Positions 1-64,000 of a DNA stretch of 64,000 nt are shown here, piece after piece (position 1 is the first letter of the stretch; every line of letters starts with the position of its first letter). The notes beneath the pieces are model-generated. The model made no database searches. It had not been told where the DNA came from and saw only the letters and a program-made list of their open reading frames with translations. The DNA is taken from contig NC_058513.1 of the NCBI RefSeq assembly GCF_020382885.2, positions 17,509,641 through 17,573,640 of the forward strand, written 5' to 3'. Origin of the DNA: Scatophagus argus (Eukaryota > Chordata > Actinopteri > Scatophagidae). The position numbers and the translations under genes are program-made.

Positions 1-1460
1 CATCTTAAACGCTCAAACACTGCACTCTAATTCTGTAGGTTTGTATCGCAAATTCCAGTTTTTGAGTCAGTTTGTTGGTTGCATCCAAGTTTAGGAGGCC
101 CTAAAGAGATTGGGTTTGACATGTGGAAGGAGGATGTTGTAACGAGAAGGAGTCAGAGGCTGAGTGTTCCTGGGCTGGCCACTCCTAGAAGAGGCCTGGA
201 GGTGAAGTCCTGCAAGAGGAGCAGATGGATGTTTTAGGGAGGAGGCACACTGCATTGCTAAATGTATCAACTTCCTTATAAATTATGCATAGCACTGTAA
301 TTTGTCTTTAAAAGGCTTGGCTGTATGCATTTTGCCGTGTCTGTCGCTATTCCTTCGCTGCAGGTTTAAATACAGGAGCTGCGTTTAGGAAGGCTCTTAT
401 TAACTGTTCATAATCTGTAGTATAAGCAAGGTTATAGGTCTAGCCACATCAGCTTTATGTAAAAGTCTACACCAACATTATTTGAAAACTTCACGCAGAG
501 TCGTGATCTTAAGAGGAATTCAACATACTGTGATGGGCCAGGAGCTCCAGAGGAGAGTACTGTATGATTAGCACCAACTCCAGGCTGTCACAGATCAAAA
601 TTAGGGATTTTTTGTTTTGGTTTGTTCTGTTTTTTCCTCCTGGTCACCTTGTTTGACACATTAGTTTAAACCGGGCTCAGTTATCGCTGTGGTGTAGCAT
701 TTTCCCTCTTCAGTAACTTGTTTGCCAACGTTCCCCCAGCCGGAAGCCACTGGAGGAATTTTTTTTAACTGCTGTAATGCTGAGGTGTTGTCGTAAATAT
801 TCTGAGTCCTATGTTTCTCTGTGTTGATGACAAAGTGAGCCGCGGTGTTACACGAGATAAAAGTTAATTGAATGCGTGACATGACGCCGTGTGTTGTGGC
901 CACTTTGATTTGAATGCCTTTATTTCACAATCTCATGAACCTTCACTTTAAATGTTTTGAGGACAGAAGAAAAATGTCCTCAAAGTAGAAGTGCTATTAC
1001 TTGTCTATCTGAATGAGGTTTGTCCGTACATGTTAAATCAAACTTTTTAGGAAAAAAAATAGGTGAGGTGTTGCAGTTAGGATAGAATATTTACCAGAGG
1101 CTGAACAGAACCCGCTACATTAAGATGGTGTCCAAAAAACATCGTTTTGAAAGGAGAAATGTCCTCATATAATGTGATATTCAGGCATGAAACTGGTTAA
1201 CATTCACTTCAGTGTAACCCAGTACCACACCAACTATTTAGTACTGCTACTACTTAGTGCACTTTTTTTTGTCTGTCTTGTTATGTAAATATTTTCATGT
1301 TTGTGTTCGTCATGATTTACATAGTTTGTCAAAGGTCTCCATAACAGTCTCACCCTCTGCTTTGAGTTTGGATGTAGTCCCCCTCTGTTTTGAGATATTT
1401 GCTGGCAATCAAGAATTGTTTCTATTGATTAATAAAGTGTTTTTATTTTCACCTGTGACT
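1..1460 (+). other. Probable 3' UTR of an upstream + strand gene
   Basis: No coding exon is visible. The stretch ends in a canonical AATAAA at 1431-1436 followed by T- and GT-rich sequence, as expected at the end of a + strand transcript convergent with cbx1. In mammals NFE2L1 lies convergent to CBX1, so an nfe2l1 3' UTR is the best guess, but this rests on synteny alone; no NFE2L1 protein sequence is seen here. Confidence 0.35.
1431..1436 (+). terminator. Poly(A) signal AATAAA of the upstream gene
   Basis: Exact AATAAA with GT/T-rich downstream sequence at 1437-1475. The gene it serves lies outside the window. Confidence 0.45.
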
Positions 1461-2104
1461 CTTGTGTTCTAGTTGTCATGAATGGTAAGTGGTACGTGGC
1501 CTTGGCCCAAAACAGCAGATTTGTGAGTTATTCCGATAACCTTCAACCTATAGTTTCACAATTTACGCCAGTCCGTGTTTCCAGTTTGCGGTGGGAGAAA
1601 TTTATGATCGTGTAGGAATGTTAATGTGTCTCATAAGGATGTTTAATTTGCGCGTTGACGTGGTTACTCACAGGCCTTCACTCTCGGCATACTTACGTGA
1701 GCAGACTCTGGATGTCTGGAGGTACAGAAAGGACGAGTGCTGGAAAAGTTCCAGGCTCCCTTAATAATTATGAGCTAAAAGATGACACCGACACACACGC
1801 ACACACACACAGTGTCTGGTGCCCTCCTGTCAGGTGATATGAGAATCTGCACGACAAACTGTACAAACTGAGCGAATGTCATGTTACCTAAAGCTTTTGG
1901 TCAGGCTGTGTCCATGTATACATGCTGTGCCAAGATCCTCTCTGTCGACAGATCTGTGTTTGTATTAAACTTATATCAAGTAAGAACAACTGAGGCTCAT
2001 CGAGTTTATTCTTACTGTTCGTCCCAGTGAAGGCTGAACGTTTTCTGCTCGCTTCGATCTCCTCAGCATAGAGCCAGCTGTAGAGTCGACTCCGCCTCCT
2101 GGAG
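1461..2104. other. Intergenic, no gene seen
   Basis: Non-coding stretch between the upstream 3' end and the LINE remnant. It carries a short CA-rich run near 1788-1812. Nothing else is recognised, although the last ~70 bp may already be decayed LINE sequence. Confidence 0.4.
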
Positions 2105-2710
2105 ACCTCAGCGGATGTGAGAAAAATCCTGCTGAGAGTGAATATGAGCAAAGCTGCTGGACCTGATAACTGGCCGTGTGCTAAAAACAAGCCAGTCAGC
2201 TCATTGGTGTCATTACTGACATTTTTAACATATCGCCCTCACAGGAGACTTCCCATCTGCTTCAAGTCAGCCACCATCATCCCTGTAGCCTGAAAGTCTG
2301 CAGTGTGTTGCCTAAACCAGTTCCACAGAGGATGCCGTCTCCTCTGCCGTCTACCGAGTCTTCACACACCTCGAAAATAACAACAGCTTCTTCAGAATCC
2401 TGTTCGCTGACTTCAACACAATCTCCTCAGTGAAATAGTTTAAAGTTAAAACAGAGAACCTGTCCTGGACATCAGAGATCTCCCCTTTAATGACTTTTTT
2501 TTTTTTTTTTTTGAGGAGCAATCGAAAGCACCACAAACTTGCACTGTGTGTGCGTGGCTCAGGACAGGAAGGCCCTGCAGCGGGTGATTTCAGCAAGGTG
2601 AGGGACCTGCAGAGCTCAAAGGACAACCGCAGATACAGAAGCACCCGCTGCTGAACCACCGGACTACAAGGGCAGCTTCTTCCCTCAGACCGAGACTAAC
2701 AGGCTACAAA
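2105..2710 (+). mobile_element. Decayed non-LTR retrotransposon (LINE), reverse-transcriptase and 3' end fragments
   Basis: Around 2115-2290 one frame reads DVRKILLRVNMSKAAGPDN and continues to CFKSATIIPVA before a stop. This is the conserved KAAGPD...CFK..TIIPV block of fish L2/CR1-like LINE reverse transcriptases. Near 2360-2430 a second piece resembles the catalytic-side motif (FRILFADFNTI), and near 2600-2690 a third resembles the usual 3' end segment (RRYRSTR...). Stops, frame changes and a T17 insertion near 2496-2512 show the copy is dead and internally deleted. The exact clade is uncertain. Confidence 0.72.
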
Positions 2711-2831
2711 CGAACCACAACTGGAGCTGGGTTGTAACCTTGAATGTTGACACAAAGTGCAGGCTCCTGCATTTATGATAACTAAGACAATCAGCTTCTG
2801 GGAAAAAGCCCCACAAGACAAAACTCGCTAG

Positions 2832-2985
2832 TAGAGCTGCAACAATAATTCATAAAAACTAGTTATAATTAATCGCCAGTTGTGTTTTCTGAGGTCATTC
2901 AAACCATTATATGGTATTGTATAAATTATTTATAGAAATTATTTTTAGCAGTTTTTAATGAAAACAAGGCGGTTGCAGCCCTACT
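2832..2985. repeat. AT-rich dispersed repeat, fragment
   Basis: Contains the pattern 'GAGCTGCAACAATAATTCAT ... AATTAATCG ... GGTTGCAGCC', matching other copies in this window (16475-16790, 40795-40990). This GCTGCAAC/AATCGATTA-type sequence is common in fish genomes and looks non-autonomous. Confidence 0.5.
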
Positions 2986-3046
2986 ATGTAATGACCCCAT
3001 TGTGTTAAAAGTGACACAAGCATGAAAACACAGTAACAAAAAGCAG

Positions 3047-3052
3047 TTTATT
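3047..3052 (-). terminator. Poly(A) signal of cbx1
   Basis: TTTATT on the + strand reads AATAAA on the minus strand, about 510 bp past the cbx1 stop codon. It is the first good signal downstream and would give a 3' UTR of roughly 0.5 kb (about 3030-3561). Confidence 0.6.
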
Positions 3053-3561
3053 CTCCAAAACTGACAAGCAAGACATTAATGAAAAACACTACAAAGATTA
3101 CCCATGATCAAATGAATCACTGAAAAAGATCATCACCATACACCAAACGGTCCTAAAGGAGCAGCTAAGATGAACACAGTTTTGCTCTCAAAAGCAACAA
3201 CCAATCAAGTTAAAAAAAATAATGGCACATTAATGAAATAAAACACCTTGTTGACGACCGAGCACTGGACCAAATGTTTTGTGAAACTGATACTGAAGTA
3301 GCCCGAGCAGCTTTTAGAAAGCTGGAGCGGATAGAGAAAATTAACACTGCGTCATACATGTGGGGTTCAGCTGAAGCGTATATACAGTTACATTATATCC
3401 AGATAAAAGCAGAACTGTATGAGTGATACTTCACCAAAAGACGAATAAGTTCAATGGTGTCTTGCTTGTCTCTGCCCCCCTCCTGATCCCCCAAATCCCC
3501 CGTCCAAAGTACAATGAAGTTCAAAACTACTCTTTTTGTCCCCCTGCCCCTTCGCCCTGTG

Positions 3562-5518
<1,957 letters not shown>

Positions 5519-6750
5519 TCACTTCAGTTTGGGACACGTGTTACTTTGTCTTGTTCACAAATGGAGGGTAAAACATTCTGCCGAGTGCAGTTTCAAGTGG
5601 GCTACAAACATTTATCGTGCCACTCTGTTAACACACATCACTTTACTCATTCCTGGACTGTTCGACACACACCTCATCGCACAAGGACAAGTGATACAGA
5701 GAAATTTATGTTAGAAAATAATGATATATTAAACCTTCTGTAACAGTGGGGCCATCGTTAGGGGGCTCTGTAGTCAGGCTCATACTCATCAGGTAGACCT
5801 GGAGACCAGCAGGTTCCTGGTCAACGTCAAGATTGTTGCATGATGGAAGCAAGCCGGAATCAATGTGGTAGAGAGCAGAAGACAGCATTGGAAAATGGGA
5901 TTTATTGAAAGGATACATGGGTAACAGTGAGAAGAAATTGAGGGTTAGCAGAAATGTGTTTCACGTTTAAAAACCCAGTGTGTGTGTACGTCTTGAGTCT
6001 GTCCTAGTTAGGGATTTCTATTTTAACAGGGACTGCCCAGAGTTACCCATGTATCAGTACCTTATGACATGTGTGACCTCACTGGATGTCTGGGGGCGGG
6101 AGGAGGGGGGCGTTTTTTATTTGCAAAAATATGGCCCTGATCAAATATGTCATCGCTCACCTTCAGTAAGAGGATTACAGACTGACTACCTCGATATGTG
6201 TCACGTGACTAACCGACGGCAGCGCGGTGACAGACCGGAACGTGTTGATGGACGTGTCCGCAGGTAAACTGCCAGCATCAGTCACCGCGTTTGCAGCGGC
6301 GACTTGGCAGAATGAAACATCCCGGTGTAAAATGCACGGCTGATGACAAACACACACACATGCTATTTCACAGTGGCATTGTGGCTATGCAAAACACATC
6401 CTGCGTGCTTAGCTAACAGGGGGCTGTGCTGCTAATATAAGAAAGCAAACAGAAGAAAACACCGCACGACAAAGCCTCGAAAGGACCCCCGTTTGCAAGC
6501 TAGCTGGCGTCTCCTCCATATTGCCTTCGCGTCGGCAACGAATGTAACATACGCCGGGATGTCCGTCTGTTGAATGGACTCTTTATAGTCGCACATCATG
6601 TGAAACGCGTCTCCTAAACTGGACAATAACGCTGGCGTCCATCCCCATTGAAAATATGCACATTAACGGCTAGCTAACGTCACACTCGTGCACAATCAAA
6701 CGTTACCGAACACGTTTGGAGGGAGGAGAGAAGACAAAAATTTAACTCAC

Positions 6751-6960
6751 CGATGACTTACAAATTAATTTTTCAAACTTCCACCCGGACCGAAACGAAC
6801 ACAACGCGAAAGCGTCTGTCTCGCAATTATACAGTAACAACGCCGTCGTTTGTCCTGATTTGTGGTCAAAACACAGAGCCGCTAGCTTGACTACAGTGAA
6901 ATGTAGCGTTTCCGCCCCTTCGTCTGGTATGAGAGAAGAAGAAAAGCCCACTGGTCCTCA
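6751..6960 (-). promoter_or_regulatory. cbx1 non-coding first exon and promoter region
   Basis: A consensus minus-strand donor (TCATCG|GTGAGT) ends at 6751. Upstream of it in the minus sense is a CpG-containing stretch with no usable ATG in frame, fitting an untranslated first exon. It would splice to the acceptor near 5437, ahead of the cbx1 start. The transcription start is not defined by the sequence. The next gene, snx11, is divergent, with about 1 kb between the two starts. Confidence 0.5.
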
Positions 6961-7139
6961 GCTTCACAGACTGCACAGCGTGTGGATGTACTCACCGTGT
7001 GGCGGGAGCAGGTCGCGCTGCCTGCACATGACATACAGATCTGTGACTGCAGAGTGTAAGCAAGCGGCGGACTGGATCAATGGAAGGGCCCTTACCGATG
7101 GAGGAATTCGGCAGGTGAACGGAGCACGTTGTTAATCCC

Positions 7140-7860
7140 ACTGGGAATGTATGTTTCCACACACAGTGACACAGAAGTCCCCTAATACGCCTTTAATGAT
7201 TCATTAGTGTCGCCATGAAAAGACGCTAACGTTTGTCATCTGCACGGACTGAAAATAAACCCTTTAAACCAATAAAATCAACAGATTTTCAAGAGGTACA
7301 TGACTTTACTCTCGAGTTACAAGCACTTTAAAATATCTGACAAAACAATTTATTGTCAGTTTAAGGTTTTATTGGGGGTAAGGGTTTGGGGTTATGTCAG
7401 GTGTCACGTATATTTTGGTGCAAGTAAATGATATTTTAATAGGAATATTCTTCAGCATTTGGGTGTACCTCACACATGGGTAAACAAATGGGTCGTAATC
7501 GATTAATGGATCGTAACATACAAAGACTTTGTTAATGTATTATCTCCGCTGTTTGAAGGAATCTTCTAAGCCTTCTTAATTTTTTATTTCTACATCATAA
7601 TTTCTTCTTAGTATCAAAAAATGTATTTCTCTCTTTACCATATTATTTTTTATCATATTCATTGTAAAGTTTTAGCCACATTTCAGCCTTTATTCAGTAC
7701 CTGATCAAACACCATGTGCCGATTATGTGATTCTTTTTAGTTTAGTTTATTTATTAATTCAATAAAATACTATATAAAGCTAAAATGCTGAGCTTAAAGA
7801 AAAATAAATCAAATATTTAATTTGATTTTTTTTTCAACGCAATTTGACAAAAAAAAAGTT
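7140..7860. other. Divergent intergenic spacer between cbx1 and snx11
   Basis: AT-rich and without open reading frames, splice patterns or recognised repeats. It separates the two CpG-bearing promoter regions. Confidence 0.5.
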
Positions 7861-7861
7861 C

Positions 7862-7955
7862 CACGCCCCTTCCGCCACTTACACGCGCCTGCGCGCGCGC
7901 GCACCCGGAACCAGATTCGTCACGGTGTGACGTTGTTGTGCTTGTGACTTGCCAA
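7862..7955 (+). promoter_or_regulatory. snx11 promoter
   Basis: After an AT-rich spacer the sequence switches abruptly to CpG-rich DNA: a CGCGCGCGC run near 7890-7901, an ETS-type CCGGAA at about 7904-7909, and a CRE half-site TGACGT at 7928-7933. This is immediately upstream of a likely first exon ending in a consensus donor at 8099|GTAAGC. Confidence 0.55.
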
Positions 7956-8087
7956 ATGGAGATAGAGGGTGTTCGCGAAAACAAGCCTCAGTGTTTGAGG
8001 GATTTGAGCTTAAATAAAAGCAGCAACATCGACGAGCAGGACGACGTCGACCACAGCCGGCTGGAAACCACCGCAGAGGCCCGCTGA
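7956..8087 (+). other. Upstream ORF in the putative snx11 5' leader (43 codons)
   Basis: ATG at 7956 opens 43 sense codons and stops with TGA at 8085-8087. All of it lies within the likely non-coding first exon that ends at 8099. It is out of contact with the main snx11 start (9206), which is in the next exon. The peptide (MEIEGVRENK...) matches nothing I recognise. It could dampen translation of snx11, or the ATG may be skipped; only conservation would tell. Confidence 0.35.
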
Positions 8088-9205
8088 CGCCTGGTGAAAG
8101 TAAGCGGTTGTTCAGCCTTTAGCTCGTGTTTCCCTTTAGAAAGGCACCAGCTGTGTTTAGGTTTAGGTGACCCAGCCTTACATGTGGGTCGGCTGGGCAT
8201 CGTAATGCTGCTCAGCACGCTTTGCACGGAGCACGTCCACGACGTGGGAAGCTAAAGTTGGAATACTTTCGTCTAGTTCAGGTATTAGTAGCCGTGGCGT
8301 CACGTGGACGTGAGTGAGTGAGTGATGGAAGTTAGTTTCTTCGTGTCTCTGATGATGGCTGTCTGCTTTCTGTCTTCCGTCTCCGCGCAGTTTCATTGAC
8401 ATAAGTGATGAAACGATCATTTGTCATGAAGTCAGTCGCGAGCTATTTTAACATTTGACTCATCGTTTAAGTCATGCTGTTCCCTTTGTATTGTTTCGGG
8501 CTGCAGTCGGGCAACAACAACAACAAAAAAGACATTTGGAGACATCACGGAGAGCATTTGATATCAGACAAGCGAACTGCATATTAAACCAGTGGGCCGA
8601 CAGTGGAGCTGCTTGTTAGCCGCTGGTTGGCGTCCTTGCACCGGCCTCATTACTGTTGTGCGGGTCACCAGGTCTATGAAGGCTGTGGCTCTTCCGTCTG
8701 GCGCGAGCTCCACAAACAGTTCACAGCCTCCCACCACACACATTCTTATCAATCATCAACAGTGATAAGATAAGCAACTGATACAAAAGGATGTGAACAG
8801 AACTGCAGTGACAAATCATATTTATTCAAACCAAAGTCTGGCTGCATATTTTCCCCCTGGTCGTCCAGCCCGAGCTGGAGGACCTCTGGCTTAAAGGAGT
8901 CTTTGTCCACCAGCTGAGTTAACGGCTGCTGATGGAGGATTTTACAAAGCGGTAAAGAAACACAACAAGCGACTGTAAGTCCCACACAGGTGACTGCTTG
9001 TTACTCTGACATGCCCTGAATGGCACAGACAAATGCCTGCCATAGTGACTCAGTTGATTTTCGCTGACCAGTTTCCTTTTGGGGGATGAGTCATCGACTC
9101 ATGACAACACAACAGCAGACGTCCACCGTTTGAGCTTTTGATCCTGTTTGTTGAATTGTCTCCTCACTGATTTCTCCTCTGTGTTGCAGTGCAGCACTCG
9201 GTAGG

Positions 9206-12200
9206 ATGATCAGCAACCAGGAAGAAGATGTAAGTAACCTCCCACTCTCTTCTTCCACATAAACTGGAATCAGTCGTTTTCTAAAGTGGGTTCGTTTGTT
9301 GGTGAAAGCTCTCAGGAAGTTTCTGTCTCCCCTTTTCAAACTTCCACTTCACAAACGTGAAAGAACAATACCTGCTTTGATGCGTGTGGATGCATTTGAG
9401 GAAGTTGCTTTCTGAGAAAAGGTGGCGCGTGTCGTGCCCAGACAGGAATCTGATCTCAGAGCTCGGTCTGCCGGTCTGACTGTGATACAGCAAAACACGC
9501 AGACTCTGTTTCTGTCCCCCAGGAGTTTATCGCAGTGCGGGTCCAGGATCCCCGGGTTCAGAACGAAGGCTCGTGGAACTCATACGTGGATTATAAAATA
9601 TTCCTACACGTGAGTATTGACACTTAAGAGACAAAGTGGTCACTTTTAGGTGAGCTGCTTGGGAGTAATTTGTCTTCAGAGCTGAAACATACGTTCATCG
9701 TTTAGCCGATTAATTGATGACGACTACTTGGGTAGCTGATTGATCATTTAAGTCCATTTTCAAGCAGAAATGTCAAACGTTCTCTGGTTTCAGCTTCTCC
9801 AGTGTGAAGATCTGCTGCTGTCTTTGTTTTATATTTTGTAAATTAAATATTTTAAGTTTCTGACTGTTGGACTATTAGTCATAAAGAAGGCAGATAACAG
9901 AAACTCACAGCTGATAAACATTTGCAATAAAACTGAAAATCTTTGTGTTAAAATTTAACCAGTGATGGAATGTAACTAATACACTTTACTCAAGTACTGC
10001 ACTGAAGTACAGTTTTGAGGTACTAATACTTTGCTTGCATATTTCCATTTTCTGCTGCTTCCACTATGCAGATGCCAAATTTAATTTATTTGTTTTGTCA
10101 GCATTTGGGCAATAAAAAATCCCAATAATCTGAAAGTCTGATTGATCAGGCTGATAATCGCTCTGTCTGTAATTTGAAGACAACATCTTGGGCTCCAGAG
10201 GATTGAGAGGAGCATTTTTCACTAACGTCCAAATATTTTTGGAAAACATTCGTCTGAATCATCAACGACAAACACGTGTTGGATTCAGATTAGTTTTACA
10301 TAGCGATTACGTAGAACAAAAGACGTGTTGATGAGTAAAATCCTTTGAGTAGCCTTTAAATTAAACCAGCCTCACCTTAAAATAAGAAAGTTTCTCACCT
10401 GATAAAAATCACTGGTGGTTTTATACCAGCGTCGTAGTTGTCGTTTTTTACTCTAATGTACAAACTGGTAGTATTGTGTGAAGTCAGTCTGTCTCGTACT
10501 GCACATTCCTTCTGTATGTGTCAGCGCCACACCATAAGAAGACCCCTTTCGGTTTCAGTTGAAGCTAACCCCAGCGTGTGGAGACCACTGGGAGATGAGG
10601 AATGCTGTGTCAGCAGCAGGGCTCCGTGCCCACATGAGTGTGTTGTGTTGACTCATGAAACAGGTGAAAGTGTGTCACCTCACTGGATCTTACATCATCA
10701 TGCTTGAGGGAACTGAAACGCACGCGACGTTAGAATCACAAATGCAGAAGTTCAGACCAGCAGTTTGTCGCCTCGCGTCCACATGCACTTCTGCCAGCGC
10801 GTGTGGCGTGAAACTACAAAACCACTTCATTTGACTATCTCAACTGTCTAACATCTTTAGCCTAACTTGAATCTGATGGGCGTTTCCACCCAATATTTTT
10901 AAATTTGCCGTCATGTTCATTATTGATAAAGGTGCATATTGTTTTCTCAATAAACAGTCCAAAAAACACATGATGTTAAGTTTATCATCATATATGACAC
11001 ATAAAAGGCTCACATTTGAGAAGCTGAAACCAGCAGACGTTTGAGTTTCTCAATTTTCAAAATAATTTCCTATTTAATTTATTTCAGTTGACTGAATATT
11101 TGACTTATCATTGCTGCTCTGATAATAGGTCTCAATTATGGTTCCATTGAGTACATTGAAACTATTTGTCCATGAAGAAGCGACGCTTCGGAGGACTTTT
11201 CACCCTCTAATGGAATTTGTTCTTCTGCTTTAATGACATTAGCTCTGCTTGTAATTGATTATGGCCTGTGCTGGTCCACAGAGGTCAGTGGACTGTGTCA
11301 CACGTCCCTGGAAAACAAACCTGACATGTTATCAAGCTGTGGCTCTGAGTCATCCCAGTTACATTAATCCTAAAAGCGGACAAAAGCTGGTATGAACTGA
11401 TGACTATCGCAAAAAGCTCAGTAATTCTCTAAAAGAAATGTTTCACAGATGTTACTCAAACAGGAGGAGGTTGTGCATTTGTTGGGGACTATTTTTTTTG
11501 CTGTGGATTAATAAAAGATTTGTAGCAGCAGGATGATGCATGTGGGATTGAGTCAAACTGCAGTGGTGGACACACACAATAATTAATAGTAGCATCCTGA
11601 TGTTGGTTTGTCTGTCTTTTTTTGCTTTCCTTTCCTCATACTTTGGCTCCGTATAACCTCGAAGTGCTCAGTGTAATGTATGTATGTATTTTCTTTAACT
11701 CCCCAGACCAACAGTAAAGCCTTCACGGCCAAGACGTCCTGCGTGCGTCGGCGCTACAGTGAGTTTGTTTGGCTCAAGAAGAAGCTTCAGAAGAATGCTG
11801 GTTTGGTGTAAGTTGTTGAGTCAGTCCAGTCGCAGTGCAGGCGGACACACAGTTAACATGTAGCTGGTGAACACAGCAGAACGGCAGAGTCCCATATTTC
11901 CCTCAGGAGTTGGTAGAAAGCAGAAACTCCAAATGAATGCTGCTGTTCCCGTTAGCTCATACATTCAGCATCCGTAGATCTTCGAGGCTTGTTTGTTTGA
12001 TCGACATGTTTGGTACATCAGCCAGGCCTATTGAAGCAAACATTTTCTTATCCTTCTAGGCCCGTCCCAGACCTTCCAGGGAAGTCTTTCTTCTCCTTCA
12101 GCAATGAGGACTTCCTGGAGGGGAGGAGGAAAGGACTTCAAGCTTTCTTGGACAAGTCAGTTCTTCTTCTGCTGCTTCTGCTTTAAATAAAGTATTTGAG

Positions 12201-14429
12201 CTGCTGTAAAACCCAACACAAGCTACACTGATCACACATTTTGTTATTCTCTTGTCCCTGCAGAGTGGTGCACATGACCGTTTGTCTGTCGGACAGCCAG
12301 CTCCACCTCTTCCTGCAGACCCAGTTGCCAGTCAGTCACATTCAGGACTGCGTGCAGGGCCACACCCCCTACTCCGTGACCGACGCCATCCTCACCTACG
12401 CCTCGTCCAATCAGGGCTTCGCTCAGGCTCAGGAGGACGTCTCCATCAAGGAGCCAAGTTTGACCATTTCGTATGAGTCCATGGAGAGGTATGGATAAAG
12501 ACCTTATGATGCGGAAACAGCATGTGGACTGGTGTTGTATGCACTGAATTTAAAAGATGGCTAAGCTCTGACTCATTTTCCGCCAAGAGTTGGACAGAAG
12601 ATCGACACCACTCTTGTTTGTGTAGGCCTGTCATGATGACTGCATATCTTCTTTACCTGATGAAACATGTCCATGACCTGGATTGTTTTTCCTGACCTCA
12701 ACAGGGTCCAGTGTGTTTGCTTGGATAAGAATGTCACCAAAACATTTAAGCCACAGCGATACCAAGATAACTAACAGGATTTTCGCTGCCATTATAGGAT
12801 TCGTTATAATTATTTGTTATTTGTGGGACAAAATATCATCCAACAAAAGAAGTTAACATGACAAGCCTTCATATCTGTTCAGTAAATATGAAGTTAAAAC
12901 CTGTTAACTAAAAGGAACCAAAATCTGTCTGCTAGCACCTGCCCAGCCAAGAAACAGTCCAACACGTAACCGCCTTAAAACCTCAACTTCTTGTTTGTAC
13001 GGTTTAAACAAGTAAGATATGGCACAATATGTTAATTATTTCGCTCAGAAGTGCTGGTGCAAGTGGCTGATTTTTGTTATTGTTGGACAGAATCAGTATG
13101 GTTTTAAGCATGAATATTTTCTCTTCCCCCCTCCACAGCCCAGTTCCTCATCAACCTTGCCTACAAACTAAAGAGACCTTCAGCCCTGAGCTTGTGTCAG
13201 TGAGCGACTCAGACCCCCTAGATGGTTTACTGCAGCCCTGCGATGACAGTGAGGTTGAGGTGCAGCACAAGGAAAAATCCTCAGTAAGAGTCCTCCAGAA
13301 GAACAACCATCTAGAGGCCATTGTTGAGGACTGCGGTGCGACAGAGGTGAGCTTTTTTCTGGGCGACAGCCAGGATGACCCTGAGAGTCTGAGCCTTGCA
13401 GAACAGACCCCGCAGAGGAGCTGTCAGATCCAGACACCGGTGGAGGTGCACTCGCCCATGGGGACCGGCTTCGAGGTGAACTGTGAGGTGGACAGGGTGT
13501 CTGAGGGTTCAGTAAGAGAGGAGAACGTTACGACTGTTGCCCATCCAGACACCGAGGAGAAAGCTGATCAGCAGCAAAGTTGTGAGGAGGCAAATACTGA
13601 AAACAAATTAGAGATGGAAAGAAGTGTGAATTCAGTGGCAGTTTTAGATTTTAAAAATGGTGAAACCGGATCTCAGGAAGGCGTCTGCTCTGAGGAGGAG
13701 GCTCTGGAACATCACATCATCTCCGAGGTTAACGGTCTCGAACCTGTTGCAGAGGTCAACTGTCAGAGGATGTTAGAGAATTCAAACGAGCCAGACGATG
13801 AAATAAGTGCCAAATCAGAGAGCAAAGAGGAGGCGCCGCTTGAGTCCAAACTCCAGGAAGAGAATCACTATCTGCACAGTGCGCCACGGGTGGAACGTGG
13901 AGACGACGACGCTATTCAAAAGCAAGTCGAACAGGAAGAGGATTTGGTTGGGACCAAAGATGAGAGTGATGATAGTGATGATGATGAGAGCCACTCGCTG
14001 CCTTCGTCCAATGAGAGCATCGTCAAGGTCAGCGATGAAGAAAGTGACGAGGCGGAGGATTCGATACAGACCGCAAATGGCCGCTTGAAAACGTCTCGCG
14101 AGGAGGTTACTCTCTGGTCAGAAGTAGAGTCATCCAGCAGAAACATTTTGGACCTACACATGAATGGAAAAGAGGACATGTCCAGCCAGGAGGACATACG
14201 GCAGGAGGAAGACCTGCAGTACCTGACCGAGATAAACGACTTGAGTAAATCTCTGGACCTTGACTCAACTGTAACTGGTGGAGATTTGACTGAAAATAGT
14301 GACTTCAGCATCTTGGAGACCAGCTGCTCTCCCGGATTGGCTGATAGCAAGCGCACAGAGCAGGAAACGGTCCCTGCGCTGTCACTGGACGCCTCAGCAG
14401 AAACTCAGGAGGTGGAGTTAACCTGCTAA
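9206..14429 (+). CDS. snx11: Sorting nexin-11-like protein with long acidic C-terminal tail
   Basis: PX-domain protein that binds PtdIns3P on endosomes and works in membrane trafficking. Coding exons are 9206-9229, 9523-9609, 11707-11807, 12060-12155, 12264-12488 and 13139-14429, all GT-AG and phase-compatible, giving 607 aa. The PX domain runs about 9-120. It has the SNX10/11-specific opening [20 protein letters not shown], the phosphoinositide motif RRYSEF (52-57) and the second basic patch GRRKGL (92-97). Helical PXe-like sequence follows to about 150. From 178 on, the single last exon encodes about 430 residues rich in Glu, Asp and Ser, ending EVELTC. Human SNX11 is only about 270 aa, so the tail is much longer than in mammals. 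SNX10 is the alternative paralogue, but linkage to cbx1/skap1 and the PX sequence favour SNX11. The short first coding exon (MISNQEED) was chosen because its ATG follows an acceptor at about 9189 and its donor is perfect. Confidence 0.93.
9676..10255. repeat. AT-rich dispersed repeat, interrupted copy in snx11 intron 2
   Basis: The first part (to about 9975) carries 'CCGATTAATTGATGACGACT', 'GTTTCAGCTTCTCCAGTGTG' and related words. The second part (about 10120-10255) carries 'CATCTTGGGCTC' and 'GGAGCATTTTTCACTAACGT'. In other copies of the family these words lie together, so this copy is split by unrelated sequence. Confidence 0.5.
11020..11125. repeat. AT-rich dispersed repeat, short fragment
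   Basis: 'GAAGCTGAAACCAGCAGACG' followed by a T-rich tract and 'GACTGAATATTTGAC' matches one end of the same dispersed family, in the opposite orientation to the 9676 copy. Confidence 0.4.
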
Positions 14430-16175
14430 ATAACACTTTGTGACATCACCGTGGTGTCGTGGAAGTTGCTGTCTGTCAGACATGTTTGATCACACGCACA
14501 CAGTGGGAGCTACTCATCGTATACCGTCTTCACAATGTGGATGTTCCCGTCTGCCAGCCTGAGACATGTCATGTTACCAGACATTATATCATATAATAAT
14601 TCAAGTTTGTGCTGTTATGCAAGTTGTAGGTCTTACCTTTTTAAAAATTTTAATTAATTTTAAAATTCATATCCTTATTTACACTAAGATTCACTCAGTT
14701 TTTCTCCTCTAATTGGCTGCTCTGCAGTGGCTTCTTGGGAACAGCAGGAGGTGCTAAAGTTCACAAAAGGATGCATGCGTCTTAGGGTTAATGTATCCAT
14801 AAAGAGCTCAGGGTTTTATTGTTGTGTAAACAGATGACAGTAAGATTTTTTTTAAAATCATGTGTTATGTTATATTGCATAGGATGTCGAACAAATTATG
14901 ATGGTGATAGACACTTGAATTAAAAGTACAGATTCACACTTTTTTAAAGACCATATTAACTCCCTCATGTCTTTATGTACTTTGAAAGAGTTTTGGTTGC
15001 TGTAATTGTTCCTCATGTCAAGAGACAGCTTCCTGGTGTGAACATTCAAATCCACTTTTTTCTTTGCACCCAAAAATGCTTTCTGAAGTTTAGCTTAAGC
15101 TAATAGGAGGCTTCAGCAGACAGACCGTGTTGGTGTCTGACAGTACCAGTTTCAGTCTGTGCTTCCACGGTGTTTAATGTGGAGCTGCAGTGAAGGGACA
15201 GCAAGAAAAAGAGGGAATCTCATCCAAGCGAGACTTTAACTTTGCTCAATGGACAGGAGGAACAATTGCAGGAACTGAAAACAGTTTGTGTGCACTGAAA
15301 AAAAAAAATCACTGGAGAGTCCCGCATAATTATTCTCACATTTATGCCTCACTTAAGGCAAAAATGCAAAAGAAATCACTGCATTATTTTATAAGTCAGG
15401 ATGGGTTGTTTTGTCTACAGATGAAATGCTGTGCCACTGAGCAACATTAAAGCAGTTTAGTCTCATGTCCACACTGAGGCCAAGCTAAGGTGGACTGAGC
15501 TACTTACCTCCCGGGACACGCTGCTCTGAGGAAACCGCTGAGTAGGCAGCAGTTAACCCGATATTTACGGTCAGATAGTGGATCAGAGAGGGAACGGGAA
15601 ATATTTGGCCTTTTTTAGTCTCAATCACTGGATTGTCTTAGTGATCAAAACTCCTTATAGAGGAAACAGAGAAATAACAACTGGTTTCTATACACTAAGC
15701 GCCGTCATTGTCAGTGATGCTAGGGGCTTTATTACTTTTTGTTGTTGTTGTTGTTGAATCACAGCTTTAATTCCCGTTAGTCTGAATTCTGTGTAAGCTG
15801 GCTGCAGTTTGACCTCAGCCTTTTTGTTCCTCACACACTACTGTCGCTTGTCATTCTGATTCAGTTTGTTGCATTTAAAAAAGGGACCCAGAGTTTATTT
15901 TGCCGCTGCACTCAGAAACGAGTCTCCTCACTCATCCTGCGTCACAGATTTGGGCTCGAGTAGGTGGGTTGTACTGTGCCACTCTGTTGTTTGTAAAATG
16001 TTTGTTTTCTTGTTTAAATGGCGTTCAGAGGCTGGGCCCCCCTTTTTAAGGAGATCTCTATTTTAGAACATGGATCTACGTGGTCAACGATAACCTGAGT
16101 GATGGTGTCCATGTAAATGTACAAAATATGGTCTAATTTTATTTACAATAAATAGTTTACCTTCCTCACTCTTAC
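14430..16175 (+). other. snx11 3' UTR
   Basis: Runs from the snx11 stop to the first strong AATAAA. It is AT-rich, with a (GTT)n run near 15739-15756 and no gene-like ORF. No acceptor/donor pair suggests further exons. An earlier, weaker poly(A) site cannot be excluded. Confidence 0.5.
16147..16152 (+). terminator. Poly(A) signal of snx11
   Basis: Exact AATAAA followed within 30 bp by GT/T-rich sequence. The convergent skap1 signal lies about 970 bp away on the other strand. Confidence 0.55.
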
Positions 16176-16474
16176 ATGCGGTTGTTTATTTCTTTGGATT
16201 CACATTTCTGACATCACACACACGTCTTACCAAACGCATCTCGTGGTTTCAGATAGCAGAGCAATCCTGCCACCTAGTGGCTGAAAACGAAACAACAAGT
16301 TCGACAATCACATCAACTGACGGATCGGACACGAGCAGTACAGGCAGCTGCTATTGTAGCTGATATTATATGCAGTTTCAGAATATTTTACAATTTGTAC
16401 AATACATCTGCTGAGTTTTAAATTCATGCTGAGGATGAAGGGAGAACAATTGGCCTCTTGCTCATTTTAAGCAG

Positions 16475-16790
16475 TGAACTGATGAATGAGTCCACAATAA
16501 TTTACTATTTGCTGCAGTCATTTTCATTAGTGGTCGTTCTGTTATTCTTCTGATTAAACAATTCATTGTTTGATCTATGAAAAATTAAAAAGTGTCCAAA
16601 GTTAAAAATTTCCTGTCACGATTTACCAGAGGCCACAGTGAACCATTTTTTTTTTCAGTCAAAAACCGAAACATATTCAATTTATAGAGAAGCAGCACAT
16701 TCTCATATTTCACACACTTTTGTTTGACTTAAGAAATGACTTAAACAATTATCAGATTATCAAAATTGCTGTAGCTTAATTTAGTCTATC
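16475..16790. repeat. AT-rich dispersed repeat, best-preserved copy
   Basis: Shows the family in order: 'GATTAAACAATTCATTGTTT', 'TGATCTATGAAAAATT', 'CGAAACATATTCAATTTATA', 'CAGCACATTCTCATATTTCA' and 'AACAATTATCAGATTATCAA'. The outer ends resemble inverted AATCGATTA-type sequence, which suggests a non-autonomous DNA element, but no clear terminal repeat or target duplication could be fixed by eye. Confidence 0.55.
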
Positions 16791-17118
16791 ATCTGACTGG
16801 AGTTGCTTTTGCTCTGGTTTGGGTTTCCAGGTGGTTCACTGAACGGGGACAAGAAGTGCTGCAGCAGGTTTACATGGTATCATTTACAGAATAATCAGAG
16901 AGATTATGTGACAGTGCTGTGTTTGAAAATCACAGCCGGATGCGTCGTCAGCAGCAGCAGCGCTGTAGAACAAGAAGAAGAAGAAGAGGAAAACACAATC
17001 AGAGAAACATGCATTAATAATTAAGTGTTCATTTTAGGCTGTGCACATCTAACAGTATTATGGAATCATTTTCTTAAATAGGACAACTGACGCGGTAATC
17101 ATGCTTTTGTTGTACATA

Positions 17119-17124
17119 TTTATT
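17119..17124 (-). terminator. Poly(A) signal of skap1
   Basis: TTTATT on the + strand is AATAAA on the minus strand, about 220 bp beyond the skap1 stop codon. This gives a compact 3' UTR that includes a (GA)n run at 17301-17322. Confidence 0.55.
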
Positions 17125-17343
17125 CTCACCCATTTGCCCACTGCACCGCTCAGACTGCTTTATGCAGTACTTCTTCCAGCCAGCAGATGCCATAAATGGC
17201 AGGTCAACGACTGAATATACCTCAATGGCAATCTGGATGAGTACCAGGGGGACCGTTTCTGTGTATTAGGCCACAGTAATGGTCCATAATGCTGATGATA
17301 AGAGAGAGAGAGAGAGAGAGAGTGCCTCGGTACCTGTTGGAGC

Positions 17344-20300
17344 TCAGAGGATGTAGGCGGGGACCAGGAAGTCCTTTGGGACGATACCCACAGTGCCGTT
17401 GAGCTCGCCGACCCACCAGCCGTGAATGTTGTACTCCTGGACCCAAAATGAACAAATAAACAATCTTTAAGTCTCTGAGGGGTCCAAAAGACAAGTAAAC
17501 GAAGCAGGATTGGACTGTTTGTCTCACATTATTAACATTAGGACACCCATTCGAATGATTTGAACTGCAATTATACGTGGCCCCGATCCCTTACAATAAG
17601 AAGGTTAAAAAGCTCTTGTTCTGTGAGTCAGCTTCAGCAAAGGAAATCCAGGAGATGGTAGATCCCGCTCACAAAACGGCCACAATATTCTCACAGACGT
17701 TAGCCTCCAGGGTTTTCATGCAAAATTGGGAGAAAACAGTAAACAAGACTATTGACACAATGAGCATCTAACATAAAACAGCTTCTGTTAACTGCTCCAA
17801 AGCCCCAACAGCAGCCTGCCTGTTTTCCACACTAATTATAACAAGACTTCACTTCTGTGCTGTGATTAAAAGGAAACAGGATCAGAGGCGTCTGTCTGTA
17901 CGAAGAGAACGTAGTGCTGATTGTGCTGTCACAGATTAAAGACACAGTAACTGCTCGTTTAAAGAACAACTTTCACCAAAAATGAGCCTTTTTTTTTTTT
18001 TAAATAAACTACTTTAGGAAATTATTTGGGAACTCTTCTGTTTTCTGGTGATCATTTAGAATAATATTAGATATTTTATAGACTAAATGATGTTGACATA
18101 AAATACATCAAAGTATTTTGAATCCAAAAGTTTTAATTGGTTAAATTCATAGATGAATATAAAATTAAAGCATCTCTTTTCACTAAAAAATACTTCCACA
18201 TGTATTGTGTTTATGTACTTAATGCAACTAAAGCTCTTGTTTTGACTGACTGAATTAAAAAATAATTTGTGAGCTGGGAGGAACAGGAGGAAAACGAGGT
18301 TGTCAAAAGTATCAAAGCATTGGTACTTTTTTTAATATCATGTTTAAAACAATAAAATATCCAGAAAGCACCAATGCTATAACAAAAAACAGATCATCAG
18401 ATTTCCGATCAGATTTTGAAGCCAAGGCTGCACAGAAATTAACAAACGTGTTCAGCGAATTTGTCCTCCACCAGCACAGTCTGCAGGTTCTTCATTTAAA
18501 TTTTTGCGTGCTCAGGACTATCGATTGTTTGGAATTCTGGTATCACGGCAGCCCTACAGGAAAGCAAGTATCCTCCGATATAGATAGATATGATTTAGAC
18601 ACACTAAGCTGCTGTCATTTGAGGCTAAAATTTGACTCTAAATAAAATAAATAGGTCAAGGTTTGACGTCAGCTGAATGAATCACATTCAAATTCATGTC
18701 AGATAAAATGTACACACTCTGATCCACAATTAATCAGCTACAAGTTTGTTTAACAAAATATTTTACAGAATCTAAAAAGCGTTTTTCCAGATCCTAAAAC
18801 AAATACATTTCATCACTGACTGAAACAGCATTTTAGGAACAACCACTTCTGCCCATCTGATCACAGCAGCTGCGCTCTAACTGGATGTGCAGCAGATCAA
18901 TATCTGGCCAGAGACCAGAGGGGCGTTAGAGCTCAGCAGAGGAGGCACCAGCCGGCCCTGATGGAGCGGAGCCCTCGCTCGGCCGCTCTTCTCTCCTCTG
19001 TCCTCCAGCAGATTGAGAATGGCTGCATGAACGCTTTATCTCAGCACGGAGGAGACGACGAACCGCCCGACTACACACAAGCACATACAACAAACGTGCA
19101 AGTGCATGTAAGCAGACACACATTCATATAAGTTTGGTGTTTTTTAGGTTGTTGTATCCTGTGATAACTCACATTTCTCAGATCAGAATCGGACGTCTTG
19201 CTCCTACAGGTTCTAGTTGGAAAAACACACACACACACACACACTCAGACATGATGGATGGCGTTTTGTCAAAGGTTCAGCCTGTCATCCAGACCTGACA
19301 CTTCTCTCGAGCCAGAAGAACGAGGCCTGCAGCTAATGAGTGGTGTTTGGACAGCCAGGATGAATGGATCGCTTAGAAAGTGATAAACGACAAGACTCAA
19401 GTGTTCTTACTGCACAAACAGGTACCCACAATAAGTAGATTGTCCACCCAGGCCTCATCGCTCCCCCCTGCGAACCTCACTGACAGCTCTGGAGGGGATG
19501 TTCCAGTATGGCTGGCTCTCTGACAGACTCTCACTGGCAATTCAGCGCATGTTTGAGCTCATCACGAGGGGGAAAGTTAAGTCTGAAATGGTCTTTTTAT
19601 GCTCCCCATAAGACCGCAGAGGGAAAAGCCCGGTTGCGGAAAGCTGGCTCTGGTTTCCATTCGTGATGGCACGAACAGAGGAGGAGGAGAGGGGAGACAG
19701 ACGGACAGGGAGGAGGCATCGGAGAGAGGGAGCGAAACAGTTTTTCTCTCCCTTGGGGGCGTCGCAGCACTATTCCACCGACCGTAGTGACAGAGAGTTT
19801 TATTTATCTCCGCGGCCCATCTGTGCAGTCGGTCTCAAATTCTCCCTGAGAAAGGTCTTTTGGATTATCAGCGCCGCCATTTTAATACAACTGCTACATC
19901 ACTGAGTGGGTGCCAATGGCAGTGGAAGTCTGTCAGGCGTGCAGAGTCCATCTTCCTCATACTTGAAATGGGTTCATCCAGAGTACACCTGCTGTAATAG
20001 GGACATTCCAAGAGGCGTGGAGAGTAAATTATCCAAATGACAAAAACTACGCTAGCTCCTCAATGTCCTCTTCCTTCTGTTTGTTTTCCTCTTTTTCTCT
20101 TTTAGGTTGATTTGTTTTCGAGTGATTTTGCATCTTGAGCTATGAAATGCTATGGTTGGGGCAAAGCGCAGGCATATTTCGGCCCATTGTGGCACTGTGA
20201 GTGATTGGACAAGTTGCTTAGTATTCACCCGAAATGGAAGACGTTCCCTCCGAGATGCTCTGGGGGGAAAGAAAAAAAAAATCAGTCGTCCCTGCCAGGC

Positions 20301-23300
20301 TGAGTCTGGGGAAATGTCTGGTTTTATCTCATTAACAAGATGTAGCAGGATACACACAGAGGTGACACATATCAGAGCCTGTGTTTGGTGCAACCTGGAC
20401 GCTGATCAAATCTGCTCAGTATGGGAGCGGAGGGACAAAGGGGGGCCAAACAGCGCCGTGTCGTGGCGGCTGCGGCGCGTTGACTCGCTGACCTCCTGGT
20501 GACTCCTCCGCCGAGAGAGCGGGGAATGAGCGTGGGCGGGGCTGGCACTGAGAGTGGGTTGCCATGGCAACACCTGCAGTGTACCGGCGCGATCGTTTAT
20601 TTACCACTCAGGGGGCTGGCTAATGGTGGCATTCTGATAGGCCCATCGCTCATGTTCCCGACCGGAGGACGGATTGACAGCTACCCGAGCCTGGAGCGGG
20701 GGAGAAGGTGAGTCGAGGTTGGTTGGATGCGGTGAAAGACAACGGGCGAGGCAGCTGTCGCATCACACCACCATCATGCACCTAAACACAACACGGATTT
20801 AATATCCCACTGATTCAGGGGAAAAAAAACAATGCAACATTTGTGGGGAAAATGTAAAATTCTTTTGAGATTCTGACCGTCTTCTTCCTTTTCCTTTCTC
20901 ATCTTGTACTCAAACACACACCCATGCTCCCAGATGAAACACACACACTCGCACACAATCCCAAATGCATACAAACTAGGGGGAGTGCTAATAAGCCTGA
21001 CACATGAGGCATCTCTCCTCGGCCACCAGCTGACTGAGGCAGGCCTTGGGCGTGATGGAGCGCAGGAAGTCTCTCATTGCCCTGCCGCTGAACCCGCCGC
21101 CTGGGTGTTACAATCTCCCTCCCTCTCTCCCTCCTTCCCCATCTCCAACCCCCCACCCTCCTTTCCTCCTTCCATCTCTCCTGAAGCAGCCTTTCCGCTT
21201 GCATCCTCTCTGTTTTTTTCCGTGTTTCTCTCTCCTCCTCCGATACACTGCAGCTCTCAGCTCTGCAGTTCTTCCATCACCGGCCACACTAACAAAGAAA
21301 CATGGACACCTCTAACAGATAGAAGCCCCATGATCTGTAAGCCGTTATCAGGTTAGCGAGCTCTCCCCACTCCTCACCAACGACCTAACAATACCTGAAA
21401 CTGTGAGGGAAACCTGATTATTTTGGGGAGGTTGAGAGGATTCTGTGCCAAAAGAAATCTTGTCGAAATCCATTCAGAAATATGGACGATCATTCTGCAC
21501 AACCAGAGATCGAAATGGCTACTTAGTGTCCATTTTTTCCAAGTGGGCTTTTAATTAAATCAGTGAATTGGCTTCAAATTGGAAACATGACAGAGCATGA
21601 GAACGTTTGAAAATATCTCAGGGACGATGAGATTTAATAAAAAGAAAACCTACTCGCTCCTTTCTAATGCACGCCTGGGATTACAGATAGCTCCTTAACT
21701 TAATAGCAATTTAAAGTGGATTTGTGTATGCCACTGAGTGTCTGTAATGATGGCTGTTTACGCCGCCCCTCATTTATAATAATTAAGCAGAATGGATTGG
21801 GGGTGGGCAGCTCGGACGCGGTTCTGGGCTATTGGCTTGGGCTGAATAATGACCTACTGTAGTTGACCGGGGGATGACCGCTGCCTCCTGCATGACCCCA
21901 AACCCCAGACTCACCCCCTGCTACTTTGGGTGGTAAATAGGATGTCTTGCCTGTCTATAGCGTCTTGGTGTCTATGGCTACAATAGCAGCTAGGGGTCTT
22001 TAAATGGGTGTGTGACAGAAAAAGGAGAAAGGAGAGGGGGGGGACAGGGCTCACACAAAAGAATAAAGGGATCCACTCTCTTTGTGTCTCTTGCTTGACT
22101 TTTCCCATCTGATTGTTTGTCCACTTTTTCCTTTTCTTCAGCTGCATTCAGTCAGTGTGGCCCATGGGCGGCGGGCCACACCGGCTTGTTAAACACAGAA
22201 GAAGTCTGTTATGACCCTAAAGTGGTCGCCTAGCTAGAATTCGAGCAGCCATATAAACAAAATGTTTGCGCGAGCGTTTGATTTTCTTACTGCAGTTTCT
22301 AATACTGTAACTGTAAATCTATGAGGAGACTGTAAATCACAGCGATTAAATCTATAATCAGCTGTTTGTATAAGTTGTCATGTAGTAAAACCGTGCAGTT
22401 TCAAGCCTCGTCTAGAAGCCACCACAAGGTGTCAGTGGTGTCCACGTTCTCATTGTCTCTAACGAGCAGCTGCAGCTGGTCGAATGTGATGTGATGCTCT
22501 ACTTTGGGAGACGTGCCGGATTGGCTGGCCCGTCTCTGTCTCTCTGGGTTTTGGTTGGATGGCGGATGGAGGAGGAGAGGCGAGCAGGGCGATGGAGAGA
22601 AAGAGGAAGAGGTGGCAGCAGCGCTTGCCAGAGTTTTAAGGACCCTGGATGGGTTTGTGCCATAAATCTCTTCCCACTCCATCCCGCCGTTCTCCATGAG
22701 TGCCTGTGGGAATACAGGAATGTGACAGCTGACCTGTAGAGCCCATGTTGTTTGATTCTGGATACATAAATTAGAGGGCAAGAATGCAGGACAACCTTAT
22801 GGTTTAGTGTGGGACATGGCCGACACCGCACATGTCAGGGACAAGTGAAACTATAGCTTTTAGGCACTGTGATAAATTAATCTGATGCTATAACAACACG
22901 TTGTAAATCTCTGACAAATATCTCACTGCGCATTTCAGGCCGTGATGCAGAGGAAATGTGTGTGAAACATCTCAACAATTTCAATCGAGTTAAAAAATCC
23001 GTGTGTGAGTTTACAAAAGAATGGAGCTCACCGGCATTTGTCATCACACACTAAAATGTCAGCGTGAAGCCATAATGCGCATTAGAAAAAAATGCAAGCT
23101 CTCAGAAATGAAATGTCAGAGCGAAACTCACAAGACAGATTTCACCGTGTGTTTGTACCTCATGTATCAGCGCGCTGAGCATCACCATCGAGCTCTGCGG
23201 AAAGCAAGTTAGGCATCGCTGAAACCGACTGCAGAGCCACGCTACGAGATTAATTCTCTTGAACTAATGGGATTCATATGAGTTGTGAGGTTCCTAATTT

Positions 23301-26300
23301 ATTTACTTTGTCAGTGATACACAGATATGCGCACACACACTGCGACACCCGGGGGGGGGGGGGGGATCACAAATACAGTAAAAATGCCCCCACTTTACAG
23401 TAAGTGAGAGATCAATAATGATGGATGAGGGCCTTTTATACAATCGGCATGTTCTCCTCAGTTCACAGCCATATGACACCACGCCTGTGGCTATCCCGTT
23501 CTGCTCTTCAGCAGTCAATCACATCCCAGCTTTAAAAATAACAGTTTGTTAGCACCATTGATTTAGCACTTAGAGCGTGTCCTTATTACCTTGTAATTAT
23601 GGTCAGTGTTGACATAACAGCACAGACAACCAGGCCTCCCACCCTCTAAGAGAATTTATGGGCCCTGGTTTTATTACGGCCATTTCATGTGTCTGGGTCC
23701 CCAGTTAAGCGACAGACTTGAGTTCTAGCCAAGGGCCCGTATTTCACTCATCGAGGTCAGGGTTCTCAGGAATCCCCCGTAAAACTGAACGCCGATGGGG
23801 GCCTGCGTGTACACACAGAAGACGCGGGGAAGCCCTCCCCAGGGCTCATTAAAATAAATAGCCGATTACAGGCTATAATACAAATAATGCTATTCATGAG
23901 GGAAATGTGATGCTTTTAGGACGCAAAATGGGACACGGTTGGAGCCGTGTCGTCAAACACAACATTCGGAAGCCGTCCGGAGATCACCTCTGAATAATTT
24001 ACAACCAGACCCTCGCTTTAAATCCATTAGAGGATAGTTAGAATACTCTGCCGTGGTCTGTCACTGTGTTATGACTTCAGCGTACAGCTGGACAAAACAA
24101 GAGTAATCTCTGTCATTAAGATTTGGAGATACTACAATCAAGTTTGGCTTACAACCTGGACTTAGTTTGCTTTTAAATTCTTCAGTGAAGCGGAAACCTG
24201 ATCCATACAGTGAAAAGTAATACGGCAGGCAGGGCTGAGGCTGTTCATGAGGCGGATCTGTAGCACAGAGCCGGGTCGCCTTTGTTTCCCCAAGTAGGCT
24301 GCCTTTGTCATCCTTACGTGAAAAATGGATGTGGCTGTTTTGACATTTTCCCCTATCAACCAGCACACACAGACAGAGAAGGCTGGCATCTCATTAATCT
24401 GAGACTGCCAAGAGAACCTCAATTAAAAGTCCATCTTCTGTGAAGGGCATATTTCACCTGTGCCATATCTGCTCTTACAAACAAAAGGCTCTATTTTGTC
24501 ATTTGTCTATCTAAAGATACATTTACTCTAAAAGGGTTTTTTTGTTTCTGCACTAAAATCACCCAAAATATTTCAAATAGTTAAAATTCAGTGCAATCCA
24601 GGTGTTGATTAAAGATGCAAGAAATTAAGTGGTTGAATTTTTCGATCTCTGCCACATAATTACCAACAACAAACAAAAAGCTGAATATACTGTAATTTCT
24701 TCCTCCCTCTGCTCCTCAGATAATTTAACCTAAACACAAAACATGATGATTCAATTTCAAACCGACCAATAGCTTCGGTGTGGAAACAAGTCCCTGTACG
24801 CAGCAGAGTAAAAGTGCCCAAATTACAAGCCATTGATTTCCAGTAGGGTGGCTTTTCAGTGGTAGATACTCTGCATGTAACTACAAGATGGCCATAAAAC
24901 ACAAGGAAATAGATTGAGAGGAAAGAGATGAGATGCAGGATGGCTTCACCTGCAGTTTATGTCAAACAGAAAGGAAGAGCTTCGCATGGCTGCCTACTCA
25001 ATTAACCCCTGTGATAGAGGCTCCATAATGAACAACAGCACCATTACGCTGCGCCCCGAATGGCACTTCACCCTAGTGGCCTGGGAAAAAGACAATACCA
25101 CCGGTGGTGCCTCGCTGCTGCATCAAGACACAAGTGCTCACTAACGGAGGAATTTAGATGTTGGGGATATCAGCAGGTTTGGGAAGTAAATGAGGACAAA
25201 GTGATTACTGGAGTTGATGTTGTTTAACCCTTAAATAATTACACATTATACATGTCTGCGTCACATTTTTACTCATTTTAAACTACTGCAATTGCTCCAG
25301 TAATTATGTCAACGAGTCAAGGGGGCAATCAGGGATGGTTCCCATTAGAGATGAATGGCAGAACGGCAAGCTCCCATTTCCACTGATTGGGAGAAGTATG
25401 TCCTGCAACCACAGAATTCAGAGAGGAGCTGAAATAACCTTCTCGGATTATTTCTGCTGATGGCGATGCTGACCTTGCTAATGATGTAGATGAGATCTCC
25501 TCTCTGGAAGGCCAGCTCGTCTGGCTCGTCGGGCAGGCAGTCCCATAACCCCTGGTAGTAGTTTGCATAATCTGATGAACAAACTGAGAGGAAATGCAGA
25601 GCACAAATTTAAACCAAAGAACGAGACAATGTGCTTTTCCCAATGTAAACTATTAAGCGGGAAATTTGTTCACATTATTGAGAGGACGGAAATGAGGTCC
25701 CGACCTTGTTTGTTGGTCCTCTCCTCACTCTCATCCACTGGATCTGGAAAATCCTCATCTACACAAACAAACAACATGATATTTGCAACGTTATCCTTGT
25801 TTGAATTAAAGGTCATGAAGAACCAAAACATTTTAATTCCATCATTTAACAGAAAAAAAGCTAAATAAAAGAAAAAAAAACCTGACTCAAGGAAAACCTA
25901 TTTATCAGAAGGTTTCTGTTTGTGTCACACATGAAGGACAAATCTGCAGTACAAAAGCATGATGATAGAAATAAATAACCAAATAAATAAAATGGATCAT
26001 CAGGCAGTCCCTGATGCTGATGATTATGAGATAAGATGCCTATTTTTCTTTAACCAGACTGAAGTCCTCGATGATCGGTTTGCTCAGATTTATCAGAGAG
26101 CCAGGCAGGAAAAGTTAAAGAGAAAGAGGGTGTCTTTAAGGCGCGTGGAGGCGGACGTGTCATTGACTACGGGGCGTGGCAGCCGGTGGTCTGAGGGGTG
26201 ACACAGTGATATGCCTGCCCTCCGTCTCCCACATCCATCCTTAACAGGAGCAGGCTGACAGCAACGCCACAACCCGGCAACACTATCCACCTTCCAGCAC

Positions 26301-26361
26301 AACCTGCGCCTCTGCTTCCAGGAAGACCAGGAAGGTCCACACACACACACACACACACACG

Positions 26362-26401
<40 letters not shown>

Positions 26402-27912
26402 CACTGTATATCCACATGCATATTTGCGATCATGTGTACAGTCTGCATTTGGATGTGGAAAGTTTTTTATGTGGATCTTCCTCCTGCTTTGTCTTTCTCA
26501 AACTCAAACACACACAAACACACACATTCTGACATTTCAAATTTCATAACCAGAGCAAAATTTTCTTTTAAGCAAGCAAAGATTATTATTGATAATTATG
26601 GCATTATTATCACACCAAAGCAGAACCAAAAAGACATTTTAATTGTGTTTGCAAAGGTTCCAAACATTTGTTTAGCACTCTTCAACAGCTGTACAAGAGA
26701 GCATCTTTCAGTGGAGAGGCCACCGCTATGGGCCAACGGTTTCTATATCCAAGTGATTTAATTTTCCAGTCAATAAAATCAGTCATCAGCACCAGAGCCG
26801 ATACCACCATTGCTCTGCAATCAGCCTGCAACTGAGCCATGTTCACAGTTTTTGCTCTGAAAAATATATTACATTTAATGTAAACAACTTCGCTAAAATA
26901 ACCTTAAACTTAAGTGACAACTCTTGCAAGCTAACTTGAGCGATTAAAGAAAGCAAAGACTACTATCAGGAGTATTTCTAGTTGTTATGAAAGGAAGATT
27001 TTTTCCTGAATAAATTTCAGTGAAATCACTGAAAATGAGATGTAATAATTTAACAGTATCTAATCACTGTGTAGATGCTGTAAGTAAGCACAGTGAGGTG
27101 CAGAATGATTGATAAGTGAAGGGGTGAGAAAGTGAACGAAAGAGCCCGTCATTCGATATGCCATCTGTGGTCAGGGTCTGTACCTCTGCCCAGATGGCTT
27201 TGAACGCCGGCATGACAGTCTGAAGAGTGATTTCCCTCTCACCACTGATTTTGGCAAAGGTTATGTACTCACTGAGTGAAACAGAATCTTGATGTATCTT
27301 ATTTAATAGAAAGAGTGATGGACGACGGCCCAGAGAAGATCAGATCACCGCTTTTGTCCTTCTCGGGATCTTGTAGCCACTCTGACACATGGGACCGTCT
27401 ACCCCTCGGTAGGGACTCACAGGCACTGTTCTCGGGTCTTGTAACATTCTCAATCAAACTCTAATTTCTATTAAAGACGTGACATTAAGAGCTCCAGAAC
27501 TATTTTAAGCCCTGAAAGATGCAGTTTTTACTTCCTTTCAACTAAATTGCTGTTGCTAGGCGATTTTAGCCAAAACTCTGCTTAGTGGATTGAACTGTGG
27601 GCTATTTGTTGCCTGGCAACATTAGCTAATTGGACTTACTATGACAGAGCATTGGGAGCTACGCGGCTCTTGCTGATTTTAACAACATAACTGCTTCTCA
27701 ACAGACAGTTCTCAGCGAGGCTGGAGGAAGGTGATTTTCAGCCGGCGTGAAGAGAAGCTTTACTTCCCGCCCCGTGTGTCTCTGCAGCAGCCGATTTAAA
27801 ATGAGTGATCAGTCTGGGTTTTGTGGTGGTAGGGAGGCACCTGGCAGCACAAATTTCACAGCCAGCAGAGATCATCAGAAATATTTCTTGCTGCAAAAAT
27901 CCCTTAGGGCAG

Positions 27913-27948
<36 letters not shown>

Positions 27949-30900
27949 CAGAGTGGCTGTGTCTATTTGTCTGACTGAGTATCATGGGAGTTTGTGTGTC
28001 CAGCCCTTCTCTCTATTTATCTGTGTGTGTGTGTGGTGTGTCTCTGCATGTGAGGTAACTACATCCTCATACCTGGCAGCACCTCGTAGATATCCTCCTC
28101 GTCCTCATCGGCGGTCCTCGTCTCCTGCCCTGCTCCCCACCTGCCACTCTGAGAGGCCGGGCCAGCACCGGGCCGAGGCAGGGGAGCGCCCTCAATGTCA
28201 TCGTAGGTCTCCTCATCCTCCCCCTCTTCCTCCTCCTCCTCTTCATCGTCCACAGGGATGATGTCGGAGCTGAGATCTACAGGGGAAGGAGAGGCAACGT
28301 GATGGGCGGCGTTAGCGACAAGATGGAGCACAGCCTGGCATAAAAGACACGCACATGCATTAAAGGGTAAAGTAAGAGAAATGTTCATGCAGTCCTGACT
28401 GCACAACAGGCGAAGGCGCAAGCCATACAGCAGCAGTGACAAGCACTGGAGGCTTGATTTCTGGCTGCAAATAACGTTTACTCTCACCATCTATTAATGT
28501 GTTAATGCTTGCATTTGTTTTGTAAATCACTCAGTAATTCCAGGCCAACAAACAGTCCTGATCTTCTTGAGGAATACAAAGCTAGCAGAGCCCTTTAGAT
28601 CTTTAGGAAACACTCGGCTGGAGGAACCAAACAGAGTGAAGCTGCTTTGAGTTGCCACGCTGCACACAGATGGATCCAACTTCTTGATTATTTAAAATGT
28701 GCCTCAACCCGCCACTTTCCAACTTGAATTAAAAACTTTGTTGTTCTCCTGTGCCTGTGACTGATTGGTTTCTCTACTGCACTTTTATTCCCTTTGTTGA
28801 GCAACCTGCAACTCATTAATGCACTCTAACTGTATTTCTGGTATATTATATTTGTATTTTTTAAATTTAATTTGCTTCATTATATCTCCCTGGAATAAAA
28901 ACTAGTTTTATTCTGACTTAATCAATTTTATTCTGTTTTTTACAGCTTATGAATGACGATCTAATGCTAATTCTAATCTGTTTGCCTACATAAAGCACTC
29001 TGTGTTTGAAATGTGGTACATAAATAAAGCTGCTTTGCCTATTGATTATGATGCATTCCCCCTAATCGCATCTCTTGCTATGTGCCATCTCTCTTTCTCC
29101 TCCCTGTTCCTTTCTGTATTTCTACAATCACTATCAAACAAAGGCAAAACACCAAATATTATCAGAAAAGTCTGCCTCTTTCTCAGGTAAATTCTGGAGG
29201 GTAAATAATCTTCCGGATGCATTTCGTAGTAAAACTGGTCTGGAAGTAAGTAAGACAAACTGCAGAGTGTCTGTTACTTCCCGCAAATCAGTGGCCCGGC
29301 CTGAGCCCATTTTAGAGTAGACTAGGCACGACTGCTCGTTCAGATGGAGGAGCCGTCTCATTGCAAACGACTGGCCACTGCAACACAGGGTATCAGATCC
29401 TCTGCCGTACACCAGCGGCCAAGCAGAAATCAATGTCACTGGAGGATAACCAGAACGTCTACCAATCAATTTCCTGTAAGCTGGAATTCGGTAGGAGAGT
29501 TGGGGGGGTTAGAGGAGAACGAGAGCCACACAGCGGTGCACATGACATGGTGGGTGACATGTCGAATGAGGAGATTCAGGACTCGTGTGTTGGGCTGCGC
29601 AGTTAGTGATGGATCGGGTGGTTTTCACCCGAGTCAGTGATGATAAAGGGCTCCCATTCACTCCTGACCTTTCTGCCCCTCGGAAACACAAGCAAACTTT
29701 AGTGAAAAATTGAGAAAAAACAAGGCTGGGAGGTTTATACTGCTTTAACTGTATTTTCCGTTTAACCTATGTGGTTTTAAAAAGTCAACTTAAGTCAACT
29801 TTATTTATTTAGCCCTGTCTGAACATCCTGGTGTCCTTTATTTTTAAACCCTTGTTGCAAATGAAGACACACACACAAAATAAATGGAGAAAAAAGAAGG
29901 TAAAACCACACACACAGCAGGCACCGCACTAAAGCACAAAGAAATGCTTGCTCACCTCGGAGTATAATCTTGATCTGGTCCACCCATTCTTTGGCCTTTT
30001 CAGGACTGCTGGCAGCAAACTGGCAGGAAAGAGTGACAACAATCCTGCAACTGTAAAACTATACAGCATAAAACTATAAAAGATTTTTAATCTTTTGACG
30101 TATACACTAACTCTCTATCCAGCTGTCTAATAAGGAAAAAAAAAAGCAAATATAATTTTTAAAAGATTGGAGCGACTGGGGAAGTTGTGTTAATGTGTCA
30201 TTCACGCATGTGTTTCCAAATGGCTGATACTTAATTTTTAAGCAGATACAAATATTTGAGAGTGAGATAACAATATAAAGCCAATATTAATTTATTTAAA
30301 CATAATCATGTGTGGCTCCAACTAATGATTAACTCAGATATCCTTTAACATAACAATCATTTTCTCATTTAACAAATGAAATATTCACATTTGATGAAAG
30401 ATGAATATGAATTTCTGGCACTTTTGTTTAAATAATAGCAATAAAAAAATGAATTGACTGTCAGAATAGTTGCCGGGTTTTCTGTGTCAGTTGATTAATT
30501 AATGACTAATTATTTCGGATCTCATCATGTGACGTATGCATTTTTGATAGAGCACCATTAAATTTATTTTTTTGAAAACTGAAGAACTGTGACCAAGATA
30601 CGCCCTGAGAGGGACATTTAAAAGTGAAAACTTTGTATTTCTTGTTATTTCTTGTAGCTTCTCGCTGATGTGCTGGCTGGGCTTTTGAAATTTTCACCAA
30701 AGGAAAAGGATCAATTTTGTGTAAAGACACTCCTACAGCATTAAATTTAATTTCTAAAACAATATCCGTCAATCTGTCTTCCTTAACTTGAATTCAGCGA
30801 CACACACTTTTGATTAGCGATCTGTACAGGTGTGCTGTGGTGGTACAGACCTGGAAAGAACGCCGTCCGGGGGCAAAGAACTCAAAGCAGGAATTTTTCT

Positions 30901-32230
30901 TGGAGTCTTTTCTCAGGTTGGTCACCAGCTGCACGTCGTAGTCACTGATATAAAAAGAGCCCTTCTGGTGTTTATCTGTAGGGAGGAGCAAGCATGTTGG
31001 GATGTTATCAGTTTATGAACCTGTAATGCTTCTGTGTGTTGGCACGTCAGACAAACCTTTTTCACTGCCAAAGTAGTAGAATATTAGATCGTTGAGAACA
31101 CACCACCTCTTTTGCCACTCTGAGCCAAAGAAGCTGTGATCTAGAGGGAAAAAAAAGAGCACCGTGATCAGACAAAATAAGTCAAATGTTCATATTTATA
31201 TTCTCAAATGGCTGTGGTTCTCCAGGTTTGAGGTTTTTTGGTAACTAGATGCTGTTATACCTTTTCGTTTCTTCTCCAAGTAGCCTGTCTTCAAGACTTT
31301 CTTGACATCCTGGGGTGCCACAAAGGGAATGTCATCGAAGTCTGTGAACAAAGAGAATTAATTTAACTATGAAACTGTGAAAAGTGACCAGTACAACCTG
31401 TCAGGGCCCAGCCAACAGTACAAAACCCAAGGATATTCAATTTCACATCTGAGAAACCAGAATCAGAGTTTAGCATTAGCAAAGTTTAGCATTTTTCTCA
31501 ATAAATCAGTTCAAATGCTTATTTTCTTATTGAAAGTTTCTGTGATTCAACTAATCTATTAACTCACTGATTGTCTCAGCACTAACTTCTAACAAGCTCC
31601 ACTTAAAATGATCTCCATTCCCAAGGCAACACACACACACACACACACATGGCATGAATGTAAAGTCTCCACGCCTGTGGATCAAATACATCCCTGCGAG
31701 GCTTTAGGAAACTTGGATCAATACATTTACAGTGCTGCTGAGCACTGCAGTGCACGCATCTGCTCACGTTGCGCTTTTAATGGGAGTAACCTTCCTGTGG
31801 AAATTCAAACATCTCTCTCCAATTTGCAAAGTCAAATTTTAAACATGATAGGACAATAACAAAACTTAAGAGGCTTTATTTAATTAGTGCAATTGTTCGG
31901 TAAGCACCACACGATGCTGTCCACTTAGTGTTTAGCCTACTGTGCTATGAGTGCTGAAGAGAAGTAGCTTTAAAGAACAGTACACTAAATTACTTTTTGC
32001 ACTGTACACATAATGATATTTGTTTTTGTTAGTTTGTTGGACTTGAAAGTTCAGATCTGCCCAATTCTCTTGCTCTCATATGTAATTGGACACACCAAGT
32101 ATATAAAAGACCTACAAATGATGATGTTAACCACAAACAACAATATGACTATGGCAACGCAGCTGATGCGACACAACAAATAAACACCAGTGCCTGATAG
32201 TGTGTATCACTATCATCAGAAATATATATA

Positions 32231-32269
<39 letters not shown>

Positions 32270-35200
32270 AAATACCAGTTGGCCACTACATCTGTTAACC
32301 AGCTACGTCAGGTTGAAATTAGTTTTGAAGTTCTAACAAGAAGTCTGCTTATTTGGCTTTTTGCCATTAGTGGGGAACTTGTCAAGCTGACTCCAGGTCA
32401 GCCTCAAGGGTTGTCTTCCGCTCTGTGCTTCAGCAGGAGTACCTGGCTTTTCCATGTGTCAAAAACAAAGCAAAGCTTCCTCTGAATTCATCAGTCAACA
32501 GGCATTAGCCTTGCTAAAGCAACTGGGGAGCAGGAACTGCCTTTTTAGTCTGAAACACAGGAACAATTTAAAGAACGTTTACACTGGTCAGAGTGACACC
32601 CCATTCAGACCACTGACGACAGGGGGAATGCCTGGAGTCCATCCCTCACAGAAAGGAGCTGTTTGACTGCTGGGAAAAACCAAACATGTCATCCCACATC
32701 TGGGCCCTGTGGTTTAAACAAAGAGCATCCCCCATCATTAGACAAACAGGAACCTCTTTCTCATTCATAAAAACCAGCAACATGAAAAAGCTTCCCCAGT
32801 TTAACATCCAGTCCAGCCATGTGATGCTCAATCTGAAAGTTTTCAGCCTTTTTCTCAGTGATGTCCGTTTGAAAAACGGAGCAAAATAAAGCTGATATTG
32901 GCTTTTTGCTGGACTAACATTCCAGAGATTTAAGTTCACAACAATCCGATCCGGCCTGTGATCCGATAACCCGGCACCGCTTCAGCTCTTCGTGGGCCTG
33001 ACGGATGAGTGGGTCATTCCAGAGCAGAGCCCCAGACACCTCGCCGCACTAACACGCTCACATATCATCAGCCTGCCTTTGTGGATGGACTGACCGGTGA
33101 CACTATAAATACAGAGGTGCTAAGGACTGTTTTGTCAAAGAGGACCTGATTCAGTACATCATAACAAACAGCGGTCATTATGCTCCTCCACCTCATCTAT
33201 CCGCCGGCAGTCCGTCCATTTTTTTCCTGGGCCTGCTTCCCTGTTGCGGCCCACTTCTAATCCCCTCATCCGTCTGCCTCCCTCGCTCTTCATTTATCTC
33301 AAAGGTCGAGCCCGGCTAATAGATGAGGAGGTGCAAAATCAACACGGGATCACTCTGATCTGCTTGAGTCAATAAACATCACACATTCATGCGTGTTTAA
33401 CACTTTAACGCAAGGTTACGTGACCTCGCTTGACTGTCCTCCTAACGCGGGTACGACACGCACCGACTTCAGTGAAAATGGAAACACAAGAGTTCTAGAT
33501 TCTTCCACAGGGTAGCAGCAGAACCTAAACACATCGCACCGCTTTATGCTGCTTGATCCCACCCTACGCAAAAGCAGAATCTGATTGGTCCTGAGTTAAC
33601 AATGCCTCCTTTAATGAAAATTACACACTAACACCTCTTTGGGACCCATGCAATTTTAAGTGGATATTCAGAGGTAATGTTGTTTGAAAATGTGTAATTT
33701 AGGGCGTTAAAAAACCCCAACAACCATCATGGTGTTTGAGTTTTGAGCATGACTACAGGCACAGAGAGACACATTAATGCATCTAATTAAGGCCTCATCA
33801 AAATCGCAGACAGACGGCACTCTTTCATAAAAATCATAAATTGCATTATCAATTATTCAGGGCAATGCCATGGCTTCATTTTCATCCCTTTTGCGTTTTA
33901 ATTAGCACCATCCACAGCTTTGGTATTGACATTAATTTGATGGCAATTTATTGATATTTCAGCATAACCTATTTAGCTGAGTGCAATTACCAACAAAGAG
34001 AAGCGGACAGATGAGATGTTAGAGTCACGTCACGTGTTTTGTAAATCAAGTAAATCAAGGTGAGGAGTTGCTACAGGACACACTAACTGAATCTAACTGC
34101 TCTCAGTGGTCATCAGCAAGAAAAGACATGAGTCACTCCGTTTCCAAATGGAAGGAAATAATCAATAGAAATTGACCAGAGATATGCGTTTAATTGATCC
34201 CGACAAAGGAACACTTCCATAAGCAGGCTGACCTGTGTGCTGATAAGTGCTCTGTTCTGCTGCCTTCCTTAACTTGTTTTAAACTCGGGTGGGTGGTTGG
34301 GTAGGGGGGTACACAACAATGCATCTGAGCTGCCAGCAGTTTGCCACAGCTGCAATCTCTCATTTGGTTATTCACACTCTCTCAGCATGGTGTTATGAGC
34401 TCAGCGTTGATCCCGCAAGAAAAGGCTGATTTATGTCAGCATGACCAGAGGGAGTTAATGTATTCTCTCATTAAAATCCACTTTACTTAGGCTGAAAGTC
34501 AATCAAAGGCTGGATAGAGAGTGAATCAAAATGAAGGGAAATGGTTGGGTGGGAGGACTAATATGTTACATTAGATCTAACGGTGGTCATAATGCAACAA
34601 AGATGTTATGAAAAAGCAAAAATGCACTGAAGATGTTGATGGTGCTACAGAAGATGGAAAGCAAGCAGTCGCTTTAGCATCTCTTCTTTGAGACGGCAGG
34701 AAGGCAGAGAGACGCGACAGCGCTGTCACGGCTCAGGCTCAGCAGGGGAACATGTACTTCCACAGGCAGGAAGCGCTATTGTGTCCACAGCTTTAGAAAC
34801 ATCTACGTTAGCCAGTTACACAGAGAAAGTCTGTGAGATGAGGGGAGAAAAAAGCCCTAAAACTAAAAAGCTTTTTCTTTCTTTTTTTCTCTAATCTGTG
34901 CTGCTTTTTATGTTTTAAAACTTTAGAAACATGTTGCCTGAAGTCATGCAGATGTATATTATTTAAAATGCAATATAAAGAAGATGATTTATTTATAATG
35001 TCTGACATACCAGCACTGTATTGTCATATCGGTTGCCTCCTCTGTTCTGTGTGTGTGCTGTGTGAGTATTTGTCTGAAAGTCTGTATTTCTGTCATTCTT
35101 TGTGCTTGTAAATTTATACTATATTATTTTAGTTTATACTATATTTGAAGTCTCATCTGGTGGTGTAAATTGTCGTGAGCACCGTATGTGTTTGCTTTGT

Positions 35201-38200
35201 AATTTTTTTTATTCATGTTGTTTGCTGTCGAGCTGTGACTGGTAATTTTATTTCTCAAATAATTGTTTACTCTGAAAAATATTGCCGATTACTTGTTCAT
35301 CGACGCCACATTTTCACACAACTCACTTGGTTTGACCAGCAGTCTAAAAGACTGAACTTTACTCGTGTAATAAACTAAGAAATCCAGCAAAGTCCGGAAA
35401 ATCCAGAAAATTGTATTTTTGGAATATTTGAATTAAAAATGCCTTAAAACAATTAACAAAAGGCTTTATGATTATTTTTTTCTATGGGGTAATTAATTAA
35501 TAAGCATATTAATTGATTAGCCAATAAAGAAATTAATTAATAAAAATTTAATCTCAGCTCTATTCTGCTTTTTGCTGCGCTTGTTTTAATACCACTGCCC
35601 AACCAAACGGTCTAGTGAACAGAATGAAAATAATCTATATAATAAAACTTATAGCTAAATCTGACAGATTTACATCACATTAGAGAAATTCAATACATGC
35701 TGTCCCTCAGAGATAAATAAATAAATAAACGTAAGAAAGGGAGAATCTCATTTTTTAAATCCAGAGGCACAGAGAAAACTACAACATACTGCCAGCAAAA
35801 CACACGGGTTAAAAGAGGCCACTTTTAAGGGTTTAATACATCTACAGCATTTAGGAGAGGGTAGAGGAGGTGACCCCCTCACAGCACAGGTAGGGATCAA
35901 AATCAGCGAGTTATCATGCGTTTTCTTTCTGCTGTGCTTAGTCCTTGAGCGCTTTCATAGCGCCTTTCGATGCAAGAGGTATTGCATTGAATGCAGCATC
36001 AGGGGGCAGGACCTGACCCCCGTGTGAACTCTGCTGATGAGGTGAAACAGAAGGCAGAGAGGCTCCCCCGGCCCTGAGGGGGCTGCAGGGAGGAATGCTG
36101 CTGACTCTACAGACGAAGCCAGCGAGACCGCAATCCTCCTCGATACTGTCCTTGATTAGGAAAAAGGATTCACTCGGTGCACCTTCACCCACCCGGCGCT
36201 CAATCTGCGTGCAGGCCGAGCTAAATTGATGCATTTTTCCTCATTACAGTAGAAGGCCTCTGCTGCATGTCCCTCCAGCGAGGCGGCCGTCGAAGGGGAG
36301 GAGAGAGACTGAGAGGCTCTGAGGTTAAGGGCAGAATGTCCTCCCTGCCCTCCTCTCCTCCCTCTGATTTGATTAGGACTTCAGTCATCGATACATAAAC
36401 CGTGTTTAGAACCTCCTAATGCATGTGTTTGAACCAAAGAAAACATGCAGTGCATTATATCAGGCTGCATGATGCCTGTATGGTTGTCTAATAAAGTTTA
36501 ATGGGACTGGGAATTTATGCAGGAGTCATTAAGGATTTTTTTTCTTTCTGATCAAGGATGTCAATGAGATTACAAATCTTAAATGTCTGTCTCCTGACTG
36601 AAGATAAAAACTTTACAACTGAGCGAAGCAGAACAGAGCAAAAACTTTTAATGCCGACACATATTAAATATTTTGCATCACAGTTCTCTTTTCTTGAATA
36701 ATCTGGAAATTGAGTCATATTGCAGCATCAGTGCTATGCAGAAATATCTGACGTTTTTCTCTCTTTTGTTGTCTGACTTAGCCTGTTACACTGGATGCAA
36801 TTTGGAAAATATTTCTGTGCCTCTACAACGGATTAGATGCCAAGTCATTCTAGGCTCCGTTTTGCTCTATTCCTACCTTCCAACATCACAGGCCGGCCAG
36901 TGGAAAGACACTAAGGGGCTAAATTTACTATGTGACATCGGCTTCCCCCTGGGCAGCCATAAGCAGCGTATACAGCGACCCTGAATTTCCCTTTTCTAGA
37001 TTTACTACCACTATTCAAATGCTTAACTGCAGATACAATGATCCTCTAATCGCTGGGGATGGTTTTCAGCTGCTTCACTGACACAGACAAAAAAAAAAAA
37101 AAAAAAAAAAAAACAGTGGTAAGAATATAAATACCAACAATGGAAGAGTTCAGGCCCACAGGAGAGCCTGCAGATCTGTGATAAAAACGAGATATAACGC
37201 AGTCAATGACAGAGCCTGGAGGCTAAAACACTCACAGAAAATCAACGCACTCGCCCTCTGAATGTACAGTTATTGCAACTTTAAAACGCTTCTGTTATTT
37301 CCACTAAAATGCTTTAAATATAATTTTAGCAATGAGAGTAAGTAAATATGTTCCTGAGAATCGTGTTATTGCACTGTTTTCAGGGTAATATCTCATGCCT
37401 GTTACCTTTTTTTATGTAACTGCTCTTATTTTATAGTCACGGCTGTTACATATTATGCCAATAAACAATTATATGATGCCATCATTCGCTGACTCCTGTC
37501 ATAAATCACCAGTGAGTCTCAGGGCAACAGGTGTTACAGAAAATGTATTGTGTGGATGAAAATAAGGCCAAATGCTCCTAAAAAAATCAGCATCTTGTAC
37601 AAAATTGCAATTTGTTTCACTTAAAAAAAACAAAAAATATTTATTTAAATTATCTTCAGCATACAAAAACCTTTTTTTTTGTTTACCTCAATAATATTCA
37701 TATAAATAAACAGTTAACCATTTACAACTCATGAAAAGATTATCTACTCGGCCACATTTTTCCTATCAAGTTTTACTGTGTTATAAATCCATTCCTAATA
37801 TTTGCAGGAGAGAAATACTGTGATATACTGAGAATATTTTTAGTTGCTTTCCATCCAGGCTTTCATAAATAAATATGAGTAATGGATGAATAATTATTTA
37901 ATTTGGCCTTTGGGGAGAAAGACGGAACATGCCAAAATCCTTTTGCACTTGTTTTACTTTCCATCGAAAGGAATATGGATTAGCTTAAAACACCCTCAAT
38001 AAAATAATAAAAGTATTGTGCCAGTACATAACTTAATTAAATTTTGTGATAATATTTATTTTTGTATGACCAGTTAACAGTAAAGTAAAAATAAAATAAT
38101 TGTGGGGGAAAAAAGGATTTTGCCAGAATTCAACTTTTTTTTGTAATAATTCAAGAACTTTTCAAATGTTTTTGTCTCATCTACTTTAATTCGCTTAAAA

Positions 38201-38766
38201 AGTAATTTGCAAATGAACTATAAAACAGAACAGCTTTGCTGTGCTTCACCCAGAGGAAAACAGTAAATCCACCTCTATGACAGTAACTACCGCAGGAGTC
38301 GTTTCAAACTGAGCTTTTGACAATAAACAAATGAACTCATAGAAAAATATACTGCTATATAAAACAGCAAGGACAATGATTATTTAAGTTTTTGGGTTTT
38401 TTTAACAACGTTTTACCCCATGCCACCAAAACTGACGAGCATATCAAATTTAAAAATCAATAATTTAACCATTTTTTAACCTGGCATTTCATAAACTGTT
38501 TTCACTTTAACTGTGATCTATATTCTTAAGTTAATTATCCAAATGCATAACTGTTTCGTTTAACACAACCAATCACAGATTTCATTGTGTCAAACAGGAC
38601 AATGTTCCTTCACTATAAAACGTCTCAATCGACCGGCTTCTGATGCCATTTCTTTACGATGAGCTAACTTACGGCGTGGGTCACCATGAATCAGTGATAA
38701 AAATTCCCAATGTGGATAAGCAATCTTCAAACAGCATATGAGCCCACGGCAGCTCTGTCCCACTTG

Positions 38767-38811
<45 letters not shown>

Positions 38812-39642
38812 GCTGGCTTCCAGTACTGAGATCCTGGTGTAAAGAGGAATACATCCTAAACATCCTCGAATAACTCCACAAGGGCATGTTAATGACCTTA
38901 AAGTGCTACATTACAGCAACAATTAAACAGAGGGATCCCAGAGGCATTGGGAGCGGCCGTGTCACTGTCTATGTAGAGGCCAACACATCTCTCCCATCTC
39001 CATTTATTTCCCTAAGAAATCAGCAGGGCCACCTGGGCTTGGCATTGAAACTTCATTCATCTCCAGAAATGGATTCCAGTGGAGGGCAAAATCAAATTCT
39101 CATTTGCAAGGCAGGGGGAGAAAGAGAGGGAGTGAATGCAGGAGGTACCTGGGAACGCTAACCTCTGGGTGAACCCGCCGCATCTGATAGTTTTGCTATT
39201 TGTCTGTGACATTGACAGCTCTGGGGGAGATTAGGAGCCACCCTGCCCCAGCTTCCCACTTTGCATTCTGCCTATGTGCCTCTTTACAGATGGACTGCTG
39301 CACATTTACCTTCGCCTGTTTTCCCTGGGTTTCAACAAGGCACTACACCAGAGGCAACAGAGGGATGTAATTATATGGGATGCAACAATAAAACAAAGCA
39401 AATGAGGGGAGAGCTGCATCACAAGGGCTTACAAACCGGGAGGATGCAAAAAACTGCACGGTGTGGCTTTTGGTGGGGGGTGAAGCCGGAGATGAGAGTG
39501 ATGGATGCCCTTCGGTTAAATACGTCCAAATCCCCCCTTCAAGCCACTCTCTTCTTGCCAGGCAGTGTGAGTGAGTGTGTGAGAGAGAGTGTACAAGATT
39601 AATAGTGTAAACAGCAAGGGAGAGAGGGAGAGAAAGGCAGCC

Positions 39643-39706
<64 letters not shown>

Positions 39707-41459
39707 ATCAGCATCTGCAGCAGCACAGTAGCCCTAGGGGGAATAGAGTGAACTTTTGAACCCTGGTGGCAAGCAGTCGCAGCGATGCACAGAGCCTGCT
39801 CCTGCCTCGTAATGTGTGTGTGTGTATGTGTGTGTGTGTGTGTGTGTTTTTCCAGAAAAGCACACAGGCAGCAACTGAAAGAGGAAAGGAAGGAGTGAAG
39901 GAGAATGAGGAAGAGTGGAGGTCATTAACATATTCCTCGCTTCCTTGCAAACTAGCAGCCGCAATCTAAATGTCATAAAATCCATACAACGATGAATGCC
40001 GTGAAAAATTAATCTCCAGGCGGATATTCTGACAGAGAGATACAGTAGATGGATATCATAGAGTCCAAAGAAACTTCATGACCGCTGGGCGTTCTCTGAC
40101 AGGAAGGCCAATCACTCACACAACTTTGGACCGAGTGCAGACAGGTCACAGGTTGGCCGAGCAGGAGGTCAAAGGTCAGAAGTTCAGTATGTGGGCAGAC
40201 AGCATGACCACAGGCCAACAGGCCTGGGAGGAGGTCATCTATGCAGACCCAAAAATACTCTCCAGGTGCTGCGTACAAAAGAGACAAGCTGGAGTAAATG
40301 CCACAAAGCAGTTTGTTAAGCGATGCCTCTCGTTCTTTAAGCACCCAGAAACTTCTCCACAACTTAATGTTGACATCAAACACAGACGAGGGCCACTTGG
40401 CGCCTTAAACACGATGCTGATTAACCCCTAATGGAGCATCAATCCGTCAGCTGCCGTCATTTTTCCTACTTCACCCACTAACAGACCCGGGCACGCACCT
40501 TCAAAAGCACTTCACTTTAAATGGCTTTTTCAAGCTTCAGCCAAAATGACAAAATTTAGATTTAATATTCTATTTACCAGCACCGTGCAGTAATGTTGAG
40601 ACTGTGCATCGGCTCCTCATATTCAAATGAGAAACAGGCAACAGCAAGACATAACTTCAAATTGGTTATCCTACTGCATTCTAATGCAAGTAATTGGTTT
40701 CGGAAACTGGAGAGTAATCACTGCCAGGAGTCACATTCCTGCATTCTTTAAATAGAAAATAAACAATCCTACACAACAGAACACACTTGCATTAGAACCA
40801 ATTAACTGATTGAACATTTAGGTCAATTTTCAAGGTAAACAAAAAAAAAAAAAAAAAACAATCTTTAAATTATGAGGATATTCAGCCTTTTTTTCCTAAC
40901 ATTTTTCACCATCTTTGGACCAAAATGATTCATTGATCAATCTGGAAAATAATCAGCAGAATATTCAAAATAATCGCCAGTTGCAGCCTTATCTAACAGC
41001 TCTATTTTTCATATAAATCTAAAGAATTATATGCAGTAAATATATACAGTAAATCATCATAGTGTATGCAGGATCACAAAATCAAAAAACCGATAAAGTG
41101 GCCTGATATGAGTATGGCAGATCATAGCAGGCACAGGCAAGTTTTGTGTGGAAATTCTTTAGACCCAGCATCCACACCTGGGCAAATTAGGTGGCACATC
41201 ATAACAGAATCATTACGATCACAAAGACGAAGAGAGAGACGCATCAAAGGCGTCATCTTTTCTGCACGCCTCCCAGAACAAAGCTCTTCCTGCAGTGCTC
41301 TGTCATCGCTGCAGCTTCACAGCAAACATCCCCGAGCGCCAAGCGGTGCTCCCCCAATCCAACAAAAACAAACACGCCATTTCAACTTCGTAAACTTGAC
41401 CTGCAAATAGCATGACAAGACTAAAAACCCCACATCTCCAGCTGTCTTCCTGGGGTCTA

Positions 41460-41504
<45 letters not shown>

Positions 41505-44500
41505 GAAGACTAATCGCCAGAGGGAGAACTTTTGCACGTAAATTTGTTTATGTATGCAAAATGCAGAGGAATGACAAACATTGGAGGGAGTGAAGCAAAT
41601 ATCTTGCAAATGTGTGTTGAGCCCCAAATGGCACAGCGAGTGTGTGGGTGTGTGGCGGGTGCTGAAGGGGGCAGACGAAGCCGGGGTGAGGCTGCAGGCG
41701 CGGTCAGGTCACCGGTGCGGTCGGCGGGTGAAACTCAGTTCACATTACCATGCAGACACCCGGGCTAACAATGGAGGCTCCATCTGTTCCTGTCAGCCAT
41801 TACAAATCTGGTGTCACCCAGTCCGCTGAAGACAACAGGCCACCGCATCTAATCAAACGGCGCAGGCTCCTCCTGCGTGTAAAAGCAGCCATCGACTTCA
41901 CACTCACTCACTCTCTGGTTAGGGAACAGAGAGCAGCGAAGGCAGGCAGTCGATTACCACGGATAATACATCCTCCGAGTCACAAAGTCTCTATTGTGTA
42001 CAGTAGGCTCAAATAAAATGATACAATTAAACTCGAGGAAAAGAAAAACTCGATTTTCTACCTTTCACTAAAATAACAAAATTATCATTAATTTTTTTGT
42101 GCTACAAAAGGTCAGGGTTAGGAAAATTTAAATAAACCCAAATCGTCCCCTATGGATGACTGTTCCTCCAAAAATGTCACTGATTTCATTAAATGGTCAT
42201 GCCATTATTTCCCACAAACACTCCCTCCTCCATTGAAACAGACCGCCTAGCAGAAAAGCGTGAGCCATTTCTTTCAACTGGCGGTGAACAGAGAATGAAC
42301 TATGAACTCCACATGCCCTTTTAGTGAGGACACAGGCCATTCACTACGCCAACATGGTCGCCATCTCCCGGCACACAGATTTTTCTTACACAATCAAATG
42401 TTACGATCATTGATCCAACAATAAAATGTCTGTTTTAAGGTTAGTTGTTCGGTGTCAGGGGACATTAGTTGTTGATATTCAAAGCTAAAATGCAAATTAA
42501 AGGAAAAAAAAAGATTCTGGTAGTGCTGCATAATTCTCACATTTAACACCAACAATGGCGTGACACAACATTCGAGTGTGAGCAACTATTGCATCTGCAG
42601 TAACAGACGGCGTAGTTTGCAGATGTGCGTGTTACCATTATGGCCGTAAGGGAAATTTTTTAAGCATTTTTATAGTTTGATTTTGTTTGTTTCCCTGAGG
42701 AAATCTCGCCTTGTTTATTCTGATATGAACAATTCCAAAAAACGAATTATCATTATCTTGTGGTCCATCTTCCCACCATCTGCCGTGATTTGTTCACTCC
42801 ATTTTTCCAAAGTTGAGGGGAAAGATGGCAGTTACTCTTCTGTGGGCAGAGGAGTTCATTAAGTCATTACCAAAGAAGGAGATCATTTTTGACTAAATCC
42901 AGCTGGCATTTAAACAGTGACAACATATTCTTTTTTTCCCCTCACTGGCAAATTCCACAAGATTCCAGCTTTACCAGAAGTAGGGTAGAGACGGGCACCT
43001 GAGGCAGCCAAGTCAATAATGCCCACCTGCGGCATGTCACGTCGAGGGCTCTTAGCTGGCGCACAGAAGTCAGAGAGTCAGAAACACAAAAAGTCTTAAC
43101 TGGAGGGAGGGCAAGTCCGAGAAAGGAAGACAGAGAGAAAGATTGATAAAGGGAGAGAGGGATGGAACACACATGGCCCCTCAGGTACAGTGTTGTATTT
43201 CAAACCCGGTTGTGAGAGAATAGAGGGGCTCGGGGTCAATCAATCACTGCATTAGCCTGCAGCTACAAAGCCTCCTCTCTGTGTGGGCCGCCTCCGTGCC
43301 TCCCACAGTCCACACATACAGCTCAAGGGGACAGACCAGGAGAGGAGGATCTGCCACTGGAGGGAGCTCTAGGTCACCAATCGGGCCTGAGTGAACCACC
43401 AGCCCCCTTTTTCGCCAGCATCAGGACAACCTACCTGCACACTGGCCAGGAGGGAGAGGAGAGGGAAGAGGAGGAGTCACTGATGTCACAGGAGTGAGGC
43501 TGCGAGGTAGGAGGCCAGCGAAGGGCAAAATTTCACACATGTGGTCTGTTTTATTTCAAATGAAGAGGACGAGCAACAACACACAGCAAAAGGGTCTGAC
43601 TGCACTTCCTGCAGAGAGGTGTAGGTGTGCCAGTGTGTCTGGTGAGGCTCGTGTGTCAAAAATGCATTTGTGTAGTTCTGTCAGAGGAACACTGCATTGT
43701 CTCCTGTGACACTGACTCCTCCTTTTCACCTTTTTCCTTCGTGGGTGCAGAATTTCTCACACATTGTGGCCTCTCAGTGGAAACACATGTTCACACAGAT
43801 AACAGAGACTAGAAGGATTCATTATTACAGTTAAAGTTTCACTCCGTTGTCCTTGTTTAAACTAGATGGTACGAGCTTGTGGCAAAATGTAATGTGGGCT
43901 TGTGTCTGCTTCTCAAATTTAAATTCTTTCCTTTCTGTTTTAGCTCATCTTGTGAGGGCCTTTATGAGCTTAGATCTCTGCATTGCGCAAATAACCTAAA
44001 ACACACCCACACACACACACACACACACACACAGGGAATCAGAATGAGGACTGTTGTTAACTTACACTCTGGGGCTCCATCATCTTGGTTGTCAGAGGCT
44101 AATGAGGCGTCATCTGATTGGGCAAAGCGACCCAAATCGAAACTGCGGTTGTCATCAGAACCATCTTCTTCCCGATAGTCCACTGAGTGTGTATGTGTGG
44201 GATAAAGGAAGACACAAAGCAAATGTGAGGGGGTGAGTCACACAAGCCAAGCCTGCAAGACTTAACCTTCAGTAGTATTGGATAAACTTGTCAGTAATAG
44301 ATATACATATACACCTGAAAGAACTCTGTAGTCGGTGTAGTTAAAGCAGTATGTGATACTTTGATAATAGAGGTTGTTCACAGTAATTTTACTTACTTGC
44401 AAGGGGGAATTCTTGAGGGTTCCTGTAAAATCAAAATAAGCACAGATCAAGATCTCATGCACTGAAAAGTTTACTGTGCTTTCATTTTACAGGCAACTCA

Positions 44501-46006
44501 GCTCCAGTATTGCTTCATAAATTCAGTAATTGTTTCCTGTGTAGCAGACCACAAAACCACAAGTGTTCTGTACCAGTGCATGCATTTCTTATCATGCAGT
44601 GCAGTCAACACCAGCACAGTTGTTTCCGCAGTAAACTATAGTTTCATACAAAAGTTTCAGTTTTTTGGCTTCATGGACTGTTAATCCGTCTTGGAAATGA
44701 CACCACTTGAGATGAAAACAGGCGACGTGTAAGATCTTTAAAGAATTTTAATAACAATAAATAAAATCAAGAATGAAGTCTTGAAGGTGACACCGTTAGA
44801 CTAAATGAGCTCGATCTAATGTAATTTTGCAAACTGTGTTTAAAGCAATTACAGCAACAATTAAGGTTCTTCTGTGGTGTTAAGAGCAAAACTCAGATAA
44901 TGGTGTCATGAAATTACATTGTGACACTTGGCGAGTAACACAGCTTTCTGTATCTCTTGGTAAACACACAATGCTGCTTCGAGAGGTAAAATCCTACCTT
45001 TCATGGACGAATCTGAAGTTACCCAGCAGGATTTGACGTGCCTCTTGGGCACTTTCACTGAGGTCCTCATCTTCGAGGAGCTCGGTCACAAACAGCTCGC
45101 AGTCTGAAGACAACAGAAAACACTGTAAGCATGATGTTTGTGGTTTGCTTTTTGAAGGGCACACACACTAAGGGATTCAAACATTGTGAATAACACTGTT
45201 CATGACCCCCAACGTTTTATCAGCACTTTCACAAAATATCTTAATTAATAAACACTCATTATAATGGTTTTTTTTTATGAATGGTTGTTTCTATAATGGT
45301 GACTGAAGACAGGCTTCGGAACCTAAAAACATAAAACTACTCCTTGGGTGACTTGACCTGTGAAAATTAAATCCAACCAGTAAGACGTTACCTTTTCAAA
45401 TATCTGTAAAAGGAAGTTATTATGATTAATATTTTTGCCACTGTGTTACTGAACTGAAACACAAAGAACCACACAAAAGTCTTAGCATTATCCAGCAAAG
45501 TGAGACCGATTCTTGTGAAACAGGTTCGCCCACAGAACTTATCTGATTCAATTTCTTTATATCCTCACATCACAAAAACAAACGGACATATGCAAATGTT
45601 CTTCCAAAGGCGCTGTTTGATGGCCTGGCAGTACATGCAAATGTAGTAAATGCCAAGGTGTCATCATATTGGGAACAGTTCACAGCATAACACAGGGGGT
45701 CAATAAATATGTTGTTTTTATGTTATACTGTCTGCTTTTGTTTGTACAACTAGAAACAACAGCAGGTGTGAGAATTTTCTCTTACTTAACCGTCTATGCA
45801 TTCACAACTAAGCAGCAACAGAACATTTGTACATTTTAAATTTCATTTTGTTGTGATAATCAGCCTTGCTTTCCCTATATTTCCACAGTTACACTCCTCT
45901 TTGGTAGCATAAATTAAAAACAAAACTGTAAGGTTCGCTGTACAAATAAATAAATAAAGACATTACCATCCAAAAGTCTCCTAATATCGGTGGGGACTGT
46001 CGCCAT
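17344..46006 (-). CDS. skap1: Src kinase-associated phosphoprotein 1 (SKAP55), twelve coding exons
   Basis: Cytosolic adaptor that couples T-cell receptor and Fyn/ADAP signalling to integrin adhesion. Minus-strand exons: 46006-45967, 45103-44998, 44422-44397 (a 26-nt microexon), 44182-44066, 31341-31261, 31140-31057, 30975-30851, 30019-29956, 28276-28073, 25758-25705, 25571-25474, 17436-17344. All phases match and give 363 aa (human 359). Order: N-terminal helical region (1-57), acidic linker, PH domain (about 115-216, invariant W205), acidic linker with Fyn-type tyrosines Y239 (ETYDDIEG) and Y278 (EDIYEVLP), and a C-terminal SH3 (about 305-360, GLWD...GWWVGEL...GIVPKDFL). The PH sequence [15 protein letters not shown] matches SKAP1 better than SKAP2. 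The RKxxYxxY motif that binds ADAP reads NKQDYANY (298-305), so its Arg is replaced. The start ATG is in a short exon ([13 protein letters not shown]) aligned with human MQAAALPEEIRWLLE. SKAP2, the HOXA-linked paralogue, is excluded by sequence and by neighbours. Confidence 0.93.
17437..25473 (-). other. skap1 last intron (8.0 kb)
   Basis: No recognised gene. It holds (CA)n near 19222-19242, a G16 run at 23350-23365, pyrimidine-rich DNA at 21115-21240, an orphan CpG-rich promoter-like block at 20430-20707, and an unrecognised 126-codon minus-strand ORF at 22401-22781. The repeat-poor stretches 21400-21900 and 23540-24060 have few simple repeats and look like candidate conserved non-coding DNA. 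Confidence 0.5.
20430..20707 (+). promoter_or_regulatory. Orphan CpG-rich promoter-like block with RFX X-box and FOX site
   Basis: CpG density rises sharply from about 20450. The block contains a GC-box (GTGGGCGGGGC, about 20532-20542), the perfect palindromic X-box GTTGCCATGGCAAC (20558-20571), a forkhead-type GTTTATTTAC (20595-20604), and a consensus + strand donor GAGAAG|GTGAGT at 20707/20708. It is antisense to skap1 and far from any skap1 exon. The arrangement resembles a promoter plus first exon of an unknown + strand transcript. No downstream exon was identified. Confidence 0.4.
26338..26404. repeat. (CA)n microsatellite
   Basis: About 67 bp of CA dinucleotides with a few CG interruptions, in skap1 intron 9. 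Confidence 0.95.
27914..27945. repeat. (GT)n microsatellite
   Basis: Sixteen uninterrupted GT units, about 130 bp from the skap1 Tyr-linker exon (28073-28276). Confidence 0.95.
30310..30525. repeat. AT-rich dispersed repeat
   Basis: 'GGCTCCAACTAATGATTAAC', 'GAAATATTCACATTTGATGA' and 'CAGAATAGTTGCCGGG' followed by 'GATTAATTAATGACTAATTA' are the family words in order. Sits in skap1 intron 7. Confidence 0.5.
31628..31649. repeat. (CA)n microsatellite
   Basis: Eleven CA units in skap1 intron 4. Confidence 0.9.
32222..32266. repeat. (AT)n microsatellite
   Basis: AT dinucleotide run broken once by GTAC near 32231-32235. Confidence 0.9.
35420..35575. repeat. AT-rich dispersed repeat, degraded
   Basis: 'GGTAATTAATTAATAAGCAT', 'AATTGATTAGCCAATAAAGA' and a trailing 'AATCTCAGCTCTATTCTG' match one end of the family. 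Strongly decayed. Confidence 0.35.
38769..38809. repeat. (CA)n microsatellite
   Basis: About 20 uninterrupted CA units. Confidence 0.95.
39644..39700. repeat. (GA)n microsatellite
   Basis: About 28 GA units, extending a purine-rich stretch that begins near 39618. Its complement produces spurious (SL)n open frames. Confidence 0.95.
39812..39847. repeat. (GT)n microsatellite
   Basis: GT run with one TA interruption at about 39825. Confidence 0.9.
40143..40237 (+). promoter_or_regulatory. Nuclear-receptor half-site cluster (DR1 + DR2)
   Basis: AGGTCA at 40143-40148, AGGTCA at 40166-40171, AGGTCA at 40173-40178, AGTTCA at 40181-40186 and AGGTCA at 40232-40237, all in the same orientation. The middle pair is a perfect DR1 and the second and third of the triplet form a perfect DR2 with spacer GA, both classic RAR/RXR arrangements. 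The site lies in skap1 intron 4, about 14 kb beyond the 3' end of hoxb1b. COUP-TF, HNF4 or PPAR could also use it. Confidence 0.45.
40795..40990. repeat. AT-rich dispersed repeat with poly(A) insertion
   Basis: 'AACCAATTAACTGATTGAAC', 'CATCTTTGGACCAAAATGAT' and 'AAAATAATCGCCAGTTGCAG' match the family; an A17 run interrupts it at 40842-40858. Confidence 0.5.
41462..41500. repeat. (GT)n microsatellite
   Basis: About 19 uninterrupted GT units. Confidence 0.95.
44001..44033. repeat. (CA)n microsatellite
   Basis: CA run only about 33 bp from the donor side of skap1 exon 4 (44066), so it falls within the 5' part of intron 4. Confidence 0.9.
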
Positions 46007-49000
46007 CCCGGGCTTTCACCTTTCCAATTCAAGACACTTTGGATCGACGACTTTTCAGACTTTTTCAGAGTCTTCACTCTTTGGCTTTTTACTCCACGGA
46101 GCAGCTTATGTACACTGAGCCATACTGTTACAGCTCCATGACAAGGACCAGAGCCAGGCACAGCATCTAACCACCTGTGTCCTCTTGTTCTCAAAACTGA
46201 CTTCCGTGCATTTATCTAGATTTGCACAAAATTGGGTGGAGCAGGTGCACAGATGACAACTTCCTCCACACTCTGGTTTCTCAGTCGAGGTGACACAATT
46301 TGACTGACACTGAGAAAACCCCTCTGCCTGAACTACAGCAACACTGTCACAAACAAAACCAAAGCAGAGAGCCATGATTATGTACGATGGCTACTTTCAG
46401 CAGCAGTGGAGCATAGAAAAACTGTCTGTGATAAAGATTTGAACAAAGCTAAGAAAAAACACAAATGTTACGTTCATGTGGGTGTTTGTAAAAACATGCA
46501 AATCGAAACTTTGGACAACGTACATCTCTACCTCTCTTTTTTATGCTTTCCTTTGTGTATATGTGGATGTTCATCCATCCTATAAAAAATAAAAATAGAT
46601 CAAATGATTTTATCTATTTCACCGTGTCAACAATTTGTTCTGCTCTGTTGCTGTTTTTTGTTTTCTGACCACCTTGCAAAGTGGGAAGAGCAAACATACA
46701 ATTTCCCCATGAGGATCAATAAAGAACCACATTAGAAATAAAAAAAATACTAATACTTGTAGGCAAAACAAGATTCCTGTTAGGAGAATTTAAAAAAAAA
46801 AAGTTATTCAACCCTTCTTGGCTGCATGTGAGAGCACCTGAAATGCAAAGTGGGTCCCTTGAAAACTTGCCCAACTAAAACAGCTAAATAATACCTAAAT
46901 ATCACTCTGAAAGCACACACTGCACACCAGCAGCAGCATACTGGAGATGTTATTCATTATTATATTTACATTAAGCCCAGGAATAAACAGGCCTTATACC
47001 CGTGACATAAAGTGATGGCTGCTCTTGTATGTTTTTCGCCTAATAGGTTGTGGCCAGTATTGTTCATCCTGTGCTAATATAATCCTTCACCATAAGAGTG
47101 GAGAGACTCAAACAGTGGTGACTGTTTTATACAGTATGTCCCAGTTTTCTAGTGAAACAAATAACAGCCTTTTGCTATTTTGGATAAATTATTCCAAGTA
47201 TTTCATAATTTTTTATACAACCGCGGGTATAGACTGTTTATTGTACTAAATGTAATCTAAAAGTGACCTAAGCAATATTTTACAGAGCCCTATTTCTCTC
47301 ACTTTGGTTAGCTATTACAAGCAACCGCTGATGAGACATTGGCCTAACTAACACAGCTACTAATCATCAGAGAGTATCTGAATATAAACTTATCAGCTCA
47401 TGTTTGAATTTAAATCTCACTGTTCCCTTGCTTGATCACGAGCTGGAGGTAATACTTTACCCACCTTTTGGTTTCCTGTCCCTGCATCACCGACTATCAC
47501 AGTAACATGAAGAAATCATCTTTTAGCATTTAATCCAAAGTGACACAACCAGTTGGGGGCGGGGCGTCACCGCTAGCCTGCTAATTGACCTTTAGCCCGG
47601 AAATGGTAACGTAGCACCTTTTTTTCTTATTTAAAGTGACTGTGTCTGTGTGTCTTATGTGGGAGCATATACTTTGATCACCTTACCTGTCTACCATTCA
47701 TATACAGTGTAAAAGTTTTTACTCTTTAACACTGAAGCCGGGCTAACCTGTAGTTAGCTGAGGTACCATTAGCTAATTTAGAATATTCTGACGTGTTTAG
47801 AGGCCGTTAGCTAGCTGTTTTAACCTGGAGGGCCTTGATTAGCTAACGTTAACTCACCTGGTCTGTGAAGGTGGACGACGTTCCTCCTCTACCAACATTA
47901 TTTATGAGTAAGTTCATATATTTACAACATAATGCCACCATAAAGGTGGACATTTTTTTAAAAAAAGTGGTTTTGAATTTATACAATTTATACAAGCGAC
48001 GTTTTGCCACGGCTTTTGTACATGCGCTGCTTTCAAATACTCATCAGTTACTGAAGTTGTAAAATCGTAATTCAAAGATGTGGTACATTCGATGTTTTTA
48101 GAGGCCATACAATAGTAAAAGATTATTAACATTATCTTTACTCTAAATAGCAGTTTGTGTCAATTTTTGGAAATTCTCACTTTCACTGTTTAAATTATAC
48201 AAATATATATTATAAGTGTTCACCACTTTGCTGGATCTTTCAAGCTTATAAAATAATTATACTTCTGACAACACGTGAATGGAACATCATTAAATTGGTT
48301 CCTCACTGTTTCAGATATGCTTGAATGGTTTATATTACCAGTTAAGGGTGAACAGCAATGGGATGGCGTGGACTGGGCTTATATATACACGGCTGACATT
48401 AGTGTAGAGGAGGTATGGGTAGAAGTACTGACAGAAATAGAGGTGGGCCTGACTATCACCTTATTGATCCCGTGTTACTGAAACACTACAAGGAAAGCCA
48501 TCAAGAAAGCAAAGCACAGTCAGACGCTGCTCGCATCGACAGAATACACCAGATATCAATCAAGGCTGTGCTGGAGTGATGTTATATTTGTTTTGTCTTT
48601 TAAAATGTGGAATGTGTATTCAAGCTGGCAAGATAATTATTCCATATACTGGGCAACATCACACAGACACATGCACAGTATTAGTTGCTATTTCACTGGC
48701 TATCGAGCCTGAGTTTTTTAACAAAAATGGGGAGTTAATGCATCATTTTGAATCAAACCTAAATTGTAAAAAAATAAAAGGCTGTGTCCATGGACAAGAG
48801 GCACATTGAGTTTATTTCTGTTGACAATTCTTTTTGTTTAAACGCAATAAATAAGAAACTTAAAAGGTTTTCTGCTTGCTGCAGTGATCCCAAATTGTGT
48901 AATTCATTGCGTTAGGTAAAAAATTACCCTGCTGTTGCATTTATGCTATTAAATATGACTTTGTTTTCCCTACATAAAGCAGTAATAGAAGCAGCAGTTT

Positions 49001-52000
49001 TGTTTCAGTGCACTGTCATATTTTAATAATTTTCATCCTTAATGCTACTTCATGATGGTCTCCTTCCCTGTCATTTCTCAACAGGAAGCCACGGGGTCAG
49101 GCCGAGTTGAATCCCATGTCAGAATTGTCCCCACGTTGACCTGCGCCTGACTGGCCTCCCAGCAAAAAGCCCCTGTGAAGGTAAGAGGAACTGGGGTCCC
49201 CTCCCCTGGAAAAGAGGTTCCCTCCCCTTGACAGCTCCACAGAGCCCCAGCCACCTGCCTGCTGGGTCAGCCCCATATGAAAAGGGAAGCTCTTTGTAAT
49301 CCGACGGGGATTACACCACCCAACAATGCACTGCTGAAAGAGCGACAAAAGCCCTGTATCAAACGCCGCTGAGGGGGAGCAAGGCTATGATCTCCCGCTA
49401 CTACCAACACTGACTCCTCCGCCACCTCTCATCTCCCCAAGAGGCTCTCCCCCTTTAGCATTCGCTCCCTCTGTCCTCCTTCTGCCCTCTCATCTTTAAG
49501 ATCTGGCCTTTTATCAGCGCATTCCTTTTCATTTGCATTGCAGTGTGGGGAGGGACAGCAGGTCTCTCTGATCTGATAGAGCCAGGAGAGAGAGTCAGGA
49601 GGATCCTCGGGGCATGAAGGGTGTGTGTATCTGTATCCTGTCTTGCAAACACACACACTGCATTCTCAAGAAGCTATTTTGCAGTCCAGAGGGACAAATA
49701 GTGAAGTACCCATACCTGTCTTTCAGGCTCTGTTTGTCTTTATTTCAGAAAAAAGGAAGTGCCGTAGCTGAGGGCTGTGTTTATTTTCAAATTGAGGAAT
49801 TCATCTTTAAAATTCTATAAAAAGATTAAAAGTTGTATTTAAAAAGAGGCAGAGGACTCAAACTCACAGCTTGGCATAAATCACTCTGTCAGAATAGGTG
49901 TCACCTTTTCCAACAGCAAATATCTCAAGTTGGTGCTCAAATGTTGCCCTAATTTAAACATGTCACAGCATATTCAAAAAAAAGGTGTTTGGCCTGATTC
50001 TTAAGGGTCTGTGGTAAATGTTTGTGTTGGTCGAGGAGATAAAAAGAGGCAGTTTACTCTTCGGATTTCCTCACAATCATTGTATTCCCAACCCACCCAT
50101 TGCTCAAACATGTGTCAGTGTAGGGGGGCTTTGGTGGCGGTGAGGTAAAAAGTGATGATAGATTGAGGACACAAAAGACAGAGGAGCAAATGTGTTGTGC
50201 TAAATCTCCAACCTTCAGTCAGCCACATATCGACTGAGTCAGGGAGTTACCTCAGCTTGTGCTCAAATCAGCGAGAGCCCCATAAGCACTGAATATAAAA
50301 TCATTCAAATTGTATTATGTTAGGATATATGAGCCATTTCAAAATATTAATTCAGCATTATTTGAGATGTCTGTTAAGAGTAGCAGTTACAGCTCGCCGT
50401 GCCTCGACTCGACTGAGTGATTACACACCTCTATTACATGTGATATATGTATGTATGAGAGGGACCTATTTTTCATTACCAAGACATTGTCCCTAGAGGC
50501 AGTTGTTAAAGAAGAATATGAATTATCCCCCTGGAACAACTGGCCCTTGTCGTGAACCAGGGACAGAGGAAGAGGAAGGGAAAAGGGAAGCACAGCACTA
50601 TTGATAGTGGTGGGATTGAGAGACTGGAAGGACGCCAGAAGAATGTGTCTGCCTGTGCCTGTGATCCTGCACACTGCCGCCTCTCCCTCTGTCCAGTTAA
50701 TTGGAATACAAAGCAGAGCGGGGTCGATGAGAGAGTGGTGGTGAGGAGGAGGAGGAGGAGGAGGACTGTGTGGGGTGGGGGGGCCGAGCTGCTGTCTGTC
50801 TCCAGCAACGCTCAACCTTCACTGCTCGCTGGGAATTGACTGGGGAACCAGCAAGCGAGACCGACACACTGTCACTGGTAAAATGAACTGTCACCTTGCA
50901 TTTCTCAACCTCTTGGCAGCATCGAATTGGCCGCTTTGAACCATGTGACGTGACACTGATTGAGTTCTGGTTTTCCCCTCTTGGGCTCTAAAGGAAGAAG
51001 CCGGTTTAATTTCCAGTTTAGTGTACAGGCTGTCCATGCAAAGTATCCACGCAGGGGCACATGGAGCATCTCTTCCAAACTGTTTCTTTCCACCAGAGCT
51101 TTCATGGGGGCTCTATTCTTCCTCGCCACCCCTCATTATTTCATTGTGCTGCTTCGTTACTCTGCCTCTCAGCTAGTCTTGTTTTTCTTACGGCATATAG
51201 TCATGGCGGTCTGACAGGCACACGAAGGAGGAAAACTATTAGGGGTAGCCATTTGGATCCTGGAGGCAATCCCAGGGAGTATTAAGACGTTAACCCTGGC
51301 CAAGTCACTTGTCTCTCTCAGTTACTATGCTGATGGAGTGGGGAAAAGATGCAGTCGCAGGGGGACCCAGGAGGCTGGGGCTTCAGGTCGGCTGGCGCTT
51401 CCAGATCCAATCGAGCCTGACTCGGATGGGGGATGGTTGTCAAGAATCTCCCAGCCTGGGCTAAAAAGAGCCTCAGTGCCATAACAAAGGAAGAAGAGAG
51501 TGTGCCATTCATAACTAGGCAGCATTTCTCCATGAGGCTTCAGTGTGACTTAATACTGGTAAACAACCCACAGAATTAGAATAACATATGTGACCATTCA
51601 GTGTCATTTGCTTATTTTAATTAAAAACACTTTGTCACCATCTTAAAAGGTGCTAAAAAGTGTTGTTTTCAGTATTGAATGATTACTAATAATGTCAAAC
51701 ATCTGATGGTCCAAGCCCCTTAAATGTGGTGCTTTGCTGCTTTCAGTTGTAGTTGCTTTATAGTAAATTGAATATCTTTGGATTTTGGACAGCTGGTTGG
51801 GTGAAATAAGACGTGATGACATCACCTTCAAATTGTGATCATCATTTTCCTCTATTGTTTTACCCCTGAAAAGGTCTCTTATGTATTATAAGTATTGTCG
51901 ATATCGCCCTGTTTAGTGGATGTTTCTGTTCTGCACTTCGCTCACCGTCGCTGCATTTATCTCTGTGCCTTGTCACAGTAATAGTGTATGTACTGCATAT

Positions 52001-53545
52001 GTTATAGATAAATGGCGTTAACCTAAATAGCCGTGTTTGATATCTGCCAGTAAAAATTACTCCTCTGCGGTATCTTTTAGATGACCAACCCCCCGTTATC
52101 CCATGAATACTGTATCTAGTATCCCTTTGAAGCCGCGGGACCCTGCAGAGTGACATGCGACAGAGGAACTGGTCAAAAACCAAGGAAGTGAGCCTGGCAA
52201 TAGACTTGTAAAAGAGCCTGCAACAACTGCAAGCAGCATGGGGTACAAACAGCACTGGGTTGACCTCAAACAGAGTGCCGGGGCGAGGGGGGTGCGGGTC
52301 GGCTAAAGATGTGTAAGATATCTGAGGGGAAAGCGGTTTGCTGCTGTTTCCATCAGGTGTTTGTAGCACTTGATTTTTTAATTTTTTTTTTTTTTTTTAT
52401 TAGTGACCACACAGGATCTCCGAGTTCATTTACAATTTTCTGCTCCCCTCTTCTCCTTGCCCTACATTCTCTGGCAGAAGGCAAAAAGAGGGCCGTGCTG
52501 CTCCGAAGGTGAAAAACATCCTCCTCCTCCTCCCCCCTCCTCTCCCCCAGCTGAACATCTGTCTCCGCGGTGTTGGCTGCAGCACCGACTCTGACACCTC
52601 CAGATGGAGAGCCCACTGGGAGCGCTGAGGTATTACCAACAGAGATGGCAGGGATCACACCTCTGGAATGAAGTCCCACACTTGTTTTCTGCACTGTCCC
52701 CTTTCTTTTGTTGTTCAATCTGTCACTATTCACCACATCGATTGTCACTTCCCCAGTCCTTGGCCTTGTGACTCATCTGAAGAGGAAGCTTTTGGCTAAA
52801 GAAAAAAAAGTCTGACAACAAACCTGTCGGCCATTTTCTAATTTACAGTAATGGGCCGTATGGTATTTCAACTGTAACTCCTATTAGTGGAACTGTATTA
52901 ATTTTTAATATAGTTGTAGGAGAACTGCATACTCATGCAGATATATTTCAAATGATTGCTGATTTCCATTTCCTAAAAACATCTTTTTCAGAGGATTTAG
53001 CACAAACCTGGACTCTGACTAAATGGCCTATAGACTTTTTAGTCTAACTATTAAAAGCGATACCTGCAAAAACCTGAAGAATGAGAGGCCTGCTGTTGAC
53101 TTCTCCAAGCCACTCTGGTGTCTTGACAGATTGACGCTGCGTTCATTTGTGCCTGAACTCTGTGTGAACCTCAGCTTTAGGAAAAAGGGCACCAACAGGC
53201 CAGTGCTGCTGGGGCAGAAACTGTGTGTACAAACCCAACACCCAGTGCAAATATTGAAACTGCTGCCCCTTCACCATCAGATGAAACTTAGCTGGTCAGC
53301 TGGGACAAATGTTTAGCCAAAGGTGAAGCCAAAATGAGCACGGAAAGGTTAAATAATCCACTTGGTTTCTGTGTTTGTTTGTTTTTAAAGGAAAATTAAA
53401 AACTAACTAAAGTTATGTAAAATGCAAGTGGATGTCATTGCAGCCCGTGTCAGCTGTATCCAAGCAGAATTTGGGTAACAAATCCAGGGTGAGACCAGGT
53501 TCCCTGGAGTTTGTTGTCATGTTTAGAGCCCCTGGAGGTATTTCG
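46007..53545. other. Intergenic 3' flank of the Hox cluster
   Basis: From the skap1 start to the hoxb1b 3' element no known gene is seen. A consensus minus-strand donor (GACCAG|GTGAGT, exon side ending at 47858) with GC-box sequence nearby (47555-47570) may mark an untranslated skap1 exon or an unrelated transcript. The GC-richer blocks 49081-49620 and 50930-51540 are repeat-poor and carry Pbx/Meis-like words, such as TGATTGAG near 50958 and CTGACAGG near 51212. An unrecognised 169-codon ORF lies at 51860-52369 (minus). Poly(T) occupies 52381-52399. Confidence 0.45.
49094..49153. promoter_or_regulatory. Two imperfect DR5 elements, possible retinoic-acid response region
   Basis: GGGTCA-GGCCG-AGTTGA (49094-49110) and, inverted, TGACCT-GCGCC-TGACTG (49137-49153) are both spaced by five bases, the canonical RARE spacing, but each has mismatched positions. 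An octamer ATTTGCAT follows at 49531-49538. The region lies about 5 kb 3' of hoxb1b. Evidence is motif-level only. Confidence 0.25.
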
Positions 53546-53559
53546 AGGTGAAAAGGTCA
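53546..53559 (+). promoter_or_regulatory. DR2 retinoic-acid response element 3' of hoxb1b
   Basis: AGGTGA-AA-AGGTCA is a direct repeat with two-base spacing. It sits about 640 bp past the hoxb1b stop and about 140 bp past its likely poly(A) signal. A DR2 element just downstream of the vertebrate Hoxb1 gene is an established early neural RA enhancer, conserved to pufferfish. The second half-site is perfect; the first differs at one base (C to G at position 5). Confidence 0.6.
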
Positions 53560-53693
53560 CTGGGAACCACCCCATGTGTTGTGAAAGATCCCTCTTGTCA
53601 CATTATGCAAGGGGACTTTGGAGAGACTATTAATGGAAGTAAATATAGAAAAAGAATTTATAATGCGATTCAACAACATTCTCATTTAGAACA

Positions 53694-53699
53694 ATTTAT
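53694..53699 (-). terminator. Probable poly(A) signal of hoxb1b
   Basis: TTTATT on the + strand gives AATAAA on the minus strand, about 500 bp beyond the stop codon. No closer exact signal was found in the minus orientation. Confidence 0.45.
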
Positions 53700-54201
53700 T
53701 ATATACATATATTTTTTTAAAGAAATAGAAGGAAATGATTTCAAAGGGAGCAAATTTTGTATGAAAGTAAAAATTTGATTGAACTTAAAAGGGATTATCA
53801 GCCTTGTTACAACCTAAATGTTTTCTTTTTGCAATTAACAGCAAACACAAAACTTTTTGTCTCCATTTTATAGACTTTATCAAGCTAAATCATCACAACA
53901 ATTGTTGGAAAATACCCTGTAAATAAATAGTGCAAACACTGACACTGAGAACTTCAGTGCAACAGAAAACATAGCACGGGCTTATGACAGGCAGCTTTCA
54001 AACAAAGAACGGATGAAAAAATAACTTTTAACATTTTTACAAGTTTCTCGGCATCCGATGCAGAAATGAACGCACCGTCAGCTCAAGCTCTGTATGCACT
54101 GCACAAGTCTGCGTGCATTTTTCACAGTTTTTCTGGAATGGTGCGACTGAGGGGAAGAAGTGAGGACTGCGCAAGCCTCCACAGTCATATTTGTTCTTTC
54201 G

Positions 54202-55340
54202 TTATGGTTCACAGTCCTTCCCCTTCGCCTTTGGAGGGGTGTCAGGGCCGGCGAGTTTTTCCACGGGGCCCGCACTGTTGACCAAAACGCAGCCCAGTTT
54301 CTCGCGTTTCTTCTGCTTCATCCTGCGGTTCTGAAACCAGATTTTCACCTGCGTCTCGTTGAGCTCCAGACTGGCTGCGACCTCCACCCTCCGTGCCCGC
54401 GTCAGGTACTTGTTGAAGTGGAACTCTTTCTCCAGCTCGGTCAGCTGCTTGGTGGTGAAGTTGGTTCGGATCACGTTGTGCTGGCCGGGAACCCCGAACT
54501 CCGACAGGACAGCTGTGGAGAGAAATGGATGAATGGATGATGGAGGAGAACATAAAAGTCACAGAGCTGGAAGTGAGAGTGTCAGTGTGAGGATGAGAAG
54601 GAAAAAATGCAAAACATTAGTCGACAGATTTAATTTTTTAGGACAATGTAAAACACTTAGGCGCCATTATATCAAGTGATTTGTGTTTTACGCACTGTGG
54701 GTCAATATTACCTCCGGGGGTCTCATGGGTTCTCTAAATTGCCCTTGTGGCTCTTATTCTCAGGTCTGAGGACGAACTAACCTGTTTTCGGGGGGTTCCT
54801 CTTCACTTTCATCCAGTCGAATGTTTTAGACGTTTCCTCCACGTGGTCCAAATCCTCCCTCTTACTTTGGGGCGGTAACCTGGCGTAAACACTGTCTGAA
54901 TATTCTTGCAGCCTCTGGTCTCCGTTGCCAAAATGTAGATATTGACTGCCGGTGGCAACTGCAGGCCCACAGCTGTCCCCGGTGTAGGGAGCCATGTTTG
55001 TTCCCAGCGGTGAAACTTGTGCGTGAATGTAGCTCCGGTCCTGTTCGGGTGCGAGGCCGTACTGGTGATGTCCGTACTCCAGAGGCGACCCATACATGGA
55101 GTTACCCGCTGTTGCAAATTGCAGGTCGAGGTTGACGTGTGTCTGGTGGTGCAGAGGGAGGCTCGGGCTCTGGTGTGGCGCAGACGTTGCTGCAACTAAG
55201 CGCCCGTCCGGTGCGTAACTATCACTTGTTGCGCACGAGTTGCTCGACATGTATCCATGGTTCAGATTGTGGTATCCGGCCTTGGGACTGAAGATATTTG
55301 CTCCCCGGTTGCACACGGGGTAGTCTAAGTAGGAATTCAT
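54202..55340 (-). CDS. hoxb1b: Homeobox protein Hox-B1 (hoxb1b type), two exons
   Basis: Nuclear transcription factor of paralogue group 1, specifying hindbrain segments with Pbx and Meis partners. Exon 1 is 55340-54782 and exon 2 is 54512-54202; the G|CT junction restores frame and gives 289 aa. It begins [17 protein letters not shown], has the Pbx-binding hexapeptide TFDWMK (173-178) followed by VKRNPPKT, and a homeodomain at 199-258 ([16 protein letters not shown]...[14 protein letters not shown]), diagnostic for group 1. The tail after the homeodomain is only about 31 residues and Pro/Lys-rich. hoxb1a is the main alternative. The hoxb1b assignment rests on the N-terminus lacking a MDN-type extension, a hox3 gene only 1.4 kb upstream, and no hox2 between. 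hoxa1a is unlikely, because cbx1/snx11/skap1 are HOXB-side neighbours. The first in-frame ATG of the exon was chosen; it matches the usual group 1 MNSxLxY start. Confidence 0.93.
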
Positions 55341-55525
55341 CCTGGACCCGGGCCTATTGTTTGTTCAGAGCTTGATCAAGACAGAGCAGTCATTAATCGG
55401 TGCTCCCTTTGCCCTGACCTTCTAGGTAGTATGTCAAAGCTGTAAAACTGCCTTCCACCCTCATATCACCTTCCTGACACACCATGTGACCCGACAAACG
55501 CCAATGGCAAAGGACCTACAGCACT

Positions 55526-55587
55526 CTGTCAAGTCTGCGGGCTCGTCCATCAAACGGCTCGCATTTACATGACAAATGCTTCAATCA
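55526..55587 (-). promoter_or_regulatory. hoxb1 rhombomere-4 autoregulatory element (ARE)
   Basis: Read on the minus strand: TGATTGAAG (55587-55579; identical to Pbx-Hox repeat 1 of mouse Hoxb1), then a Sox/Oct-like CATTTGTCATGTAAATG (55578-55562), then TGATGGACGA (55552-55543; close to repeat 3, TGATGGATGG), then a Meis/Prep site CTTGACAG (55533-55526). The order and proximity match the known b1-ARE. It lies about 190-250 bp upstream of the hoxb1b ATG, where it would sustain r4 expression through Hox/Pbx/Meis binding. Confidence 0.72.
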
Positions 55588-56704
55588 AACTCGCTCATCC
55601 AGCTGATAAGAACACAAACATGGGCACACATTTTCAGGCGACGGCGTTAGAGGAGCGCGGGATGACAAAATGTTAAGATCATAAACGATAACACATAATA
55701 ATAATATGGGTTTAGTATCAGAAGTATTATGACTTCCAAAGAAGTGAAAACGGGGCACAAATGATGTATTTTGTTGTTTGTTTTTATGCTAAAAGTTATT
55801 ACATATGGACTGATAAATTATTTTTTGAACAACCATGAATCCCACTGAAGGTGAACACAAGCATGAATAATAAACATTAAAATCTGGGTATTAATGTTTC
55901 CTCTAGCCTACTTTTTTAATTTATGGCCTTTGCGCAGTTTGAGCTGGTGTTGTTTCTGTCTTAATTTGGCGTAATTCTCATGGAGCGTCGATATCCTAAA
56001 CTATGAATTTATCTCAAAATAAATTTTAAGGATGTATTGGCTTATTCCCAAAACATTTCTTCAGCTTTGACTCGGGAGCAGCGCAGTGGATTCATCCATC
56101 ATGCGCTCTTTTTAAGAGACTGACAGCTTGTGTGGCCCACTTTGCCCATAAAAGAACAAAGACACGTTTAAGAAGCATACAGTTTATTTTCAGGCTTCTT
56201 TTTCTCGCGCTTGAGAGTTTAACGACACCAAGACTGGGCTAATATCTTCCAAAGGCCTATCACGTCCACACTCATCCGTAATTAAGAAAGCGTTAATGTG
56301 CTGTTAGAGCAGACCTCAAGTGCTAATTAAACTTTAACCAAAAAGGGAGAAATTTAGCATTTTCTTCCTACGTTTTGGCTGCGTTACAGTCGCCTGTCGT
56401 CTTTGTGTACTGTCTGTTTTGCTCTGGAGAGGAAATCTTGACAGATCACTTGTAGCTGCAGCAACATTTTAATCTAAAACATTTCCTAATGTCTCTGAAA
56501 AAAATGATTCAAAGACGCCATGACACAACAATAAATATAAAACGCACAAGATGGATAAATATGTATAAATACGAATAAATAAGACTAATAGTTGGATTAA
56601 TTAGCCAAATAAATAATGCAGATGCATGCACCAAGACAAATGAGTGAAGTCTTTTATAAATTAAAGGGAAGGTTTTTTTCTGGAGAGTCGAGCTCTTCAG
56701 TCTG
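55588..56704. other. hoxb1b-hoxb3b intergenic spacer
   Basis: AT-rich and without a homeobox, hexapeptide or splice pattern, so no hoxb2 gene or visible remnant lies between hoxb1b and hoxb3b. It contains the hoxb3b 3' UTR and a TTTATT (minus AATAAA) at 56183-56188. Confidence 0.6.
56183..56188 (-). terminator. Candidate poly(A) signal of hoxb3b
   Basis: AATAAA on the minus strand about 520 bp past the hoxb3b stop. The flanking DNA is AT-rich, so a chance match is possible. Confidence 0.35.
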
Positions 56705-58598
56705 CTACAGATGAGTCAGTTTTGGAGCTTGCATGATTCTGTCCTGAGTGCAGCTCTGTGGGAAATATGAGCCGTCAAGATCCACGTCTGGGTCTGCAGT
56801 GTGTGAGCTGCCGTGCGTGTTGTACTGCACGTTAAACAGCGGGCCGTGCGTGAAGCCTGAAGCGGGATACTTGGAGTAGTCTGCCGGGTACGCCGGCTGG
56901 GTCTGCTGCTGTTGTTGGGGTTTGAGCGCAGGGGAGGCGGGCTGGTAGTCCCCGCCCAGATGGACATAACCCAGGCTCGACAGCGTGGGGCTGCCCGGGG
57001 CGGAGGGGGACGACGGGGATGAGGAGGAGGAGGTCGTGCTGGTGCTGGTGAGGCCCTGCACTCTCTCGTCCTTCTTCTGCTTCATCCTCCGGTTCTGGAA
57101 CCAGATCTTGATCTGCCTCTCCTGGAGGTTGAGCAGACTGGCCATCTCCACCCGCCGCGGCCTGCACAGGTAGCGGCTGAAGTGAAACTCCTTCTCCAGC
57201 TCCACCAGTTGCGCGCTCGTGTACGCGGTGCGCGTCCTCTTGGAGGCCGGGCTCGCGCTCGGGCACTTGTCGTTGACGGAGGTGCCTGTGGAGACAGAGA
57301 GGAGGAAGGTCAAAGAGGAAGGGACCACCGGGTCAGAGCAGGAACTGTGAGGGTCTGCTGGGTCCATGTTTCTGCATTTCTTCCTTACTTTCTGCGAGTC
57401 TGACTGGCGTTTCCTGTCAGTTCTCGGTTTAAATAACTGACGTCCTTATTATGATCATGTTGTACCAAAGTGCCCACAGGACGTAGCTGTGAAGAGCGGG
57501 CCTGTTCAGCCAACCTAACTGGTATAAATAACTTTATTTTGTAACTGTGTATACAAATAAACGTGTGTGTTTAAATGCCATCCTAAAAGCTGAGCTCAGG
57601 GTGGGTTTATTCTTCTGCTGCATGCCGGACTGTAGCTTCAGGAGGAAATAGAAGATAATTTTACTCAGTGAATTGTTTAAAAGCTTCCTAAATAAAATAT
57701 GCAAAAAAAAAAAAAAACTGGCAACAAAACGCGAAGAAAAATAAGTTCATTACGTTTTATATGCTGACAGTTTGGACGTGGAGGAATCAGGAGGAATCAG
57801 GTCCAGGATATTTCAAAAATGGTGACATTAAAGTTCAGCTTGAGGTGATGAGTCAGCAACTGCAGCCAATACGTGGATGTTTGATCTCTTCCAGAGATTA
57901 AAAGGTTAAAGTTGTATGCTGTACAAACAGTAAAGGCCTCTGAGGTAAACTTGTAGTTTTGGGTTATTTAAAAATAACTTGAATAGACTATCAGGCTCTT
58001 TAAAACCTGACGTACTCCACTAAAACCTCATTTTATAAACTTGGATTTTTCTGAATTAATTTTTCTGTGCACTACAAATATTTCTATTATTTTATTTGGT
58101 ACTCAAATAACCCCCACCCCAAAATAAATAAATAAAATAAAATAAAAATAATATCCGAGTCAAGGTGTTTCTCCTGCTGCTGCATGTCTGACTGCAGCTT
58201 CATTAAAAGCCTTCTGATCTTTTGACCCTGAGAAGAAGAAAATATGAGCTAATTTCCTCCGTTAACTCCATAAAGGCTCGTTAAAGGGCGCACAAATGAA
58301 GAGGCCTCATTTGCTGGCTGCTCATCATGTCATACAGACCTGCGGTCCTCCTGCCGTGTCTCTGGTCTGAGTGTCTGGACTCTTTCATCCAGGGGAAAAC
58401 CTTTTTGCTCATGGGAACTTTGGGGTTTTGTTGCTTTGACCTCCGGGGAAACGCGCGCTCAAACGTGTCCGTTTGCGCCGGTCGGTGGTGCGCGGCTGCG
58501 TGCTGTGAGCAGCCGAAGCCGCCGACTTCACCCAGAGCCTGGCTGAAGAGGTGGTGCCGCTGGACGGTGTGTGCAGAGCTGCTTTCCTGCATTTCCAT
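56705..58598 (-). CDS. hoxb3b: Homeobox protein Hox-B3 (divergent hoxb3b), two exons
   Basis: Paralogue group 3 Hox transcription factor. Exon 1 is 58598-58340 (donor GCAG|GTCTGT) and exon 2 is 57285-56705 (acceptor CTCCACAG); the G|GC junction gives 279 aa, against about 430 in human HOXB3. The Pbx hexapeptide is [10 protein letters not shown] (66-75) and the homeodomain is 102-161 ([19 protein letters not shown]...[14 protein letters not shown]). The C-terminus QAPKLTHL is the hallmark ending of Hox3 proteins. Oddities: homeodomain positions 22, 35, 40, 55, 59 and 60 differ from the near-invariant Hox3 sequence; the N-terminal MQKxxYY box is absent or eroded (MEMQESSS...[13 protein letters not shown]); the linker and tail are short. 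The start could be the second Met (58592), which begins MQ as Hox3 proteins do. The frame stays open upstream to an acceptor-like site at about 58696, so a further 5' coding exon is not excluded. Confidence 0.9.
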
Positions 58599-60595
58599 GC
58601 AATGTGCACCGGGGGCCCCTTTGACCTTCTGACGGAGCGCTGGCAGCCAAATGTCACATGGCAGGTTTCCAGAGAGCCCTGGGCTTCTGGCCTGAGAGGA
58701 TCCAGGGGAAAAAAGACGGAGACAGAATCAGGGAGGAGACCACATGATCCATCTTATCAACTCAATAGTACGCTGACATGAATAGCAAGCCGAGAGGCGA
58801 CGGGAAATCAGGGGCTTTGGGGGACACAAACCGCCTGAAAAACACAAATCCGAGGATAATCTCGTACAATCTGGGGAGAAATGAAATTATTTTCCTGTTG
58901 TTTACCCCCAACAATTAGTGTAGACCTCAGTGAGGCTTGTTTTCCTTTTCATTATGTTGTTAAACAGCTGAAGCAAACGAAGAAACCATTTCAGGTTATG
59001 AAACGCGGTTATTTCTTCTTATTATTATTATTATTATTATTGTTATTATTATTATTGTTATTTTGTCCAAAAACGGATTAATGAAACCAACAACAACGGC
59101 AGCGCATGGCAAACAATAAAACCAATTAGTCCACGCACAGACATAGAAACATTAATTAAGAAAAAGAAAATAGATTTAGCACAAGTATGAAAGCAAATAC
59201 ATTAATTTGATTCTTTTCTCCGCTGTGTGTTTCCTGAAATTAGACTGGGCCTTTGGATCAAATAAATAACAGCCTTTATTCGGTTAATGGATAGTCATGT
59301 TTCTAACATTTTCAAGGAGGATAAAATGAATTGTTCCATCACAATCTCCTACAAAACTCATCCATCACGAAAAAAACTAAACAGAATAATAAAAGAGTCC
59401 TTTGTGCGCTGCGGCCGTTTTATGGCCTGAACTGCAACGCGATCAAAAGAAAAACCAGCCAAAATCCTCGTGAAATTCAACTCCTCTCACGTTCTAAACG
59501 CAACAGAATTGTAAAGCAGCAGCTTTAAGGGCAGAAACGGAGAGAGAATAAGTCTGGAGGCACGCAGCTTTATGAACTCTGGTTGAACCGCGGCTGGAGT
59601 CAAGCTCGTAAATCATAAAGACACATAACCCAGTCCGCGGCACAACAGCCCGGCTGCCTCACACCCACAGCCCACATTCAGCAGCTCCGAAACAAACACG
59701 CCGACAGCCTCCCTCTCACCTTTCTGGAAAGCCTCCCAGGTCAGAAGAATCCCCGCAGAGGAGGCGAGCGGCTCCCGCATCAGATGATGTGACGGAGGCT
59801 TTGCGGAGTGGACAGCGTTTCTGCAGCTCACACCGCCCTGCACAGCATTTCTGCACACTGTGTGTGTGTGGTGTGTGTGTGTGTGTGTGAGGAAATACAA
59901 GCCCTTTCTGCTGATCATGCAAGCTCAGTTTCATATGATAATAAGCCCCTGAGATAAAGATCACACACGGTTTTTGGATGGCAGTTAGAGCACAGGGAAA
60001 ATCCCGAAACATTAAGGTGGCTGAGGAGAGGAAAAGATTGGAATATTTCTGTTTCTGACCCTCATTTGAAGTTGATTTAGACAAGTGAAAGGGCCTTTTA
60101 AGAAGACGCCTCCCTTCGGTGGCGCGAATTAAAAAAAACAACAAAAAACCCCCCAGCTTTTTAAACTTTTTATTCTGAAACGTTCAAGCTGCGTTTTCAG
60201 CCCAGAAATCCTCCTCGTGTGAACAGACAAGCAGCTACGTCTCCTGTCCCGTTTCAGCCCTCCTGGGAACGCGTCCAGCGCTGTAACAATAAATTCAAAC
60301 ATCCCATTTAAGAGCCGCGCCAGAGACGCCATAAAACACCCAAGCAAAGAAAGCTGTCAGTATGTAGTCTGAGTTTTTTAACGCACTCACATACCAAGTG
60401 CATTAGATCTTACTTATGTAATGAGATTTTTTTTTTCTAATTTAAATGAGTGATCCGATGGAGTCGTTTTAAAGCTCTAAAGGGGAGACAGACGGTGGAA
60501 GTTGAGGCTGTGATGAGGCCCGGACTCGAGCTGATCCTGGTTTTACACCATGAACCAATCAGATTACTGCGTGGGGGGGGATCGATCTGATCTCT

Positions 60596-60700
60596 CTTTG
60601 ATCTCTCATCTTCGTGTTGTGCTCGATCGCTTTGATTGGCCCTGAAGGCTAATATTTAACTCCAGCTGCGTTAATTAATGCAAATGAGCACCTTTGATCT
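60596..60700 (+). promoter_or_regulatory. Candidate enhancer: clustered TCF/LEF sites, homeodomain and octamer motifs
   Basis: CTTTGATCT at 60596-60604 and 60692-60700, and CTTTGATTGG at 60630-60639, are TCF/LEF-type sites. TTAATTAA runs into a perfect octamer ATGCAAAT (60671-60685). The block is repeat-free and surrounded by ordinary intergenic DNA. It lies about 2 kb upstream of hoxb3b and 2 kb downstream of mir-10. Function is inferred from motifs only. Confidence 0.35.
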
Positions 60701-61301
60701 GTGAGCCATGCAGTTCATTTGAACCTCACGTCCAAAAATGAAAGTTAGTGAGGAAGCCTATTTAGTTTAATTTTAAAGACAACATTTAGTGAAATGTCTC
60801 TTTAGCTTTATTTAAGAAAAAACAATAACAATAATAATAATAAAAAAATAATTTTTAACCTGTTTGTCAGAAATCTCTTAGCAGAAGGACCACGTGTACG
60901 TTTTGAGCAGCTTTCAGCCACATCTGATGGCTTTCAGTGGTGAAAGTGGTTTCTAGTGCAGTAAATAACTGCCAGCTGAGCTCCAGCTGCTGGTGAAGGC
61001 CGTGAGGTGTGGCTTAGAGCTCCACGGTGAGTTGACCTTTGTGTCAAAAAAAAACTTCATGGGGGAATTTCTTTGCCTCCTGCTGAGGAGATTATAATAT
61101 TCTGTCTTCCCCGGTTCCTGCATGTCAGCACAGACAGGTGCACCTGATAAACTGGTACCTTACACGAGCAGACGCACCATAAATCTCACAGATAGTCTGG
61201 GTGGTGCTATTAAAAGTGCCATGTGAACACAAAGAAAATCAGCAAACTGCACTGTGCTCAAAAAGTCTGAATCGTGCTGTGATGTATGAGCCAGCCGGAG
61301 A

Positions 61302-61336
61302 CGAGGAGGAGGAGGAGGAGGAGGAGGAGGAGGAGG
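61302..61336. repeat. (GGA)n microsatellite
   Basis: About 11 GGA units. It accounts for a poly-Ser open frame on the other strand. Confidence 0.9.
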
Positions 61337-61521
61337 GCATGCAGATGATCAGTGAGTGTGCTGAATGAAATATGAATATAGATTCACATGTGAGCCCTGT
61401 GGCCTGCAGTGACACGCGGTTATCGTTTAGATATGACAACATCCCTGAGCTGCACTTTTACCTCTCGTCTTCATCGCCTCCTCCTCCTCCTCATGCTGCC
61501 TGTCTGATCTGTGATGGACAT

Positions 61522-61553
<32 letters not shown>
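61522..61553. repeat. (CA)n microsatellite
   Basis: Sixteen uninterrupted CA units. Confidence 0.9.
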
Positions 61554-61554
<1 letters not shown>

Positions 61555-62609
61555 ACCTCCACCCCTCCACTCAGTCTGCAGGCCTGCTGACAAATGCAGC
61601 CACTGCAGCCTCTCTTGTCAATTAGCTGCAGGCACCACGTGTCCACCAGGAGGGGATTTATGGCTCTGAATTAATTCAAAGACAGTTGAGTCAACAGCAG
61701 CAGCAACCTCAGCTCACACACACGACGCACACAGTGGAGCAAATGAAGAAATAATCTAATAAATCTAATTAAAATAGTTTTTAAAAATCAGGCTTTAAGT
61801 AAAATTTCTAAATTCCCTTTTTATCCAATAAATCAAGATCAAAGCCATAAATAAAACTTTATTTTCCATCTTCCACTTTCCAGCTATATGCAGACTTAAG
61901 TGATTATTATTTGTCAACAACTTCTCCTGCAGGAAGCCATCCGAGGAGGCTGCTGTAAACAGATCACTCTATGAAACACAGTTGTAGTGATATGAAACAT
62001 GCCTCCATAGGAGAAGTTAGAATTGTTGACAAGCACATTAACCGTTTAACACTCATTTTATCTGCTCACAGCCTCTTTGTAAACCAGCTGACTGCTGCAC
62101 ATCAGATCCACACTCACACTCTGACTGCTGCACTTCTGCTGCCAGCACAGTGAAAAAACACGTGTGGTTAACTTACTTTTTGTCTTTGGGCTCGGTCCTC
62201 CTCATCGAGACGCTCGCACTCTCGCTGCAGACTTGGAGTTGTTTGTTTGAGGTCCTCCTCACGTTTCCCTGCAAAGCAAAACTCCTCCTCGGCTGCAGGC
62301 AGCGCAGTGAATAGAAGATGAACGACGTGCCGAACAAAGGCCCACATTGAAGGCCTGTCCTGCAACTTTCACACATGTCATATTCTCCAACAATGAGCAG
62401 CTAGAAGAAGAAGAAGAAGACGAAAGAGAAAAACACTCAAACAGTGCAGCTTATTGACTGTGCTGAGGGCCTGCAGCTCTCCACGCAGACCCTCCTCTCG
62501 CCACGACAACAGCCTCAGGAAACTGCAGCAGGGCCCATACTGCTGGACGTACAGGAAGCAGCGTTTTGCTGACCTTTAGGCGAATGTTTTTCTTCCCTCG
62601 AGGTCAAGT

Positions 62610-62697
62610 GTCATCACCTACATACTCCCCAAGACGCGAATTTGTGGCTGCTGCCATATTCACACAAATTCGGATCTACAGGGTGAATATAGATGAC
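62610..62697 (-). ncRNA. mir10a: microRNA mir-10 precursor (mir-10a type)
   Basis: The minus strand from 62697 to 62610 folds into a hairpin. GTCATC (62697-62692) pairs with GATGAC (62615-62610), and CGAATTTGTG with CACAAATTCG flank the loop (about 62662-62647). The 5p arm (62685-62663) matches miR-10a, including the ACCCTGT seed and GATCCGAATTTGTG; the 3p arm is about 62646-62621. The first mature base, U in known miR-10s, is C here, and the 3p arm carries a matching A-to-G change, so pairing is kept. mir-10 genes sit next to hox4 in Hox clusters and repress Hox mRNAs. The miR-10a form agrees with a HoxB location. It is co-oriented with hoxb3b. Confidence 0.93.
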
Positions 62698-64000
62698 AGG
62701 TCGCCAGTCTGCACGCGTGCACAGGGACAGAAGCTGCAGCCTGCTTAATTATTAACTAAATTCAAAACAATGCACTCAGATACTTACTTTTAAATGTGAC
62801 CTGAAGGGTTTAGAGCCCACTGTTGGCTTTATTAATAGTGAATTAATCATTAAGGTAGGTTCATCAGCACAGATGAGAACAGAAAACAATCCGGTCGGAT
62901 GGTGTTTCTCCCCTTCTGTTGGCTAACAACACAGTTTAATAAATTCTCTTATTTTCTGTAAGTCATCAGGTCTGAGTTACAAGAGTCAGTGAGTCTTTGA
63001 TAAGGTTTGAAATGTTAATAAGCCGTTAATGTCAGGTTTGGTCTGAAGTTGTCCGTGTTATTAAGTGATTAATAAATGCAGCTGAGTCAGAGGAAGTTTG
63101 CACGACCTGCGGCTGTTGAAAGGTACCAGAAAAACACTTCAGTCCAGAGTTCAGACATCAGTGTTTCAGCTGTGTGACCTTCATCGCACGGGGATTTTTA
63201 TTCTTGGACTTTGACTGGTTTTTAATATTTGCAGGCCGTGTAACTCAAGCTTTATCTGCCTTCAGGCTCACAGTGATGGAAGAAGAACTCGGATCCTAAA
63301 AGTACCAGTCACACACTGCAAAAATACTCAGTAAGTGGTAAGAATACACAGTGAGAGTGTGCTCACTCTGTAGAAAATGTTCCCATGTGAGAAATTATTA
63401 TTATGTATGAAATAGTTCACACTGATGAATCCTGTAAACAGGATCACATGGTCACATACAGTTTAGGGGTCGAACCCCCAAAGGAGCTGATGAGCTGATT
63501 GGTTTGACAGAAAAGAAGACAACATGCAGGACCTTTTGGCCACACAAGACTCTGTTCGTTTTTCAGCCTTTTCTCTAATCTTTTCATTTATTTAGAGAAA
63601 TGTTGAATAAAATGAATGAAATAAAAAATATGAAATAAAAATTAAATTGCTTACAGCTCACAGACATCTAAGCTTTTTGTAACAGGCCAAAAAGCTTTGG
63701 ACCCACAAACTGAATAACAAAAGCTATAATCCTTTTTTTTTATTATTTTAAATCTTAAAGTTACACGTGCTTATAGCCGCCTGTTAAATGCGGTGGAATA
63801 AAAAGCACTGGCCTCTGAGACGTATGGAGTATGACTTCAACGTGGCATAACATGGACTTACTCAAATACACTCAGCTGCTTTCCAGCCGTGAAGAGGAAG
63901 AGCAGCTCGGTCTGATTTTCAGGCTCAACAGCCTGAGTTCTGATCAGAGTTTCTCTCTCGGCTCAGAGTGTCGGGGATTAAAGGTTTATTCCCTCCACTC
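62698..64000. other. Intergenic DNA upstream of mir-10
   Basis: No coding exon, homeobox or repeat family recognised to the end of the window. The next Hox gene (hoxb5b expected) lies outside. A MafB/ETS motif pair at 63080-63097 is listed separately. Confidence 0.5.
63080..63097 (+). promoter_or_regulatory. Candidate MafB (kreisler) plus ETS element
   Basis: GCTGAGTCAG (63081-63090) is ten bases of the MARE consensus TGCTGAGTCAGCA and runs directly into the ETS-type AGGAAGT (63091-63097). The mouse Hoxb3 rhombomere-5 enhancer is known to need kreisler sites with a nearby ETS-related site. Here the pair is about 4.5 kb upstream of hoxb3b. A preceding GTGATTAATAAAT (63065-63077) is Pbx/Hox-like. 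Confidence 0.35.

Follow-up and report, generated by a model that had tools for sequence, protein, structure and literature searches.

A mir-10 hairpin, probably of the HoxBb cluster, in Scatophagus argus with C at the first mature base and U before it

The minus strand of the window (the whole stretch of DNA analysed, 64,000 nucleotides) carries a mir-10 gene in which the first base of the mature strand is C (62685) and the base before it, called base -1 here, is T/U (62686). The variation is genuine but minor and affects a gene already known, and the effect of the change at base 1 is likely to be modest. On balance we think it somewhat probable that this is a working mir-10 copy, probably that of HoxBb, in which C1 and U-1 push the product towards the form starting one nucleotide later (the +1 form), while its Hox role has probably been largely kept.

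The identity of the gene is plain. RF00104 was the sole Rfam match at gathering threshold within the 64-kb window, with 64.7 bits against a gathering score of 47.5, an E-value of 5.6e-14 and coverage of model positions 1-74 of 74; the E-value together with the full-length match means that the mir-10 call is not due to chance. The body ACCCTGTAGATCCGAATTTGTG (62684-62663, minus strand) is identical to miR-10a positions 2-23 at all 22 bases, the reference letters being those printed in PMC2148072 and PMC10558778. Thus the miR-10a-type mature body, ACCCUGUAGAUCCGAAUUUGUG, is present in full (22/22). No second place within 6 mismatches of this 22-mer was found on either strand of the window, and its exact sequence gave 0 matches in viral contigs and 0 in prokaryotic genome contigs, as expected for such DNA. 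The usual U at mature position 1 is absent; a U there is no requirement for the Rfam match. The star arm reads GGGGAGTAT on the minus strand, including the letters GGGGAGUAU. The sequence-only reading had called a mir-10 with an altered first mature base and an altered preceding base at 62610-62697; the identity was borne out, the letters at 62685 and 62686 were confirmed, and its coordinates agree with the predicted stem. The elements of the locus are as follows.

62617-62692, minus strand: mir-10 precursor, probably the HoxBb paralogue (Rfam RF00104)
62687-62697, minus strand: 5' side of the predicted 11-pair lower stem, partner 62613-62623 (pair probabilities 0.80-0.95)
62686, minus strand: base -1, a U replacing the A of the zebrafish upstream sequence and mismatched with U62624 (Rfam, folding, comparison)
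62663-62685, minus strand: predicted mature strand of the 5p arm, CACCCUGUAGAUCCGAAUUUGUG, beginning with C (sequence)
62684, minus strand: start of the +1 form, A (sequence)
62623-62644, minus strand: predicted star strand of the 3p arm, CAAAUUCGCGUCUUGGGGAGUA, delimited on the hairpin by assuming a 2-nt overhang
62625, minus strand: star-arm G opposite C1 (sequence, folding)

Two homeodomain genes lie downstream of mir-10 on the same (minus) strand.

54202-55364, minus strand: hoxb1b-like gene, spanned by the open frames 54202-54558 (with the homeodomain) and 54777-55364
56705-58727, minus strand: hoxb3b-like gene, spanned by the open frames 56705-57445 (with the homeodomain) and 58281-58727

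The best solved-structure match of frame 54202-54558 was HOX-B1 (1b72, E 1.3e-32). Frame 58281-58727 contains FPWMKESR, and we take 56705-58727 to be hoxb3b-like from this motif and from gene order; there was no Hox3 among the best 60 solved-structure matches listed for frame 56705-57445. Frame 28059-28490 (minus strand) resembles a SKAP1 exon, which would be in keeping with HoxBb neighbours. Pfam gave no match for that frame, for 54777-55364 or for 58281-58727. The cichlid HoxBb cluster is described as containing hoxb6b, hoxb5b, hoxb3b and hoxb1b, with scap1 and snx11 among its neighbours (PMC2080641); hoxb5b would be expected to lie outside the window. On the strength of its Hox gene neighbours the locus is probably the teleost HoxBb paralogue, the mir10-Bb of PMC2080641, which it resembles in its Rfam hairpin, its 22-nt body and its same-strand downstream Hox genes. 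Elsewhere in the window, the plus strand has an acidic open frame of 452 aa at 13071-14429, for which Pfam gave no match.

The zebrafish morpholino MO2, which covers conserved upstream sequence and the mature start, is reported to have at most one mismatch to any of the five miR-10 paralogues (PMC2148072). Its reverse complement differed from the window at three positions, 62694, 62686 and 62685. Bases -1 and 1, which the sequence-only reading had called changed, therefore depart from letters that the zebrafish paralogues very largely share, C standing in place of U at base 1 and U in place of A at -1; the reference in this comparison is the zebrafish upstream sequence as printed (PMC2148072). 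The description of the usual U as near-universal fits the few vertebrate sequences compared but has to be narrowed for the family, since aphid libraries contain a miR-10 entry starting with C (1,073 and 5,395, in the units used there) and another starting with G (1,067 and 72,241) (PMC3500242). That paper was also the only match when main article texts were searched for C-start spellings, and no fish paper with the C-start form was found among these texts. Spellings of the star arm and the upstream sequence matched flounder mir-10d, along with two papers apparently unrelated by title, and the inner stretch of the star arm had no match. The body string from base 2, present in 102 papers, decides nothing in such a search because it is also contained in the U-start form. 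Passages of PMC4159003, PMC7574432, PMC4132760, PMC7280754 and PMC5974277 gave no 5'-end data on fish HoxBb mir-10.

In the Rfam consensus structure mature positions 1 and 2 are unpaired, and only the pair at -1 is marked as non-standard. Folding gave a lower stem that ends at a loop composed of U-1, a half-paired C1 and an unpaired A2. Over six flank sizes at 37 C the unpaired probability was 0.80-0.94 for base -1 and 0.99 for A2, and C1 paired with G62625 with a probability of 0.43-0.51, rising to 0.66-0.71 at 28 C. With one of the six flanks (62600-62710) the minimum-energy fold lay in another register, with C1 paired to G62627; the probability of this pair was 0.19 there versus 0.06-0.08 in the other five. 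An ancestral-like control (U1:A62625 with A at -1) paired at base 1 with a probability of 0.94 at 37 C and 0.97-0.98 at 28 C. Putting A at -1 alone raised C1:G62625 to 0.99 and made the fold 4.3-4.7 kcal/mol more stable, and in the present background U1:G62625 was predicted at 0.10-0.12 (37 C) and U1:A62625 at 0.26 (one flank size). The change at -1 thus turns an A:U pair into a U.U mismatch and leaves C1:G62625 isolated. Judged from the folding of the window against these altered versions, the largest effect comes from losing the -1 pair, and C1 with G62625 is predicted to regain part of it.

It had been suggested that a U:A pair has become C:G through a compensating change in the star arm. 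The star G does face C1. The word compensating is nevertheless too strong: the stem is opened by the change at -1, and flounder pol-mir-10d, whose base 1 is U and whose body is of the mir-10d type, shares the star-arm letters GGGGAGUAU of the locus (PMC3144956). For the same reason the star G alone was rejected as proof of co-evolution: the flounder has UAGGGGAGUAU with U1 (PMC3144956), its G facing U by alignment only. When the printed 63-nt flounder precursor was folded alone, this G paired with C3 and not with U1. The argument from the star G is weakened too by the prediction that U1:G62625 with A at -1 would pair with a probability of 0.70-0.90 at 37 C.

The proposed consequence for processing runs as follows. 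With U facing U at -1 and A2 unpaired, the stem would have a small internal loop where Drosha cuts, and this loop, combined with the poor acceptance of 5' C by Argonaute, would move the product to the +1 form. The main product would be ACCCUGUAG, with 5' A and seed CCCUGUA, and a CACCC form with the usual seed would be the minor one. Teleosts carry several mir-10 paralogues. Since the shifted form already makes up a sizeable share of miR-10a in other vertebrates and such paralogues exist, the change at base 1 is probably tolerated. According to PMC8865264, Drosha cleaves at a distance of about 11 bp from the basal junction, alternative cleavage and 5' isomiRs are brought about by internal loops, and flexible pri-miR-9-1 gives a +1 isomiR. 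Like the locus, pri-miR-9-1 combines an internal loop in the stem with a +1 5' isomiR, but its case is experimental and its loop lies in the lower stem, whereas that of the locus is predicted and lies at the cut (PMC8865264). Ago2 is described as disfavouring 5' C and favouring 5' U, and the abstract of PMC4730269 agrees on U and A as 5' bases. The sequence-only reading had offered altered cleavage, a later-starting isomiR or altered arm choice. Among these the +1 isomiR with a shifted seed remains the best prediction, given the modelled loop at the cut and the disfavoured 5' C. The predicted star arm also starts with C, so its first base would give it no edge over a C-start 5p strand and a disadvantage against an A-start one.

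A shift of seed is no novelty for the mir-10 family, the shifted form being known in human and mouse. The main miR-10 form of the fruitfly is reportedly the one with seed CCCUGUA, as a swap of major and isomiR forms would also imply. Such a swap between fruitfly and mammals is described in PMC3919606, where seed CCCUGUA accounts for 21.8% of human and 28.6% of mouse miR-10a-5p. In one human cell line with full Drosha the table of PMC10558778 gives 9750.7 reads per million for the +1 form versus 6310.2 for the U-start form, and in mutant cells the +1 form is the rarer (2808.1 versus 4760.9), with the order of columns as we interpret it; the text of that paper, unlike its table, speaks of miR-10a without any 5' variants. 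Seed-shifted forms are reported as isomiRs in many species too (PMC4132760). The human and mouse +1 isomiR is identical to the predicted main product of the locus, although the precursor there has U before the A and not C.

Several computed quantities are neutral or point the other way. The predicted basal junction of the window coincides with that of the ancestral-like control, so the distance rule alone predicts no change. Duplexes starting with C, A or U all had a predicted energy of -18.9; with the basal junction equal as well, neither picks between the cuts. In the energy test on a 126-nt stretch (z -1.23) 23 of 200 shuffles folded equally well or better, which is weak, and the hairpin energy is thus unremarkable. 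A CNNC motif, expected 16-18 nt beyond the 3p end, begins 20 nt beyond the predicted one and was not used as evidence.

If C1:G62625, at 0.66-0.71 at 28 C, keeps the stem closed at fish temperatures, the usual cut would be favoured, and the product would be CACCCUGUAG... with the ordinary seed and a function unchanged save for weaker loading. The unaltered body and ordinary seed suit this conservative variant, as does the predicted presence of the pair in about half of the ensemble even at 37 C. Base 1 of a miRNA is not known to pair with targets. The C-start aphid entry (PMC3500242) likewise speaks for it; the disfavour of Ago2 for 5' C and the predicted loop at the cut speak against it, and we regard it as unlikely, though worth keeping in view. 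The new U at -1 might just as well draw the start one base upstream; the product would then be UCACCCUGUAG..., whose seed is CACCCUG. As a 5' base U is preferred, and this U is predicted to be unpaired. Drosha generally cuts 13 nt from the basal junction. Thirteen nucleotides from the predicted junction, however, lies nearer 62685/62684 (compare the rule of about 11 bp in PMC8865264), and the human miR-10a form starting at -1, where the base is A, had 0 reads per million in both cell types of the PMC10558778 table; we hold an upstream start to be very improbable.

The changes might also be early output-lowering lesions in a copy that is redundant with other mir-10 paralogues and has begun to decay. 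In medaka, gap-free sequence yielded no mir10-Bb, which may have been lost there (PMC2080641), and the fold would gain the 4.3-4.7 kcal/mol mentioned above from A at -1. The unaltered 22-nt body and the full-length Rfam match above threshold argue against relaxed constraint, to which we give rather less credence than to the conservative variant. An assembly or sequencing error at 62685-62686 could be suspected from two adjacent differences within an otherwise conserved stretch. The length appears unchanged, however, and the facing star base seems to differ too, in a way that allows it to pair with C; we hold such an error to be most improbable.

Should the shift to the +1 form be real, nature would have supplied, in this locus, an experiment on what fixes the 5' end of a conserved microRNA, with changes at the cut site and the body intact. 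The paralogues expected in the same teleost genome would serve as internal controls, and duplication of Hox clusters would be linked with a division of isomiRs between the copies. Otherwise, the change would amount to a harmless substitution in a redundant copy.

The expectation that the Hox role is largely kept rests on targets of the form UACAGGGU, which both isomiRs would match; a candidate of this kind lies in what is taken to be the hoxb1b-like 3' UTR.

53913-53921, minus strand: TACAGGGTA, candidate miR-10 site (seed match), about 280 nt past the hoxb1b-like stop codon

This 3' UTR was taken as the 507 nt from the stop (54202) to AATAAA at 53700, with inferred limits. In 20,000 dinucleotide shuffles of the stretch the 9-mer occurred in 0.02% and the 8-mer ACAGGGTA in 0.065%; for the 7-mers the figures were 0.34% (ACAGGGT) and 0.27% (CAGGGTA). 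These percentages overstate the strength of the site, as the stretch was picked after a scan of the whole window. No other ACAGGGT occurs on the window's minus strand. The site offers an 8-mer match to the usual seed and a 7-mer match to the shifted one, and a seed shift would therefore not abolish it. A bolder version, which we consider doubtful, is that in one fish lineage HoxBb mir-10 has been fixed, by changes in both arms at the Drosha cut, as a dedicated maker of the CCCUGUA form, with a hoxb1b site UACAGGGUA readable by both seeds.

Zebrafish hoxb1a is a reported miR-10 target, a candidate site is present in the hoxb1a 3' UTR of teleosts with sequence available, and HoxB3(a) has at least two sites in all species which that study examined (PMC2148072). 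A site in hoxb3b like those of zebrafish hoxb3a was rejected: the 7-mers ACAGGGT, CAGGGTA and TACAGGG are all absent from the minus strand over the hoxb3b-like gene, which weakens the parallel with the zebrafish targets. The gene contains one 6-mer, CAGGGT at 58225, between its two frames.
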